Below are positions 1 to 64,000 of a stretch of DNA of 64,000 bases, in pieces. The translations under genes and the position numbers were made by a program. Positions within the stretch are counted from its first letter, which is position 1. Each line of letters starts with the position of its first letter. The notes beneath the pieces were generated by a model. It did not search any database, was not told the DNA's origin, and saw nothing but the letters and a program-made list of their open reading frames with translations. Source of the stretch: Colwellia psychrerythraea 34H (lineage in GTDB: Bacteria > Pseudomonadota > Gammaproteobacteria > Enterobacterales > Alteromonadaceae); the NCBI RefSeq assembly GCF_000012325.1, contig NC_003910.7, positions 4,588,001 to 4,652,000 of the forward strand, read 5' to 3'.

Positions 1-29
1 AATGACAACTAACCCTAAAGGATTTCATT

Positions 30-758
30 ATGTTTACTGATATTACCGGCCAAAAAGTCCCTTCAGTTACCTTTCCAATTATAGCTGATGACACATGGAG
101 TACTCGCAATTCAGAGGAAATTTTTGCCAACAAAACCGTAGTAGTTTTTTCATTACCTGGTGCATTTACACCAACGTGTTCATCATCTCACCTGCCACGA
201 TATAACGAATTAGCGACTAAATTCTCAGCCAACGGCGTTGATGAAATTATTTGTATTTCTGTAAATGATACCTTTGTAATGAATGCTTGGGCAAAAGATC
301 AAGACGCCGATAACATTAGTTTCATTCCTGATGGTAATGGTGAATTTACACAAGGCATGGGTTTATTAGTTGATAAAGCGGCAATAGGATTCGGCAAACG
401 CAGCTGGCGCTATGCTATGTTAGTTAAAAATGGTGTTATTGAAAAAATGTTTATTGAACCTGATTTACCAGGAGACCCATTTGAAGTATCTGATGCTGAT
501 ACCATGCTTAACTTCATCAACCCTGAAGCAGTTCAAAGCACTGAAGTGGCGATTTTCACCAAACATGGTTGTTCTCACTGCACTAAAGCTAAAGCATTAT
601 TAGCTGAGCAAGGTTTACAGTATGAAGAATTAGTATTAGGTGAAGACACAACAATCACGGCAATGCGTGCTATTTCAAATGCTGATACTACACCACAGAT
701 ATTTATCGATGGTAAACATATTGGCGGTAATGATGAATTAGTAAAGCACTTTAGCTAG
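30..758 (+). CDS. Hybrid peroxiredoxin-glutaredoxin (Prx5-Grx fusion)
   Basis: This is a thiol peroxidase that should reduce H2O2 and alkyl hydroperoxides with glutathione, using its own glutaredoxin domain to recycle the peroxidatic cysteine. Residues 1-165 form a Prx5-type domain with the motif PGAFTPTC, so Cys50 is the peroxidatic residue. Residues 172-242 form a glutaredoxin domain with the redox motif CSHC (181-184) and the cis-proline segment TPQIF (221-225). The length of 242 residues matches known hybrid Prx5 proteins of Haemophilus and Vibrio. An AAGGA ribosome site lies 8 bases before the ATG. The gene stands alone and is followed by a strong hairpin terminator. The enzyme is expected in the cytoplasm. 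The assignment is secure from motifs and domain order. Confidence 0.95.
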   Translation: MFTDITGQKVPSVTFPIIADDTWSTRNSEEIFANKTVVVFSLPGAFTPTCSSSHLPRYNELATKFSANGVDEIICISVNDTFVMNAWAKDQDADNISFIPDGNGEFTQGMGLLVDKAAIGFGKRSWRYAMLVKNGVIEKMFIEPDLPGDPFEVSDADTMLNFINPEAVQSTEVAIFTKHGCSHCTKAKALLAEQGLQYEELVLGEDTTITAMRAISNADTTPQIFIDGKHIGGNDELVKHFS

Positions 759-806
759 TACGTATTTAGACTATTAAAGCACTAAAAAACTAAGCTATAC
801 CCCAAT

Positions 807-846
807 AAAAACACAATAATGATATACTCTCGTTATTGTGTTTTTT
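807..846 (+). terminator. Rho-independent terminator of the Prx-Grx gene
   Basis: A 13-bp perfect stem (arms 807-819 and 833-845) is rich in A at its left base and T at its right base and runs into a T tract. It lies 49 bases after the stop of the peroxiredoxin-glutaredoxin gene and ends that transcript before the DUF2132 gene. Confidence 0.85.
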
Positions 847-906
847 GTTTACATGCTACTACTAGTTCTCAATAGCTAGTAACAATGTTACTTATTGGAA
901 TAAATA

Positions 907-1158
907 ATGGATAACCAGCCTTATAACCCTCTTCATGGCCTAACTCTCAAGACCATAGTTACTGAATTAGAAGCCTACTTTGGTTTTGAAACGTTAGGTA
1001 AAACAATCAAAATTAAATGTTTTACTGATGACCCAAGTATTCAATCTACATTAAAGTTTCTGCGTAAAACGCCGTGGGCTAGAGAAAAGGTTGAGCAGCT
1101 TTACATTAAAAATAAAATTAAAATTCAAAATTCATTTGAATCAGGTGATTTGGATTAG
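907..1158 (+). CDS. VF530 / DUF2132 family small protein
   Basis: This 83-residue protein belongs to the VF530 (DUF2132) family, small helical proteins named after a Vibrio fischeri structure and proposed to bind DNA. The family signature is clear: an N-terminal NPLHGLTL segment (residues 7-14), a central E-A-Y-F-G-F stretch, and the conserved block RKTPWAREKVEQLY (53-66). The length is normal. It sits alone between a terminator and purU, so the neighbours give no clue to its role. The start at 907 agrees with the start of the conserved region. The family call is firm, but the molecular function is not established. Confidence 0.85.
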   Translation: MDNQPYNPLHGLTLKTIVTELEAYFGFETLGKTIKIKCFTDDPSIQSTLKFLRKTPWAREKVEQLYIKNKIKIQNSFESGDLD

Positions 1159-1286
1159 GTCGACAGATTCATTCGCATCTCTGGCTACTAATTTAATAAG
1201 ATATAGGATCAAAGTACTGGTATTGCAACGAAAAATATCTAATGATGGCGGTAATACTAATTACTAAATAGGCACATAAGTACATT

Positions 1287-2147
1287 ATGTCTTCAGCTAC
1301 TCATTATATTTTAACTTGGCAATGCCCGGACAACACTGGCGTGTTAGCCAAAGTATCGCAAAGTTTGTTTTCACACGGTGCTTTTATCACCGAAACATCA
1401 CAGTACAGTGACCCGTATAGTGAAACCTTTTTTTCACGTATTGCTTTTGATGATCGTAACTTAACGGTTTCCAGTAGTGAATTCGTTAAAGCATTAAATG
1501 AGTTAGCCAAACCACTCGCCATGCAATATCAATTACGTAAACGTGCTGATGTACCCAATGTCCTGATTGCGGTGTCAAAAGACGATCATTGTTTAGTCTC
1601 ATTGTTAACTAAGTGGCGTTCTGGTGCTTTACCGATCAATATCGTTGGCGTTATCTCTAATCATCAATATTGTCAGGCGTTAAGTGAATGGCATAATGTT
1701 CCCTTTTACCATTTACCCGTCAATGCAGAGACCAAACTCGAACAAGAAGCTCAAATTACCGACTTAATGGAAGAACTTAATATCGACTTATTAGTATTAG
1801 CCCGTTACATGCAAATACTTTCTGATGGTTTATGCCAGCAACTACAAGGTAAGGCCATTAATATCCATCACTCATTCTTACCTAGCTTTAAAGGTGCTCG
1901 CCCTTATCACCAAGCTCATGCTCGTGGTGTTAAAGTCATTGGGGCAACCGCGCACTATGTAACAGCGAATCTTGATGAAGGTCCAATTATTGCTCAGGAA
2001 GTAAAACCAATTAACCACGCTTTTACCATAGAGCAAATGGTACATATGGGCCATGATTTAGAAGCGACAGCATTAAGCCATGCCGTAAGGATACATGCTG
2101 AACAACGCGTTTGTATCAATGGCGATAAAACAGTTATTCTGGCTTAG
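1287..2147 (+). CDS. purU: Formyltetrahydrofolate deformylase PurU
   Basis: PurU hydrolyses 10-formyl-THF to THF and formate, supplying formate for PurT and balancing one-carbon pools. An N-terminal ACT domain (residues about 6-85) is the expected methionine/glycine sensor. The C-terminal formyl transferase-type domain (about 90-280) has the catalytic set: Asn192 and His194 in the NIHHSFLPSFKG segment and Asp230 in LDEGPIIAQ. At 286 residues it has the usual PurU length. No strong ribosome site is seen before the ATG, but the ACT domain begins directly after it. The gene stands alone. A 72-residue open frame on the opposite strand is a shadow of this gene. Confidence 0.95.
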   Translation: MSSATHYILTWQCPDNTGVLAKVSQSLFSHGAFITETSQYSDPYSETFFSRIAFDDRNLTVSSSEFVKALNELAKPLAMQYQLRKRADVPNVLIAVSKDDHCLVSLLTKWRSGALPINIVGVISNHQYCQALSEWHNVPFYHLPVNAETKLEQEAQITDLMEELNIDLLVLARYMQILSDGLCQQLQGKAINIHHSFLPSFKGARPYHQAHARGVKVIGATAHYVTANLDEGPIIAQEVKPINHAFTIEQMVHMGHDLEATALSHAVRIHAEQRVCINGDKTVILA

Positions 2148-2332
2148 CTTTGTTTTAATTTTAGTTTGATTTTAGTCTAACGATACATTTCAAGGTCGGC
2201 TGTAATTAATTTTGTACAGCCGTCAACTCCCCCTGACGTAAAGTGTTTTACTAAATAAGGGTAAAATTAGCCTAAGTGTCCACTTTGTGATTAAAATTAC
2301 CTCATAACCTATTTTAATAAAAAGTCCTGATC

Positions 2333-2863
2333 ATGATTAATATAGAAAAAATTCATCACGTTGCTTATCGCTGCAAAGACGCCAAAGAAACAACCGCTTG
2401 GTACAAAGACAAGCTAAACATGGATTTAGTGCTCGCTATTGCTGAAAATGAAGTACCTTCAACCAAAGCGCCAGATCCTTATATGCATATTTTCCTCGAT
2501 GCGGGAAATGAAAATGTTTTAGCCTTTTTTGAATTACCTAATTCTCCAGCCATGGACAGAGATCAGAATACTCCGGCTTGGGTGCAGCACATTGCTTTGA
2601 GAGTAGCGAGTTATGATGTATTAGTCTCTGCTAAAGAAGAGCTTGAAAGTAAAGGCGTTGAAATTTTAGGTCCAGTTAACCACGGTGTTTTTAAGTCTAT
2701 TTATTTCTTTGATCCTAACGGCCACCGTTTAGAACTTGCTGCCGACACAGGTACAGAAGAGCAATATAAAGAACTTAACAGAGTTGCTCACGATATGATT
2801 GAAGAATGGTCAGTGACTAAACGTGCACCGCGACATGCTGCTTGGTTACACGAGCAAGATTAA
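2333..2863 (+). CDS. VOC family protein (glyoxalase/dioxygenase fold)
   Basis: This is a 176-residue metalloprotein of the vicinal oxygen chelate superfamily. Two beta-alpha-beta-beta-beta modules are visible. The first starts with IHHVAYRCKD (residues 7-16) and ends with an FFELP strand; the second starts with WVQHIALRV and ends with HRLELA. Candidate metal ligands are the His of the first module, the Glu of FFELP, the His of WVQHIAL and the Glu of RLELA. The substrate cannot be read from the sequence; annotation pipelines often call this type lactoylglutathione lyase-like, but it lacks any specific glyoxalase I signature that I can recognise. It is a single gene with its own terminator. Confidence 0.8.
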   Translation: MINIEKIHHVAYRCKDAKETTAWYKDKLNMDLVLAIAENEVPSTKAPDPYMHIFLDAGNENVLAFFELPNSPAMDRDQNTPAWVQHIALRVASYDVLVSAKEELESKGVEILGPVNHGVFKSIYFFDPNGHRLELAADTGTEEQYKELNRVAHDMIEEWSVTKRAPRHAAWLHEQD

Positions 2864-2906
2864 TTTACTATCGCTCACGTTTCACTCACTTTACAGACAA
2901 AAAGAT

Positions 2907-2943
2907 AAAAAGCACCTAAGTTATCACTGAGGTGCTTTTTTTT
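2907..2943 (+). terminator. Terminator after the VOC gene
   Basis: A stem of about ten pairs (AAAAGCACCT pairing with AGGTGCTTTT) is followed by a run of T. It lies about 45 bases after the stop of the VOC protein gene. The A run on the left gives weak activity on the other strand too, but no minus-strand gene needs it. Confidence 0.85.
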
Positions 2944-3167
2944 GCAGTTTGTCTCGTCAACTCAAATTAATAGCAGCTAAAACTCACTAAGATAAATCAG
3001 AAAAATTACGCTTCATACTCTTTACATAATTGCTTAACGGCAATAAGCATTTCTACATTGATGTACCTTGTGCTTACTCAACTGAGTAACTCTGAAATAC
3101 ATATTCTCAAGGAGCTTGGGTATAACTCTGTTAACGGGCTAGTTGTCATCCCTTACAAAAAAACAAA

Positions 3168-3197
3168 TGGACGTCTAGACGTTTAAATGGTTATACT
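3168..3197 (+). promoter_or_regulatory. Predicted metR promoter
   Basis: A -10 hexamer TATACT (3192-3197) has a weak -35 (TGGACG, 3168-3173) about 18 bases upstream, overlapping the MetJ operator. Transcription would start near 3204, about 55 bases before the metR ATG. Confidence 0.5.
3169..3184 (+). promoter_or_regulatory. Tandem MetJ (met-box) operator before metR
   Basis: The 16 bases GGACGTCTAGACGTTT match two adjacent met boxes (consensus AGACGTCT twice) at 14 of 16 positions. In E. coli, MetJ with S-adenosylmethionine binds such pairs and represses methionine genes, including metR. Here the site overlaps the likely -35 region of the downstream promoter, as expected for a repressor. This supports the MetR call for the next gene. 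Confidence 0.8.
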
Positions 3198-3259
3198 CTA
3201 GGAAAAGAACGTTCGAGACAAGCTCAATAAATTCATCAAGGAGTTGAAATAAATTAATT

Positions 3260-4213
3260 ATGTTCGAGATAAAACATTTAAAAACGCTTACAACCCTTGC
3301 CAATACAGGGAATATTCGCAAAGCAGCTGAAGTGTTATTTAGTAGTCAGTCTGCTTTGTCGCATCAAATAAAGGATCTTGAGCAACGCTTAAATGCGCCT
3401 TTGTTTATTCGTAATACTTCACCGGTTGAGTTTACTGAAGCAGGAAAAGTATTACTTAGTCTTGGTGAAGAGTTATTGCCAAAAATTAAAGAAGCTAATA
3501 TCACCTTAAAATCACCATCTTTAGCCCTAAGCTCTTTAAAAATAGCCATAGCATGTCATGCCTGCTTTCAGTGGTTATTGCCGGTAACAAGCCATTTTTC
3601 ACAGCAAAAAAATAACGTTGAACTCGAGTTTATTGATGAGTCGTTTGAAATTAATAAACATAAAAATCAAAGTGAAGAGAAAGCTGACATTCTGTTTACT
3701 GACGAGAAATTAGCAGAAGAAAATGTCATTTACCAAGAAATTGGTCAGTTTGAGGTGATGGCTGTTCTTTCTAATCAACAAGCTAGCAAACTGAAATTAT
3801 CAGAACGGGTCGGATCTTTTTCTCAAGGTGGTGTGACAACAACGCCCTATTTACTGCCCGAGAATTTTAGCCAGTTGACTTTACTAACCTATCCTTTGCC
3901 ACCCGAGCAGTTAGATATATTTAAATTATTTCTAACGCCAGCCAAATGCAAACCGAGTAAGATAAAGCAGGTGACTAATAGCCATGTTATGTTGCAAATG
4001 GTCTCAGCTAATATGGGCGTGGCTACATTACCTGATTGGCTAGTATCAAGCGTAACCAAACAGTCACTATTTCGTTGTATGCGCTTAGGTGAAACAGGCA
4101 TTCATAAAAAGCTCTATGCCCGTTATGATAAAAATAGTAAACAAATTGATATGATAGAAAAACTATTACCTGAAGCTATCAGAGAGTTTACAAATTTGTA
4201 TATAAATGATTAA
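3260..4213 (+). CDS. metR: LysR-type regulator MetR
   Basis: MetR is the homocysteine-responsive activator of methionine and one-carbon genes (metE, metH, glyA in enterics). The 317-residue protein has an N-terminal winged helix-turn-helix (residues 1-60) that opens with FEIKHLKTL and contains SSQSALSHQIKDLEQRL, nearly the MetR version of this motif. A LysR effector-binding domain fills residues about 90-300. The length is normal. The tandem MetJ box just upstream independently supports the identity, since MetJ controls metR in other gammaproteobacteria. In enterics metR is divergent from metE, but no metE lies here. yjbQ follows after 33 bases and may be cotranscribed. Confidence 0.88.
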   Translation: MFEIKHLKTLTTLANTGNIRKAAEVLFSSQSALSHQIKDLEQRLNAPLFIRNTSPVEFTEAGKVLLSLGEELLPKIKEANITLKSPSLALSSLKIAIACHACFQWLLPVTSHFSQQKNNVELEFIDESFEINKHKNQSEEKADILFTDEKLAEENVIYQEIGQFEVMAVLSNQQASKLKLSERVGSFSQGGVTTTPYLLPENFSQLTLLTYPLPPEQLDIFKLFLTPAKCKPSKIKQVTNSHVMLQMVSANMGVATLPDWLVSSVTKQSLFRCMRLGETGIHKKLYARYDKNSKQIDMIEKLLPEAIREFTNLYIND

Positions 4214-4246
4214 TACGGTTGGTATAACTAACAATTGAGGTAAACC

Positions 4247-4666
4247 ATGTGGTATCAAACTGAAATAACGTTGAAAGCAAGAAAACGTGGTTTTCATTTA
4301 ATCACTGATGAAGTCCTAAAACAACTGCACGAGCTGAACAAGGTTAACTGTGGCATTCTTCATCTTTTTATAAAACACAGCTCTGCTTCCATTACCCTTA
4401 ATGAAAATGCCGACCCAACGGTACGCTCAGATATGGAAGCGCATTTTAATCACTTTGTCCCTGAAAGAGCGCCTTATTATCAGCATACTTACGAAGGTGA
4501 TGATGATATGCCTGCCCATATAAAAGCCAGTCTACTGGGTAATAGCCTTAGTTTACCTATTAGTCATGGGCAATTAAATATTGGGATTTGGCAGGGAATA
4601 TATTTAGGTGAGCATAGAGACCATGCCAGCAACCGAACGATTGTGGCTACCATCAATGGAGAGTAA
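4247..4666 (+). CDS. yjbQ: YjbQ / UPF0047 family protein
   Basis: This 139-residue protein is a member of the UPF0047 (YjbQ) family, often annotated as secondary thiamine-phosphate synthase because some members show weak activity of this kind. The family core is present: [19 protein letters not shown] (residues 39-57), [15 protein letters not shown] (84-98) and the C-terminal [11 protein letters not shown] (116-126), which includes the conserved histidines thought to bind metal. The physiological role remains unsettled in the literature I know. An AGG-type ribosome site precedes the ATG. It follows metR by 33 bases on the same strand. Confidence 0.88.
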
Positions 4667-4689
4667 ATAGCTAAGAGATAACAAGCTAG

Positions 4690-4715
4690 ATCCTCGACTC
4701 AAACACCACGAGGAT
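4690..4715. repeat. Small REP-like hairpin
   Basis: The arms ATCCTCG and CGAGGAT form a perfect 7-bp stem around a 12-base loop, preceded by CTAG and followed by GACGAC. The layout resembles the CTAGAT...ATGACG hairpin repeats scattered through many gammaproteobacterial genomes. No T tract follows, so I do not call it a terminator. Confidence 0.4.
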
Positions 4716-4799
4716 GACGACTTAGAGGTTACTATTTAATAACCTAACTTCAACGACGTCATTGCCGAATTGACTTACGATAATGGCATTCAGCTTTAA

Positions 4800-4883
4800 G
4801 TTGTATGGTTCAAGTTAAAGAAAAAAGCACGGAATTGATGACTATCAATGAATACTTTTGACGCCTAAATTGGACCATACAAC
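4800..4883. repeat. Inverted repeat between yjbQ and dnaB
   Basis: Two 14-base arms (4800-4813 GTTGTATGGTTCAA and 4870-4883 TTGGACCATACAAC) are complementary at 13 of 14 positions and enclose 56 bases with a smaller inner palindrome ATTGAT/ATCAAT. It lies in the convergent gap between yjbQ and dnaB. It may act as a transcript end structure or be a tiny mobile remnant. Confidence 0.45.
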
Positions 4884-4912
4884 GACAAGATGAATGTTAT
4901 TTAGCTATTAGT

Positions 4913-6331
4913 TTAGTCTTCTTCTAATACATGTGGTCCGGCATAATTATCAAAGCGAGAATACTTACCTTGGAAGGTTAATGGCACACGGCCAATCGGT
5001 CCGTTACGTTGCTTACCAATAATAATCTCTGCCATGCCTTTAAATTCACTGTCATCGTGATAAACCTCATCACGATAAATAAACATGATTAAATCTGCAT
5101 CCTGCTCTATTGAACCTGACTCACGTAAATCTGAGTTAATTGGTCGTTTATCCGAACGTTGCTCCAAACCACGGTTTAACTGAGATAATGCCACAACAGG
5201 CACTTTTAATTCTTTAGCTAAGGCTTTGAGTGAACGCGAAATTTCAGCAACTTCTAAGGTACGGTTATCAGAGAATTGTGGTGCTCGCATTAATTGTAAG
5301 TAATCAATCATGATCATACTAATACCGCCATGATCGCGATGTATTCTTCGCGCTCTTGAACGCACTTCTGTCGGCGTTAGCCCTGCCGCATCATCAATAA
5401 ACATTTTGCCTTTTTCCATGAGCAAGCCCATGGTTGAAGACAGACGAGCCCAATCTTCATCTTCTAACTGACCAGTACGGATTTTAGTTTGATCAATACG
5501 GCCTAAAGACGCCAGCATACGCATCATGATTTGATCTGCAGGCATTTCTAAACTGAAGATAAGTGCAGGATGTTCTTGTGTCATCGCAGCATGTTCGGCC
5601 AAGTTCATCGCAAAGGTTGTTTTACCCATCGATGGACGCGCTGCAACAATGATCAAATCAGACTTTTGTAAACCTGCTGTCATTTTATCTAAGTCAGCGT
5701 AACCACTCGGCACACCGGTAACACCACCTGATGGCGTTGAACAGAGTTTTTCAATTCTATCAACAGTTTTTTCTAACACTGAATTAAGACTTTCAGGGCC
5801 TTCATTCTTGTTGGCTCGTTTTTCAGCAATTGCAAAAACTTTGGTTTCAGCAAAATCGAGTAAATCGGCGCTGCTTCGTCCTTGCGTATCATAACCTGCT
5901 TCAGCGATTTCATTCGCCACGCTGATCATTTCACGGGTTACTGCACGTTCACGTACAATGTCAGCATAAGCAGTGATATTTGCCGCACTTGGCGTGTTTT
6001 TCATCATCTCTGCGAGATAAACAAAACCGCCAGCATCGTCAAGTTTTTGGTCGTTTTCTAGGGCTTCAGACAGGGTGATTAAATCAACAGGTTCGCCTAA
6101 TTCGATTAACCCACCAATGGTTTCAAAAATAAGGCGATGTGAGCGACTATAAAAATCAGCGGCAACGGCTTTTTCAGCAACTCGATCCCACGTTTCATTA
6201 TCAAGTAGCAGTCCGCCAAGAACCGATTGTTCAGCTTCTAGCGAATGCGGAGGTACTTTTAATTCATCGATTTGTTTGTCTTTAATGAATTGTCTTTCTT
6301 TTGAAAATTTACCTGGCTTTTTGTCGGCCAT
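4913..6331 (-). CDS. dnaB: Replicative DNA helicase DnaB
   Basis: DnaB is the hexameric 5'-3' helicase that unwinds DNA at the replication fork and recruits primase. The 472-residue protein has the N-terminal DnaB domain (about 25-130), a linker and a RecA-like motor domain. The Walker A motif ARPSMGKTT is at 231-239, the Walker B core MIMIDYLQL lies about 110 residues further on, and the DNA-binding/arginine region GLEQRSDKRP and DLRESGSIEQDAD are intact. The length is typical. No alr gene follows as in E. coli. The protein starts at an ATG followed by a lysine-rich leader. The call is secure. Confidence 0.97.
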   Translation of the reverse strand: MADKKPGKFSKERQFIKDKQIDELKVPPHSLEAEQSVLGGLLLDNETWDRVAEKAVAADFYSRSHRLIFETIGGLIELGEPVDLITLSEALENDQKLDDAGGFVYLAEMMKNTPSAANITAYADIVRERAVTREMISVANEIAEAGYDTQGRSSADLLDFAETKVFAIAEKRANKNEGPESLNSVLEKTVDRIEKLCSTPSGGVTGVPSGYADLDKMTAGLQKSDLIIVAARPSMGKTTFAMNLAEHAAMTQEHPALIFSLEMPADQIMMRMLASLGRIDQTKIRTGQLEDEDWARLSSTMGLLMEKGKMFIDDAAGLTPTEVRSRARRIHRDHGGISMIMIDYLQLMRAPQFSDNRTLEVAEISRSLKALAKELKVPVVALSQLNRGLEQRSDKRPINSDLRESGSIEQDADLIMFIYRDEVYHDDSEFKGMAEIIIGKQRNGPIGRVPLTFQGKYSRFDNYAGPHVLEED

Positions 6332-6499
6332 TACCTAACCCTACTCTACTACATCACCATACTCGCGCTTGCTTTAACTCTTACTATAACTAAGACAAAA
6401 CAACGTAAACGAGTATCTAAAAAAGGAGTGCTAATGTAGCAGAATTTAGCCTATCAGAATATAAAAGTTTCACCTAAAAGAGCCGTGAAGTTAAAAAGA

Positions 6500-7465
6500 T
6501 TACTTGCTGCTAACCTCAATATTACCGCTAACCGTTGACACTCTTACTAAAGCACTGCCATTGGCCGTTTGAAAATTTAACTCAGCACCTGGGCCATATT
6601 CATCATGCTCAGTTTTAACATCAGTGATATTGTTATCTATGTCGCCGCCAACACTTGATTTAAGGTTAAAACCAGCATCGACACCTTTTTGAAAAGTAAA
6701 TATTAAATCACCACTTACTGTCGACGCTTTAAGCAAGGCTTTTGCATTTAAGATGAGCTTTGCTTCTAAATCACCACTAACCGTTCTAATACGTAGCTCT
6801 ATCACTTCAGCTAAATTAAGCTGACTTCGACCTGAAACATTATTGAAAAAAACTTCCTTCGCTTGGCTGTCAATAATCACCTCACCACTGACCGATCTAA
6901 TTTCTAACCGACCGGTGGAGTCGGTATCATTTATGTCGCCACTAACGGCTGACAATGAGATCTTCCCAGACAATTTGTCACTATTTATATTGCCACTAAT
7001 ACTACTTAGTTCAACATTTTGCGTTACGTTTTTTGCCAAAACATCACCGCTAACCGATATAACTTCAACACCGCCATGTAAGTTAGATAAATGAATATCA
7101 CTAGAAACACTTGAAGATTTCATGCGGATATTTTTTGGCATAAAAACAGTGATCTTTGAACCATCTGCACTCCAATTATCCATTCTAGAGTATTCAACAT
7201 TAATAAGAACTTGTGCACCTTTTTGTTCAAAAATGAGTTTTTCTGCGTCATCATCTAGTGTGCCGGTAACGGATATTTTATCTTTATTCCATCCAACAAC
7301 ATTAATAAGACCACTGTGATTATTAATCGATACATTAGTGACATTATTACTTGATATACTTTCTGCAATTTCAGTATCTGCAAATGATGGTCCACTTAGT
7401 AGTAAACAAGTTGTCATTGTGAGCATAGTTGCGCATTGCTGTGTTTTTCTTGTTAATTTGTTCAT
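6500..7465 (-). CDS. Secreted DUF4097 beta-helix protein
   Basis: This 321-residue protein has an N-terminal signal peptide (hydrophobic stretch CATMLTMTTCLLLSGPSFA, residues 11-29). The rest is made of about ten short repeats of the type V-S-G-D/N followed by alternating hydrophobic residues, each about 20 residues long, which is the DUF4097 (adhesin-like) beta-helix pattern. Such proteins are usually periplasmic or surface exposed and frequently follow ECF sigma operons; no enzymatic role is known. It is the last gene of the sigma / anti-sigma operon, 86 bases after the anti-sigma gene, so it may be a target or a sensor of this sigma factor. I infer an envelope role only. Confidence 0.75.
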   Translation of the reverse strand: MNKLTRKTQQCATMLTMTTCLLLSGPSFADTEIAESISSNNVTNVSINNHSGLINVVGWNKDKISVTGTLDDDAEKLIFEQKGAQVLINVEYSRMDNWSADGSKITVFMPKNIRMKSSSVSSDIHLSNLHGGVEVISVSGDVLAKNVTQNVELSSISGNINSDKLSGKISLSAVSGDINDTDSTGRLEIRSVSGEVIIDSQAKEVFFNNVSGRSQLNLAEVIELRIRTVSGDLEAKLILNAKALLKASTVSGDLIFTFQKGVDAGFNLKSSVGGDIDNNITDVKTEHDEYGPGAELNFQTANGSALVRVSTVSGNIEVSSK

Positions 7466-7551
7466 TGTAACCTCTTATCTTTGCTATTTATTACGGTGTT
7501 TAGCGAACTATGTCTTTAGTTAACTCTGCTGGGCGTTAACATTGTAAATAG

Positions 7552-8127
7552 CTAAATCACTTGATATTGGCGATATAATTGCTGTAGCAGCTTTAATTCT
7601 TGTTGCTGAGTAAAGTCTAATAAATTTAATAAGTCGGTATTATTTTCATCTGTTAGCAGTGCTTTTCTTATTGATGCTCTTGCATCAGATAATTGCGTTA
7701 ACTCTTGTTGCATTGCTGCAGGTAATTTATCAACAGTAGGCTGGCCATAACTTGCTAATAACGTTTGTTTTTGTTTTTTAAAGTTTTGTTGCATAAAATT
7801 AACCAACTGCCCTTGAGTAACGCCATTTTTTTCTTGAGTTTTTACCAATACGGGTTCACTTTCTTTATTAATCGACGGTGAAAAAGTAAACCAAGACACC
7901 AACATTACCAGTGCAATAGAAGCAGCCCAAGCACTTGGCATAAAAAGATTACCTTGATTTTCTGCTGCAACTTCTTGCCTCTTATGATTGATGGCTCGCT
8001 CGATACCTGACCATAAGTCTCGTTCGGGTGTCATTTCAACGGGTAACGTTGCCACTTGCTCTGCGAGTGTTTTATCTGAAATTTTATTGTTTAGATGCAT
8101 GTGGTCTTGAGGGTTATATTTACTCAT
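7552..8127 (-). CDS. Membrane protein, probable anti-sigma factor
   Basis: This 191-residue protein has one clear transmembrane helix (about residues 66-84, WAASIALVMLVSWFTFSP), a cytoplasmic N-terminus with the pattern P-V-E-M-T-P-E-R-D-L-W-x-G-I-E, and a periplasmic C-terminal half predicted helical and rich in Gln and Leu. Its gene overlaps the end of the ECF sigma gene by 8 bases. This order and topology are what is expected of an anti-sigma factor or similar partner. No zinc-binding HxxxCxxC motif is seen, so it is not a ZAS-type anti-sigma. The function is inferred from position and topology. Confidence 0.6.
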   Translation of the reverse strand: MSKYNPQDHMHLNNKISDKTLAEQVATLPVEMTPERDLWSGIERAINHKRQEVAAENQGNLFMPSAWAASIALVMLVSWFTFSPSINKESEPVLVKTQEKNGVTQGQLVNFMQQNFKKQKQTLLASYGQPTVDKLPAAMQQELTQLSDARASIRKALLTDENNTDLLNLLDFTQQQELKLLQQLYRQYQVI

Positions 8128-8773
8128 GATTTATTTCCTCCTCAATCGATACAAAACCATTAGCTATTAATGATTCTTTTAATAAGCTTCTCGCTCTGTG
8201 GTATTGCGACTTACTCGAGCCTACTGCCATTTTTAACATGGTGGAAATTTCCTCATGGCGATAGCCCTCAACAGCAAACAAAACAAAAACTAAGCGTGCT
8301 CGTTCTGGTAAACGGGCAATGTGCTGGTCTAATAGCGTGAGCGTTGAATCATCGGTTAAACTAACACTAGGTTCTTGAACGCCAACCCCTTGCTCTTCAA
8401 TACTAAAAACACGCTGCAACCAATTTTTATGTTTACGTAGGTGTCCCAGCACTACATTTGTTGCGACACTGTGTAGCCAAGTACTAAATTTACTTTCACC
8501 ACGAAAATTATTAATTTTTTGCCACAAGACGACAAAAACTTCCTGGCAGACATCTTCAGCACTGTCTTTATCTGCCAACATGCGCCAACACAAGGCATAA
8601 ATTCGCCGATGATATTTTTCATAAAGCTGATAAAAAGCGGTTTGAGACCCTTGCTTAGCTTCTGTTATCCATAACTGTTCATCATCACTATCACCGGAGT
8701 GATGATCTTTATTGGCACTAAAGCGCGCCTTTAGGTCAATGACTTTTTTATCTTGTCTTATTTGGCTATCCAA
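8120..8773 (-). CDS. ECF-type RNA polymerase sigma factor
   Basis: This is a 217-residue sigma-70 family factor of the extracytoplasmic function group. Region 2 spans about residues 45-115 with the core-binding and -10-recognition pattern DKDSAEDVCQEVFVVLW (69-85) and WLHSVATNVV (99-108). Region 4 spans about 150-202 and ends with a helix-turn-helix (YRHEEISTMLKMAVGSSKSQ, 171-190). An acidic 40-residue N-terminal extension precedes region 2. It is the first gene of a three-gene operon with a membrane anti-sigma-like protein and a DUF4097 protein, a common arrangement for envelope stress control. Its regulon cannot be read here. Confidence 0.9.
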   Translation of the reverse strand: MDSQIRQDKKVIDLKARFSANKDHHSGDSDDEQLWITEAKQGSQTAFYQLYEKYHRRIYALCWRMLADKDSAEDVCQEVFVVLWQKINNFRGESKFSTWLHSVATNVVLGHLRKHKNWLQRVFSIEEQGVGVQEPSVSLTDDSTLTLLDQHIARLPERARLVFVLFAVEGYRHEEISTMLKMAVGSSKSQYHRARSLLKESLIANGFVSIEEEINHE

Positions 8774-8983
8774 AAGCTAAAGTCTCTATTTGGTTCAAAA
8801 TAATTATCCAATAAGTTATCTACAATAATGTTCTAAAATGATATGCAATATTAACTAAGATACCTTACCCAGCAAAAAGGTTTAAAGAGTATTTAATAAA
8901 ATTTATATGATAAAAAAGTATAACTGATAGTTGTGATTACAGTGGAGAAATCGAGGTGAGAAATAGCATCAATTAATAGGCAC

Positions 8984-9011
8984 AAAAAAAGCGCCAATAG
9001 GCGCTTTTTTT
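8984..9011 (-). terminator. Terminator of rpmE
   Basis: A 12-bp A/T-flanked stem around GCGCC/GGCGC with a 4-base loop has poly-A on the left and poly-T on the right, so it can work in both directions. It lies about 25 bases past the rpmE stop on the minus strand. Confidence 0.85.
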
Positions 9012-9036
9012 ACGTTTATTACAACAGGGGAAGTAT

Positions 9037-9249
9037 TTACTTCTTACCGATTGCAGCAAAACGTTTGTTGAATTTATCAACACGACCACCGGTCTCAGCA
9101 GCTTTTTGCTTACCAGTGTAGAATGGGTGACAAGCTGAACATACGTCTAGGTGAATGTCTTTACCTATAGTAGAACGAGTTGTTACAACATTACCACAAG
9201 AACAAGTTGCATTGAATTCAACGTAATTAGGATGAATATCTTTTTTCAT
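9037..9249 (-). CDS. rpmE: 50S ribosomal protein L31 (zinc-binding form)
   Basis: L31 is a small protein of the large ribosomal subunit at the bridge to the small subunit. The sequence begins [20 protein letters not shown] and keeps the zinc-binding cysteines Cys16, Cys18, Cys37 and Cys40, so this is the C+ form rather than the zinc-independent paralogue. I place the start at 9249 because the product is then 70 residues, the normal L31 length, and a GAGG ribosome site precedes this ATG; an upstream in-frame ATG would add 17 unrelated residues. It is divergent from priA, as in E. coli. Confidence 0.96.
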
Positions 9250-9555
9250 AGGAACCTCTATCTCTTTAAAGAGAAATTGGGCGCATCGCCACTTAGCCAT
9301 TTACTTACTGTGTACCCTTTGAGAGTTTACTCTAATAAGGATAACCGAAATGCCAAGCACCATACGTAGTTAAAAATTAATGGGGGCGAATAATAAAGGA
9401 TAGCCTGAATAACTGCAACATAAATAAGCCAATACTGACTAAAAAAAGGCTCGTTAAGGTTATTTAGAAAATAAGCGATATTGTTACTTGGCAGTATTCA
9501 TCACACGGGGCAAAATAGCCCTAACCATTGCCAACCAAAAAGCAGCTGATTCAAA
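9250..9555. other. Divergent rpmE-priA intergenic region
   Basis: These 306 bases lie between the divergent genes rpmE and priA and must hold both promoters. I see no convincing gene in them. A short open frame that crosses rpmE on the opposite strand is a shadow. Confidence 0.6.
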
Positions 9556-11766
9556 GTGCCTGAACAATACATTCAAGTTGCGATTCCTGTTCCTATGCGA
9601 CAGTTATTTACTTATCGAGTACCAGAAGCGCTAAGTTCCCCTGCTATTAAAGTCGGTGAACGCGTTGCGGTATCTTTTGGTCCACGAAAGGTGATTGGTA
9701 TCGTTATTGATGCACAAGCACAATGTGACTTTGAGATAAGTAAGGTAAAAGACATTACTACTCGTCTTAATGATAATTTCAACTTAAGTCAGTCACTGGT
9801 TAGTTTTTTACAATTATGTGCTCATTATTACCACCACCCCGTTGGCGATGTTTTCCAACAAGCCTTGCCTATTTTGCTTCGAAAAATAGAAAATATTACC
9901 TTAAGCCCTCCGATGGTATGGCAAGCACAATGCCCAAGTGAAGATAACAGTGACCTATTAGCCAAATTAGAGAAAAAAGCCGCTAAGCAATTCGCTCTTT
10001 ATCAAATAATTAACAACCATAACGGCATCAGTTGGGTAGAGCTGCGCACATTGGGATATAGCAAAGCACAGTTAAACGCTTTGCAGAGCAAAGCGTTAAT
10101 CATTGAGAAAGAACAGGTAGCGAGCCAATATACTTGGCAAGAGAATACCCTCAATCAAGCTGACAGGTTAGTACTTTCAAGTGAACAAGCCATTATTGTT
10201 AGTGCTATAAACCATTCTTTAGCACAATTTTCGTGCCATCTAATTGATGGGGTTACGGGGAGTGGTAAAACAGAAGTCTACTTGCAATCCATGGAAGAAG
10301 TACTTGCCAATAATCAGCAAGTATTAGTGATAGTGCCAGAGATTGGCTTAACACCCCAAACATTAAACCGCTTTGAACAACGCTTTAATGTGCCTATTGC
10401 GTTGCACCATTCAGGGCTGAATGATAAAGAACGTTTAGCCACCTGGTTAAGTGCTCAACAAGGAAGTGCCGCTATTGTTATTGGTACTCGTTCAGCAGTT
10501 TTTACGCCCTTACATCGCCTTGGATTGATCATTATCGATGAAGAGCATGATTCTTCATTAAAACAACAAGATAGTTTTCGCTACCATTGCCGAGACATGG
10601 CTATTTTACGCGCAAGGCAATTAAATATTCCAATCGTTTTAGGCACCGCTACGCCTAGTTTTGAGTCTTTGCAAAATGCGTTATCTGGAAAATATAGCTA
10701 CCACCAACTTCTTAACCGAGCAGGTAAAAGTAATAAAGCTAAAATAGCCCTTATTGATATGAACCAGCAGCAAGTCGAGTTTGGTTTATCTGGCACACTT
10801 AAACATGAAATGAAGCAAACCTTAGCCCGTGGTGAACAAGTATTATTATTTTTAAACCGTCGAGGTTATGCGCCAGCTATAAACTGCCAAGAGTGCCATT
10901 GGCTTGCAGAATGTCAACGCTGTGATAAACCTTATACCTTACACCAAAAGCAACAACTGCTGATTTGTCATCATTGTGGCAGTCAAAAGCGCATACCTCC
11001 GCAGTGTCCTAGTTGCGGTAGTGTTCGTATAGCGCCACTAGGCCAGGGCACAGAGCAATTAGAGTCTCGTTTAGAAGAACTATTTCCTGAAAGTTCTATT
11101 GTGCGTATCGATCGAGATAGCACTCGTAAAAAAGGTGAATTAGCAAAATTATTACAAGAGGTCACTGATAAAAAACATCAATTACTGGTTGGAACACAAA
11201 TGTTAGCAAAAGGACACCATTTTCCTGATGTCACGCTAGTAGCTGTGCTCGATGTTGATGGTGCTTTATTTAGTTTTGATTTTCGCGCAAGTGAGCAAAT
11301 GGCTCAATTGCTGATTCAGGTAGCAGGACGCGCTGGACGTGCCAGTAAACCCGGGAAAGTATTAGTGCAAAGTAACTTTGTTGATCATCCTTTGTTGCAA
11401 GATTTAGTACACAATGGTTATCACCATTTTGCCCACCAAGCACTCACTGAGCGAAAACAAGCACTATTACCACCTTTTACTTTTCAAGCGCTGTTACGAG
11501 CTGATGCGAATTATCCATCTTACCCAGAAAAATTTTTACGCGCTTTAACACAACGACGACTAGAGGGCTGTGAGTTTGCCGGCCCAGTTCCAGCGGCAAT
11601 GGAAAAAAAAGCAGGTAAATTTAGATATCACTTGATCATTCAAGCGAAATCACGAAAAGATTTACATCGCGCAATTTTGCAGTTACTTATTCAAATACCT
11701 AACAATGAATGGCAGGGTAAGGTTCGTTGGAGTTTAGATATTGATCCTATCGATCTTAATTGGTAA
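9556..11766 (+). CDS. priA: Primosomal helicase PriA
   Basis: PriA restarts collapsed replication forks by binding fork structures and loading DnaB through the primosome. The 736-residue protein opens with the 3'-end-binding domain (QVAIPVPMRQLFTYRVP). It has Walker A GVTGSGKT at 232-239, a DEEH box (IIDEEHDSS, near 331), and the zinc-binding cysteine array between helicase lobes, with four CxxC pairs (CQEC, CQRC, CHHC, CPSC) near residues 442-483. The QVAGRAGR motif VI is present. The length matches the family. The start is a GTG at 9556, chosen because the conserved N-terminus begins there. ftsN follows, as in E. coli except that cytR is absent. Confidence 0.96.
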   Translation: MPEQYIQVAIPVPMRQLFTYRVPEALSSPAIKVGERVAVSFGPRKVIGIVIDAQAQCDFEISKVKDITTRLNDNFNLSQSLVSFLQLCAHYYHHPVGDVFQQALPILLRKIENITLSPPMVWQAQCPSEDNSDLLAKLEKKAAKQFALYQIINNHNGISWVELRTLGYSKAQLNALQSKALIIEKEQVASQYTWQENTLNQADRLVLSSEQAIIVSAINHSLAQFSCHLIDGVTGSGKTEVYLQSMEEVLANNQQVLVIVPEIGLTPQTLNRFEQRFNVPIALHHSGLNDKERLATWLSAQQGSAAIVIGTRSAVFTPLHRLGLIIIDEEHDSSLKQQDSFRYHCRDMAILRARQLNIPIVLGTATPSFESLQNALSGKYSYHQLLNRAGKSNKAKIALIDMNQQQVEFGLSGTLKHEMKQTLARGEQVLLFLNRRGYAPAINCQECHWLAECQRCDKPYTLHQKQQLLICHHCGSQKRIPPQCPSCGSVRIAPLGQGTEQLESRLEELFPESSIVRIDRDSTRKKGELAKLLQEVTDKKHQLLVGTQMLAKGHHFPDVTLVAVLDVDGALFSFDFRASEQMAQLLIQVAGRAGRASKPGKVLVQSNFVDHPLLQDLVHNGYHHFAHQALTERKQALLPPFTFQALLRADANYPSYPEKFLRALTQRRLEGCEFAGPVPAAMEKKAGKFRYHLIIQAKSRKDLHRAILQLLIQIPNNEWQGKVRWSLDIDPIDLNW

Positions 11767-11851
11767 CAAAAAAGCCTAAGGTAACCGTGTTTTTTTATGT
11801 CAGCTCGGTTACACTAGCTAAAATTTTCCTCTTAGCGACTCTCCGCATTTC

Positions 11852-12427
11852 ATGGCTAATCAAGATTACGTTTCCCGCGCCCCCGCAAAAAAGAAAAAAA
11901 ATAACCGTAATGGTAAAAAGGCATCTAAAAACTCCAGCGCAGTACCACTTAAAGCAAAATTAATTAGCCTGTTACTGATAGTACTCATTGGTGTATTTTC
12001 TTATGGCTTATGGTCATTAAAAACGGACCCCAGCACTAAGACACCATTAATTGAACCCGTAAAAATTACAAAAGAAAAAAAATCATTAAACAAAACAGAT
12101 GAATTACCTAAGCCTCCGAAAGAAAAATGGACTTATGTTAAAGATTTAGAAACCAAAGAAATTGAAGTTGGCGAATATAAGGTCGAAGAAAAAGGTCCTT
12201 ATAAAATGCAATGTGGTTCATTCAAAACACAGAAGCAAGCTGAAACATTAAAAGCACGCATAGCTTTTTCTGGACTCGAAGCGCAAGTACAAAGTGTCTC
12301 AGGTAAAAACGGCACTTGGCATAAAGTTTTCTTAGGCCCCTACCCCCGTAAACGTCTCGCTGAAAAAGATAAACATAAGCTCAAACGTAATAATATTAAT
12401 TACTGTCAAATTTGGTTATGGCGATAA
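11852..12427 (+). CDS. ftsN: Cell division protein FtsN-like (SPOR domain)
   Basis: FtsN triggers septal peptidoglycan synthesis after binding FtsA and the FtsQLB-FtsWI complex. This 191-residue protein begins MANQDYVSR, close to the MAxRDYVRR start of E. coli FtsN whose Asp5 region contacts FtsA. A basic stretch (12-35), one transmembrane helix (36-54), a Lys/Pro/Glu-rich linker and a SPOR domain (about 115-190) follow. It is shorter than enteric FtsN (about 320 residues), mainly in the linker. Its place between priA and hslVU is exactly that of ftsN in E. coli. Together these make FtsN the best call over a generic SPOR protein. Confidence 0.85.
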   Translation: MANQDYVSRAPAKKKKNNRNGKKASKNSSAVPLKAKLISLLLIVLIGVFSYGLWSLKTDPSTKTPLIEPVKITKEKKSLNKTDELPKPPKEKWTYVKDLETKEIEVGEYKVEEKGPYKMQCGSFKTQKQAETLKARIAFSGLEAQVQSVSGKNGTWHKVFLGPYPRKRLAEKDKHKLKRNNINYCQIWLWR

Positions 12428-12429
12428 TA

Positions 12430-12653
12430 ATACCCGTTACCAATCAAGATGCAGGTTTCAGAGCACTTGAGCAATTTCAATTCAAGGCGCTGTGATCAAG
12501 TAGTGTTACCCAAGCGCTTCTTCGATGGCTTTAAAATCACTTTATACTCCGTTAAATAATCAATGTATAGAATGACTATGCTTCGATTATTTATCATGCC
12601 TAAAGTCATTTTAACTCCCTCTGAAATTCTGCACTTTGAATAGTAATGGCTAT
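12430..12653. mobile_element. MITE-like element with imperfect terminal inverted repeats
   Basis: The left end (12430-12463, starting ATACCCGTTAC) and the inverted right end (12619-12653, read inward ATAGCCATTAC) can be aligned over about 34 bases with roughly three quarters identity, including a shared TTTCAGAG at the inner edge. The element is about 224 bases and has no open frame of note. It is a miniature inverted-repeat element, not an autonomous IS. It sits between ftsN and the hslV promoter. Its ends resemble the hairpin at 14666-14734. Confidence 0.65.
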
Positions 12654-12669
12654 AATATTCATCACACTC

Positions 12670-12697
12670 CTTGAAAAGCCAGTAAAGATCCCAATTA
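12670..12697 (+). promoter_or_regulatory. Sigma-32 (RpoH) promoter of hslVU
   Basis: The -35 element CTTGAAA (12670-12676), a 13-base spacer and the -10 element CCCAATTA (12690-12697) match the sigma-32 consensus CTTGAAA-N13-CCCCATNT well. It lies 37 bases before the hslV start. hslVU is a classic heat-shock operon in E. coli, so sequence and context agree. Confidence 0.75.
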
Positions 12698-12734
12698 CAT
12701 TAACATCAAAGAATTGAGTTAAAATGAGGTTAAT

Positions 12735-13253
12735 GTGACTACTATCGTTTCAGTTAGACGTAATGGCAAAGTGGCAATTGGTGGTGATGGTCAAGTATCA
12801 CTTGGCAATACGGTAATGAAGGGAAATGCTCGTAAAGTACGTCGTTTATATAATGGCAAAGTACTCGCTGGTTTTGCCGGTGGTACAGCCGATGCTTTTA
12901 CATTATTTGAGCGTTTTGAAAGTAAGCTTGAACAACATCAAGGTCATTTAACCAAAGCCGCTGTCGAGCTTGCTAAAGATTGGCGAAGCGACCGAGCGTT
13001 AAGAAAACTTGAAGCCTTACTTGCTGTCGCTGATGAAACAGCATCATTGATCATTACCGGTAACGGCGATGTAATTCAGCCTGAGCATGATCTTATCGCT
13101 ATAGGTAGTGGCGGTAATTTTGCGCAATCAGCCGCAACAGCTCTCTTAGAAAATACCGACTTAAGTGCCAAAGAAATAGTAGAAAAATCACTTACTATTG
13201 CTGGTAATATCTGTGTATTTACCAACCAAGAACAAACTATAGACGAACTATAG
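12735..13253 (+). CDS. hslV: ATP-dependent protease subunit HslV
   Basis: HslV is the proteolytic core of the HslUV (ClpYQ) protease, a double hexamer related to proteasome beta subunits. The start [20 protein letters not shown] exposes Thr2 as the catalytic N-terminal nucleophile after Met removal; Lys and Asp residues of the active site and the [12 protein letters not shown] segment are conserved. The 172-residue length is usual. A GTG start at 12735 is chosen because Thr-Thr-Ile must follow the initiator, and a GAGG ribosome site lies upstream. hslU follows after 75 bases. A sigma-32 promoter lies just upstream. Confidence 0.97.
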
Positions 13254-13328
13254 CCCTTAGCAGAAACTGATTAACATGCTGCCTGAGTATGAGTAAAACA
13301 CTCCTTAGGCAACAACGAGGAATAAATT

Positions 13329-14660
13329 ATGTCAAATATGACCCCACGTGAAATTGTTCATGAATTAGATAGCCACATTGTTGGTCAAAGTGATGCCAAA
13401 CGCGCTGTTGCCATCGCGCTAAGAAACCGATGGCGTAGAATGCAGCTTGATAAAGATCTGCGTAACGAAGTTACTCCTAAAAATATCTTAATGATTGGGC
13501 CTACGGGTGTTGGTAAAACTGAAATAGCTCGCCGCTTGGCAAAACTTGCCCACGCACCATTTATTAAAGTGGAAGCGACTAAGTTCACTGAAGTGGGCTA
13601 TGTTGGTAAAGAAGTAGAAACTATTATTCGTGACCTTGCTGATATGGCAATAAAAATGGTTAAAGAAAGTGAGATGGATCGTGTTAAACATCTTGCTGAA
13701 GAAGCGGCTGAAGAGCGTATTTTAGATGTTCTGCTTCCTCCTGCTCGTGACGGCTTTGGTAACGATGAAAAAAGTGATGACAGTAATACTCGTCAAATTT
13801 TTCGTAAGAAATTACGCGAAGGAAAATTAGATGATAAAGAAATTGAGCTTGACTTAGCAGCACCACAAGTTGGTGTTGAGATCATGGCACCTCCAGGTAT
13901 GGAGGATATGACTTCACAATTACAAAACATGTTCCAAAACATGTCTAGTGAGAAAACTAACAAGCGCAAACTTAAGATTAAAGATGCTCTAAAAGCGTTG
14001 CAAGAAGAAGAAGCGGCTAAAATAGTTAATCAGGATGACATTAAGCAAAAAGCTATTGATGCAGTAGAGCAAAATGGTATTGTCTTTATCGATGAAATTG
14101 ACAAAATTTGTAAACGTGCTGATAGCTCTGGCGGTGGGGATGTTTCTCGTGAAGGTGTACAGCGCGATTTACTGCCGTTAGTAGAAGGTTCAACCGTAAG
14201 TACTAAACATGGCATGATCAAGACAGATCACATCTTATTTATTGCCTCCGGCGCCTTTCAAATGACTAAGCCATCTGACTTAATCCCGGAATTACAAGGT
14301 CGTTTACCTATACGAGTAGAATTACAAGCATTAACTGCCGATGATTTTGTTCGTATATTAACAGAACCTTTTGCCTCACTTACTGAGCAATATATCGCAT
14401 TACTTGCTACTGAAGGTGTGTCAGTAACTTTTACCGATGATGGTATTAAAGCAATTGCTGATTCAGCTTGGCAAGTGAATGAGACAACTGAAAACATTGG
14501 TGCTCGTCGCTTACATACTATGATGGAACGTTTGGTTGAAGATTTATCATTTAATGCTGACCAACGCAGTGGTGAGACCATCAGCATAGATCAAGCTTAT
14601 GTTACTAAGATATTAAGTGAAGTAGTTAAAGACGAAGATTTAAGTCGCTTTATTCTTTAA
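13329..14660 (+). CDS. hslU: HslU ATPase subunit of the HslUV protease
   Basis: HslU is the hexameric AAA+ unfoldase that feeds substrates to HslV. The 443-residue protein has Walker A GPTGVGKT at 57-64, the inserted I domain in the middle (about 110-240), the Walker B segment [10 protein letters not shown], sensor regions, and the C-terminal tail EDLSRFIL that docks into HslV to activate it. The GYVGKEVE pore motif is present. The length is normal. It shares an operon with hslV. Several short open frames on the opposite strand inside it are shadows. Confidence 0.97.
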
Positions 14661-14665
14661 TAACA

Positions 14666-14734
14666 ATACCCGCTCCATTTGAAGATGCTCGTTTCAGGAA
14701 GGCTGAATCATGCATCTTCAAGTGGAACGGGTAT
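14666..14734. repeat. Hairpin repeat with the same ends as the 12.4-kb MITE
   Basis: Two 23-base arms (14666-14688 and 14712-14734) are complementary at 21 of 23 positions and read ATACCCG(C/T)TCCA(T/C)TTGAAGATGC. The arm and the following GTTTCAG match the left end of the element at 12430. It lies 6 bases after the hslU stop and, although no T tract follows, may form the 3' end of the hslVU transcript. Confidence 0.7.
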
Positions 14735-14821
14735 AGATACTTATTACGTGTTACTCAACGGACTTATTTACTGGTCCATCGAATATCTGGTAGATAAATA
14801 AAGGTTAGATGGTTTACTACA

Positions 14822-15199
14822 ATGAAAATTACTCGTTTTATTATAGATAGTGCCCTACACAATCTAACGGTTGAGTTCTCTGCAAATGAGAATATCACTA
14901 GTACTCAACTAAGCTTTGAATATTTGCGTATTAGCTCTGATGCAAACTCAGCTAAAAAAAACAAAGCAGGTCAAATTCAAGTAACTAGCCATAAAAAGAA
15001 TGTACTTTTAATAAGTATCGAGAGCGTCGCTAAGCACGGTTATCGCTTGATATTTGATGATGAGCATAGTGCAATATTTAGTGAAGAGTATCTGCAAACA
15101 TTAACACTTGAATATGAAACTAGGTGGCAAACTTATTTAAGTGCTCTTAAAGATAGCGGTCACTCCCGCGAAGCTATGATTGACTTTAAACAGTTATAA
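14822..15199 (+). CDS. DUF971 family protein (GBBH-like N-terminal domain)
   Basis: This 125-residue protein consists of one DUF971 domain, the fold found at the N-terminus of gamma-butyrobetaine hydroxylase and in some proteins linked to iron-sulfur cluster work. The recognisable pieces are the first strand pair (ITRFIIDSALHNLTVEF), FEYLRISSDAN (33-43) and the central YRLIFDDEHSAIFSEEYL (57 onward within the last half), where the family has W/F-H-G-I-Y in other members. The stand-alone form after hslVU is common in Alteromonadales. The function is not known. A bidirectional terminator follows. Confidence 0.8.
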   Translation: MKITRFIIDSALHNLTVEFSANENITSTQLSFEYLRISSDANSAKKNKAGQIQVTSHKKNVLLISIESVAKHGYRLIFDDEHSAIFSEEYLQTLTLEYETRWQTYLSALKDSGHSREAMIDFKQL

Positions 15200-15254
15200 A
15201 CCTCTCAGCTTCACCGACTAGATATCAGTTTTACGTTTACGTTTCATACCTAAT

Positions 15255-15294
15255 AAAAAATGCCCTGACGCTCAAAGAGTCAGGGCATTTTTAT
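15255..15294. terminator. Bidirectional terminator between DUF971 and the chemoreceptor
   Basis: A 12-bp stem with GC core (AAATGCCCTGAC pairing with GTCAGGGCATTT) has A-rich left and T-rich right flanks. It lies in the convergent gap between the DUF971 gene (+) and the chemoreceptor gene (-) and should stop both. Confidence 0.88.
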
Positions 15295-15330
15295 TTACAT
15301 CATTAAAAATGATAATGCTATACCATTATC

Positions 15331-17190
15331 TTATACAGTAAAGCGACTAACCTCTGTAGTTAGCACTTGGGCCTGTTGAGACAACTCTTCACTCATTTGC
15401 TCATTTTGTTTCGCAGAATCACCCGATTGCTCTGTCACATCTCTGATCATCACTACATGTTGGTTAACTTCCGATGCAACAGTACTTTGCTCTTGAATCG
15501 CCGTAGCAATGGCACTATTCATATCCATAATCAAAGCAACATCTTGTGTTATCTCATCAAGCATTGCTCCGGCAGAACTTGCTTGCTCAGCACTCTCTTT
15601 CCCCTGATTACGACATTCCGCCATTAGAGTGACTATCTCTTGAGTACGTTTTTGCAATAAGCCAATAATTGTTTCTATCTCTTGCGTTGAGTCTTGAGTT
15701 CTACTGGCAAGTGTTCTCACTTCATCAGCAACTACAGCAAAACCGCGACCTTGCTCTCCAGCTCTTGCTGCTTCAATTGCTGCATTTAACGCCAATAAAT
15801 TTGTTTGTTCGGCAATGCCACGAATAACACCTAATACTGAAGCAATAGTGACACTTTCTTTTTCCAATTCTTTAACGACGTTTTCTGAATCCAATAGCTT
15901 TTCTGATAATTGGCCTATTTGGTTGATGGTCTGTTCCACCCCTGCTTTACCTTTACCTGCATTACTATTCGTTACTTCAGCTTTATGGGCTGCTTCTCGC
16001 GTATTAGTCGCAATTTCATCTACTGTTGCCACCATTTCTGTTACTGCAGTTGCTACAAGATCCGTTTGCTGCATCTGAGTTTCTACACCCTCATTAGCAT
16101 TGTAAATATTTTCAGCCAAGCTGCCTGTAGCGGTATTGAGAGTATTAACTGAATGATTTACTTCTACAATAAGTGATCTAAAGTTAGTTAACATATGGTT
16201 AAACACTGTCGCCATATCCGATAGTTCATCTCCACCACTAACATCGACTGCAATAGTTAAATCATTACTCTGAGCGATACTATTCATACTACTTTGTAGA
16301 TTGCTAATTCGATTCAAAATACTTTTTCCGATTAACCAAGCACTTACTAAAGCAACTACGAGCACAACCGAAAAAAGGCTATAGGCCAATGTATTAATAA
16401 AATTCACATCTTCTTTCACCGCAGATTCACTATGAGACAGTAGCTTTTTCAATTCATTATCAACTTGATTAACTACATGACGCATTTTATTTCTGCTGCC
16501 CATCTTCTCATTATAACCGAGCTCTTTTTGGGATATGACTAGATTTGAGAAAGAATTTTGATAGGCTTTGATTAGCTTATTCACTTCCTGCTTTTTAGCG
16601 AAGGTGAAGTTACTTGCTTGGACTGAGGTCAGTAACTTGTTAACATTTTTATTAAGTTTATCAACATATTTTTCATCAAGACGTAACATAAAATCTTTTT
16701 CGTTTCGTCTAAGCTGCAACATTTCACTACGTAGACGATAATTGTCTTTGCCAATAAGCGTCTCAACGCTATGAACCGCACCCCGAAGTTCTCCATATAA
16801 ACCTGATTTAGCATCTAGGCCAATTTTCTTTTGTAACCCGACAAGATGCGTAAATTGATCTTGATATTGAACAAGAATATTCCCCATACTTGTCAATTCC
16901 GGCATAGAAAGACCAACCTCTGCAAAGTCATCTGACAACGCATTAATTTGATGCTGAACGTTTTTCATTTGTTTATTAAATTGGTCTGAATTTGTTAACT
17001 TTTTATGAGCAGAGAAGTCTTTTTCTTCGTGTCTTAGTTCAAGTACTGACGCTTTAATATTACCTATACTTTTTGCAATATTTATATCATGTTGTAATGC
17101 CGAACTTTCATAGTTCAGCAACATTAACATTAGGATCATAGCCAGTACTAAAATTGCAGTATTAGCGATTAATTTGTTCTTAATAAGCAT
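15331..17190 (-). CDS. Methyl-accepting chemotaxis protein with HBM-type sensor
   Basis: This 619-residue chemoreceptor signals to CheA/CheW. It has TM1 (about 8-27), a periplasmic helical sensor, TM2 (about 268-288), a HAMP domain (about 289-342) and a cytoplasmic signalling domain with the tip motif [20 protein letters not shown] and the [15 protein letters not shown] segment. The sensor contains two copies of the motif R-R/H-x-E-K-D-F (near 53-59 and 161-167), typical of the helical bimodular (HBM) family, whose known members bind organic acids such as TCA intermediates. The actual ligand is not predictable. It stands between the hslVU block and rraA on the opposite strand. Confidence 0.93.
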
Positions 17191-17528
17191 AGGGTCTAAC
17201 CTTAAAAATTTAACATATATTGTATAAAGCGTGAATTAACGGAAATTCGATTGGTATTACTAGTCAATTTATTTTTGTCTTTTCAATGTGATTTAGTTCG
17301 ATGGTGGCAACCTAGTACAGAGTTGAATAAGCCTAAGATGTACTATTTTTGCCTTTTCTGCGTGTATTATAGAACTGTATCGGTAAGTATCGGTTTTTTT
17401 TTAGTTTTAAATTATAAACTACAGGCAGTTATCCATTCATCGTCAATCATAACAAAAGACAATGAACTACATTTATTATGAATAAGAGTGGCTTACGTGT
17501 ATTCCCCCTCAAAATGGTTTAACTTAAA

Positions 17529-19547
17529 TTATTTTTTCTTAAGGTATCGTACTAACTTACTCTCAGGTAGTGGTTTGCTAATAAAATAACCTTGCACTGC
17601 ATCACAACCTAAATGACGAAGCAGATTGAGTTGTTCGATAGTTTCAACACCTTCAGCTAAAACCCTTTTACCCAAGCCATGTGAAAGGTCAACCATAGAC
17701 TTAACAATAGTGAGGTCAGAATCATTGATAGCAACTTCATTAATAAAACTACGGTCGATCTTTATTTTATCTATTGGCAGGTCTCGCAAATACGCTAAAG
17801 ATGAATAACCTGTACCAAAATCATCAATGGAGACTTTAATCCCCATGCTTTGTAGTTTCACTATGCTATCCATTGCTCTGGTAATATCAGTCATCACTAC
17901 ATTTTCAGTAATCTCTAATTCAATATATTTAGAGGGTATACCGTATTTATGCAATAACATTTGAATATTAGTAACCAGTTGTTCATTCTGAAATTCGACT
18001 GCCGTTATATTCACAGCAATAGCGACACGTCGTTGATATAACTTGAACCAACGCTCACTTGCTTGACAAGCTTTGACTAAAATATAATTATCAAACTCAT
18101 TATGCATGCCTAACGTTTCGAGTTCTGTTAAAAAGTCACCAGGGGAGAGTAAGCCCTTTTCAGGATGCTGCCAACGTACTAAGGCTTCTACCCCTTCGAG
18201 TTTATTGGTAAATAAGTTTAATTGTGGCTGGTAATATAAAACAAACTCATCATTAGCTATGGCAGATCGTAGCTGTTTCTCCATCAAGACTAAATGCCGG
18301 CCCTGTGCCTGCATCCCCTCTTCAAAAGCAACAGAAGGAATATTATTGGTTTCGGCGTGATGTAGGGCAAGGTTGGATTTTTGTAGTAAATCTTCAGACT
18401 TATCCGCATCATCGGGATAGAAACAATAACCTACGCTACCTTGAATTGTTATTTCTTGTTGCTCATAGCGAAAACAACGTTCAATGAGTTCATGAATATG
18501 ATTTACCGCTCGATCAACATGTGATATTTGTTCAAATTCAATGACAAACATAAAAGAGTCACCACTTAAGCGACCAACAGCTTGTGGTATAAATACACTA
18601 TGATTCAGACGGCTGGCAATTTCTCCCAGTATAAAATCCCCAACTTTTAAACCATAAGTATCATTTATAAATTTAAACTGTTTTATATCAATTAAAAAAA
18701 CTGCCAACTTCATCTGATTCTTGTTTATTTTATTGGCGTGTGTCAGCTCTTGCATTTTATCTGACAATTTAGCCATCACTTGTTCACGGTTCAGTGCCCC
18801 GGTCAAAGAGTCATGTTTACCTAGGTACTGCGCTCTACTTATCGCACTCAACGTGGCAAACCTTTCAGCTCCTTGCATCCAAATAAGCAAGGTAAAGCCA
18901 AGAATACTATGTGCAGCAACATCGAAATATAATAGGAATAGTTCTAATTGACGGAACCAAGGCTCCGTTAAAGCAACAATGGAAATAAAAGAATGCATTA
19001 AGTACCGCAAGCCAAAAATGGCAGAGAAATACATTAAAACTTGACTTGAAAAGTAGCTTTTTTTGTCAAATAAAAGATAACAGGCTAATGAAAGAAAAGT
19101 GCAGCCAAAAATAAAACTAGGAAGGCTTATGGTTAAATAAAAGTGGTTAAATGCTTGGCTTGGGTCAAAGGCAAAAAACATTGTCGAGATGACACTGAGA
19201 ATTATAATTGCACCAATGCCACCGCTTAATATTTCTTTAGACAATTCCTTGTTGTTTTTTGCAATGTAAACGCCAAAAATCAGGAAAATCAAGAACGAAT
19301 ATTGGAAAATTTGTAGTAATAATTCAGCTAATATTTGCCAAGAGTCACTTGAAAAATTACGACTAGAATACGGCACAAAAGACTTAATCAGATAACTAAA
19401 ATTTAGTGCACCTATACTCATTAGCCAATATTTAACATATTTACGCGAAAAGGTGCGATAAAAAATATAAAAGACAAATAATAGTACTGAAAAAACCACT
19501 GTTTGTGTCGAAAATAAAAAAGTTCGAGGTGTTATAAATTCGATCAT
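17529..19547 (-). CDS. Membrane GGDEF-EAL protein, probable c-di-GMP phosphodiesterase
   Basis: The 672-residue protein has an N-terminal membrane domain of about seven helices (1-225), a GGDEF domain (about 240-400) and an EAL domain (about 415-665). The GGDEF site reads SGDSF (328-332), so diguanylate cyclase activity is unlikely. The EAL site is complete: EAL at 454-456, ELEITE near 543, DDFGTGYSSL at 575-584, KIDRSF at 596-601 and AEGVET at 631-636. It should therefore hydrolyse c-di-GMP, perhaps with the degenerate GGDEF as GTP sensor. The membrane domain does not match a sensor family I can name. It lies alone on the minus strand next to a chemoreceptor. Confidence 0.88.
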   Translation of the reverse strand: MIEFITPRTFLFSTQTVVFSVLLFVFYIFYRTFSRKYVKYWLMSIGALNFSYLIKSFVPYSSRNFSSDSWQILAELLLQIFQYSFLIFLIFGVYIAKNNKELSKEILSGGIGAIIILSVISTMFFAFDPSQAFNHFYLTISLPSFIFGCTFLSLACYLLFDKKSYFSSQVLMYFSAIFGLRYLMHSFISIVALTEPWFRQLELFLLYFDVAAHSILGFTLLIWMQGAERFATLSAISRAQYLGKHDSLTGALNREQVMAKLSDKMQELTHANKINKNQMKLAVFLIDIKQFKFINDTYGLKVGDFILGEIASRLNHSVFIPQAVGRLSGDSFMFVIEFEQISHVDRAVNHIHELIERCFRYEQQEITIQGSVGYCFYPDDADKSEDLLQKSNLALHHAETNNIPSVAFEEGMQAQGRHLVLMEKQLRSAIANDEFVLYYQPQLNLFTNKLEGVEALVRWQHPEKGLLSPGDFLTELETLGMHNEFDNYILVKACQASERWFKLYQRRVAIAVNITAVEFQNEQLVTNIQMLLHKYGIPSKYIELEITENVVMTDITRAMDSIVKLQSMGIKVSIDDFGTGYSSLAYLRDLPIDKIKIDRSFINEVAINDSDLTIVKSMVDLSHGLGKRVLAEGVETIEQLNLLRHLGCDAVQGYFISKPLPESKLVRYLKKK

Positions 19548-19757
19548 AAAGAAATTTTAATCATGGCTATTAATATACCTGTCTGGAACGTGTAAGCTGC
19601 TAAAGTACTTTAGGTTAAACCACTAAACATGTGTGCTATTAAAGAGGCTTTTACCTTTAAATTCAAGTCATACCCGATAAATATATAATAGGTTTTATTT
19701 TTAACATAACAATATATACTGGCATAGCCCCTAATCTTCAGACGAAAGAGAACTAAC

Positions 19758-20255
19758 ATGCAATATAACACTTCTGAATTATGTGACTTTTATGCCGATT
19801 TGATTGATGTTGTTGATCCCATTTTTTGTAATTACGGTGGTCGCAGTTCATTTGCTGGCAAAGTTGTTACGTTAAAGTGTTTTGAGCATCTAGGTTTGAT
19901 CAATGAACTCGTTGCTACATATGGCACAGGGAAAGTATTGGTCATTGATGGTGGAGGATCCACGAGACGCGCTCTGATTGATTTAGGTATCGCGCAATGT
20001 GCTGCTAACAATGGTTGGGAAGGAATTGTTTGTTATGGCAGTGTACGTGATGTAGATGCTTTAGATGGAGTAGATATTGGTATACAGGCGCTCGGAGCAA
20101 TTCCAGTTGGGGCAAGTGAGCAAAATATTGGAGAAACTGATATGGCGATTAATTTTGCCGGAGTGACCTTATTACCTGATGATTATATCTACGCTGATAA
20201 TACCGGTATTATACTGTCGCCTGAAGCACTCGAGATTGCATCAAGTATGGCTTAG
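19758..20255 (+). CDS. rraA: Ribonuclease E activity regulator RraA
   Basis: RraA is a ring-shaped trimer that binds the C-terminal scaffold of RNase E and inhibits RNA decay. The 165-residue sequence is collinear with E. coli Rra[15 protein letters not shown], the GGGSTRRAL segment (66-74), [15 protein letters not shown] and [22 protein letters not shown] ribosome site precedes the ATG. In E. coli rraA follows hslVU and menA; here it is separated from hslVU by the DUF971 gene and two minus-strand signalling genes. The call is secure, although the fold also resembles HMG/CHA aldolases. Confidence 0.95.
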
Positions 20256-20302
20256 TAATAACTTAGCCTACAACCAGAGACATAACTCCTAGTACCTAAG
20301 AT

Positions 20303-21916
20303 CTAATAGATAGATGGTCTGACTTCTGGCGGTATTGATGCTGGGTGTTGCAAATACCACTTCTCTAACCAAATTTCTATCTCCTCAGGTACTACTCCTG
20401 GGTGAATAATATTACCTTGAATTAACTCTCCGCCCATGGCAATAAATGCTTCCGAAGCTTCATGTCTGTCAATATCAGTACCTACAAGTGGAATCTTCAT
20501 ACTGCGAGTCAGTGTAACAAGTGCATTAGTTATCGCCTTATCTACCCGATTACTACTATCATTCGTTAATTGCTGACAATTTATTTTAAGTTGATGGATT
20601 GCCATTTTTCTGACATAACGTAACGCCTCATAACTACCTGAAAAATTAGCGATGGAAATGTTTATATCTAATGATTTTAGCTGATCAATAATGGCTTTTA
20701 CTCGATGACTTGCACTAAGCAATACTTGCTCACTTAGCTCAATCATTAAGTATTTACCGGCAATATTAAACTGTTTTAATTGTTGCTCAATATAATCAAC
20801 CAAATCTACTTCAAATAAGCTTTCACTCGACAAAGTTACAGAAATACGTTGATGTACGCCTATTCTATGCAAGCTATCTAAAGTAGAGAAAGCTTTGTTA
20901 AGCATATATTTGGTCAAAAAATACAATTCACCACTATGCTCAGCAAGCTCAGAAAATTCAGATAACTCCAATGGTTTAACCGAGTCATGTTCATACCAAT
21001 GAACCTTTAACTGAAAACCTACAATATAATGGTTATTAATATTTACTTGGGGCTTTAAATAACAAAATAACTTCTCTTCTTTAATATCTCGACGTAACGC
21101 TTCCATTCGAGCAAGCTGAACTTGGTTATATGAAATACTGTTATTATCAAAATAATTAATTTGCTGCTGCGTCTTTAAACCCTTAAGTAAAGCATCACCT
21201 GCGTGATCAATAATTTCATCAAAGTCATCACCATTTTCCCCTGAAATAGCAACACCAAAAGCAAGTTCAAAATTTACAGAAAAACTCTTAAAACTCATAG
21301 CATCAGGCACAGAGTCAGCTAATTGATGACACAATTCATTAAGCATACTTTTATCATCAAAACGGCTATCAGTTAAATTGTAAACTACCAAGAATTGTAG
21401 GCTTTGTAAGCGAGCTATTCTTACTGGTTGAGGATTAACACCAAAGCTTAGTAAACTTGTATTATCCTCTATTCTTTGCTGTAAACAGTACGCAAACTGC
21501 AATAATAACAAGTCAGAATTATGATAGCCCAGCAAACTATTTACTTGTTGAAAATTGATAGGCTTGAATACCACGGCAGCGTAACGTTGCCCAGTGTCAG
21601 CCTTGATAGCAACGTCAAAAGCTCTTAGCGCTTGCTGCGCAGTTGGTAAGTTTGTTGTCGGATCATGCGTATAAGAAAATAGCTCTTCAACGCTAATGGC
21701 TTTACTATCGTCAGTTAACGATGTAGAGATAAGTAGTTTTTGAATACAGAATAGAGCCAGAACACTGGCCGTAAGAACCATAAAAACATAGCTAACAATA
21801 GCGGTCAAATTAAGCGGGAGCTTATCACTATAAAGTTGCGCAAAAAGAGCCGATAAAGCAATAATTATAATTACTATGATAAGTAATACAAAGTACTTAA
21901 CGTTAAAACGATTCAT
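20303..21916 (-). CDS. Membrane protein with degenerate GGDEF and EAL domains
   Basis: This 537-residue protein has two transmembrane helices (about 9-28 and 36-59), a GGDEF-like domain (about 75-260) and an EAL-like domain (about 270-520). The catalytic features are lost. The D-x-L-T-G-L-P start of GGDEF reads DPTTNLPT, the GGDEF site reads LQSLQF (about 170-175), EAL is replaced by QLK within VGFQLKVHW, and DDFGTGYS is replaced by ANFSGSYE. It cannot be an ordinary cyclase or phosphodiesterase. It may bind c-di-GMP, RNA or protein, as CsrD does with similar lost sites. It is the last of three minus-strand genes. Confidence 0.8.
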   Translation of the reverse strand: MNRFNVKYFVLLIIVIIIIALSALFAQLYSDKLPLNLTAIVSYVFMVLTASVLALFCIQKLLISTSLTDDSKAISVEELFSYTHDPTTNLPTAQQALRAFDVAIKADTGQRYAAVVFKPINFQQVNSLLGYHNSDLLLLQFAYCLQQRIEDNTSLLSFGVNPQPVRIARLQSLQFLVVYNLTDSRFDDKSMLNELCHQLADSVPDAMSFKSFSVNFELAFGVAISGENGDDFDEIIDHAGDALLKGLKTQQQINYFDNNSISYNQVQLARMEALRRDIKEEKLFCYLKPQVNINNHYIVGFQLKVHWYEHDSVKPLELSEFSELAEHSGELYFLTKYMLNKAFSTLDSLHRIGVHQRISVTLSSESLFEVDLVDYIEQQLKQFNIAGKYLMIELSEQVLLSASHRVKAIIDQLKSLDINISIANFSGSYEALRYVRKMAIHQLKINCQQLTNDSSNRVDKAITNALVTLTRSMKIPLVGTDIDRHEASEAFIAMGGELIQGNIIHPGVVPEEIEIWLEKWYLQHPASIPPEVRPSIY

Positions 21917-22015
21917 ATTTAATCACCTATCCTAGGAGATTTTATCAAAGCAATTAGTTAGCCTAATAAAATTATTACCTTTTGTACAGAAATACTAAAT
22001 TTTAAGGATGCCCTT

Positions 22016-22552
22016 TTAAGATAGACAGCTACTTTTTTGATCTATTACTAATGCGTGGGCGCAATCACCATCAACGGTTAGTAAGGCTTCAACTAAAAAA
22101 AGAAAACCATTTAAACTATCACTAGACCAATAGCGTTTTAATTGTTTATTACTCGTGACTAACATAGCAACAAATTTTTTATAAGCTGAGCTGTCTTGAT
22201 TTTCAAAACACTTCTGACTAATAGCTTTAAGGCGACCTTTCCCTTTTAAACATTCTTGGAAAATAATACTGTAGTTATTAATTAATGGAGTGATCAATTC
22301 TGTATGTATTAAAAGTTGCTCATGCTCATTCGCCTTAGCATAAGCGATTAAACGCTTTAATCTTTCCTTAGCAAATTCCTGCTCACGTGTAGCAACAAGG
22401 GTCATCGACTCTACTAACACCTTATTTTCCTTGCGGGTAGATGAACTTTCTCGCTGTTGAGTTATTAGCTTTCTCTGCAATTTTTCTGCACGAAAAAAGA
22501 AGTAAATACTAATAAATACAAAAACAATCGTTATAACTGAAACAAAAAACAT
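22016..22552 (-). CDS. Small membrane-anchored protein of unknown function
   Basis: I do not recognise this 178-residue protein. It has one N-terminal transmembrane helix (about residues 2-20) followed by a charged, helical stretch rich in Lys, Arg, Glu and Gln (about 21-75) that looks like a coiled coil, and then a helical C-terminal half. Its ATG overlaps the stop of the upstream TPR gene by one base (TAATG), so the two are translationally coupled. It is followed by the degenerate GGDEF-EAL gene 99 bases on. The three are probably one operon, which suggests a membrane complex. Confidence 0.6.
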   Translation of the reverse strand: MFFVSVITIVFVFISIYFFFRAEKLQRKLITQQRESSSTRKENKVLVESMTLVATREQEFAKERLKRLIAYAKANEHEQLLIHTELITPLINNYSIIFQECLKGKGRLKAISQKCFENQDSSAYKKFVAMLVTSNKQLKRYWSSDSLNGFLFLVEALLTVDGDCAHALVIDQKSSCLS

Positions 22553-24495
22553 TAAGGTGCCTTAGACGGATTAACTTGCGCAATATTAACAGACTCATCA
22601 ATGCGTGCCAAAAATAGATACGGATCAATATCTTTAAAACCTGCCATATTTAACGAATATTTCATTGTCACTGAAAAATCACCTAAATTTGCAAAAGCTC
22701 TTGTATTTACAGCTTGCACTAGCTTGTCTAACTTTTCATTAACTTCTTGGCTACTTTGGTGCTCAAAAAGCAGTAAATACTCACCTTCATTTAACAATCC
22801 CACATAGTCAAACTCTGCTATATGTTCATTAATTACACTGGCCAAACCTTTAGTCACTTCACTAATCGTTTTACTATTAAAATGAAAAACAAGCTCCTGC
22901 CAATTCTCAACAACCAGGTAACCTACATGGAAAGGGTATCGAAACTTCCTTGCCTTTTTAAAGGCCAATTGGTAAGTGAATTTTGTTTGCATCGGACTCG
23001 CCATACTATGACTTGGCTTTTCAAGCTCTTGATATGCCCTATTTATTTTTTGCGCTCTTGACCTCAAGAACAAACCTACCAAGGTGAGTATTAATAAAGC
23101 AACTAATACCGATAAACTTATAATAATGATACGTTGTTTTTCATACTTCCCTATAAAGCTACTTGATAGCTCACTGCTTTCAGCTAATTTAACAGCAAGT
23201 CTTTTTGACTCTTCAACAGGCTCAATTTTGGGTGTTTTCCCAACCGCTAAATGAGATAAACCCTGCATTATACTAAACGATTTTCTTTTATCATTAAGGT
23301 TGTCGAGTAATATTTGACTATATTTTTTACGCCAGTCATAAGCAAGTCGGTAGTTTTCTTGAGAAAAGTGCATTTCTGCAACCATTCGATAAAAGCCTGT
23401 ATATTCTGACGCAATATTCTTACCGTTAAGAAGGCGTACCACTTCATTTAGTAAGGCATAACCTTCAGTTATTTGTTCAACACCTAATTTAGCACTAACC
23501 AGAGCAACCGACGTTTCTATACGTTCAGAAAGCATATTATGTTGATGAAAAACTTCTATTGCTTGCTGTAAAGGTTCAAGTGCTGCATGAAATTGTTTTT
23601 GTCTCATTAAAACGATACCTAACCACTTATCAGCATGAGCAACATTAATAGGTGCATTATTACCCTCAGCAGATTTCTTAGATTCCCAAAAAACATTATA
23701 TGCATCATCAAAGCGTTGTAGATAAAAATAGGCATACCCTAGATATAAATAGGTTTGAGCAATATTTCTTTTTTGATTCATTTCAAATCTTAATTTTAAT
23801 ATTTTTAACTGCATGGTTAGTGATGTTTGATAGTCTCCTAAATGGTGATAAGCCAAGGCTAAAATAGTCAGTAATTGAATATGCTCTGTTAGTTCACTAC
23901 TACTGATACCAAGCTCGACTTGTTGTAGGTCGGCCAAAGCCTGCTGATGTTTTCCTAGCATTGCAAACGCGACGCTACGATAACTTAGCGACAATAGTCG
24001 ACACTTAACACTACGACTAAATTCACTATTCCTTACTGCTTCTTCAGTCACTTCTAACAACTGCTTGTATTCTTTTCTGGCTACATATACATCCGCTAAT
24101 TTGAATAACAGCGCCAATTTAATTTTTTTATCTAAACTATTTGCTGCTAAGCCTCTTTTAGTAAACTCAAAAACGTTGTTCATATTTCCTTGATTACTAG
24201 CAACCTTTGCAGAAAGTAAATAGACTTTTGCGAGGATATCATTTGAGTAATCGTGTCGATTATTAATGATTTTTTCCGACAGTGACTTCACTATATCAGC
24301 ATCAATCATTTCATTATCTACTTTCAATAATTGCTGAACTTGATTACTTAATACGGCTTGTTCAGACGCGGCTTGTGCGTGAGCAGTACTGACTAAAATA
24401 AAAGAAAGTAACTGCACTTTAAAAGTAAATACTATAAACAGAAACAATCGTTTTATCGTCATATCTATACCGTTAGTAATTGAAAAATAAAACAT
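22552..24495 (-). CDS. TPR membrane protein with degenerate GGDEF-like C-terminus
   Basis: The 647-residue protein starts with a hydrophobic signal segment (about 12-40) and then tetratricopeptide repeats (about 50-370), placed in the periplasm. A transmembrane helix (about 455-475, IIIISLSVLVALLILTLVGL) leads to a cytoplasmic domain (about 510-640) that follows the GGDEF fold pattern, but the active site reads NEGEY (569-573), so synthesis of c-di-GMP is not expected. The layout resembles TPR-GGDEF sensor proteins of marine gammaproteobacteria. It overlaps the next gene by one base and heads the three-gene cluster. It is divergent from the c-di-GMP riboswitch at 24.6 kb. Confidence 0.78.
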   Translation of the reverse strand: MFYFSITNGIDMTIKRLFLFIVFTFKVQLLSFILVSTAHAQAASEQAVLSNQVQQLLKVDNEMIDADIVKSLSEKIINNRHDYSNDILAKVYLLSAKVASNQGNMNNVFEFTKRGLAANSLDKKIKLALLFKLADVYVARKEYKQLLEVTEEAVRNSEFSRSVKCRLLSLSYRSVAFAMLGKHQQALADLQQVELGISSSELTEHIQLLTILALAYHHLGDYQTSLTMQLKILKLRFEMNQKRNIAQTYLYLGYAYFYLQRFDDAYNVFWESKKSAEGNNAPINVAHADKWLGIVLMRQKQFHAALEPLQQAIEVFHQHNMLSERIETSVALVSAKLGVEQITEGYALLNEVVRLLNGKNIASEYTGFYRMVAEMHFSQENYRLAYDWRKKYSQILLDNLNDKRKSFSIMQGLSHLAVGKTPKIEPVEESKRLAVKLAESSELSSSFIGKYEKQRIIIISLSVLVALLILTLVGLFLRSRAQKINRAYQELEKPSHSMASPMQTKFTYQLAFKKARKFRYPFHVGYLVVENWQELVFHFNSKTISEVTKGLASVINEHIAEFDYVGLLNEGEYLLLFEHQSSQEVNEKLDKLVQAVNTRAFANLGDFSVTMKYSLNMAGFKDIDPYLFLARIDESVNIAQVNPSKAP

Positions 24496-24563
24496 TGGAG
24501 GTTATCCAATATTACTCATCACTCTTTTTACCTCATAAAGGTAAACAAAAATAGCCTTTTCTG

Positions 24564-24591
24564 TTTACATTTAAGGAATTCATCTTATAAT
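24564..24591 (+). promoter_or_regulatory. Sigma-70 promoter in front of the riboswitch
   Basis: A -35 TTTACA (24564-24569), a 16-base spacer and a perfect -10 TATAAT (24586-24591) form one of the best promoters in the window. Transcription would begin near 24598, directly before the aptamer on the plus strand. Confidence 0.75.
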
Positions 24592-24604
24592 AATGGGGTT
24601 GAGC

Positions 24605-24695
24605 TACCAAGCTTGATAAGGGCAAATCTAATGAAAGTTAGAGACGCAAAGTTACCGGTCTAATGGGAAACCTATGATAGCGGGACTGCAAATTT
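24605..24695 (+). ncRNA. c-di-GMP-I (GEMM-I) riboswitch aptamer
   Basis: The conserved GEMM-I core is present in order: GGGCAAA (24620-24626), a P2 stem with GAAA tetraloop (24627-24642), ACGCAAAG (24644-24651), CCGG (24655-24658), a P3 stem, and AGCGGG (24679-24684). P3 carries the CTAA...TATG parts of an 11-nt tetraloop receptor (24660-24663 and 24673-24676) that would dock the P2 GAAA loop. The P1 closing stem is not convincing by eye. The aptamer should bind cyclic di-GMP. No recognised gene follows on this strand, which is unusual. Confidence 0.82.
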
Positions 24696-24841
24696 TAGAT
24701 ATAGTGGGGGCTTATCTTAATTCGATAGTTCACTATCTGTTTCTTCCGGTTTCTTTGCGTGGCCTCTTTCCCTGTATTTCTCAACCCATCACTTGCTGCT
24801 CTTTACCTATAATTTATTTAGCACTATTTAAAAATTGCTAA
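24674..24841 (+). CDS. Possible small hydrophobic peptide under the riboswitch
   Basis: A 55-codon open frame starts with ATG inside the P3 3' strand of the c-di-GMP aptamer and ends at 24841; a GTG at 24704 is an alternative start in the same frame. The product would be hydrophobic and contains four cysteines. Only a weak GGGA sequence precedes the ATG, and I see no family. It is listed because it is the only frame of size directly after the riboswitch. It may well be chance. Confidence 0.2.
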   Translation: MIAGLQILDIVGAYLNSIVHYLFLPVSLRGLFPCISQPITCCSLPIIYLALFKNC

Positions 24842-24882
24842 TAAAAATAGTGCTTGTATGTCTGCATTTGAAAGTAAGACCA

Positions 24883-24924
24883 ATCGGACTAATTTATTAC
24901 TCAGTTAGCCCGAATTAATCCGAT
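24883..24924. repeat. Hairpin repeat AATCGGACTAATT type
   Basis: Arms 24883-24894 and 24913-24924 are complementary at 11 of 12 positions. The left part (24881-24909) matches 25 of 29 bases at 42251-42279, so this is a dispersed repeat. No T tract follows either end. Confidence 0.55.
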
Positions 24925-24998
24925 AAGTATAAGAGCCTAACACAAAGTTCTTTGCGCCAGGCCGCACTAAACTAGGATTGAAGTTCAGAAAGTTTATT

Positions 24999-26786
24999 TT
25001 ATGATTTTGTCACACTATTATCTTTGTCGTTTATATACTGCGTTATGATTTTATCTAACATAGATAATGGCATTGAACCATGCTTTAGTATTTGATCATG
25101 AAACTCTCGTAAATCAAAATCTTCACCTAATGTTTGTTCCGCCTCTTTTCGTAAGCGCTTAATCGTTAACTCACCTATTTTGTAAGATAAAGCTTGCCCT
25201 GGCCATGAGATATATCGATCTATTTCCGTTTTTACATTATGTAGTGACAATGCGGTATTACTGGCTAAAAAGTCCATTGCCTGTTCTCGGCTCCATCCTT
25301 GCGTATGCATTCCAGTATCAACAACTAAACGGCAGGCACGCCACATCTCATAGGTTAAGCGACCAAAATTATGATATGGGTCTTCATACATACCTGCTTC
25401 TATTCCTAAATATTCAGAATATAACCCCCAACCTTCACCAAAAGCAGAAATGTAGCTTCTATTCCTAAACTTCGCTACATCCTTCATTTCTTTCGCTAAT
25501 GATATTTGCAAATGATGTCCTGGCACGGCCTCATGTAAGGTTAGTGCTGTTAAAACATAAAGTGGTCGACGATCTAACCTATAAGTATTGACCCAATAAT
25601 TTCCTGGCTGATCATCACGTGATGATCCAGCATATCGTCCCGTTGTATATTTAGGCGCTATATTGGCAGGTACTGCCATCACACCATAAGGTGTTCTTGG
25701 TAATGTTTTAAATAACCTCGGTAATTTAGCATCCATTTTTTTAGCAATAAAAGATGCTTCTTTTAACAACTCTGTTGGTGTGGAGGCATAGAATTGAGGA
25801 TCGGTACGTAAGAATTCGACAAATTCACTGAAGCTGCCATCAAAGTTGACCTGTTCAATGATAGCGTTCATCTCAACTCTGATACGCTTTACTTCTCCTA
25901 CCCCCTGCTGATGAACTTCCGTTGCAGTCATAGGTAACGTAGTATAATGCACTAATCTATTTTGATAGTATTCCTTACCGTTAGGTAGCGAAATAGCCGC
26001 AATATTATCCCGAGCATTTGGCTGGTATACATTAACCATAAAATCATAATATGCCGTATATGCAGGCATCACTTTAGTGCTTAATACTTGCTTAGCTTGT
26101 TGCTGTAAATCTTTTTTCTGACTCGTAGTTATAAAAGCAGACATTTTATTAAATGGTTGGTAATACGAACTTTCAGTGACATCTTCTTTTATGTAAGCCG
26201 CAATAGATTGTTCAAATCCCTTCAGTACGATTTTCGGTTGACTAATACCGCTCTTTAGCCCTTTTTTCATCCAATAAGTTTGTTGAGAAAAGTAGGCTGG
26301 AAGTAAGGATAAACGCACTAAATAATCTTGATAATCAGTAAAGGTTTTAAAGTCTACTTGCTTAGAGATATTTGCAATCCACACATGAAAACCCGACTCT
26401 GCCGTGAGCGGCATATAATGTTCTTTGTTAATGTAACTATCTAACTGGTTTTTAAGACTATAGGTAAGTACAGAAAAATTAATCTGATTTTCTTGTGTAA
26501 GCTTTTCATTATCCAATGCTATTAACTGTTGATAAATAGCCAAACCTTGTTGATATTGCGCTAGCAAAAAATCGGCTGACAGATCAGGTAATTTAGCGTT
26601 ATTACCAATAACCTCTGGTTGATTAAACGGACTTGATTTTAGATAGAAGGCTTCATGAGTTTCGATAATATTTGCTAGCTGTTGATCTTCACTCGGGGTG
26701 TTTTTTGTGGCGTTGGCAGCATAACTGTAATTTATCAGGCAGATATTAATCAGTATAAGCACTAGGTAAGTGACTACATTTTTCAT
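24999..26786 (-). CDS. DUF885 family secreted metallopeptidase-like protein
   Basis: This 595-residue protein has a signal peptide (residues 1-23) and a long helical DUF885 domain. The zinc site is intact: HEAVPGHH (418-425) and a downstream EGWGLYSEYLG segment (451 onward) that supplies the third ligand, as in gluzincin peptidases related to M32/M2 folds. Members of this family are predicted periplasmic or lipid-anchored peptidases in marine gammaproteobacteria, but substrates are not known. The gene stands alone on the minus strand. The transcript from the c-di-GMP riboswitch would, if it reads on, be antisense to the 3' end of this gene. Confidence 0.85.
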   Translation of the reverse strand: MKNVVTYLVLILINICLINYSYAANATKNTPSEDQQLANIIETHEAFYLKSSPFNQPEVIGNNAKLPDLSADFLLAQYQQGLAIYQQLIALDNEKLTQENQINFSVLTYSLKNQLDSYINKEHYMPLTAESGFHVWIANISKQVDFKTFTDYQDYLVRLSLLPAYFSQQTYWMKKGLKSGISQPKIVLKGFEQSIAAYIKEDVTESSYYQPFNKMSAFITTSQKKDLQQQAKQVLSTKVMPAYTAYYDFMVNVYQPNARDNIAAISLPNGKEYYQNRLVHYTTLPMTATEVHQQGVGEVKRIRVEMNAIIEQVNFDGSFSEFVEFLRTDPQFYASTPTELLKEASFIAKKMDAKLPRLFKTLPRTPYGVMAVPANIAPKYTTGRYAGSSRDDQPGNYWVNTYRLDRRPLYVLTALTLHEAVPGHHLQISLAKEMKDVAKFRNRSYISAFGEGWGLYSEYLGIEAGMYEDPYHNFGRLTYEMWRACRLVVDTGMHTQGWSREQAMDFLASNTALSLHNVKTEIDRYISWPGQALSYKIGELTIKRLRKEAEQTLGEDFDLREFHDQILKHGSMPLSMLDKIITQYINDKDNSVTKS

Positions 26787-26868
26787 AGGAATTACTCAAA
26801 AGTAGGAAGGAGCATGATAATAACGATACAAACATTATCATGCCTTTAATATGGTATTATTAGTAAAG

Positions 26869-27414
26869 CTATAACTTGAAGAAAAGTTCTCTATATACTT
26901 TTAACTCAGCGATCGACTCTTTGATGTCATCTAGGGCTAAGTGAGCCCCCGTTTTAACAACAGACTCTAGTACTTCTGGCTTCCAACGTTTTGCCAGCTC
27001 TTTTATTGTACTAACATCTAAGTTTCGGTAATGGAAATGATCTTCAAAATCAGGCATATATTTATTTATGAATCGTCTATCTTGACCGATACTATTACCA
27101 CACATGGGTGACTTACCTTGAGGTACCCACTCTTGAACAAAAGCTAAGCTTTCTTTAGTTGCATGAGCCAAGCTCACTTCACTGTCGCGGCAACGTTGAG
27201 TTAATCCTGATTTCCCGTGATGTTCAATGCACCATGGATTCATGTTATCTAGCACATCATCAGTTTGGCTAATGGCAAAAATTGGCCCTTGCGCTAAGAT
27301 ATTTAACTCGCTATCGGTAATAATGATAGCGATCTCTAAAATTACATCTTCTACAGGCTCGAGGCCTGTCATTTCCAAATCAAGCCAAATTAAATTACTG
27401 TCGTTACCCGCCAT
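26869..27414 (-). CDS. orn: Oligoribonuclease
   Basis: Orn is the 3'-5' exoribonuclease that degrades diribonucleotides, the last step of RNA decay; it also removes pGpG from c-di-GMP breakdown, relevant to the many EAL proteins here. The 181-residue protein has the DEDDh set: WLDLEMTG with Asp12 and Glu14, the His/Asp of the middle motif ([10 protein letters not shown] region), and [11 protein letters not shown] at the end. The length matches the family. It is divergent from rsgA with 115 bases between them, the same arrangement as in E. coli. Confidence 0.97.
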
Positions 27415-27529
27415 AACCTTCCCTTAAAAAAATGCACAAGCATTCGTATATAATTGTTAGTATAATACGCCAGAACCAAGTCGGGTCAAATTAAATATTG
27501 GATCAAATAAAATCGTATGAATAAGTCAC

Positions 27530-28588
27530 TTGTCTAAGGTAAAAAAACTGACCAAAGGTCAGCAAAGGCGCATTAAAGCCAATCATGATAATAGATTACA
27601 TGGTAAAACCACTAAAAATAAAGATAAAGTGCAATGGGAAGATGACGACTTAGGCACTCCTCAGCAAGGCGTTATTATTAGTCGGTTTGGCCAACATGCC
27701 GATGTCGAAAGCGAACTTGGTGAAATATACCGCTGTAATTTACGTCGTTCTATTGGCTCGCTTGTCTGTGGAGACAAAGTACTTTGGCGTCTTGGCAGAG
27801 AAACTCAACATAGTATCACAGGTATAATAGAGGCTGTTCATGAACGTGACTCTGTATTAAGTCGTCCCGATGTTTATGATGGCGTTAAACCTATCGCGGC
27901 AAATATCAGTCAAATCCTCATTGTCTCTTCTGTGTTGCCTGTTTTTAATAGCGATATTATTGACCGCTACTTAGTAGCTGCAGAGCAAACGGGGATTACT
28001 CCTGTTATTGTGCTGAATAAAACTGATTTATTAGACAGTATAAGCGCTGAAGAACAAGAGAATATAGCCAAGCAATTGAAAATTTATCAAGATATTGGCT
28101 ATCAAGTGCTTTACGCTAGCAGTAAGTCTCGCGATGGTATAAGTGAACTAAAAATGCAGCTTGCCCAGCATACCAGTATTTTCGTTGGTCAGTCTGGTGT
28201 CGGGAAATCAACGTTAGTTAATGCTCTCATGCCAGATTTAGGGATATTAACAAAAGAAGTCTCGGACAACTCAGGTTTAGGGCAACATACCACGACAGTG
28301 GCACGCTTATACCACTTTAATGAGGGGGGGGATTTAATTGACTCACCAGGTATTCGTGAATTTGGTTTATGGCATTTAACACCAGAACAAGTATGTCATG
28401 GTTTTGTTGAGTTCTCGGAATTTCTTGGCTTATGTAAATTCAGGGATTGTAAGCATCAAACAGATCCTGGCTGTGCTCTAATCGCTGCAGCAGAAAATGA
28501 ACAAATAAATCCAGCTCGCTTAGCAAGTTTTCAACGTATATTAGCCAGCCTAAATGATAATAAATTAACTTCTCGCTTTAATAATTAA
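27530..28588 (+). CDS. rsgA: Ribosome small subunit GTPase RsgA
   Basis: RsgA is a circularly permuted GTPase that tests the decoding centre of late 30S subunits. The 352-residue protein has an N-terminal basic tail and OB fold (about 40-110), G4 NKTD (163-166), G1 GQSGVGKST (220-228), a DSPG G3 motif, and a C-terminal zinc knuckle with Cys and His ([14 protein letters not shown]). The start is a TTG at 27530, chosen because [13 protein letters not shown] aligns with the E. coli start. psd follows after 10 bases, so they form an operon. Confidence 0.95.
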
Positions 28589-28598
28589 GGAAAAATGA

Positions 28599-29492
28599 GT
28601 GTCTTCAAAAAATAGTCTTAGCGATAAAATTAAAATCACCTTCCAGTACATTATGCCTAAACATGCTATTTCACGTTTAGTTGGTAAGTTAGCCGCTGCA
28701 AAAATGGGTTGGTTAACCACTAAGCTGATCAGTATGTTTATTAAAGCCTATGGCATTAATATGAATGAAGCTAAGCTTAAAAAGGCCAGTGACTTTGATA
28801 CCTTCAATAACTTTTTCACTCGCGAACTAGAAGAGGGTGCTCGAATTATTGATAATGATGAGAATACAATCTGTTATCCCGTTGATGGTGCAATCAGTCA
28901 ACAAGGCGATATTATTGATGGGCAACTTATTCAAGCAAAAGGTTTCAACTATAGTGTCACCTCCTTGCTCGGTGGTGACGAAAAAACAGCAGCGCCTTTT
29001 CAAGGAGGGAAATTCTCTTGTATTTACTTAGCACCAAAAGATTATCACCGTATTCACATGCCAATGGCAGCAACCTTACGTGAAATGATTTATGTACCCG
29101 GTGAACTATTTTCAGTTAATCCATTAACCGCTCAAAATGTACCCGACCTTTTCGCGAGAAATGAACGCGTAGTTGCCATTTTTGATACTGAAATGGGTGA
29201 ACTCGCCATGGTATTAGTCGGTGCAACGATTGTTGCCAGTATAGAAACTACTTGGGCAGGTACGATTACGCCTCCTGCAGGAAAAGACATTTTTAGGTGG
29301 CAATATCCTAAAGACGGGGCTGATGCGATTACTTTTGAAAAAGGTGATGAAATGGGTCGCTTTAAACTAGGATCGACAGTTGTTAGTACTTTCGCACCTA
29401 ATATGATTAGTGAATTTGCAACCGATGCTGGCCCTGGTACTGTCACTCGACTTGGCGAAATCTACGCTGCACTAGATAAGAGTGCTTCATAA
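28599..29492 (+). CDS. psd: Phosphatidylserine decarboxylase proenzyme
   Basis: Psd makes phosphatidylethanolamine at the inner membrane. The 297-residue proenzyme has the self-cleavage motif LGST at 257-260; cleavage before Ser259 gives the beta chain and the alpha chain with its pyruvoyl cofactor. Conserved Asp96 (YPVDGAIS) and the [12 protein letters not shown] segment with His150 and His153 are also present. The start is a GTG at 28599 with an AAGGA ribosome site at the correct distance. It lies just after rsgA, as in enterics (where the order relative to transcription also keeps them together). Confidence 0.97.
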
Positions 29493-29638
29493 CGGGCAAG
29501 AAACAGTCAACGAACAAAACTGTTGCTCATTTAGTGTACTCATTATAAGCTTAGAGGAAATACGATCAAATTCGTAACACCTCTAAAACTTATATTCAAT
29601 AAAAGTATAACTAAAACAATTAAATAAGGGACAAGTAC

Positions 29639-30019
29639 ATGGCACAAGAAAATTCCACAGTAAAACCTACACAGGCTGAGTTAACTTTACTTAATGTGCT
29701 ATGGAAAATGGGCCCTGCAACCGTAAGACAAGTTCATGATGTCGTGAGCACAACGCAAAAAACTGGCTACACTACGGTATTAAAAATACTTCAAATAATG
29801 CATGAGAAATCACTGGTCATCCGAGATGAAAGTAATCGTGCTCATGTCTATGCCGCTGCCAATAGCCAAACACAAACACAATCATCACTCATTAAAGACT
29901 TAATTAGTAAAGCTTTTGGAGGCTCGACCTCAAAATTAGTCATGCGTGCTATCGACGACTCAACTAGTGAGCAAGAAATTAATGATATTCGCCAGTTACT
30001 AAACTCTTTAGAAAAGTAG
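29639..30019 (+). CDS. BlaI/MecI-family transcriptional repressor
   Basis: This 126-residue protein is a winged helix repressor of the BlaI/MecI/CopY family. It shows the family start LTLLNVLWKMGPATVRQVHDVV and the recognition region KTGYTTVLKILQIMHEKSLV, followed by a helical dimerisation tail. In beta-lactamase systems such a repressor is cleaved or released when a partner M56 sensor protease is activated. Here the next gene, 18 bases on, encodes an M56 protein, so the two make a bla-type sensor pair. No beta-lactamase gene lies nearby, so the regulated target is not known. Confidence 0.9.
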   Translation: MAQENSTVKPTQAELTLLNVLWKMGPATVRQVHDVVSTTQKTGYTTVLKILQIMHEKSLVIRDESNRAHVYAAANSQTQTQSSLIKDLISKAFGGSTSKLVMRAIDDSTSEQEINDIRQLLNSLEK

Positions 30020-30037
30020 GACCATTAAACTTTAACT

Positions 30038-32140
30038 ATGTTTGAACAATTATTTAACAGCCCTTTTTTATATAGCTTATCGCTAACCTTAGTGCATTTT
30101 TTATGGCAAGGTTTACTGGTGGCGCTTATCTTAAAGTCCTTGTTATATATAATTGATAAGAATAAATCAAAACTGCGTTACACACTCGCTACGTTTGCAA
30201 TGTTATCAAATGCAATACTTGCGGTACTGACCTTTACCATGGTTTACCCTGACACAAGCTCAGGCATTAATAGTTATCTCAGTCCCATTCCCCTTACAAG
30301 TTTAGTAAATGAGTTAACCCAACAAAATGCCTTGTTTACTTATCAAGAATTGTTGCCCTCAATTTTAGCCTATTCATTACCTTACCTGTCATTACTTTGG
30401 CTAGCTACCATTGCAATTCTTTCTAGCAAGCTACTCATTGAAATTCGTAATGTAAATAACTTACCTCTGCATTCGAGCATTTCCCCCTCTTTGGCTTTAT
30501 CAGCCCGCTTTGAAGAATTGGCCAAACAAATAAAGTTAGCTAAAACACCCAGATTACTTATTTCATTGAAAGCTGAAGTACCTATGGCAATAGGGTGGTT
30601 AAAGCCTGTGGTATTGCTACCCGCTAGTATGGTGACCGGACTAAACGCGGCTCAACTTGAAATGCTTATTTTGCACGAACTTGCACATATTCGCCGTCAT
30701 GATTATTTAGTTAATTTTTTACAAACACTGATCGAACTACTGTTTTTCTTCCACCCAAGTGTGCATTGGATCGGCAAGCAAATGCGTAATGAACGTGAAT
30801 ATTGTAGCGATGATATTGCTGTTCAACACTGCGGTGATGCCATAGCTTACGCACACACCCTAACGGATACCGCCTCTTTATGTGCTAAAAATCACTTCCA
30901 TACGATTCCGACCATGGCAATGGCAGCATCCGGCGGTGATTTAAAAGAACGAGTGCTTCGCCTTGTTGATCATCATTGTGCCCCAACAAATAACACCAGC
31001 AAGTGGTTAGCGGCAGTAAGCCTACTTTTAGCGCTAGCATTATTGAGCATGAATCAATTATTGACCATGCCTTTTGCTCAACAGCTAAACAACAAATTCC
31101 CATGGCAAGAAAAAAACAGTATTAACAGTAATATTGCGAGCACAACGATTGCAGCAATGAATTTTAATAAAGACAACACAAGTAATCGGAATACAACACT
31201 GAACAATGATTCGATTGCTCAGCAACTACTCCATCGCGAAGAGACGTTACCTGATGCTTCTGTTGTAGAGTTAGAGAATAATCAGAATGCATTTGCTGTG
31301 AAAAGTAAAAACGAATCAGAGTTAACCACTGCTATTGTAGAGCCTTTGGCTATCAGCAATTATCAAGATACCATCAAAGCAAAGGAAACGGCTCAGATTA
31401 ATCGAAGTGCAACAATTAGCAGTACAAAACAGATAACTGCGGGTGATAACGAGGTACTAACAGCCCTAAGGGTGAAAGTTCAGCGTGATAGTAGAACAAC
31501 ACCTCAACTGACTTCAGCAAAATCAGACCTAAATGTAGCAAAAAATAGTTTATCATCAACAACTAATTTGCAGCCGTTAGCTATTGAAAAATCACAACCT
31601 CAATTAATATTATCATCGATTTCAGCAGACAAGTTTACTGCGCAGCCAGCTATCATTAATTCATCTCAAGAGGGTAATATGCAATTATCCCTCTTAAATG
31701 ATAAAGCGTTAAATAGCAAAAAAGACTCGTATCACAAATTGGCTTATAACCAAGAAGTTAACAAACTAGCCGAACAAAGTGAATTATATAAAGCCTCAAA
31801 CACAGTTAAAGTTGGAAAGGCGAGCGAAATTGAACCATCAAAGCAAGAAGTATTGCAGATGCCAACCTCATTTGAGGCAAAATTACTTAACTCTATTAAT
31901 CCAGTATATCCAAGCCTTGCAAAGCGCCGTGGCCTTGAGATGGAAGTACAAGTAGATTTCATTATAGATCGTGATGGTAAAGTTAAAGATATTAGTTTCG
32001 CGCAACAAAGTAAGCTTATTTATTTCAAATCAGCTATCCGCTCAGCTATTCGTAAATGGCGATTTAGTCCTGCTACGATAAACAACCGAAAGGTTGAAAG
32101 TAAGATGACAAAGATATTCTCTTTTAGCTTGCATGCCTAG
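30038..32140 (+). CDS. BlaR1-type M56 metallopeptidase with TonB-like C-terminus
   Basis: The 700-residue protein is an integral membrane zinc peptidase of family M56. Membrane helices lie near 10-35, 50-70, 108-133 and 317-337. The zinc motif HELAH is at 213-217 and the third-ligand region NEREY at 251-255. The periplasmic part is not a penicillin-binding sensor as in BlaR1; it is a long, low-complexity Ser/Asn/Thr-rich stretch (about 345-610) ending in a TonB C-terminal-type domain (about 615-700, with VYPSLAKRRGLEMEVQVDF). Its partner repressor is encoded just upstream. The signal sensed is unknown; the TonB-like domain suggests an envelope cue. Confidence 0.85.
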   Translation: MFEQLFNSPFLYSLSLTLVHFLWQGLLVALILKSLLYIIDKNKSKLRYTLATFAMLSNAILAVLTFTMVYPDTSSGINSYLSPIPLTSLVNELTQQNALFTYQELLPSILAYSLPYLSLLWLATIAILSSKLLIEIRNVNNLPLHSSISPSLALSARFEELAKQIKLAKTPRLLISLKAEVPMAIGWLKPVVLLPASMVTGLNAAQLEMLILHELAHIRRHDYLVNFLQTLIELLFFFHPSVHWIGKQMRNEREYCSDDIAVQHCGDAIAYAHTLTDTASLCAKNHFHTIPTMAMAASGGDLKERVLRLVDHHCAPTNNTSKWLAAVSLLLALALLSMNQLLTMPFAQQLNNKFPWQEKNSINSNIASTTIAAMNFNKDNTSNRNTTLNNDSIAQQLLHREETLPDASVVELENNQNAFAVKSKNESELTTAIVEPLAISNYQDTIKAKETAQINRSATISSTKQITAGDNEVLTALRVKVQRDSRTTPQLTSAKSDLNVAKNSLSSTTNLQPLAIEKSQPQLILSSISADKFTAQPAIINSSQEGNMQLSLLNDKALNSKKDSYHKLAYNQEVNKLAEQSELYKASNTVKVGKASEIEPSKQEVLQMPTSFEAKLLNSINPVYPSLAKRRGLEMEVQVDFIIDRDGKVKDISFAQQSKLIYFKSAIRSAIRKWRFSPATINNRKVESKMTKIFSFSLHA

Positions 32141-32236
32141 TAGTAATAACGAATAAAGAAATGTTGCAACTCGCCTCATCTTAGCTGTATATCTCCATAT
32201 AGCTACAACTAAATATAAGCATACAAAGGCATATTT

Positions 32237-33241
32237 TTGAGTAAATACCACTCCTTTAATTCAGAGAAAAACATCAAATACAAACTACCAAATGAGATTA
32301 CCTTATTTTGGAATAAAGGCCTATTTGACTCATTTATAGGGATAGATAAAGTAAACATACACTATGCGCAATTTATTCAAGAGCAAGTAGAGTGTCCTAC
32401 GATAGTCATAGTGCCAGGGCGCTGTGAGAGCTACTTAAAGTACCAAGAGCTGTCATTTGATTTATACCAGCAAGGGTATAACATTTTTATCATAGATCAT
32501 CGAGGTCAGGGACTATCAGGACGAATGCTGCTAAACGTAAACAAAGGTTATGTTACAAAATTTCAAGACTATGTGGATGACTTACGGTATTTCATTGAAA
32601 ATATCGTGACACCCAAATCTTCAGAAAAACCATACCTCTTAGCGCACTCAATGGGTGGGACTATTGCCACCCGTTTTATGCAAGACTCTCCAAATGCAAT
32701 TAAAGCCGCCGTGATATCTTCACCTATGTTGGGCTTTTATTCTGGTTTGTTACCAAAGAGCATAGCTAAAATACTGGTAGCCATTAAGCTGAAATTCAAT
32801 AATATTATCAGCAATACGCCATGGTATTTTTTAGGACAAAAAGACTACTCCCCTGTCAATTTTACTGATAATAAATTAACTCATTCAATACCGCGCTATC
32901 AATACTTTGTTGATTTGTATAAAAAGAATAAAATCATCCAACTTGGTGGTGTTACCACTCACTGGTTAGCACAAAGTATCGCGGCTCAAAAAGAGCTTTT
33001 CTCTAAGATTGTTCAGCTTAAGACGCCTATATTATTGCTTCAAGCTAGCGGTGATACTGTCGTTTGCCAACAAGCACAAGATGATTTTTGCCAGCAATTA
33101 CATACATTGCAACCACAATCATGTCCAAATGGCGTACCGAGTAACATTGATAACGCCTTCCATGAGCTATTTTTTGAGACCGATGATCTTAGAAATAAAG
33201 CAATAACACAAAGCCTTGCTTGGTTTGAACAACATACTTAA
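32237..33241 (+). CDS. Alpha/beta hydrolase, lysophospholipase PldB-like
   Basis: The 334-residue protein is an alpha/beta hydrolase of the serine aminopeptidase S33 / PldB type. The nucleophile elbow AHSMGG puts the catalytic serine at 138; the oxyanion loop is in IVPGRCESYLKY; Asp in LLQASGDTVV and His in NAFHELFFE complete the triad. It also keeps the FIIDHRGQGLSGR segment typical of lysophospholipase L2. The start is a TTG at 32237 with an AAGG site upstream; no in-frame ATG lies near. It probably hydrolyses lysophospholipids or monoacylglycerols. It follows the M56 gene by 96 bases. Confidence 0.8.
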   Translation: MSKYHSFNSEKNIKYKLPNEITLFWNKGLFDSFIGIDKVNIHYAQFIQEQVECPTIVIVPGRCESYLKYQELSFDLYQQGYNIFIIDHRGQGLSGRMLLNVNKGYVTKFQDYVDDLRYFIENIVTPKSSEKPYLLAHSMGGTIATRFMQDSPNAIKAAVISSPMLGFYSGLLPKSIAKILVAIKLKFNNIISNTPWYFLGQKDYSPVNFTDNKLTHSIPRYQYFVDLYKKNKIIQLGGVTTHWLAQSIAAQKELFSKIVQLKTPILLLQASGDTVVCQQAQDDFCQQLHTLQPQSCPNGVPSNIDNAFHELFFETDDLRNKAITQSLAWFEQHT

Positions 33242-33275
33242 CGCTTTAAAGTGATGTAAACTAACAGGTAACAGT

Positions 33276-34181
33276 CTATTTTGACTGCTCACTTTGCACT
33301 ACAGAGCTAGGATCTTGATGAATAAAGACTTCACAAGGAGCTAACACTTGGCAAATTTCAGCCTCTATCTCATCGCCTATACTGTGTGCTTCTAATAAAG
33401 ATAAGTTGTCACTCAACTCTAAATGAAATTGGATAAATTTCTGTACTCCTGACTGTCTAGTGCGTAATTCGTGAATGCCCAATGCTTGTTTATGTTTCAA
33501 AACGATAGTTTTTATTTGCGACAATTCTTCATCACTTAACTCGCTATCCATTAACTGAGAAACACTTTGCACCATAATTTGGCCAGCACCAAAAACAAGA
33601 TATAGAGCGACCAATATAGTGAAAACACCATCAGCTTGTAACCATATTCCCTGACTCAATATAATTGCCGCTAAAACGCCTAAGTTTAGAAATAAATCAG
33701 ATTGGTAATGCAATGCATCACCACTGATAATAATAGAGCCAGTACGCTTTATTACGTAACGCTGAAACACAACTAGAATAAGAGTTAATACAATAGAGAT
33801 AATTGTTACCCAAATAGCGACTTCACCATGAACTATCGCTTGTGGATTAAGCAGCCGAGACACACCACTAAAAATCAATAATATGGCAGAGCCAAGTACG
33901 AAAGAAGCTTGTACCAACCCCGCTAGACTTTCAGCTTTACCGTGACCAAAACTGTGCTCTTTATCTGCAGGAGCTAAAGCAAAGCGCAAGATAACAATAC
34001 TCATTATCGAAGCAAATAAGTCTAAAATAGAATCAGTGGTAGAAGCGAGCATGGCACTAGAGTCAGTTACCAACCACGCATACAATTTAATCACCACTAA
34101 GATAAACGCGGTAGACGTAGAAAATATTGCTGCTAGTCGCACCCAAAATGCATAATCGTCTGTTGAGCTTTTTATAGCCAT
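33276..34181 (-). CDS. Cation diffusion facilitator metal exporter (FieF-like)
   Basis: The 301-residue protein is a CDF transporter that exports Zn2+, Fe2+ or similar ions by proton exchange. Six transmembrane helices occupy residues about 15-205, with metal site A residues Asp50 and Asp54 (DSILD) and His158/Asp162 (HYQSD), the pattern of the FieF group, which prefers Zn/Fe. The cytoplasmic domain (about 210-290) has GIHELRTR and the conserved His residues. The length is normal. It lies alone on the minus strand, with a close convergent end to the hydrolase gene. Confidence 0.9.
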   Translation of the reverse strand: MAIKSSTDDYAFWVRLAAIFSTSTAFILVVIKLYAWLVTDSSAMLASTTDSILDLFASIMSIVILRFALAPADKEHSFGHGKAESLAGLVQASFVLGSAILLIFSGVSRLLNPQAIVHGEVAIWVTIISIVLTLILVVFQRYVIKRTGSIIISGDALHYQSDLFLNLGVLAAIILSQGIWLQADGVFTILVALYLVFGAGQIMVQSVSQLMDSELSDEELSQIKTIVLKHKQALGIHELRTRQSGVQKFIQFHLELSDNLSLLEAHSIGDEIEAEICQVLAPCEVFIHQDPSSVVQSEQSK

Positions 34182-34450
34182 TGCTAATCCTTGGAGAAAA
34201 ATTAAAACCTGAAAGTTATTACTTGTTAACCCGAACTCTAATAAATAGATAGTTAAGGCATTGAATTATAACATCTAAACTACTGTAATAGCGCCAGCTT
34301 GATACTTTTTATTAACGTTAGGTAGACTTAAGCTTTAAGTACTGAATATTGTAAATAAATTTAACAATCAAATGAGTAAAAATCACCGGTATATAAATAT
34401 ATATTAAGCGGGGTTCAGGTTCGTTATAATAACAAAAAATTTATTACAAG

Positions 34451-34924
34451 ATGATTGTTATGCTAGATGTTGTTCTTTTTCAACCCCAAATCCCACCAAA
34501 TACCGGTAATATAATTCGCTTATGTGCAAATTCAGGCTTTCGTTTGCACTTAATAGAGCCATTAGGTTTTGATTTAGATGATAAAAAATTACGTCGTGCC
34601 GGTCTAGACTACCATGAATTTGCCGCCATACAGCGCCATGCAAACTTCAATGCTTTCCTTGAAAAAGAGCAGCCAAAACGTGTGCTAGCGATTACCACTA
34701 AAACCAATAACTTTTATGGTGATATCAGCTTTGCAGCCGGTGATTATTTATTGTTTGGTTCAGAAACAGCGGGGTTACCAGAGGAAGTTCGTGCACAAAT
34801 TCCTGACGAAAATAAGCTTAGAATTCCAATGCTAAAAGAGAGTCGCAGCATGAATTTGTCAAACGCAACAGCAGTAATTGTTTACGATGCATGGCGTCAG
34901 CTGGGTTTCCCCAACGCCGTATAA
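34451..34924 (+). CDS. trmL: tRNA (cytidine/uridine-34-2'-O)-methyltransferase TrmL
   Basis: TrmL methylates the 2'-OH of the wobble base in two leucine tRNAs. The 157-residue SPOUT protein has the knot features: [14 protein letters not shown] near the start, [11 protein letters not shown] (motif 2) and [18 protein letters not shown] (motif 3). It could start at 34460, since E. coli TrmL begins at the corresponding ML; 34451 adds three residues. In E. coli trmL (yibK) lies next to cysE-gpsA-secB; here gpsA-secB follows on the other strand, so the neighbourhood is kept. A terminator follows. Confidence 0.93.
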
Positions 34925-34948
34925 CAAAAAATCATATCTTTATTATAA

Positions 34949-34995
34949 AATAACTGTAAATCAAATTATGATCAAATTTACAGTTATTCTTTTTA
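34949..34995 (+). terminator. Terminator after trmL
   Basis: A perfect 13-bp AT-rich stem (34949-34961 with 34976-34988) is followed by CTTTTT. It lies 24 bases past the trmL stop, in the convergent gap with gpsA. Confidence 0.7.
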
Positions 34996-35005
34996 AAATT
35001 TCTTT

Positions 35006-35044
35006 AAAGTACTTATTTAAGGTACTTATTTAAAGTATTTCTTT
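35006..35044. repeat. Short tandem repeat, three 13-base units
   Basis: Three units of 13 bases lie head to tail (AAAGTACTTATTT, AAGGTACTTATTT, AAAGTATTTCTTT). They sit just downstream of gpsA's stop on its 3' side. They may be a product of slippage. Confidence 0.5.
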
Positions 35045-35058
35045 TAAATGTGATTAGA

Positions 35059-36063
35059 TTACTCAAATTTCTTATCACGAGAAAGTAAATCAGCCGCTGC
35101 CAACTTAGCATCTTTTCCGCGATAAAGTACCTGATATACTTGCTCAACAATAGGCATTTCAACATCATGTCGCTGGGCAAGCATATAAACTTCTTTGGTA
35201 TTTCGGTAACCTTCAACGACTTGACCGATATCAGTTATCGCTTGTTCAACTTCTTTGCCTTGACCTAACGCTAAACCAAATCGACGATTACGCGATTGAT
35301 TATCCGTACAAGTCAGTACCAAGTCACCTAAACCTGCCATGCCCATAAAAGTAGCGGGCTCAGCGTTTAATGCTAAACCTAAACGAGTCATTTCAGCCAA
35401 TCCACGAGTGATTAACGCTGTACGTGCATTTGCACCAAAGCCAATACCATCAGCTATACCTGCGGCAATAGCGATAACATTTTTAACCGCTCCGCCGAGC
35501 TGCACGCCAATAAAGTCTTTATTAGAGTAGACTCGAAAACGTTTTTCACAATGCAGTAAGTCAGATAATTCAGCAACAAACTCATCGTCCTCAGAAGACA
35601 ACGAAATAGCCGTTGGTAAGCCTGAGGCCATTTCTTTAGCAAACGTTGGGCCAGATAAAACAGCTAAAGACACTCTATCGCCAAGTACTGTTCTAGCAAC
35701 GTTTTGCAATAAATCACCGGTTTGTGGGTCAAGCCCCTTAGTTGCCCAAGCAATTTTTGCATTCTCGGTTAACATAGGTTTAATTTGCTTTAGCATATCT
35801 GCAAAAGCATGGCTTGGCACTACCACTAACAGGTTATCACTCGCTTGCACTGCTTTTTCTAAATCTGCTTCTAGTGCTAAATTTTCAGGGAACGGGCAAT
35901 CAGCAAGATACTTATTATTTTCTCTATCTTGCTCCATTGCAGCGACATGATTATCATCACGTCCCCATAACAAGGTTTTATGACCATTTCTGGCTAAACA
36001 AATTGCTAGCGCAGTGCCATAAGACCCTGCACCTAACACTGTAATTTTTGCAGCTAAAGACAT
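35059..36063 (-). CDS. gpsA: Glycerol-3-phosphate dehydrogenase [NAD(P)+] GpsA
   Basis: GpsA reduces dihydroxyacetone phosphate to sn-glycerol-3-phosphate, the backbone of phospholipids. The 334-residue protein has the Rossmann start [12 protein letters not shown] (residues 9-20), the substrate region [18 protein letters not shown] with the catalytic lysine (KN), and the conserved GLGDLVLTC and SRNRRFG segments. The length is normal. It is the last gene of a minus-strand operon rhodanese-grxC-secB-gpsA, the order known in E. coli, 48 bases after secB. No cysE follows here. Confidence 0.97.
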
Positions 36064-36111
36064 ATAAAACCCTATTTATAAGCTAATGTTACTTTTGTAT
36101 ATTGCTACTAA

Positions 36112-36609
36112 CTAATGTGTTTCACTACTTTGTGCCACGTTTTCTTGTGTTGCACGTTGTTGTACATAAGAAGCGTATAATCCTTCAAAGTTAACCGGTG
36201 TTAAGTTAAATTGTGGGAAAGAACCACGGTTAACTAAGCTTGCTACCGTTTCACGAGCATACGGGAACAATGTTGTAGGACAGAAAGCGCCAATTGTATG
36301 TGCTAATTGTGCTTCAGGTAAGTTGCCAATAGTAAAAATACCCGCTTGTTGTACTTCAGCTAAAAAGGCAGTTTTATCTTCCACTGTAGCAGTAACCGTT
36401 ACCGATAAAACAACTTCATAAGTATTGTCAGCTAGCTTAGTTGAACGTGTATCAAGATCTAATTGGATTTCTGGTTTCCAATCTAATTGAAATACAGCTG
36501 GAGAATTAGGCGTTTCAAAAGAAACATCTTTAGTGTAAATACGTTGAATTGCGAATTCTGGAGATTGTTGTGCTGCTTCACTGTTCTCTACTTGATTTTC
36601 TTCAGCCAT
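36112..36609 (-). CDS. secB: Protein-export chaperone SecB
   Basis: SecB is a tetrameric chaperone that keeps preproteins unfolded and hands them to SecA. The 165-residue protein shows [19 protein letters not shown] and the SecB core through [19 protein letters not shown] and [13 protein letters not shown]. The start is placed at 36609 ([11 protein letters not shown]) because the conserved region begins soon after and a GGAG ribosome site precedes it; a longer frame upstream would add 34 residues that fit no SecB. The acidic C-terminal tail is present. It lies 38 bases after grxC. Confidence 0.97.
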
Positions 36610-36647
36610 GAGTGGCTCCTTTATTATATTTTTTCTAATTGAATTTA

Positions 36648-36908
36648 TTATTTTGCGTCTAAAAGCGCATCTAATTGAGTATTTCTTTCTAAGGCGACTA
36701 ATTGATCGCAACCGCCAATATGAACATCATTAATGAATATTTGTGGCACTGTGTAGCCACCATTAGTGCGTTCAATCATGGTGCTACGCATTTCCATATC
36801 ATCATCAATCTTAATTTCATTATATTCTGTCTGTTTACTCTTTAATAAGGCAACAGCATGAGTACAATAAGGACAATATTCTTTGGTATATATTTCAACT
36901 TTTGCCAT
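36648..36908 (-). CDS. grxC: Glutaredoxin 3
   Basis: GrxC reduces disulfides and glutathione adducts with GSH. The protein is 86 residues with the dithiol active site CPYC (12-15), the TVPQIFIND cis-proline segment and GGCDQL for glutathione binding. I put the start at the ATG at 36908 ([15 protein letters not shown]); a start three codons upstream is possible. The gene lies between the rhodanese gene and secB, as in E. coli (yibN-grxC-secB). Confidence 0.96.
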
Positions 36909-36963
36909 TTTAATCACTCTTTATTTTCTATTTAAACGGATAGCGAAAATTGCAGTAAATATT

Positions 36964-37389
36964 CTATTTAGCTACAGGTAAACCTGCACTAGTCCAGCTA
37001 TTCATGCCACCTTTAAGTACGCTAGCTCGAGTGAAACCACCTTTATATAAATCATTAGCAATTTGCACAGCACTCATACCCGCAGCACATACTACTATGA
37101 TGGGCTTGTCTTTATATTTTTCAAGACTAGTGAAGTCATTTTTGTTGATTTTTTCACTTGGTAAATTGATTGCATCGAGAATATGTCCCGCTTTAAACTC
37201 TTTTTCCTTGCGGATATCAAGCGCAATACCTTCTTCCTTATTCATCAAAAAAGTTAAATCTTGAGTACTGATTTGTTTAATCGGTGACATTTTCATTTTA
37301 ACTGTCGTGACGATTATCATTACCACTAAGGCAACCCAAACCGCGCTCAGCATGCCATTATCGCTTGCAAAAGTAATTAATTGTTCCAT
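36964..37389 (-). CDS. Membrane-anchored rhodanese domain protein (YibN-like)
   Basis: The 141-residue protein has one N-terminal transmembrane helix (about 14-32) and a cytoplasmic rhodanese domain (about 38-138). The active-site loop CAAGMS places the persulfide cysteine at 101, and GHILDAINLPSEKI and SVLKGGMNSW are typical rhodanese segments. It should bind or transfer sulfane sulfur; its true partner is not known. It is the ortholog by position and layout of E. coli YibN, first gene of the operon leading to grxC, secB and gpsA, and is divergent from gpmI. Confidence 0.88.
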   Translation of the reverse strand: MEQLITFASDNGMLSAVWVALVVMIIVTTVKMKMSPIKQISTQDLTFLMNKEEGIALDIRKEKEFKAGHILDAINLPSEKINKNDFTSLEKYKDKPIIVVCAAGMSAVQIANDLYKGGFTRASVLKGGMNSWTSAGLPVAK

Positions 37390-37600
37390 AAATAAATGCT
37401 CGTTTTTATCAAATTTCGAATCGGCACATTATACGCAAATGACTTAGAATTGCGAGCATATACCGCGAGCTAAAACTTAGTAACCCTTTACGGAACATTT
37501 CAATGTTAAATCCTTAGTGAATAACACAATCTGTGGGTGTACAATACTTGCTCATAAAATATATAAATCACATAAGATACTAAATTTAACGGGAAAAATA

Positions 37601-39163
37601 ATGGCGAATAAGAAATCAACGGTACTGATGATTCTAGATGGTTGGGGATATAGAGAAGAAACGAGTTCAAACGCGATTCATCAAGCGAACACACCAGTAT
37701 TAGATAATTTAAAAGCCAAGTACCCAAATATGCTTATTGATACCTCAGGCATGGCCGTTGGCTTACCTGAAGGACAGATGGGCAACTCCGAAGTAGGCCA
37801 TGTGAATTTAGGTGCTGGCCGTGTGGTATATCAAGACTTTACGCGTATCACTAAAGCGATAAGTGATGGTGACTTTATTGAAAACCCTACGCTTTGCCAC
37901 GCAGTAGATACCGCGACATCAAACAATAAAGCTGTGCACATTTTCGGTTTACTTTCTCCAGGTGGCGTACATAGTCACGAAGAACATATCTTCGCTATGA
38001 TGGAACTAGCCAAAAAACGTGGCGCGCAAAAAGTTTACTTACATGCATTTTTAGATGGTCGGGATACACCGCCACGCAGTGCACAAGCTTCTTTAGAAAA
38101 AGCCCAACAAAAATTTTCAAAGTTATTTACAGAAACAGATACTGGCGAAGGCCAAATAGCTTCAGTTATTGGCCGGTACTATGCTATGGATAGAGATCAA
38201 CGCTGGGATCGAGTTGAGGCGGCTTATAACTTAATGGTTAATGGCGAAGGTTTACACCAATATAATAGTGCCTTGGATGCTCTTGCCGCGGCCTATGAAC
38301 GTAATGAGAATGATGAGTTTGTTGGAGCCAGCGCTATAACCAGTCCATCAGGTAAAGCTATCAAGGTAAATGATGGTGACGCTTTGATTTTTATGAATTT
38401 TAGAGCAGATAGAGCGCGTCAATTTAGTCGTTGTTTTACCGACACAAACTTTAATGGTTTTGAGCGAAAGCGAATTCCAGCAATAAGCAATTTTGTTATG
38501 CTGACACAGTACGCTGCAGATATTGATGCTCCATCAGCTTTTGCTCCCACTCCGCTCACTAACGTTATGGGTGAATGGTTAGCTAAACATAATAAAACTC
38601 AATTACGTATTTCTGAAACGGAAAAGTATGCCCATGTTACCTTTTTCTTTAGCGGTGGCAAAGAAGATATGTTTACGGGCGAAGAGCGTATTTTAGTTCC
38701 TTCACCTGATGTTGCAACCTACGATTTACAGCCTGAAATGAATTCAACTCTACTTACCGATAAGCTCGTTGGCGCAATTGAAAGTGGTAAATATGACTTT
38801 ATCGTTTGTAATTACCCAAATGGCGACATGGTTGGCCATACCGGTAGTTTTGATGCTGCAGTAAAAGCCTGTGAAGCAGTAGATACCTGTGTTGGTCGTG
38901 TTGTTAAAGCTGCGCAAGATAACGGTGGTGAGTGTTTAATTACTGCTGATCATGGCAATGCTGAACAGATGCAAGATCCAGTATCAGGACAAGCTCATAC
39001 TGCTCATACCTGCGAACCAGTACCCCTTATTTATGTTGGCCGAAATGCCTCGCCAGCAGCCTCTGGCACCTTGAGCGATATTTCGCCAAGCGTATTGCAT
39101 TTAATGGGAATGGAGCAACCTCAAGAGATGACAGGTTCAGTACTAATGCAGTTAATCAAGTGA
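37601..39163 (+). CDS. gpmI: 2,3-bisphosphoglycerate-independent phosphoglycerate mutase
   Basis: GpmI (GpmM) interconverts 3- and 2-phosphoglycerate in glycolysis with two Mn2+ ions. The protein is 520 residues; Asp13 (LDGWG) and Ser63 (GNSEVGH, the phosphoserine) are in place, followed by [26 protein letters not shown] and the C-terminal metal motifs NGDMVGHTG and [10 protein letters not shown]. The start at 37601 ([10 protein letters not shown]) is chosen over a longer in-frame ATG 28 codons upstream because the family begins there and the length then is normal. envC and yibQ follow, as in E. coli. Confidence 0.97.
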
Positions 39164-39283
39164 TAGTAAGTTACCTGATAGTAGATTAGTAAACTATAAC
39201 TATTTCACCTCAAGAGATGCACTTCTTGAGGTGACATGGGTATAAGTGATACATTGGCTTTTGATTTATTTCCATCATCAATT

Positions 39284-40471
39284 ATGAGATTGTTTATCCA
39301 CACGTATTTAGCAAATAAGCGCCTTCAACATATAGCTACAGCAATCATAGTAATACTAAGTTTTATACTTGCTTTTCCCTTGCAAGCTGAACAAAGTAAC
39401 CTCAATGAAAGTGCGCAAAAAAAGAACCGCGCAAAACTCAGCGATGTCCAAAAGGCTATTGCGCAACAAGAGTCGAATATTTTTGATGTTAATAAACAAC
39501 GCAGTAGTTTGGAGCAACAATTAAAAAATGATGACTTAGCGATTGCAAAAGTAGCCAAAGCAATTAATAAAATTGAAACTGATCTAGAAACGACTCAAGA
39601 AAAAATTACTGCCTTAGCGATAAAGAAAAAACAGCTAACTATTGCTAAACATAGACAAGAACGTTTATTAGCACAACAACTTAGAGCGGGCTACACTACT
39701 GGTCAACATGATTATCTCAAGTTGTTACTCAACCAAGATCAAAGTGAAAAGATCCAGCGCACCATCAGCTACTATCAATACTTAAATCAAGCACGAACTA
39801 AAGAGATTGATAATTTTCAAGTGACCATCGCTCAACTTCTCCAAGTAAGTACCGAACATCAAACACAGGTTGACCATTTACAACAACTCAAAGACGAACA
39901 ATTACAGCAAGATACCCAGTTTCGAAGTAGTAAATCGCAGCGAAGTCAAACCCTAAAGAAATTAAGTCGTAAGTTACTTTCCAGCCAACAGCAATTGAAT
40001 AAGCTTAAAGCAGAAGAAAATAATTTAAACCAAGCATTGAATAAGCTAGCGGCACTTATCCAAGCTGAAATTGATTTAACCGGTTTAAGTAAATTGAAAC
40101 GAAAGTTATCTTGGCCAGTTAAGGGTCGCATATTGCATCGGTTTGGCACTCGAAAACAAGGCTACTTAAAATGGAAAGGTGTATTAATTAGTGCTCCAAT
40201 AAGCCGACAAGTACAAACCATTCATAATGGTAAGGTATTATTTTCAGATTGGCTTAAAGGCTATGGTTTATTAACCGTGATTGATCATGGTAATGGTTAT
40301 ATGAGTTTATACGCACATAATCAAACCTTATTGAAATCAGTCGGTGATCGTGTAGAAACAGGTGAGCCCATTGCGTTAATTGGACAAAGTGGTGGTTTAG
40401 AGCAATCAGGTCTTTATTTTGAAATTCGCCACCAAGGCAAAGCGCTCAACCCTAAACTTTGGTGTCGGTAA
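39284..40471 (+). CDS. envC: Murein hydrolase activator EnvC
   Basis: EnvC activates the amidases AmiA/AmiB at the division site under FtsEX control. With the start at 39284 the protein has 395 residues: a signal peptide (about 1-35, hydrophobic IATAIIVILSFILAFPLQA), a long coiled coil (about 45-270) and a LytM domain (about 285-395). The LytM zinc residues are missing, as in E. coli EnvC: the end reads LYFEIRHQG in place of HLHFE. It should therefore be non-catalytic. It lies between gpmI and yibQ, the E. coli order. An upstream ATG at 39236 is possible but adds residues before the signal peptide. Confidence 0.92.
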   Translation: MRLFIHTYLANKRLQHIATAIIVILSFILAFPLQAEQSNLNESAQKKNRAKLSDVQKAIAQQESNIFDVNKQRSSLEQQLKNDDLAIAKVAKAINKIETDLETTQEKITALAIKKKQLTIAKHRQERLLAQQLRAGYTTGQHDYLKLLLNQDQSEKIQRTISYYQYLNQARTKEIDNFQVTIAQLLQVSTEHQTQVDHLQQLKDEQLQQDTQFRSSKSQRSQTLKKLSRKLLSSQQQLNKLKAEENNLNQALNKLAALIQAEIDLTGLSKLKRKLSWPVKGRILHRFGTRKQGYLKWKGVLISAPISRQVQTIHNGKVLFSDWLKGYGLLTVIDHGNGYMSLYAHNQTLLKSVGDRVETGEPIALIGQSGGLEQSGLYFEIRHQGKALNPKLWCR

Positions 40472-40590
40472 TTATTGAATCATTTATTAAACAAGATCTC
40501 TCAACATCATTGCGCTAACTTTATATATTTTTTAACTAAATAACTGCTACGCTTTCTTATTATAATAACTAAAAAGACAAATATTACCCT

Positions 40591-41370
40591 GTGCTAAATA
40601 CTTTTTTAAAAATTATCTCTATACGTTCTTTTATAATACTTTATCTAATGCTTTTTAGTGTTCAAAGCATTGCTCAAGCGAACCAAGTTGCTATCGTCAT
40701 TGATGATATGGGGTATCGGTATACCGACAAACATGCGTTAACTTTACCTGGAGCAATTACCTATGCTTTTCTACCTCATACCACCTATGGTAAAAAACTT
40801 GCCATGCAAGCCAATAGCACTAATCATGATGTGCTGATTCACATACCAATGGAATCTGAAAATAGAAAAAAATTAGGTCCTGGTGCGCTAACAAGTAATA
40901 TGGATGAACAAGCATTTAGTCAAAGCTTAACTAAGTCCTTCGCTGAAATTCCCTTTGCGATTGGTATTAATAATCATATGGGGAGCTATCTCACACAATT
41001 ATATCAACCTATGGCTTGGACTATGACGTTTTTAAAACAGCATGATTTGTTTTTTTTAGACAGTAAAACCAGTCCTCATTCACAAGCACAACAAGCTGCT
41101 ATCGATTTTGGCGTACCGGTTAAAGCAAGGCATATATTTTTAGATAATGAATTAACTGAAAAGTATATTAGTCAGCAATTTAAGCAACTCATTCATTTCG
41201 CTCAAAAACACCAAACAGCTATTGCTATCGCCCATCCTCATCCCGAAACTGTGGCAACATTAAATAAACTCATTCCTACCTTAAAGTTACACGGTATTGA
41301 GTTAGTTCCATTATCTCGTTTATACCCAACATCGATCAATAAGGTAATTAACTCTACAGCAACTGAGTAA
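40591..41370 (+). CDS. yibQ: Divergent polysaccharide deacetylase YibQ family
   Basis: This 259-residue protein has a signal peptide (about 1-30) and one divergent polysaccharide deacetylase domain. The first catalytic motif reads IVIDDMGYR and later segments LIHIPMES, INNHMGSYLT (with the metal His) and FLDSKTS, AIAHPHPET follow the family. It acts in the periplasm; the substrate is unknown, with peptidoglycan or glycolipid sugars the likely choices given the link to envC. The start is a GTG at 40591. It is the last gene of gpmI-envC-yibQ. Confidence 0.9.
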   Translation: MLNTFLKIISIRSFIILYLMLFSVQSIAQANQVAIVIDDMGYRYTDKHALTLPGAITYAFLPHTTYGKKLAMQANSTNHDVLIHIPMESENRKKLGPGALTSNMDEQAFSQSLTKSFAEIPFAIGINNHMGSYLTQLYQPMAWTMTFLKQHDLFFLDSKTSPHSQAQQAAIDFGVPVKARHIFLDNELTEKYISQQFKQLIHFAQKHQTAIAIAHPHPETVATLNKLIPTLKLHGIELVPLSRLYPTSINKVINSTATE

Positions 41371-41426
41371 ATTATCGCTAGAACAATGAAATCTCTAACG
41401 CCATATAATTCAGTCTAAAGTATCGC

Positions 41427-42191
41427 TTAAAGTTTAATGTTATTTTCTCGTAAGACTTGATGCAAATATTTAACAGGTATTGCGTAAGTGATGCCACTAG
41501 GGTTACTAATAACAGCCTCTTTAGTTGCTTGTACAAAAACTTTATTAATTATGCCAACCACTTCCCCTGTTTTCATATCATACATAGCACTGCCACTGTT
41601 TCCAGGATAGGCCGTCGCATCAAGCTGATAAACCAAATAAGGATTTCTCATACGTTTGAGCATTTTTAAATTAATTTGTCCTGCAGAAGCTGCAGGAACA
41701 ACAGTAGGAGTAATACTGGCAATCATGCCTCGATGTGTCACAGGGTAAAGACCCAACACGCCGCCAATGGGAAAACCGGTGAAAGCAATATAACTCCCGT
41801 CTGCGTACAAATCTTCATTCGCTAAAGTCATCGCAGGTAAGGCTGCCCCAGAGATCTTTAAAATAGCTAGATCGTATAAACTTGATGTTGCAACAATTTC
41901 GGCTTCTCTTACTTTAGCATTTTTACCAGAACCAATGAAAACAGCCATTTTCTGTAACAAACTTTCATCTAATAAGGTAGGCAATACATGGTCATTAGTA
42001 ACAATGTAACGACCATCACCAATAACAAAACCTGTGCCTCGTAGAATATTTTGTGGTCGACTCGTCGGTGTATGTATTCCAATACCAACGACAGACGGTT
42101 TGATTTTAGCAACAACGCCAACAAAATCTGCTTGCGCGTATGGTGTAAATAAAGAAGCAATAACTAGCAGTAAGGGAATATGTATGGACAT
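41427..42191 (-). CDS. Secreted trypsin-like serine protease
   Basis: The 254-residue protein has a signal peptide (1-21) and a chymotrypsin-fold protease domain. The triad is His68 (TNDHVL), Asp107 (LYDLAI) and Ser199 (PGNSGSAMYD). No PDZ domain follows, so it is not a full DegP/DegS protein; the catalytic core is DegS/HtrA-like. It is expected in the periplasm or outside. The gene stands alone and converges with yibQ. The substrate cannot be predicted. Confidence 0.88.
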   Translation of the reverse strand: MSIHIPLLLVIASLFTPYAQADFVGVVAKIKPSVVGIGIHTPTSRPQNILRGTGFVIGDGRYIVTNDHVLPTLLDESLLQKMAVFIGSGKNAKVREAEIVATSSLYDLAILKISGAALPAMTLANEDLYADGSYIAFTGFPIGGVLGLYPVTHRGMIASITPTVVPAASAGQINLKMLKRMRNPYLVYQLDATAYPGNSGSAMYDMKTGEVVGIINKVFVQATKEAVISNPSGITYAIPVKYLHQVLRENNIKL

Positions 42192-42622
42192 AAATTTTTC
42201 CTAAGTAAAGTGAGCTACAGTTGTTATCGAGCACAAATACTATCTTATAGCAATCGGACTCATTTATTGATCACTTAGCGATAATTAAACTATGCTGCCT
42301 AAAAAATGCTTTAAGATTATAGTTGGCATACAATATTTTTCACGAATATATCATCAAGCAGTTTTGGCATAACACTATCATAATAAATATAGATGAATAT
42401 TCTGTGGTCTATTTTAAAGTGACCAAAGAAAGAAGTCTGACCTGTATAGAATTAGGTCTCAAACTTCAATAGAAGCTATTCCAATTAAGATTAACATGGA
42501 AACTCATGATATAGCTCATTAAATTATAAGCATTTTTTCTATCTCATACTTGCCTATGTAATGCTTTCACAGTCATAATAGCGCTGCTAAGAAGTGTCCC
42601 ATATTAATTTTCAGGATGATAA
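42192..42622. other. Intergenic region before the exosortase-type relic
   Basis: This 431-base stretch holds no supported gene. It includes one copy of a dispersed repeat (42251-42279). No further relic of exosortase-type genes could be recognised in any frame. Confidence 0.6.
42251..42279. repeat. Second copy of the AATCGGACT repeat
   Basis: The 29 bases match 25 of 29 positions at 24881-24909. The hairpin partner arm seen in the first copy is absent here, so this copy is truncated or diverged. Confidence 0.5.
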
Positions 42623-43138
42623 ATGATTACCTTTGTTCACGAGCTTATAAGCCACAGTGTACAACGCTCTCCCGAAGCAATTGCGCTGCAAGTTAAAAAT
42701 ATGAGCTTGAGCTACGCCCAGCTTAATGAAAAAGTAACTAAGGTAGCGCAAGCTTATGCTTCACTCGCCATTACACGCGGCGATCGCATTGGTATTTATA
42801 TTAGTAAAATCATCGATAAAAAAGTGTCTCGATTTACCAATTATTTAGTTTGTGATGGCGGCTTACACCACCATCTAGCTAACTCTTGTAATTTTGGTCA
42901 ATTAATACGAAAAAACTACCCCGTAGCTATTAGAAATAAACTCAAGGAGGGTGTTCAAGAACTCGTTAACATTGTCGGTCCCATATGCAACCCGCTTGAT
43001 ATTTTAGCTGATAAAATAATGTTACCTAAAGCAAGTATGGGCGATTATGTTGTTGTCTTTCAATCGGGGACCTATGTTGCGACAGCCAGCCCTAAGGATC
43101 TTCTTAGTCAGCCACAAGTAAGTGAACTATTAATTTAA
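42623..43138 (+). pseudogene. In-frame relic: acyl-CoA ligase start fused to PLP decarboxylase end
   Basis: This open frame of 171 residues is two partial genes joined. Residues 1-60 match the N-terminus of AMP-forming acyl-CoA ligases (FVHELISHSVQRSPEAIAL, SYAQLNEKV, GDRIGIYI). Residues about 57-171 match the C-terminal part of type III PLP decarboxylases of the exosortase-A kind (IDKKVSR, DGGLHHHLANSCNFGQ, VGPICNPLDILADK, VVFQSGTYVATASP). The ATP and acyl sites of the ligase and the PLP lysine domain of the decarboxylase are absent, so neither enzyme can work. In exosortase loci ligase and decarboxylase genes are neighbours, so a deletion of about 2 kb or more is the simplest origin. A ribosome site is kept, and the frame is open. 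Confidence 0.82.
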
Positions 43139-43226
43139 ATATTATCTTCGCAGAATTACAGATACTCTATCTTAATGAGTATACTGAAATTAGCCTAGTT
43201 ATTTACAATTTCATAATGGAATAAAA

Positions 43227-44051
43227 ATGAACTGGAACAAACGATTATTAGACACCCCTATTATTGGTGATATCACCAAAAAAATTGTCTCAGCTAAGGC
43301 GAGTAGAGAGGCGCATAATATATCAGATCATTTTACGCAGTTTTTACAGCCTTGTGTTGCCGTCAGCCAAACCTTAAAAGAAGAAGCATTTAAAATTCGT
43401 CATAATGTTTACTGTGAAGAACTTGCTTTTGAAGAGGTTAGAGACAATGGCCAAGAAACAGATGAATTTGATCACCAATCAATGTTTTCTTTAATCAAAC
43501 ATAAACCGTCAGGTACATTTACTAGTTGTGTACGCTTAGTCACTTCAAGTGGCCCTGATGAATTACTTCCTATTGAGAAGTATTGTATGGGGTCGATCAC
43601 TAACGAAGAGCTTAGCCCTAAACGCTTTAATCGCAATGAAATAGCAGAAATATCACGTTTAGCCGTTAAATCTGATTTTCGTCGCCGTAAGGCCGATAAC
43701 TATAAAGGCTCAGGTACTGGCGTTATCAGTGAAATTACCTATTCAGAAACCGAATTACGTTGCTTCCCCTTCATAGCCATAGGATTATATATGGCGGCAG
43801 CCACTATGAGCATGAATACCGGTATTCGTCATGTTTATGTGATGATGGAGCCACGACTTGCCCGTAGCATGAAATTTATCGGTATTAATTTCCAGCAACT
43901 AGGTCCCCCTGTTGATTATCATGGTTTACGCGCCCCTTATTATATTAATCCTGAAATTTTTATGAAAAATCTCTCTCCTGGTTTTAAAAGCCTTTTTAGT
44001 ATAATTGAAGAAGACATTTGCTCACAACTGAATCAATTAGATTTAGCCTAA
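43227..44051 (+). CDS. PEP-CTERM/exosortase-type N-acyl amino acid synthase
   Basis: The 274-residue protein belongs to the exosortase-associated acyltransferase family (TIGR03694 type), GNAT-fold relatives of FeeM and of autoinducer synthases. Members studied make long-chain N-acyl amino acids, often N-acyl tyrosine, from acyl-ACP. Typical segments are EEAFKIRHNVYCEELAFE (near 55), DEFDHQSMFSLIKH, FTSCVRLVTS, RFNRNEIAEISRLAV and the C-terminal MEPRLARSMKFIGI. The length is normal and no change is seen in the core. It follows the relic by 88 bases and precedes an FAD oxidase by 34 bases, so the latter two probably are one transcript. Confidence 0.85.
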   Translation: MNWNKRLLDTPIIGDITKKIVSAKASREAHNISDHFTQFLQPCVAVSQTLKEEAFKIRHNVYCEELAFEEVRDNGQETDEFDHQSMFSLIKHKPSGTFTSCVRLVTSSGPDELLPIEKYCMGSITNEELSPKRFNRNEIAEISRLAVKSDFRRRKADNYKGSGTGVISEITYSETELRCFPFIAIGLYMAAATMSMNTGIRHVYVMMEPRLARSMKFIGINFQQLGPPVDYHGLRAPYYINPEIFMKNLSPGFKSLFSIIEEDICSQLNQLDLA

Positions 44052-44085
44052 CAAAATTACAGCGGTAAACCACTAAGCACCTCTT

Positions 44086-45759
44086 ATGCCACAGAAACTT
44101 ATTCCTCTCATTGAAAATGTATTAACAATTGATTCGAGTTTATCATTTGATCCTCAGCAAGTTTCTCGCTTTATGCTTGGCACTGAAGGATTGACTTGCT
44201 TTGAAAATAAACAAAGAAGTATATTTGCCGTAATTACACTAACTCAGTCCCATGAGATAAAAGCACTACTTGATTTGGCCAACCACTGTGCGACCGATCA
44301 AGAGCTCGCCTTTTCTCTTTATCCTATTAGCACAGGGAAAAATTGGGGTTATGGCACCAGCCAACCTGCTGGCACAGCTAAAAACATTATTCTTTTGGAT
44401 TTAGGTCAATTAACCGATATAAAACACTTTGACAGTGAACTTGGTTTAGTCACGATTGAACCAGGGGTTACTCAACAGCAATTGTGTGATTATTTACAGC
44501 TACATAATCATGACTATATGGTGCCTGTCACTGGGGCAGGACCAGACTGCTCTATACTAGCCAACGCCTTAGAACGCGGTTACGGTATAACACCTTATAC
44601 AGACCATTTTGCTGCCGTTAACAGTATTCAGGGGTATTGGGCCAACGGCACGCCTTATCAATCAGCCGTCAATGAACTAGATGCCAGCGATGATAAGTTT
44701 GTCGATAAAACGTTTAAATGGGGACTTGGCCCCTATTTGGAAGGACTATTTACCCAGTCTAACCTTGGTATAGTGAGCCAAATCACCATTCGGTTAGCCA
44801 AGAAGAAAGCTGATTTCACTTCATTTTTTATCCAAATGGAAGATGATGCATTACTTGAACAAGCGGTTCCCTTAATACGACAAGTATTACAAGACTATGA
44901 AGGTATTGTTGGCTCAATTAACTTAATGGATCAACGCCGTTTATTATCAATGTTTGCCAAAAATCCCAATGGTAACGACGTCCATCAAGTAATGGAAAAT
45001 CAAGATATTGAAAGATTGGCTAAAGAATTACAAGCGCCTAACTGGACCATTGTTGGTAGTATTTACGGCAGTGTCGGCGTGGTCAAAGCAGTAAAAAAAG
45101 AAATTAACCGTATTTTTAAACAATTGCCTTGTAAACGAATATATTCAAATAGCTTAATCATCGTTGTAGCGAATAAAGTTATTAAATACATCCCCTCATT
45201 ATTGATTAATAAAGTGCCGCCTTTATCTGTGGCAGTAGAGCAACTGGATTCGTTTAATAAGGGTAAAGAGATTATGCTGGGCAAGCCGAATAAGGTTGCC
45301 CTAAAACTCGCTTACTGGCGTCATACCGAGACTGCAAGTTTTGATAAAAGTGAATTATCACCAGGAAAAGATGGCTGCGGTTTACTTTGGTATGCTCCAT
45401 TAATAACGATGAAAGCAAAGAAAATGCGAGAGTTTGTCGAGTTTGTTAGAGAAACTTGTCCAAAATATAATATTGAGCCTTTCATCACCTTTACTAACCT
45501 AAAACACGACTGCGTTGATAGCACTATTCCTATCGTTTTCGATTTAGGTAATCCTCAGGCAGTCGCCGATGCTCATGATTGTTTAAAAGCTCTGGTAACA
45601 GAAGGTCTTAAAAAAGGCTTTGTCCCCTACCGTCTTAATATAGATCAACAACAGTGGTTACTTAATAAAGACAGTGATTTTTGGCAAACAGTCAATAAAA
45701 TCAAGGGCAGCTTAGATCCACATAATATCCTCAGCCAAGGAAGATATAATCCTAGCTAG
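44086..45759 (+). CDS. FAD oxidase of the VAO / p-cresol methylhydroxylase family
   Basis: The 557-residue flavoprotein oxidises a para-substituted phenol, judged by its family. The FAD domain (about 40-240) has TGKNWGYG (83-90), IEPGVTQQQL and ALERGYGITPYTDHF (161-175). By alignment from memory with vanillyl-alcohol oxidase, Tyr89, Tyr515 and Arg516 (PYRLN) correspond to the phenolate-binding residues and Asp173 to the catalytic base. The usual covalent flavin residue could not be placed. It lacks a signal peptide, so it acts in the cytoplasm. It directly follows an N-acyl amino acid synthase, so N-acyl tyrosine is a plausible substrate; this is inference. A terminator follows. Confidence 0.85.
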   Translation: MPQKLIPLIENVLTIDSSLSFDPQQVSRFMLGTEGLTCFENKQRSIFAVITLTQSHEIKALLDLANHCATDQELAFSLYPISTGKNWGYGTSQPAGTAKNIILLDLGQLTDIKHFDSELGLVTIEPGVTQQQLCDYLQLHNHDYMVPVTGAGPDCSILANALERGYGITPYTDHFAAVNSIQGYWANGTPYQSAVNELDASDDKFVDKTFKWGLGPYLEGLFTQSNLGIVSQITIRLAKKKADFTSFFIQMEDDALLEQAVPLIRQVLQDYEGIVGSINLMDQRRLLSMFAKNPNGNDVHQVMENQDIERLAKELQAPNWTIVGSIYGSVGVVKAVKKEINRIFKQLPCKRIYSNSLIIVVANKVIKYIPSLLINKVPPLSVAVEQLDSFNKGKEIMLGKPNKVALKLAYWRHTETASFDKSELSPGKDGCGLLWYAPLITMKAKKMREFVEFVRETCPKYNIEPFITFTNLKHDCVDSTIPIVFDLGNPQAVADAHDCLKALVTEGLKKGFVPYRLNIDQQQWLLNKDSDFWQTVNKIKGSLDPHNILSQGRYNPS

Positions 45760-45800
45760 CTATTTTTTGAACCTAACATATTAGTCATATGTTTTAATTG

Positions 45801-45837
45801 AAAAAGCCCGACAAGCTTGTGCTCATCGGGCTTTTTT
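45801..45837. terminator. Bidirectional terminator after the FAD oxidase
   Basis: A stem AAAAAGCCCGA/TCGGGCTTTTT with a loop of about 14 bases (itself holding AAGCTT) has A and T runs on the two sides. It lies 41 bases after the oxidase stop, in the convergent gap with the HDOD gene. Confidence 0.88.
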
Positions 45838-45869
45838 AATTAAGCGTTTACTTGAGTGACTACTTTGTA

Positions 45870-46721
45870 TTAATAAAGCATGCAAGCGCTAGGATTTAAA
45901 ATTGATAACAAACCTAACCGTTCTAAATCACAATAATCAACGGCATTTTCTAGCATTTTTTTATCTAGACGAATAGGCTCTAACTGCTCTTCAGTTAACA
46001 AGTCGTTGAAATCTAAGTTTTGATCTTTAAACACTTGCTGCTTACTCATCACACGCTTAGCTATATATAACAACTGTGTTTCTGCAGTGTATTGGCTTAG
46101 ATCGTCAATATCCTGATCACGAATAGGTGCGAAAATGCTATAGGGTAACTGCCATTGTTTTAACAGTTCGGCAGAACATTCACCAAACGTAAATCCTAAT
46201 ACATCTTGTTGCTTCACCCAAGGTAATAAATTGATATCCTGGCTATCACAAGCACGCTGTTTTTCCGTTGTTATTTGGTGAACAACTAATTCACCTAAAT
46301 TATGCAACAAGCCTAAAATAAATAAACGTTCAGCATTAATAATACCTAGACTAGTTCCTAAAAACTTCATCAACAACGCGCAATCAACACTTTTTATCCA
46401 AAACTCATCAAGATAATCTTGGTTGGCATCAATGTTTTTGAAAGCTTCCGTCGTAAAATAGGCAATAACAAGGTTATAAACTTCCGTAATCCCCAGTACC
46501 AAGACAGCTTTAGATATGGTGTCTATTTTACCGGGATAACTAAAAAAAGGACTATTCGCTAATTTTAATACCGTACCAGAAAGGGCAGGATCGAGTAAGA
46601 TAACCTCTGAAATATCATCTATGGTAGATGATTCATCATCAATTAATTCCCTAATTCTGATAAAAGAATCGGATAAAACAAAAATTTCACTGGCTTGTTC
46701 TACATAATCATCTGCGGTCAT
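45870..46721 (-). CDS. HDOD domain protein, copy 1
   Basis: The 283-residue protein is a single HDOD domain, a catalytically inactive relative of HD phosphohydrolases used in signalling. It shows the pattern V-I-L-L-D-P-A-L-S-G-T-V-L, ANSPFFSYPGKIDTIS and LLHNLGELVVHQ. The HD metal residues are not conserved, as typical. It is closely similar in length and motif order to the HDOD protein at 53687-54535. The role is unknown; related proteins act in chemotaxis and c-di-GMP circuits. It stands alone on the minus strand. Confidence 0.85.
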   Translation of the reverse strand: MTADDYVEQASEIFVLSDSFIRIRELIDDESSTIDDISEVILLDPALSGTVLKLANSPFFSYPGKIDTISKAVLVLGITEVYNLVIAYFTTEAFKNIDANQDYLDEFWIKSVDCALLMKFLGTSLGIINAERLFILGLLHNLGELVVHQITTEKQRACDSQDINLLPWVKQQDVLGFTFGECSAELLKQWQLPYSIFAPIRDQDIDDLSQYTAETQLLYIAKRVMSKQQVFKDQNLDFNDLLTEEQLEPIRLDKKMLENAVDYCDLERLGLLSILNPSACMLY

Positions 46722-46837
46722 CTTGTTACCTTTAATACTGCAGTTTAGAAATTTGACATATAAAGTTGCCGAACAAATAAATTCGATCTTTGGCTGAATA
46801 TAGCTATATACAGATCGCCATTCTCAAGTTCAAGTTA

Positions 46838-47689
46838 CTAATAGTCAATACTTATTTGATATGAGCTAAACTTCCTCATATTAATTACGCCTTTATCGAA
46901 AATTAAATATTGACCTTTAATGCCCAAAAGCACTCCCGATACAGTTTCCGTTTTATCAAAATTAAAAGAACTAATTTTAGTTAAATATTCACTTACTGGA
47001 TAATGAATTTCTTGCACACTTTCATTTAGTTCTTGAACTGCATCACTACCAAATTGAAGCCTAAGTTGCGATAAGCGCATACTGATCTCTGGGATTAACT
47101 CTTCTGCTTTGGCTTTTAGGTCTATAGGCTCTGGCTCACCTTTTAACATAGCGCGCCAATTGGTTTTATCACTAATGAATTCTGCTAGTGCAGTTTCTAC
47201 TAAACCTGATTGTAAGCGAGTACTCACCTTAAATATAGGGAGAGCTTGGCATGCTCCTTGGTCAATCCAACGAGTAGGTAATTGAGTATGTCGGGTTATG
47301 CCCACTTTCAAGCCTGAGCTATTAGCTAAATATACATAATGATCAACCATACAATGACTTTCCCCCCACTCTGGCTCACGACAAGTGCCTAAATGAAAGT
47401 GGCAAGTTTCAGGTTTCATAATACACAAATCACATTGAGCAAGTTTAGCCATACATGGATAACAATATCCCTGAGAGTAACTTTTTTTAGTACGCTTTCC
47501 ACAGTGCTTACAGGCTATAGTGCCGGAAAAGTGTAAGGTTATTTGCTTTCCTATTAAAGGATTTAGCTCAATACTCTGTTTAGTGCCATCACCATTAAGG
47601 CTAGCTAATGGTAGTTGATACTGAACTAAATTATTACTATCAAGTTGTGCGGTAAGTTTCTCTACTGCACCGACGTCACTAATTGGCAT
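46838..47689 (-). CDS. DUF2797 family zinc-ribbon protein
   Basis: The 283-residue protein belongs to DUF2797. Residues about 58-110 hold many cysteines and histidines (CKHCGKR, CYPCMAKLAQCDLC, CHFHLGTC, SHCMVDHYVYL), a likely double zinc ribbon. After this comes VYLANSSGLKVGITR...RWIDQGA, a pattern that resembles the GIY-YIG fold (Y-V-Y...K-V-G-x-T-R...W-x-x-x-G). The function is not known. It lies between the HDOD gene and arfB on the same strand, 73 bases after arfB. Confidence 0.8.
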   Translation of the reverse strand: MPISDVGAVEKLTAQLDSNNLVQYQLPLASLNGDGTKQSIELNPLIGKQITLHFSGTIACKHCGKRTKKSYSQGYCYPCMAKLAQCDLCIMKPETCHFHLGTCREPEWGESHCMVDHYVYLANSSGLKVGITRHTQLPTRWIDQGACQALPIFKVSTRLQSGLVETALAEFISDKTNWRAMLKGEPEPIDLKAKAEELIPEISMRLSQLRLQFGSDAVQELNESVQEIHYPVSEYLTKISSFNFDKTETVSGVLLGIKGQYLIFDKGVINMRKFSSYQISIDY

Positions 47690-47762
47690 AGTTGCTCTCT
47701 ATTTTATATTAGGATTTAATTTTTATTTGTTCGTAAAGGACTTTCATAGCGATGTTCATTCA

Positions 47763-48176
47763 CTAGAGTTGTACTTTTTTCCGTGTTTGTTTGACGTCTT
47801 TACGATTAGCCTTCCCGGTTAAGCGTCTTTGCACTGAACCTTTGGTTGGCTTGGTCGCTCGTCTGTTTTTTTGTACTACCATCACGGATTTAATGAACTC
47901 TTTCAGTCGCTTTAGCGCATCTTCTTTATTCATTTCTTGTGTTCTAAAGCTCTGCGCTTTAATGATAACTACACCATCTTTGGTAACTCGACTGTCTTTG
48001 GAAGCAAGTAACCGCTCTTTATAAATTGCAGGTAAAGTAGATCGCTTAATATCAAAGCGTAAGTGAATAGCGGTTGCCACCTTATTTACACGCTGGCCGC
48101 CATTACCCATTGCTCGTATAGCACTAAGTTCTATTTCCCAATCAGCCAAGCTGACATTATTTGATATCTCAAGCAC
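47763..48176 (-). CDS. arfB: Ribosome rescue factor ArfB (YaeJ)
   Basis: ArfB releases peptides from ribosomes stalled without a stop codon. The 137-residue protein has the release-factor-like domain with GGQ at 26-28 (GNGGQRVNKV) and a basic C-terminal tail (KPTKGSVQRRLTGKANRKD onwards) that enters the empty mRNA channel. The length and motifs match ArfB and not release factors RF1/RF2, which are far longer. It is divergent from the GIY-YIG gene with 54 bases between. Confidence 0.95.
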   Translation of the reverse strand: MLEISNNVSLADWEIELSAIRAMGNGGQRVNKVATAIHLRFDIKRSTLPAIYKERLLASKDSRVTKDGVVIIKAQSFRTQEMNKEDALKRLKEFIKSVMVVQKNRRATKPTKGSVQRRLTGKANRKDVKQTRKKVQL

Positions 48177-48230
48177 TTTTATTTACCATTTAGATACCTT
48201 CAATATTGATACTAGTAATTATCACGTTAT

Positions 48231-48518
48231 ATGACCGAAATAAACAAGACGAACACCTGGTGGGTTTACTTTTTACGCTGTAACGATAATAGCTTATACG
48301 CAGGCGTTACCACAGATATCCTTCGTCGCATTGACGAACATAATAACAGTAAACTTGGTGCAAAATATACCCGAGCAAGACGACCTGTAAGCTTGGCCTA
48401 TCTCGAAGAGGCCGATGACAAAAGTACAGCATGCCAAAGAGAGTATAAAATTCGTCACCTCACTAAAGTCAAAAAAGAGCTGTTAGTAAGCAAATATAGC
48501 CAAACCAAACAGGTCTGA
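48231..48518 (+). CDS. GIY-YIG nuclease family protein (YhbQ-like)
   Basis: The 95-residue protein is one GIY-YIG domain of the YhbQ/UPF0213 kind: WWVYFLRCNDNSLYAGVTTD with the two Tyr residues, followed by RRIDEHN (Arg) and a later Glu in YLEEADDK, then the family end ACQREYKIRHLTKVKKELL. It may be a DNA endonuclease, but stand-alone members have no settled role. The start at 48231 gives the normal length. It stands alone between arfB and the DUF3581 gene. Confidence 0.88.
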   Translation: MTEINKTNTWWVYFLRCNDNSLYAGVTTDILRRIDEHNNSKLGAKYTRARRPVSLAYLEEADDKSTACQREYKIRHLTKVKKELLVSKYSQTKQV

Positions 48519-48569
48519 TCAGCAAGGTATATGCACTTTATTTCGATTTAACACTAAAGTACTGTTAGA

Positions 48570-49337
48570 ATGCTTCGATCGAATGTCGTTTACTCACAAA
48601 ATGAAGTTGCAAAGATGTCTATAAAAGAAATGTTTATTGAGAATTATTGCCCGATTAGTGCTGATAGGATCAGCTTCACACGCCAACAAGGTAGTGATTT
48701 TGCCAAACAAGTAGCAGATGACTTTAACCCACTACATAATATTGATGCTAAACGTTTTTGCGTACCTGGAGATTTACTTTTTTCAATAATAATCGCCAAA
48801 TCGGGACTACATAAAAACATGACCTTCGATTTTTCAGGTATGGTTAGCGATGATGTTCACCTTACTTTTCCTCAGGAAATTGATGAAAGTTTTGATATAA
48901 AAGATGATAAAGATAAAACGTGTCTAAGTGTGCATGTTAGTGGCGATAAAACACATGAATCTGTACTGATTAATGCACTGACAAAGGCCTATGTCGATTT
49001 TTCTGGTCATACTTTCCCTGATATTTTAGTGAAATTAATGGCTGACAATAGCGTCATGATTAATCCTGCTCGCCCCATGGTAATGTATCAATCAATGTCT
49101 ATTGATTTACATACATTAACGGCTGAAACAGTCACATTAAAATTAGCCAAAACCAGTTTATCAATAGAAGGAAAGCGCGGCGATGCATGGCTTGAATTTG
49201 ACTTGTTATCAAATGATAAAGTTATCGGCCACGGTAAGAAACATATGCTTTTGAGCGGCTTACGTACCTATGAGCAAGAGACGATTGACGCTATGGTAAA
49301 TCAGTACCGCGACAGTAAGAAGAATTACCAAGCATAA
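48570..49337 (+). CDS. DUF3581 family protein
   Basis: This 255-residue protein belongs to DUF3581, found mainly in Alteromonadales and Vibrionales. The most conserved part is FTRQQGSDFAKQVADDFNPLHN followed by IDAKRFCVPGDLLFSII, and a second region PARPMVMYQSMSIDL. The first part resembles a hotdog/MaoC-type dehydratase pattern (D-x-N-P-x-H), so an acyl-thioester binding fold is possible, but no function is known. Internal ATGs at 48615 and 48630 are alternative starts, and the conserved part begins only after them. It stands alone. Confidence 0.78.
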   Translation: MLRSNVVYSQNEVAKMSIKEMFIENYCPISADRISFTRQQGSDFAKQVADDFNPLHNIDAKRFCVPGDLLFSIIIAKSGLHKNMTFDFSGMVSDDVHLTFPQEIDESFDIKDDKDKTCLSVHVSGDKTHESVLINALTKAYVDFSGHTFPDILVKLMADNSVMINPARPMVMYQSMSIDLHTLTAETVTLKLAKTSLSIEGKRGDAWLEFDLLSNDKVIGHGKKHMLLSGLRTYEQETIDAMVNQYRDSKKNYQA

Positions 49338-49343
49338 AGTCAT

Positions 49344-49877
49344 TTACTGAATATATTTATGCTCAAATGTTTCTCGCTGCTGTAGTTTGTCTTCACTACA
49401 AAAAGCAAAAACGTTAATATTTTTAGGACGCTGGCACTTAATAGGTTGTTGATAAAACTGCAACCAAGCCAGCTTTTTATCTCCATGATATTTTGACTTG
49501 ATCACAATTGCACTATCTTGGTTAAACGTAGCCATCTTCTTTGGTAACTTGAGTTTTACCTTATTCAATTTGGCATAATGGGTTGTGCTTTTCTGCTTCT
49601 TCTTGGCTTTCTTTTTTTTTGTTCCATATTTCGACTTAAATGCTGACAAAGAGCTATTTTCACACTGCCACCACTTATCTCTCGCTTTATCTTCCTTTGC
49701 TCGCAAAGACTGCCCTCTTTTTAAAGAGTAGTTTTTACGTTGCATCATTTGAACATTATGTAGTTTTTCTAATAAAGGTTTACACCTTTTTTTAGCGGAC
49801 GAGTTTGTGCTAAAAATTAGCAGAGATATGGTCACAACAACATAAAAAAAAGTAAACATAGTGAGTTTTTTCATCAT
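49344..49877 (-). CDS. Secreted lysine-rich protein of unknown function
   Basis: I do not recognise this 177-residue protein. It has an N-terminal signal peptide (MMKKLTMFTFFYVVVTISLL and on to about residue 28), then a very basic stretch with a run KKKKAKKKQK near the middle and four to six cysteines. I place the start at 49877 because an AAGGA site lies at the right distance from this ATG; an ATG 11 codons upstream lacks one. It is divergent from the DNA ligase gene. A periplasmic or envelope place is likely. Confidence 0.6.
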   Translation of the reverse strand: MMKKLTMFTFFYVVVTISLLIFSTNSSAKKRCKPLLEKLHNVQMMQRKNYSLKRGQSLRAKEDKARDKWWQCENSSLSAFKSKYGTKKKKAKKKQKSTTHYAKLNKVKLKLPKKMATFNQDSAIVIKSKYHGDKKLAWLQFYQQPIKCQRPKNINVFAFCSEDKLQQRETFEHKYIQ

Positions 49878-50010
49878 AGCAATCCTTGCTAATGCAATTA
49901 ACTTCGCCAAATAAAATTTGGCAAATCACCTTAATGGCTAAGGTCTCCCTTTTTTCAAATATAGACTAGACTTTACCTTTTTAGCAAGTCTCATTACATG
50001 GAGTTTAGTG

Positions 50011-50889
50011 ATGAATAAGTATGTTCTACGGATTTTCTTTGCCTTTATTTTATCAGTCCATTTGTCTTCAACTGCACAACAAACAACTCAAAAAACTCAA
50101 AAATTTAAGCCTAATATTCAGCATGGCGTGAGCTACCAAAAGGTCGATGACATTAGCCAGTATTATGTCTCTGAAAAACTGGATGGTATTCGTGGTTACT
50201 GGGATGGAAAACAATTGTTTACTCGCCGAGGAAATTTAATCAATAGTCCTAGCTGGTTTACTCAGCATTGGCCTACATATCCAATGGACGGTGAACTCTG
50301 GCTTGCTAGAGGGCAATTCCAACTATTACTTTCTTGTGCAACTAAACGCATAGCAGTCGAAAATAAAACGACTAGTTGCTGGAGAAGTGTTCGCTTTATG
50401 ATATTTGATCTTCCTAAACATCTAGGGGATTTCAATGAACGAGTAATTAAGATGCGGACTTTACTTGTACAAAATCAATCGGTTTACTTAGCCATGATAG
50501 ATCAGGTAAAACTGGAGGAATTAAGTGCGCTTGATCACAAACTTGATGAAGTCATCGCAACTCACGGTGAGGGCCTTATGCTACACCTCGCTAGCGCTCA
50601 CTATCAACAAGGCCGAAATCCCGCATTGATGAAGCTAAAGAAATATCAAGATGCCGAAGCAACAGTCATTGGTTATACCGAAGGAAAAGGTAAATATCAG
50701 AACCAACTTGGCGCAATCAAAGTAAAAACAAGTGATGGAATAATTTTCAAAATTGGATCAGGTTTAAGTGATATTCAGCGTGCCAACCCACCAAAAATTG
50801 GCACTATTATTACCTTCAAGTACAACGGGCTCACACAAGCGGGTATACCAAGGTTTGCCCGTTTTTGGCGTATAAAAGCTAGCGGTTAA
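50011..50889 (+). CDS. Secreted ATP-dependent DNA ligase (LigE-type)
   Basis: The protein of 292 residues is a minimal ATP-dependent DNA ligase: adenylation domain and OB domain, no zinc finger or BRCT. Motif I is EKLDGIRG with the AMP-binding lysine at 56; later motifs include WLARGQF, EGLMLH and MKLKKYQDAEA with VKTSDGIIFKIGSG of the OB part. A signal peptide (about 1-22) points to export, as in the Lig E group of Neisseria, Haemophilus and Vibrio, where a role with extracellular DNA or uptake is proposed. The start is the ATG at 50011 with a GGAG site. Confidence 0.88.
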   Translation: MNKYVLRIFFAFILSVHLSSTAQQTTQKTQKFKPNIQHGVSYQKVDDISQYYVSEKLDGIRGYWDGKQLFTRRGNLINSPSWFTQHWPTYPMDGELWLARGQFQLLLSCATKRIAVENKTTSCWRSVRFMIFDLPKHLGDFNERVIKMRTLLVQNQSVYLAMIDQVKLEELSALDHKLDEVIATHGEGLMLHLASAHYQQGRNPALMKLKKYQDAEATVIGYTEGKGKYQNQLGAIKVKTSDGIIFKIGSGLSDIQRANPPKIGTIITFKYNGLTQAGIPRFARFWRIKASG

Positions 50890-50927
50890 CTCTCATAAGC
50901 TCAACCAGCTATTATTTGATTTCCAAA

Positions 50928-51827
50928 TTATTTTGGCTGATAAGTAAAAATTAAAACTTTAAGGCCCTTGCCTTCATGGGCTTCCTTGAAGGCTTCAGGA
51001 TTTTCAAGCTGTTGCTCAAAGTAACAATCAGGGCATTCACGCTCAACCTCAGCTTTTAAGAAGTTTGCATCTAAATCTGGGGAGTTTAAACATAACATCA
51101 AGCTAGCACCTGGATTCATCCATTGTGGAATACGGCGGATTATTTTAGCGTAATCACGTTCGATATTAACACTACCCTTTTGAAATGAAGGAGGATCACA
51201 GACTAAAATATCATACGGTCCATATTTTTTAATGCGGCTATTCGATTTAAAAATATCGACACCTTCAAAGACAACTTGTTTGCCTTGCTTTTTAGCCAGC
51301 AGGTTAAGTTGATGATTTTCTCTACCTTTACTTAGAGATGATTTGCTTAGATCAATATTAACCGCTTTACTGGCTCCACCTGCAATGGCACTTAGCGAGA
51401 AGGCACAGGTATAGGCAAAGAGATTAAGCACATTTTTACCTTCTGCTCGCTCTCTTAACCATGACCTTCCATTACTCATGTCCAAAAACAAACCACTATT
51501 TTGGGCTTTACCAAATTCAATATGATAATTGAGTCCCTGCTCACTCACGATAGTATTACTTATGGACTCACCTAATAATAACTCGGTGGGCGCAAATTTT
51601 TCATAGCGAAGTTGTACTTGCACCGAGCGACATTTTTTAATCAATTTTTTTAATGCATCAGCTTGTTCTTCTAACCATTTGCTATCAACAGCTTGGTATA
51701 AAGTGATAAGAATAACCGGAGATAGCCAGTCAACATTTACGTGGCTTAAATTGGGATATGCGTGTCCTCGACCATGAAATAATCGTTGGGCATCGGTAAA
51801 GTCTGTGCTGGTAATATGTTCTATCAT
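50928..51827 (-). CDS. SAM-dependent methyltransferase (RlmI/RlmK-like)
   Basis: The 299-residue protein is a class I methyltransferase of the type that modifies rRNA or tRNA. The SAM-binding motif is NLFAYTCAFSLSAIAGGA, the acidic loop NIDLSKSSL, and the catalytic motif DPPSFQKGSV that is typical of RlmI/RlmK and related m5C/m7G enzymes. An N-terminal part of about 100 residues lacks the PUA domain of RlmI. The exact target nucleotide cannot be told. It lies downstream of the NSS transporter, separated by a terminator. Confidence 0.8.
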   Translation of the reverse strand: MIEHITSTDFTDAQRLFHGRGHAYPNLSHVNVDWLSPVILITLYQAVDSKWLEEQADALKKLIKKCRSVQVQLRYEKFAPTELLLGESISNTIVSEQGLNYHIEFGKAQNSGLFLDMSNGRSWLRERAEGKNVLNLFAYTCAFSLSAIAGGASKAVNIDLSKSSLSKGRENHQLNLLAKKQGKQVVFEGVDIFKSNSRIKKYGPYDILVCDPPSFQKGSVNIERDYAKIIRRIPQWMNPGASLMLCLNSPDLDANFLKAEVERECPDCYFEQQLENPEAFKEAHEGKGLKVLIFTYQPK

Positions 51828-51852
51828 GGCTAGGGTATCGGGTAATTAATAA

Positions 51853-51892
51853 TAAAAAACGCCCAATAATAACATTTACTATTCGGCGTTTA
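51853..51892 (-). terminator. Terminator after the NSS symporter
   Basis: Read on the minus strand, a stem AAACGCCgAATA/TATTgGGCGTTT is followed by a T-rich run. It lies about 30 bases past the symporter stop and ends that transcript before the methyltransferase gene. Confidence 0.78.
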
Positions 51893-51921
51893 TATCGTTT
51901 AAATCTATTTAGATGTTTTAG

Positions 51922-53346
51922 CTAGAAACCAAAAAGGTTAGCTGCAAAAAACTTTGTTGCCACAGTATTAATAAAAATAAGCAGCACGATAACAGGGATA
52001 AAAGTACCCAATGAAAAGTTAATATATTTTTCTACCCATGAACCTTTGTAGTTTTCATTACCGATACTTAGTTCTTCAGATAGTTGCTTTTTCTTCCAAC
52101 GGTAACTCACAAAAATACACAGTAAGAAACCATTAAGCGGTAAAATTGTATCGTAAAAAACATCATAAATAACATCGAATAAGGACTTAGTACCGCCAGC
52201 GTACGAAGTAAACTCGGTAAAAAATGGCACCATGCCAAACGATGCTGTGGCAAATAAAGTTAGCACACCAGCAGTAAGCGTTAAGTAACCTAATGCTTTT
52301 TTACGACTGTGCTTTTTCTCAGTGACTAAATATGAAACCGGTACTTCAATGATGGAAACTAACGAAGTAATTGCGGCAAAGAAGACTAATAAGAAGAAGA
52401 ATGCAGCCACAGCACTAGCACCCACATAACCCAATGAGGTTTGTAGTGCTAAAAATATTTTAGGTAGAAAGGTAAAAATCAATGACACTGAGCTATCACT
52501 TAACTCACTTGGATTAACTTCAGGGTTAAATGAAAATACTGCAGGAAGAATCATCAAACCAGCAATAAATGCCACACTCGTATCCGTAATCGCCACTAAT
52601 TTAGCGGAATTAGGAATATTAGTTTGTTTATTTATATATGAGCCATAGGTTAGTAATATCCCCATACCCAAAGAAAGTGAGAAAAAAGCTTGCGACAAAG
52701 CACCGTTGACTACACTTGGCGTTATTTTATTAATGTCTGGGACTAAGAAAAAAGTAACCCCTGCCATAGCATTATCAAGAGACAATACAAATACAACCAT
52801 TAAAATAAGCATAGTTAGCAATGCTGGCATTAATATTTTAGCTGCTTTTTCAATTCCGTCTTTGACCCCGGCCGCCAAAATAAAACTGACAATACCGGCA
52901 ACAGCTATTAAAGCAATATATAAGTACGGGCTGTTAATAAACTCGCCAAAACCAACATCACTTGCTAAATAGTCTAAATGACCTGTTACCGTTAAGGCAA
53001 TATAGCCAAAAATCCAAACAGTGATCACCATATAAAAAACGGCAATCATAAAGGGAGTTAATACCCCTAAAAAGCCAGCGGCTCCCCATAACTTACTGCC
53101 TTTACTCAATGTTTTAAATGCGCCAACAGGCTCTTTAGCCGTATTACGTCCAACAGCCATTTCAGCAATCATCACAGGCAAACAAATAAGAAAAACAAAT
53201 AATGCGTACATTAACAAAAATGCACCGCCACCATTTTTAGCGGCGTTAACTGGAAAACCAACTAAATTACCTATACCTACTGCAGAGCCTGCAGCGGCTA
53301 AAATGAAGCCAATTCGTGAGCTAAAATGCTCTCTAGAAGCGGACAT
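51922..53346 (-). CDS. Sodium-dependent transporter, NSS (SNF) family
   Basis: The 474-residue protein is a LeuT-fold sodium symporter with about 11-12 transmembrane helices. The start RIGFILAAAGSAVGIGNLVGFP is the family signature of helix 1, which holds sodium and substrate ligands. Family members carry amino acids such as leucine, alanine, tryptophan or glycine; the residue set does not let me choose. I put the start at 53346 (MSASREHFSSR) because 20 upstream residues in the longer frame do not fit and lack a ribosome site. The nearby put genes make an amino acid plausible. Confidence 0.9.
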   Translation of the reverse strand: MSASREHFSSRIGFILAAAGSAVGIGNLVGFPVNAAKNGGGAFLLMYALFVFLICLPVMIAEMAVGRNTAKEPVGAFKTLSKGSKLWGAAGFLGVLTPFMIAVFYMVITVWIFGYIALTVTGHLDYLASDVGFGEFINSPYLYIALIAVAGIVSFILAAGVKDGIEKAAKILMPALLTMLILMVVFVLSLDNAMAGVTFFLVPDINKITPSVVNGALSQAFFSLSLGMGILLTYGSYINKQTNIPNSAKLVAITDTSVAFIAGLMILPAVFSFNPEVNPSELSDSSVSLIFTFLPKIFLALQTSLGYVGASAVAAFFFLLVFFAAITSLVSIIEVPVSYLVTEKKHSRKKALGYLTLTAGVLTLFATASFGMVPFFTEFTSYAGGTKSLFDVIYDVFYDTILPLNGFLLCIFVSYRWKKKQLSEELSIGNENYKGSWVEKYINFSLGTFIPVIVLLIFINTVATKFFAANLFGF

Positions 53347-53686
53347 ACTTACCCTTTTTATAATTATTATGATAACGCGATAAATGAGATCTCTCGATGC
53401 TAACAAGCTTTACTAACTTTGTCTTCTTTTTAGCTGAGCTTTGCTATTACCAAGCAAATAACAATGTGTAAATGTGTAAAGTTACCTTGAGTGTACTCTG
53501 GACAGATAGCGTCAAAATATCACTCCCAATTAACTTAAACCGCGAATACTACCCTGTAAACAGAAGCAAACACTACTCGCTTATAAATGAAGCATTGAGC
53601 GGTCATCCAACAACCATTCGCTACTTTGAGTTATTAAAAAATACAGATGTATTCAATTTTATTAATATTAGTTAAGCCAACTTAAA
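53347..53686. other. Intergenic region NSS-HDOD
   Basis: These 340 bases lie between two minus-strand genes and must hold the promoter of the symporter gene. A 67-codon plus-strand frame (53472-53675) without ribosome site or family match is not called as a gene. Confidence 0.5.
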
Positions 53687-54535
53687 TTACTTAGAGAAAA
53701 GTTTAGGGTTCATAATAGATAAAATACTCGTCGCTTCTTTTTCAGCAAAATCAGCAGCTTGTATTAAATCATCCACTGATAAACCTAAAGGTCTGCATAA
53801 AGACTCATCAATGACATCAGCATAAGAGAACTCATCACTGTGACTATCAATAAGAGCCAGCCTAGACGCTAAATTCAAGATTTTTACATCTTTATTAATT
53901 TCAATAGATGATGCGGCATTGAAGTGCCTAATTGGTAAAATTATTTTTTCAGGAATTTGCCATATTTTTAATAAATCAGCAGAGATTTCAGTATAAGTAT
54001 AGCCCAACATCTGTTCTTGCAATTGCCATGGCAGCTGGTTTTTATCATATTTTTCACATTGTTGAGCAACTTCAGGGTTTATTTTAGCCACTAATAACTC
54101 ACCAAAATTTTGCAATAGTCCCGCTACGAATAGGCGTTCAATATCACGGATTCCGGCAGAAATGGCTAGATTTTTCGATACCAGCCCACAATAAACACTC
54201 ATACGCCAAAAACGCTTTAAATCAATTGCCTGGTTTTCAAAGTGCTTAAAAGCGGTGGCGGCAACATCAACTAGCATCATATTATAAATGGCTTGCGTGC
54301 CGATGATGGTAATGGCACGTGAAATAGTACTGATTTCACCTGGGAAGCTATAAATGGCACTGTTAGCTATTTGTAGCAAACGAGAAGTCATAGAGGGGTC
54401 GATACCAATAACATCAGCAAAATTTGAAATTTCAGAACTTTCATCAGCCATCAATGCTTTTACTTTAAAACAAGCATCAGGTAAAGCAAACGAACCGTTA
54501 GCTTGTAATGCATAATCATGTGCGTTCATAGTCAT
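53687..54535 (-). CDS. HDOD domain protein, copy 2
   Basis: The 282-residue protein is a single HDOD domain that is clearly paralogous to the protein at 45870-46721: both share the layout V-I-x-x-D-P-x-x-x-x-x-L, ANS-x-x-x-S/F-PG-x-I-x-TIS, ERLF-x-x-GLL-x-N and LPW-x-x-Q near the same residues. The HD catalytic residues are absent. It lies 85 bases after the Lrp gene on the same strand and may be part of that transcript. The function is unknown, with signalling the general expectation for HDOD proteins. Confidence 0.85.
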   Translation of the reverse strand: MTMNAHDYALQANGSFALPDACFKVKALMADESSEISNFADVIGIDPSMTSRLLQIANSAIYSFPGEISTISRAITIIGTQAIYNMMLVDVAATAFKHFENQAIDLKRFWRMSVYCGLVSKNLAISAGIRDIERLFVAGLLQNFGELLVAKINPEVAQQCEKYDKNQLPWQLQEQMLGYTYTEISADLLKIWQIPEKIILPIRHFNAASSIEINKDVKILNLASRLALIDSHSDEFSYADVIDESLCRPLGLSVDDLIQAADFAEKEATSILSIMNPKLFSK

Positions 54536-54620
54536 CCTTAGAAGTTGATCCCTTAAACAAGGCGCTTAAAGCAAACCTCATTAATGTAAACTTTATAAAT
54601 ATTAGTAAAGCCCTACAGGT

Positions 54621-55097
54621 TTAATTGAACGGTATACCACCATCTTGCTTTATATGTTCAGTTACTATGTAAGTACTTGTTTGTGCAACATTAGTCAGTC
54701 TGCCAATATTTTCTAACACCAGTCTATAGCTTTCAATATCGGCAAATCGTATTTTCAGCAAGTAATCATATCCACCTGCCACTAAATGACACTCAACAAC
54801 TTCTTTAATAGTCACAACTTCTTTATTGAAGAGTTTGAATGAATCTGAAGTTGTTCTGCTTAAGGTGACTTGAACAAAAGCACTCATACCAAAGTTTAAT
54901 TTTCTGGCATTTAAAAAGGCACCATAACGTTCAATATACCCTTCAGTTTCTAAGCGTTTAACTCGATCTAAACAGGGGCTAGCACTTAGGTTTACTTTTT
55001 TGGCTAGATCCACATTTGAAATTCTACCATCTGACTGCAAAGTAGAAAGGATCATAAGATCAATACGATCTAAGGGTTTTGTTTTGTTATTACTCAT
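54621..55097 (-). CDS. Lrp/AsnC-family regulator, probable PutR
   Basis: The protein of 158 residues has an N-terminal helix-turn-helix (DRIDLMILSTLQSDGRISN, VDLAKKVNLSASPCLDRVKR) and a C-terminal RAM/ACT ligand domain (about 65-150). I put the start at 55097, because the longer frame adds 17 residues that do not fit and the family begins at MSNN. The next gene upstream, 165 bases away on the same strand, is putA, which here lacks its own DNA-binding domain. In marine and alphaproteobacterial relatives an Lrp-type PutR activates putA with proline. This role is likely but inferred. Confidence 0.85.
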   Translation of the reverse strand: MSNNKTKPLDRIDLMILSTLQSDGRISNVDLAKKVNLSASPCLDRVKRLETEGYIERYGAFLNARKLNFGMSAFVQVTLSRTTSDSFKLFNKEVVTIKEVVECHLVAGGYDYLLKIRFADIESYRLVLENIGRLTNVAQTSTYIVTEHIKQDGGIPFN

Positions 55098-55158
55098 GTT
55101 CACACTACTTAGTAGGGAAGATAATGGATATTGCCACAGTAATCTCAATAAAAACAGT

Positions 55159-55201
55159 AAAAAAAACGCGAACGTTACCTGAAGGTATTCATTCGCGTTT
55201 T
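55159..55201 (-). terminator. Terminator of putA
   Basis: On the minus strand a stem AAAACGCGAA/TTCGCGTTTT is followed by eight T. It lies about 60 bases past the putA stop and separates putA from the Lrp gene, so the two are probably transcribed apart. Confidence 0.82.
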
Positions 55202-55262
55202 ATTTCATTCAAACTTATAGCTATTTAATCAGTACTTAATAACTACAAGGTATTCAAACAAT

Positions 55263-58200
55263 TTAGTCTTCTTCAACCAGGGTCATCAGTGAGGTATTTC
55301 CCCCTGAAGCCGTAGTATCAATACTAATCGTTTTTTCTGTAACCAAACGTTGAATCATAGTATCAAAATATTCAGAGGTTATTACCGGTAAAATAGCCCC
55401 ATGACGTAATGCTAATTTTTCACTAATATAATGCTTGATTTCACAACCACTATCGACCACAACACCAGACAAAGCGGGGTGTGCCAGCATAGCTTCTAAA
55501 TGACATTGTTTAGCTACCTGAAAAACATCTTTACCAGCGCCTGTGGCAACAAATTTGTCTCTAAATTCCAATGCTTCTTGATAAAACAGATCAGAAACAA
55601 CAGCAATAACGGTATTGCCTGTAGCAAGCGAGGTAACAATAGATTGCACCCAAAAGTGAAAACTAACATTTTCATCCGCATAACAAATAATATTGCCTCG
55701 GTTTTCCAAATAAATAATATTTGATTCACCTGTTGGCCCTGGTAATTGTTGTGGTTTTTTCAAACGCTTTTCAATATCAATAAGCTGTGAACGCGCCAAG
55801 ACTAGGGTATGGTTTAAATCTTCAGCTAGATCATCGACAATTTCAACGTGCGCTATTTTAGCCAATAATTGGCGAACACAAGAAATTCGGGTATTTAGTT
55901 CTGTTGAACGCCACTCTTTCTCCGCCCAATTCGCTTTATCCATCAAATGATTTGCTTGATGATTCTCAGCAGCATCACCTGATAAGGTAATCGTTTTATT
56001 TGCTGAAAAGTTAAAATCCCGCTCATCTGGTGTAGCTTTTTCTTTAACTAAACGCGTTAAATAATTTGGGCCACCCGCTTTAGGGCCTGTACCAGAAAGG
56101 CCTCGACCACCAAATGGTTGTACACCAACAATCGCGCCAATCATGTTACGGTTTATATAAATATTACCCGCACGTGATAATTTGGCTAAATTAATAGCTC
56201 TATGCTCAATACGCGTATGAATACCCATAGTTAAGCCAAAACCAGTGCCATTGATTTTATCCACAACACTTTCTATTTCATTACCTTTAAAGCGAACAAT
56301 ATGAACACAAGGACCAAAGACTTCTTGCTTTAACACGCTAATATCATCAATTTCATACAAGCGTGGTGCAAAGAAAAAGTGACCATCTTCATCTACAACA
56401 TCTTCAGAGAACTCACATTGGTAAAGTAACTTGCCATGTGATTTCATATATTCGGCGTGAGCATTTAGCGCATCTAGGGCTTTTTGGTCAATAACTGGGC
56501 CAATATCAGTACTTAATTTTGCAGGATTGCCAATATGTAACTCCGCCAATGCACCTTGAAGCATGGTAATAACATTATCTGCAATATCTTCCTGTAAAAA
56601 GAGTACGCGTAACGCTGAACAACGTTGACCTGCACTCTGGAAACCTGATGAGATAACATCATCAACAACTTGTTCAGGTAATGCCGTTGAGTCAACAATC
56701 ATGCAATTTTGACCACCCGTTTCAGCAATTAGCGGTACTTGATCACCACCACGGTCTGATAACGTTTGTGAAATACGTGTGCCAGTTTCTGTAGAGCCAG
56801 TAAACATGACTGTTTGAATACGGCTATCTGGAATAATAGTGTTACCTACGGCACTACCGCGCGCAATAACAGCCTGTACTACGTTTTCAGGCAAACCAAC
56901 TGACTTCATCAATTCAATAGCACGAAGCGCAATTAAACCTGTTTGTTCCGCGGGTTTTGCTAAAACAGTATTACCCGTGGCAATTGCAGCAGCAACTTGG
57001 CCTAAGAAAATAGCCAAAGGAAAGTTCCACGGACTGATACATAACACTACACCACGTGCTTCTAATCTTTCATCACTGCTTAACTCAATAGCGCGAGCGG
57101 CGTAGTAACGACAAAAATCAACAGCTTCGCGCACTTCATCAATGCCATCTTGCGCGACCTTACCCGCTTCTTTGATACACATTGCAATGAGCTCATCAAT
57201 ATGGCGCTCTAAAATATCACCAATGCGACAAAGCAAGGCGGCGCGATCTACTGCAGGCGTTTTTGACCAAGTGCTAAAGGCTGTTTCGGCCTTATCAATC
57301 ATCAGTAACATATCACCATGGCTTGCATGTTGATGGAAGCCGATAATTTCACTACGGTTCGCCGGGTTCATTACGGCATTGGCGCCATCAGGCACTTCAT
57401 TTTTATTCAATAAATGGTCAACAAACCAATTATCTAAAGCGGCTTTTAGCGGAATGATTTCATTAATATCCGTTAGATCTAGACCTTTTGAATTATCTCG
57501 GCCTTTCTCACCTTCACCTCGATAGAGGTCAATAGGCATAATTATTTGGTTATTGTATTTAGCTTTAAGGCGTTGAGTTTTTTCTACTGGATCTTCCAAT
57601 AATGATTCAACTGGTTGATCTTCATCAACAATAGCATTAACAAACGATGAGTTAGCACCATTTTCTAATAAACGACGTACCAAATAAGCCAGTAAGTCTT
57701 CATGATGACCTACTGGCGCATAGATTCGACATTGAATACTTTCTTCTTTAACAATTTGGTCGTACAAAGAGTCCCCCATGCCATGTAAACATTGGAACTC
57801 AAAACCAGCTTTATCATCGCCAGCTAATTCAACTATGGTTGCTGCAGTATAAGCATTATGCGTGGCAAATTGTGGATAGATAGTATCGCGATATTCTAAT
57901 AATTTATTGGCACAAGCATGGTAAGAAACATCGGTAGATGACTTACGGGTAAACACAGGAAAATGATTCAAGCCATCTTTTTGAGCATTCTTAATTTCAG
58001 TATCCCAATAAGCACCTTTAACAAGACGCACCATCATTTTTCGTTCAGTACGCAACGTTAAGTCACGCAACCAATCAACAACATGAATAGCACGTTTTTG
58101 GTAAGCTTGCAGTGCTATACCAAAGCCTTGCCAATCACCAAGCTCACTATCAGAAAATACCGCTTCAATGATATCCAATGAGATATCTAAACGCTCTGAT

Positions 58201-59096
58201 TCTTCCGCATCAACCGTTAAACCAATATTGTATTGCTTAGCTTGTAAACATAATGCCTTTAACTTAGGCACTATTTCAGTCATTACCCGTTCTTTATGAG
58301 AAAACTCATAACGAGGATGAATAGCAGAAAGTTTAATTGAAATGCCAGGTACTTTACGCGGATCGTTCTTACCTGAAGCAACAGCAACTTCACCAATAGC
58401 ATTAATAGCATCTTGATAGGCTTTTAGGTACATATTGGCATCAGCCATAGTACGGGCACCTTCACCAAGCATATCGTATGAATAAACATAACCTTGCTGT
58501 TCTTTCGTCGCTGCACGTTCGGTAGCAGCTTTAATGGTTTCGCCCATAACAAACTGTTTACCCATTACTTTCATGGCATAGTTCATTGATTTACGAATAA
58601 CAGGCTCACCTAAACGACCAACAGTTTTCTTTAGTAAACCAAATTGTTCTTTTTTACGCTTATCAGCGTAATTAACCATAGAGCCTGTAAGCAATAAACC
58701 CCATGATGAAGCATTAACAAATAATGAGTCACTGGCACCTAAATGGGAACTCCACTGACCTTGAGAAATTTTATCGCGAATAAGCTCATCTTGAGTATGT
58801 TTATCTGGTACACGTAATAACGCTTCGGCCAAACACATTAATACCACGCCTTCCTCTGAAGAAAGTGAGTATTCATTGAGTAGCGAATCAATTGCACCAT
58901 TACCTTCTTGGTCTTGACGAATTTTTAAAACCATTTTACGTGCGCGTTCCCACGCACGGCTTCTTGCGCTAACATTTACTTCTGCAGCAGGTAAAATATG
59001 ATCAACGGCAACATTTTCGTCAATTCGATAAAACTCACGAATTTTTTGTCTTATTGGACAATCAGTAATCAATGAACCAGTAAATAGCATAACCAT
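55263..59096 (-). CDS. putA: Bifunctional proline dehydrogenase / P5C dehydrogenase PutA
   Basis: PutA oxidises proline to glutamate in two steps at the membrane, with FAD and NAD. The 1277-residue protein has the PRODH domain (about 130-480; YDMLGEGARTMADAN, KLSAIHPRYE, RLVKGAYWD, FATHNAYT) and the aldehyde dehydrogenase domain (about 560-1020; ISPWNFPLA, AETGGQNCMIVDS, SAGQRCSALR with the catalytic Cys, GPKAGGPNYL) and a C-terminal ALDH-like extension. It lacks the N-terminal ribbon-helix-helix domain of enteric PutA, so it is not its own repressor. The start MVMLFTGSL is as in many Alteromonadales forms. Confidence 0.96.
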   Translation of the reverse strand: MVMLFTGSLITDCPIRQKIREFYRIDENVAVDHILPAAEVNVSARSRAWERARKMVLKIRQDQEGNGAIDSLLNEYSLSSEEGVVLMCLAEALLRVPDKHTQDELIRDKISQGQWSSHLGASDSLFVNASSWGLLLTGSMVNYADKRKKEQFGLLKKTVGRLGEPVIRKSMNYAMKVMGKQFVMGETIKAATERAATKEQQGYVYSYDMLGEGARTMADANMYLKAYQDAINAIGEVAVASGKNDPRKVPGISIKLSAIHPRYEFSHKERVMTEIVPKLKALCLQAKQYNIGLTVDAEESERLDISLDIIEAVFSDSELGDWQGFGIALQAYQKRAIHVVDWLRDLTLRTERKMMVRLVKGAYWDTEIKNAQKDGLNHFPVFTRKSSTDVSYHACANKLLEYRDTIYPQFATHNAYTAATIVELAGDDKAGFEFQCLHGMGDSLYDQIVKEESIQCRIYAPVGHHEDLLAYLVRRLLENGANSSFVNAIVDEDQPVESLLEDPVEKTQRLKAKYNNQIIMPIDLYRGEGEKGRDNSKGLDLTDINEIIPLKAALDNWFVDHLLNKNEVPDGANAVMNPANRSEIIGFHQHASHGDMLLMIDKAETAFSTWSKTPAVDRAALLCRIGDILERHIDELIAMCIKEAGKVAQDGIDEVREAVDFCRYYAARAIELSSDERLEARGVVLCISPWNFPLAIFLGQVAAAIATGNTVLAKPAEQTGLIALRAIELMKSVGLPENVVQAVIARGSAVGNTIIPDSRIQTVMFTGSTETGTRISQTLSDRGGDQVPLIAETGGQNCMIVDSTALPEQVVDDVISSGFQSAGQRCSALRVLFLQEDIADNVITMLQGALAELHIGNPAKLSTDIGPVIDQKALDALNAHAEYMKSHGKLLYQCEFSEDVVDEDGHFFFAPRLYEIDDISVLKQEVFGPCVHIVRFKGNEIESVVDKINGTGFGLTMGIHTRIEHRAINLAKLSRAGNIYINRNMIGAIVGVQPFGGRGLSGTGPKAGGPNYLTRLVKEKATPDERDFNFSANKTITLSGDAAENHQANHLMDKANWAEKEWRSTELNTRISCVRQLLAKIAHVEIVDDLAEDLNHTLVLARSQLIDIEKRLKKPQQLPGPTGESNIIYLENRGNIICYADENVSFHFWVQSIVTSLATGNTVIAVVSDLFYQEALEFRDKFVATGAGKDVFQVAKQCHLEAMLAHPALSGVVVDSGCEIKHYISEKLALRHGAILPVITSEYFDTMIQRLVTEKTISIDTTASGGNTSLMTLVEED

Positions 59097-59335
59097 TCCT
59101 CAAAGTGTGACAGGTAGAAATCCTGCTTTAGTTATAGTCTTTTTTTCCACTAATACATATATTATTAGTTGGTGACGACATTAAATTTATGAGCGAATTT
59201 TAGGGTAACAACCACAGGATGTGCTGGTTATTTTCAGGATTTAAAACACTTTTATATGGGGGAGTACGAATTCAACAGTATAAAGTGCTGCAAATCGTTT
59301 TTTATAATTTGTAGGGAGTGTTCGTGGGTTATTAT

Positions 59336-61963
59336 TTACTCACTTGATGAATAATATAATTTTTGAATAATATAATCCTTTGTATCTTGAGACGACATAG
59401 GTTTGGCAAAGTAGTAACCTTGTCCGTACACACAGTCCATCTGTTGTAGTAACTCGGCATCAGCTAAACTTTCAATGCCTTCTCCCACGGTAGACATTTG
59501 TAGATTATTAGCCAAATCAACAATGGTTCTAATTATGGCTCGGTTATTATTATGCTCATCAACATTACTAATAAAGGAGCGATCTATTTTCAGCACATCA
59601 ATCGGAAAACGATGCAAATAGCCCAAGCTTGAATAACCGGTGCCAAAATCATCGAGTAATATTTTTACCCCCATATTTTTCAAGGCTTGCATATTAGTCA
59701 AAACTATCTCAGCATTTTCCAACAAAGCACGTTCAGTTAATTCAACGCGAAGATGATGGGGAGCTAAACCTGTTCTTTTTAATACTTTTTCAATATCTTG
59801 CGGTAAGCTAGTACTAAAAAATTGCTTGGAAAATAAATTACAACTGACATAAAGATCATCACAGCCTAATTCATCATGCCAACACTTCAACTGCTGACAA
59901 GATTTTTCAATAATCTGAATATCAATTTCTTTAATTAAATCAGTTTCTTCAGCCAGCGGAATGAAATCATTAGGGTAAACAAAACCACGCTTAGTACTTT
60001 GCCAGCGAGCTAGCGCTTCAAAACCTTTAAGTTTTTGGTTATCCAGTTTAATAATTGGTTGGAAATAAGGGATGAACTCTTGCCAAGTAATCGCTTCTCG
60101 AATATCCGCTTCAAGGCTTAAAGCATTCTGTACTTTCTGATGCATACTGTCGTCAAAGACTTCATAGCGCCCTCTACCATTGTCTTTAGCATGGTACATA
60201 GCAGTATCAGCATCTCTGAGCATAGTATCAGCATCAGTATATCGTATATTGCTAAACGATATGCCAATACTAGTGCCTGTGTATACTAATTGATTATCGA
60301 TAGTAAAAGGTTGTTGAAGAAAAGCCGTGATGCGCTGCGCTACTTCAAAGGCTTCATTGTTACTTTTCAAGTCTTCAATTAAAATGACAAACTCATCGCC
60401 ACCTAAGCGAGCAACGGTATCTACTTTACGAACAATAGCCAATAATTCTCGCGCTATTATTTTCAATAATACATCACCCGCATGATGTCCTAAACTATCG
60501 TTAACTACTTTGAAACGATCTAAGTCTAAAAACAGCACAGCAAAAGAAAAGTCATCTTTTCGTTTTGCACAAGCTATCGCATGATTAAGTAAATCAAGGA
60601 ATACCATTCTGTTGGGTAACCCGGTCAAACTATCATGGGCGGCGGTGTGTTTTAATAATTTTTCAGCTTGTTTACGATGGGTAATTTCATCTTCAAGGGC
60701 AAGTGTGCGTAGTTTAACTTGTTGCTCTAATAACTCATGACTGCGCCTTTCAAAATCAGCGAGTTCTCGACGTTTAATGGCTGCTGAGACATGGTTCGAG
60801 ACAAAGTTAAGTAATTCGGCATCTTGTTGGTTGTAGGTGGTTTTATAATAATAACTCTGTAAAACCATGACCCCAAGTAACTGACCTGAATAGATTAATG
60901 GTACGCCTAACCAAGAATGGATATCATCCTGTGGTTTTTTAGTTTCACCTTCAAGATGTAGACTCATCATTTCTTGATAAGTAAGTAATACTGTCTCTCT
61001 TCGGCGAAGCACTAGTTCGGAATATCGATTTGAGAGTTTTCTTGGTTTAAAGTCTTTAGCTAAATTAGATGTTTTTTCATCCACATAATAAGAAAAGCTT
61101 AACGTGTCTGAATCTTTTTCATATTTAGCAATAAAGAAGTTCTTAGCATTGATCAGCTGTCCGATAATATTGTGAACTTTACTATAAAAAGTATCTATAT
61201 CGAGTTCAATATCCGTGGTTAATTCCGATATTCGATATAACGATTCTTGTAGTAACTCAGATTTTTCTCGCTCACGAATTTGAGCCATCAATTCTTTGGT
61301 ACGTGCATTAACCGCATTTTTCAAGCGTTGCTGATCTTGTAAACGTACCATAGCACCAACAATATGCTGGGCGGCAAAGGTAAGTAAATTTAAGTCACTT
61401 TCATTATATCGAATTTTTTCATCATAACTTTGTATAGTTATGGTACCAATCACTAAACCATTTTGGAGTAAAGGCACACCCAGCCAGTCAGTGCCGCGGA
61501 CACCAAACTGTTTGATTTTATAATTATCAAATAACTGTTTTTCTAATTCAGGGGTTAAGAGAAGTGGTTGTTTTGATTCAATAACTAAATTAGTAAATGA
61601 ACCATCATAATCTTGGTAATCTATGATGCCTGACGGTTTTTCATCTTTCTCATCAAGATAATAAACGAACTCTAAGGTTTCAAACGTTTGGTCATAGAGC
61701 ACGATGAAGAAGTTTTTCGCGGTCATTAACGACGCGATAGTGGTATGTACTTGCGGATAAAAGCTATCAAGATCATTACATTCTTGAGATAGCTGGTTTA
61801 ATTTAAAGAGTGCGGTATAACGAGCTTGCAAATCAGCATTTTTTTTCTCTAGAAAATCCACATTTCCAGAGAGATCAGCAATGCTCGCCTCTTTGGCACG
61901 TATTAGCAGCTCTGCTGCTTGAGTCGTGTTTTTTTGTTGACTTTCTGGTTTCAAAATTACCAT
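59336..61963 (-). CDS. GAF-GAF-GGDEF-EAL c-di-GMP enzyme
   Basis: The 875-residue protein has an N-terminal coiled coil (about 10-45), two GAF domains (about 45-200 and 235-395), a short coiled coil, a GGDEF domain (about 440-600) and an EAL domain (about 615-865). The GGDEF site RLGGDEF is intact, and the EAL site is also complete (FEALARWQ, ELTERALLENA, DDFGTGYSSLGYL, KIDRSFI, GEGIES in place of AEGVES). It may both make and break c-di-GMP. No membrane helix is seen, so it is soluble. The GAF ligands are not predictable; both GAF copies look alike (AKNFFI...YDxxxxTLEFxYYLDEK), which suggests an internal duplication. Confidence 0.9.
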   Translation of the reverse strand: MVILKPESQQKNTTQAAELLIRAKEASIADLSGNVDFLEKKNADLQARYTALFKLNQLSQECNDLDSFYPQVHTTIASLMTAKNFFIVLYDQTFETLEFVYYLDEKDEKPSGIIDYQDYDGSFTNLVIESKQPLLLTPELEKQLFDNYKIKQFGVRGTDWLGVPLLQNGLVIGTITIQSYDEKIRYNESDLNLLTFAAQHIVGAMVRLQDQQRLKNAVNARTKELMAQIREREKSELLQESLYRISELTTDIELDIDTFYSKVHNIIGQLINAKNFFIAKYEKDSDTLSFSYYVDEKTSNLAKDFKPRKLSNRYSELVLRRRETVLLTYQEMMSLHLEGETKKPQDDIHSWLGVPLIYSGQLLGVMVLQSYYYKTTYNQQDAELLNFVSNHVSAAIKRRELADFERRSHELLEQQVKLRTLALEDEITHRKQAEKLLKHTAAHDSLTGLPNRMVFLDLLNHAIACAKRKDDFSFAVLFLDLDRFKVVNDSLGHHAGDVLLKIIARELLAIVRKVDTVARLGGDEFVILIEDLKSNNEAFEVAQRITAFLQQPFTIDNQLVYTGTSIGISFSNIRYTDADTMLRDADTAMYHAKDNGRGRYEVFDDSMHQKVQNALSLEADIREAITWQEFIPYFQPIIKLDNQKLKGFEALARWQSTKRGFVYPNDFIPLAEETDLIKEIDIQIIEKSCQQLKCWHDELGCDDLYVSCNLFSKQFFSTSLPQDIEKVLKRTGLAPHHLRVELTERALLENAEIVLTNMQALKNMGVKILLDDFGTGYSSLGYLHRFPIDVLKIDRSFISNVDEHNNNRAIIRTIVDLANNLQMSTVGEGIESLADAELLQQMDCVYGQGYYFAKPMSSQDTKDYIIQKLYYSSSE

Positions 61964-62028
61964 ACCATTTAGTTATTTGCTCGCTCATCGTTCAAGCACT
62001 TAATAAATAATTATTAAGAATTGCTTAC

Positions 62029-62331
62029 TTATTGCTGAGCGTCAGCTTTAGCCGACTTACTAATTTCTTTAACTTTATGTTTATTACCACAAATAGCTGC
62101 TTGTTTTTCATCTCGATAATAACGAATATCAATACAATCTTGCTGATAGCGACGTTCTAATTCGGTACGAATAATTACATCCCCTTTAGTATTAATAATG
62201 CGTTTATGTAAAGCTTGGCACGCTTGAATTTGTTCAGAGGCTAAAGTGACATCTTCGCAAACATTATCAACACTTGAACAACTTGCTAACAAAGTGATAA
62301 AAGGTACCACTAATAAAACTATTTTATTCAT
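62029..62331 (-). CDS. Small lipoprotein of unknown function
   Basis: The 100-residue protein begins with a lipoprotein signal (MNKIVLLVVPFITLLASC; lipobox LLASC, so Cys18 would carry lipid). The mature part has four more cysteines (VCEDV, QACQA, DCIDI, ICGNK), which may form two disulfides, and a charged C-terminus. I know no family for it. It lies downstream of the RsuA-type gene on the same strand and upstream of the GAF-GGDEF-EAL gene. Confidence 0.65.
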   Translation of the reverse strand: MNKIVLLVVPFITLLASCSSVDNVCEDVTLASEQIQACQALHKRIINTKGDVIIRTELERRYQQDCIDIRYYRDEKQAAICGNKHKVKEISKSAKADAQQ

Positions 62332-62481
62332 TTAACTATTCCATTACATTAAGAAACAACTTGTTACTGCAAACTATTATACCCAAGCAAGACCAAATTG
62401 CGAGAGCCTATATAGTTATTAACAATATCAATTAATTAGTATAAATATTCACTTTTATTGTTTTATTTTTCACCACTTACA

Positions 62482-63204
62482 TCAGCTACTTATGCTAGTC
62501 ACCTCTGATACATTTAAAACTCTACTTTCTCCGTCCTTGAGTGATTCATCTAAGCGTAAGCTTCCTATTGAGTAACGGTGCAATGCAATAACAGGGTTAC
62601 GAAAACGGCCAAACATACGCTTTATTTGATGATAACGCCCCTCAGTTAAGCTAACTTGTGCTTCAAAGAGAGAAACAATATGCAAAATTGCTGGTTTTGT
62701 CGTTATGTTCTCATAAGGAAAATACATCCCTTTTGCAAAAGCATCTATATAGTCTGTCGTTAACGCATTTTCTAGTGTCACTTGATAACCTTTAGAGACT
62801 TTATGTTCCGGTGACGTTAGCCGCTCAGACCAACGACTGTCATTGGTTAATAACACCAGGCCTGACGTATTTAGATCGAGTCGCCCGACGATATGTAAAC
62901 TATCCAAAACATCTTGATCAAATTGTTCAGCAAGTAAATCAATCACAGTCTTATGTTTTTTATCCTTGGTCGCACAAACCACACCAATTGGTTTATTCAG
63001 CATAATATAGTGTGTTTGATTAGCCTGTAGTACTTCATTATCCATAACGACATGTGAAAACTGGTCAACTAATTGAGCAATATCAGTCGCTAACACACCA
63101 TCAACATAAACCCTTTTTTGCGCTAAAATCAACCTTACTTTTTTACGATTGATTTGGCGTGAATCACTAATCAAGCGATCTAAACGTGCCGTGTTAATAG
63201 CCAT
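62482..63204 (-). CDS. RsuA-family rRNA pseudouridine synthase
   Basis: The 240-residue protein has an N-terminal S4 RNA-binding domain (about 7-60; LDRLISDSRQINRKKVRLI, VYVDG) and a pseudouridine synthase domain with the catalytic aspartate 110 in HIVGRLDLNTSGLVLLTND. The C-terminal EGRYHQIKRMFG segment is typical of the RsuA/RluE/RluF group. It most likely makes pseudouridine 516 in 16S rRNA, but the exact site cannot be proven from sequence. It lies 21 bases after the unknown gene at 63226-63654 and may be transcribed with it. Confidence 0.85.
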   Translation of the reverse strand: MAINTARLDRLISDSRQINRKKVRLILAQKRVYVDGVLATDIAQLVDQFSHVVMDNEVLQANQTHYIMLNKPIGVVCATKDKKHKTVIDLLAEQFDQDVLDSLHIVGRLDLNTSGLVLLTNDSRWSERLTSPEHKVSKGYQVTLENALTTDYIDAFAKGMYFPYENITTKPAILHIVSLFEAQVSLTEGRYHQIKRMFGRFRNPVIALHRYSIGSLRLDESLKDGESRVLNVSEVTSISS

Positions 63205-63225
63205 ATTTTAAAAAAAGCCCATCAA

Positions 63226-63654
63226 TTAGATACTAGTCAAAGATTGCTGCTGTGCAATTAAATTAAGTACTTTACGCAATTTAGCCTGAATATAACCCGC
63301 TAATAACGTTGGCTGCAATACCAATAAATCCGATTCTGAAGCCGTTATCGCAATAGTGCAAAGCAATTGCTGTTCGTCTTCGTTAAAACAACAAATAACA
63401 TCATCAGAGAAATGACTGATGTTAACGCTACGGGTCGATAAGCTATCTAACCCTTTTTTAAATTGTTCGAAACTTGTCGGTGTTACTAAGGATAATTGAA
63501 TCGTTAAAATTTCCTCTTCATCACCATACCAATTGGCAGTTAAGGTTTGAAAATTAAACTGCGCCTCTAGTTTGTTGATCACTGATTTTATATTGGTAAA
63601 CTTATCGAGTAAGTCTTTATTTACGTTAATTGTTATCGGTAGCGTTTCGGTCAT
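63226..63654 (-). CDS. Unknown cytoplasmic protein
   Basis: I do not recognise this 142-residue protein. It has no signal peptide or membrane helix, starts with a beta-rich TITINVNKDLLDKF region, and ends with a helix (QAKLRKVLNLIAQQQ). The middle has paired cysteines (VICCFNEDEQQLLC). An ATG with acceptable spacing to a purine-rich region begins it. It lies 21 bases before the RsuA-type gene on the same strand. Confidence 0.55.
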   Translation of the reverse strand: MTETLPITINVNKDLLDKFTNIKSVINKLEAQFNFQTLTANWYGDEEEILTIQLSLVTPTSFEQFKKGLDSLSTRSVNISHFSDDVICCFNEDEQQLLCTIAITASESDLLVLQPTLLAGYIQAKLRKVLNLIAQQQSLTSI

Positions 63655-64000
63655 CTTCTATATTCTTTCTCTTATAACCAATAAAGTATTTAGCCAAAGC
63701 ACAATTTTAATAGCACTTTGTTATGCCGCATATCATAACCGCGTTGCATCCAAACTTCAGCTTGTTTGCTCAATATCATTAAAGTTATTCTACTAACCTA
63801 CTTCAGATATTAAATGGTTAACATTACACCGCATTACAAAAAAAACTAATGATCAGAATAAAGCGAGAAAGATTGTTATCGGAAATGGTTGCCTATTTCT
63901 CTTTATTTAAAATAGAGTTTACTTTCGAACATCTTCCCTTTAAAAGCGAACAGTCTTAGTTCTGAAAAAAAACACAAAAACAGCAAGCAACTGATTATAT
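63655..64000. other. Right-end intergenic region
   Basis: These last 346 bases hold no gene I can support. The promoter of the unknown gene at 63226-63654 must lie in its left part. A 36-codon plus-strand frame at 63849 has no ribosome site. Confidence 0.5.

Follow-up and report, generated by a model that had tools for sequence, protein, structure and literature searches.

FeeM and FeeG are encoded in one cluster (the fee cluster of soil environmental DNA), while chondrochloren, which in Chondromyces crocatus is formed with the help of an oxidative decarboxylase that we take to be CndG, is methylated and halogenated. FeeG is described in a 2022 review as carrying out the oxidative decarboxylation of N-acyl tyrosines to N-acyl 4-(2-aminovinyl)phenols (PMC8762209). 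In a 2010 review, the chondrochloren enzyme is described as an FAD-dependent oxidative decarboxylase of acyl tyrosine, the quinone methide of which loses its carboxyl group spontaneously; a blocked carboxyl is retained, and a proton leaves the side chain in its place (PMC3039461). A clade of oxidative decarboxylases is named inside the VAO/PCMH flavoprotein family in a figure legend of PMC7617285, and N-acyl amino acid synthases that acylate tyrosine exist elsewhere (PMC4897644). Among the dehydrotyrosine producers compared in PMC12479983, which include Thalassotalea PP2-459, ThiF and a TyzC-like nitroreductase are both encoded in the synthase cluster.

We analysed a stretch of 64,000 nucleotides (the window) from the cold-sea bacterium Colwellia psychrerythraea 34H, in which the genes for an N-acyl amino acid synthase (NAS) and a flavoprotein (OX) are both intact, share a strand and are separated by 34 bp (Table 1). 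The hairpin and U-run 3′ of OX fold at -25.8 kcal/mol (z -8.22, with 0 of 200 shuffles equally stable); a simple terminator pattern scan of the window found 2 against 2.6 expected and so did not exceed chance level. ORF coordinates and hairpin fold agree with an earlier note on this DNA, which had described two intact genes 34 bases apart that end in one terminator. A Pfam scan of the ten flanking ORFs returned apparently unrelated proteins (trypsin-like, HDOD, M23, polysaccharide deacetylase and others).

Table 1. Features of the NAS–OX locus, in window coordinates.
Feature	Coordinates	Strand	Size	Basis
Remnant ORF, TIGR03098 ligase start fused in frame to TIGR03099 decarboxylase end	42623..43138	+		domain matches, blastn
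NAS, exosortase/PEP-CTERM-associated N-acyl amino acid synthase, GNAT type	43227..44051	+	274 aa	TIGR03694
OX, VAO/PCMH-family flavoprotein, predicted phenol oxidase on NAS product	44086..45759	+	557 aa	PF01565
Intrinsic terminator 3′ of OX	45796..45842	+		fold energy

The same note had taken NAS for an exosortase-type N-acyl amino acid synthase and had placed OX in the VAO/PCMH fold, and both assignments hold. NAS scored 297.3 bits against TIGR03694 (curated cut-off 111.95), which makes it a member of the exosortase-associated acyltransferases, and it also matched PF13444, PF21926 and PF00765. Searching the PDB with the window NAS gave weak AHL synthase matches only. OX carries a PF01565 (FAD_binding_4) domain at 39.4 bits and had no match in NCBIfam at E 0.01; its nearest solved structures, by sequence and by fold, are nsVAO, PCMH, EUGO and VAO. 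The profile search reached 1wve with 299.6 bits, in two stretches, and Foldseek matched the OX model (pLDDT 83.8, pTM 0.85) to EUGO at E 1.5e-35. The FAD domain, together with homology over the FAD and cap regions, makes OX a VAO/PCMH 4-phenol oxidoreductase. Both genes are intact and under purifying selection, with dN/dS between the window and four relatives of 0.08-0.10 for NAS and 0.05-0.09 for OX, and 0.02-0.07 for three flanking genes in the same comparison. Many OX homologues among the matches listed are labelled 4-cresol dehydrogenase (hydroxylating) by their source; neither FeeG nor CndG appears by name among the best 120 of 4543 and the best 120 of 2190 homologues, most rows of which are nameless.

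All 19 aligned relatives, and all 36 clade rows of a larger set, keep Tyr89, Tyr515 and Arg516 of OX unchanged. We take these residues to be the equivalents of Y108, Y503 and R504, the phenolate clamp of VAO, which is the part that the earlier note had given them. OX thus has the Tyr, Tyr-Arg clamp, and its active site, judged on these residues, should be able to hold a phenol. The note had named an active site closed to phenols, and a pair absent from other genomes, as refuting cases; neither is borne out.

We give about an even chance to a pathway in which NAS makes N-acyl tyrosine and OX, via a quinone methide, converts it to N-acyl dehydrotyramine by decarboxylation. NAS would acylate an amino acid on its amino group with a long chain, presumably taken from acyl-ACP; the phenol clamp and the existence of tyrosine-acylating synthases elsewhere suggest tyrosine as the most likely acceptor. 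OX would hold the phenol of N-acyl tyrosine as the phenolate through Tyr89, Tyr515 and Arg516, and a hydride would pass from the benzylic carbon to FAD, giving a para-quinone methide. This intermediate would most likely shed CO2 and re-aromatise to an N-acyl 4-(2-aminovinyl)phenol (a dehydrotyramine enamide), because its alpha-carboxylate would be free, as reported for FeeG and CndG. By analogy, quinone methide chemistry with decarboxylation is the most likely course for OX, and we favour decarboxylation over desaturation since FeeG and CndG decarboxylate and dehydrotyrosine clusters hold ThiF and a nitroreductase.

An enzyme of the same family, working through the same quinone methide, could also desaturate N-acyl tyrosine to N-acyl 2,3-dehydrotyrosine and keep the carboxyl, which does stay when blocked (PMC3039461); the product would be like the thalassotalic acids, and N-acyl dehydrotyrosines are known marine products (PMC12479983). 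We consider this unlikely, since known flavoenzymes of this kind decarboxylate when the carboxylate is free (PMC8762209, PMC3039461) and neither the ThiF protein nor the TyzC-like nitroreductase of dehydrotyrosine producers was found among the ten flanking ORFs scanned, for which latter reason thalassotalic-type desaturation was rejected as the favoured route. The analogy with thalassotalic acids that the earlier note had drawn is not supported either, because the clusters of Thalassotalea PP2-459 and the other producers hold those two proteins and not a VAO-type flavoprotein. Its broader claim, that OX could oxidise N-acyl tyrosine, gains from the conserved pairing, the fold and the clamp, although a desaturated product is less likely than a decarboxylated one.

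Conserved adjacency of the two families, which the note had put forward as a check, was found at 25 of 25 intact OX loci within the genus and, at distances of up to 9.1 kb, at 10 of 12 outside it. Among 37 same-genus genomes (G000-G036), 36 have NAS and 22 an intact OX; the 25 intact loci, and the broken OX of G005 with them, lie ≤300 bp from a NAS match, and most share a wider synteny, so that the counts are not independent. None of the 37 has OX without NAS. NAS stands without OX in 13 of the 36 NAS-bearing genomes, and OX is broken in one more; this is the distribution that OX would give as an optional downstream step.

In 16 of the 23 same-genus genomes with examined OX loci, NAS–OX is directly preceded by two ORFs as long as a ligase (530-547 aa) and a decarboxylase (416-430 aa), and both types match the remnant ORF of the window. 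That remnant, on which the earlier note is silent, is a fusion of the ~70 N-terminal residues of an AMP-forming acyl-CoA ligase (TIGR03098) and the ~118 C-terminal residues of a PLP decarboxylase (TIGR03099); between the two parts it lacks about 2.3-2.4 kb that relatives have, and about 20 bp of the window at the junction match both sides (blastn against the intact operon of G007). At L025, the sole locus tested, ligase and decarboxylase exceed the TIGR03098 and TIGR03099 cut-offs. A gene of 272-279 aa stands first in the operon in 12 of the 16 genomes and is patatin-like in L025, again the sole one tested. The ligase–decarboxylase pair is shortened or gone in seven genomes: the window's, G032, G010, G020, G021, G014 and G005. 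The missing stretches have different ends in G032, G010 and G020, and nothing 5′ of NAS aligned in G021, G014 and G005. The pair must have been lost more than once, since the two genomes that follow the window and G032 in OX identity, G007 (93%) and G026 (91%), have it whole. Both NAS and OX remain intact in six of these seven genomes (OX being broken in G005), which, with their low dN/dS, marks them as the retained core.

A side observation concerns the exosortases of these genomes, one of which was scored per genome. Of the 23 genomes in the genus that carry OX (broken in one), 20 have a PF09721 exosortase, and G001, G004 and G005 have none. The 14 genomes with intact ligase and decarboxylase have exosortases of 326-340 bits on TIGR03109 (exosortase A). 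Where ligase and decarboxylase are not intact, G000 and G032 carry a different exosortase (157.5 and 158.6 bits, below the TIGR03109 cut-off of 208), and G010, G020, G021 and G014 a divergent exosortase A (301-312 bits). In a quick exosortase tree a single branch (SH-aLRT 84) separates the two sets, and these six form two clades of their own. The ligase and decarboxylase seem tied to one exosortase lineage, and NAS and OX seem to survive a change of exosortase.

Outside the genus, seven of the 12 OX loci lie ≤350 bp from NAS and one each at 1.1, 4.3 and 9.0 kb; in G051 and G741 NAS is on another contig, the OX contig of G741 being only 6.2 kb long. Gene order is NAS–OX in G196, G047 and G535 and OX–NAS in G484, G547 and G581. 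The genes are divergent in G144, and in G776 OX precedes NAS with one opposite-strand open frame between them. Four genomes were left out before the count: G268, an assembly 87% complete that ends one contig in a C-terminal piece of OX (129.6 bits) and gave no match to TIGR03694, which counts against the pairing; G239 and G293 (L058 and L059), which come closer to the OX clade than do the 14 remaining outgroup rows yet lack the full clamp, and of which G239 has TIGR03694 on another contig and G293 has none; and Neptunomonas japonica (L091), in which a TIGR03694 NAS adjoins a FeeM-type NAS and neither is found within 17.6 kb around its OX. In an even sample of the phylum, 11 of 398 genomes gave OX-clade matches >350 bits. 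TIGR03694 exceeded its cut-off in 10 of these 11 carriers vs 21 of the 387 others (Fisher p = 1.9e-11, uncorrected for kinship); the exception, G741, has a FeeM-type NAS (156 bits). A second tree was built without one duplicate row and without G721, a long branch kept in the first tree, and a contig scan with a single-protein query yielded two loci, where an alignment query would reach further. The NAS–OX pair recurs in several bacterial groups, and its recurrence in exosortase (PEP-CTERM) settings seems to be new: no paper joining an exosortase-type NAS with a VAO/PCMH oxidase was found among titles and the starts of abstracts, which is weak evidence of novelty because subscription literature lies mostly outside such a search.

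The exosortase context could itself account for the pairing, if the acceptor of NAS is some other amine or amino acid and the substrate of OX a different phenol or a non-phenolic lipid. Acceptor specificity is not readable from the NAS sequence, which counts against the reading as a tyrosine pathway; OX has several neighbours that belong to exosortase settings, namely PEP-CTERM proteins and long TPR proteins, and OX and NAS are on different contigs in G051 and G741. We nevertheless hold this explanation to be rather unlikely, since the phenolate clamp residues are kept, OX never occurs without NAS in the 37 same-genus genomes, and on plasmid pMPPM04 of Methylorubrum populi an OX-clade enzyme is accompanied by tailoring genes and a FeeM-type NAS, and none of the 11 annotated features viewed in 12.8 kb is an exosortase gene. 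The GNAT protein of this plasmid is a FeeM-family NAS (133.7 bits; PDB 2g0b, FeeM, E 1.8e-7) in a run with a SAM methyltransferase, the oxidase, a halogenase-like flavoprotein, an amidase and a flavodoxin-like protein. The oxidase is 33% identical to OX, falls inside the OX clade on a long branch and keeps most clade motifs, with Ser-Lys in place of Trp411-Arg412. That OX pairs with two different NAS families argues that its substrate would be the NAS product. Three of the 75 matched plasmid records were examined; the other two, from Megaera and Azospirillum, are weaker matches (25% and 28% identity) outside the tree that were not counted as clade members, and no NAS-like product stands among the annotated neighbours of their oxidases.

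One feature of OX counts against the decarboxylating pathway. At flavin N5, D170/L171 of VAO correspond to A154/P155 of PCMH and D150/P151 of VAD (PMC7617285, Table 1), and in our alignments these positions fall on Gly150/Ala151 of OX, a pair unlike those of all seven enzymes tabulated there; the Asp/Glu-Leu pair of VAO-type oxidases in the narrow sense is absent from OX. Asp173, which the earlier note had aligned with the VAO base, was rejected as catalytic base because the VAO Asp170 site is at Gly150; it belongs to a separate PY(T/G)(D/E)HF motif, and relatives have either Asp or Glu there. Thr149-Gly150-Ala/Ser151 marks the clade in 35 of 36 rows, the remaining row having His-Gly-Gly. Covalent-FAD residues are likewise absent: Leu433 occupies the VAO His422 site and about Ser425 the PCMH Tyr384 site, and since these are the flavin-linking positions, the flavin of OX is probably not covalently held. 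Such a residue is no strict requirement, as nsVAO also does without it (PMC7617285). Oxygen is a plausible electron acceptor for OX, because the VAD variant P151G, which has a small residue in the second N5 position, is active with oxygen (PMC7617285). Further clade marks are Pro426 (35/36 rows), Asp429 (36/36) and Cys431 (34/36); in 14 of 16 outgroup rows positions 425, 426 and 429 are gaps and position 431 is Gly or Asp, and the other two, L058 and L059, carry all three marks.

Hydroxylation of the benzylic carbon in the manner of PCMH, to N-acyl beta-hydroxytyrosine or on to cleavage, is typical of these enzymes (PMC7617285, Scheme 1 legend), and PCMH is among the closest solved structures to OX. 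It is an improbable course here, given that OX keeps neither the Tyr384 site nor the N5 pair of PCMH and that no cytochrome c gene was found among the ten flanking ORFs scanned; a PCMH with a cytochrome partner was dropped on the latter ground. That the oxidised acyl-tyrosine, as a quinone methide or an enamide lipid, serves the exosortase system itself, for instance as a lipid that sorted PEP-CTERM surface proteins become attached to or as a matrix cross-linker, with an unusual flavin site in OX perhaps linked through the clade-specific Cys431, strikes us as highly improbable.

If OX does decarboxylate N-acyl tyrosine, the common label of 4-cresol dehydrogenase (hydroxylating) would be corrected by the NAS–OX reading. 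A phenol oxidase that accompanies the exosortase NAS in several lineages would also point to tyrosine as acceptor and to an oxidised lipid as end product.

Among flavoproteins, OX resembles PCMH, EUGO, VAO and nsVAO in fold (TM-score about 0.72-0.80, normalised by the OX model), in its FAD domain and in the Tyr/Tyr/Arg phenolate clamp, and like nsVAO it is without the His/Tyr flavin link; it differs from the VAO/PCMH enzymes in the Thr-Gly-Ala/Ser of the flavin N5 loop and in the clade marks P426, D429 and C431. Its likeness to FeeG and CndG, which oxidise N-acyl tyrosine with loss of CO2 (PMC8762209, PMC3039461), would be one of chemistry. Unlike FeeM, to which its match is weak, the window NAS is of the exosortase type (TIGR03694), and unlike the fee and chondrochloren systems, NAS–OX stands in PEP-CTERM/exosortase contexts in several relatives. 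The exosortase-linked NAS of Craig, Cherry and Brady (2011) is, by the title of that paper, alike in NAS type and exosortase context. The thalassotalic acid, stieleriacine and kyonggic acid clusters also join a NAS to a partner presumed to oxidise N-acyl tyrosine; this partner is a nitroreductase with ThiF in those clusters (PMC12479983) and a VAO-type flavoprotein here.

The exosortase type seems to follow the state of the ligase/decarboxylase gene pair (TIGR03098 and TIGR03099) that precedes the N-acyl amino acid synthase (NAS) and VAO/PCMH-family oxidase (OX) genes in relatives of the window. Among genomes with a detectable exosortase, all 14 carrying an intact pair had a high-scoring exosortase A (XrtA, TIGR03109); all six without a whole pair had a different or divergent type. 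This exosortase A-associated pair has been lost more than once within the genus, and the ends of the missing stretch differ among four genomes.

The window's genome holds a second NAS-OX locus, in which two NAS genes lie in tandem, overlapping by ~55 bp, the OX is 60% identical to that of the window, and a PEP-CTERM gene and one encoding a long TPR protein follow on the opposite strand. Genome G032 has a comparable second locus (L043) with a single NAS. In G005, the OX gene is interrupted by stops and frame breaks although the adjoining NAS remains open, so a NAS can be retained after its OX is lost.

Features and their coordinates.
Feature	Position	Locus or source
Second NAS-OX locus, same genome as window	G000:C1:520966-524183	L021: 6937-10190
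Ligase/decarboxylase pair lost	window 42623-43138; G032, G010, G020, G021, G014, G005	besides window: L022, L026, L034, L037, L038, L044
Broken OX beside NAS	G005:C18:13000-14600	L044
OX residue 431 (codon)	window 45376-45378	
Adjoining NAS genes	G798 contig 13, 1650-3194	L091, Neptunomonas japonica
Compact cluster	4074-11340	L132, Methylorubrum populi plasmid pMPPM04

In Neptunomonas japonica, an exosortase-type NAS directly adjoins one of the second, FeeM-type family. The pMPPM04 cluster encodes a FeeM-type NAS, a methyltransferase, an OX-clade oxidase, a halogenase-like flavoprotein, an amidase and a flavodoxin-like protein; it appears to specify the synthesis of an acyl dehydrotyramine bearing halogen and methyl groups.

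Within the OX alignment, residue 431 is cysteine in 34 of the 36 clade rows, versus glycine or aspartate in 14 of the 16 outgroup rows; this position lies two residues ahead of the site of the flavin-linking histidine of VAO.
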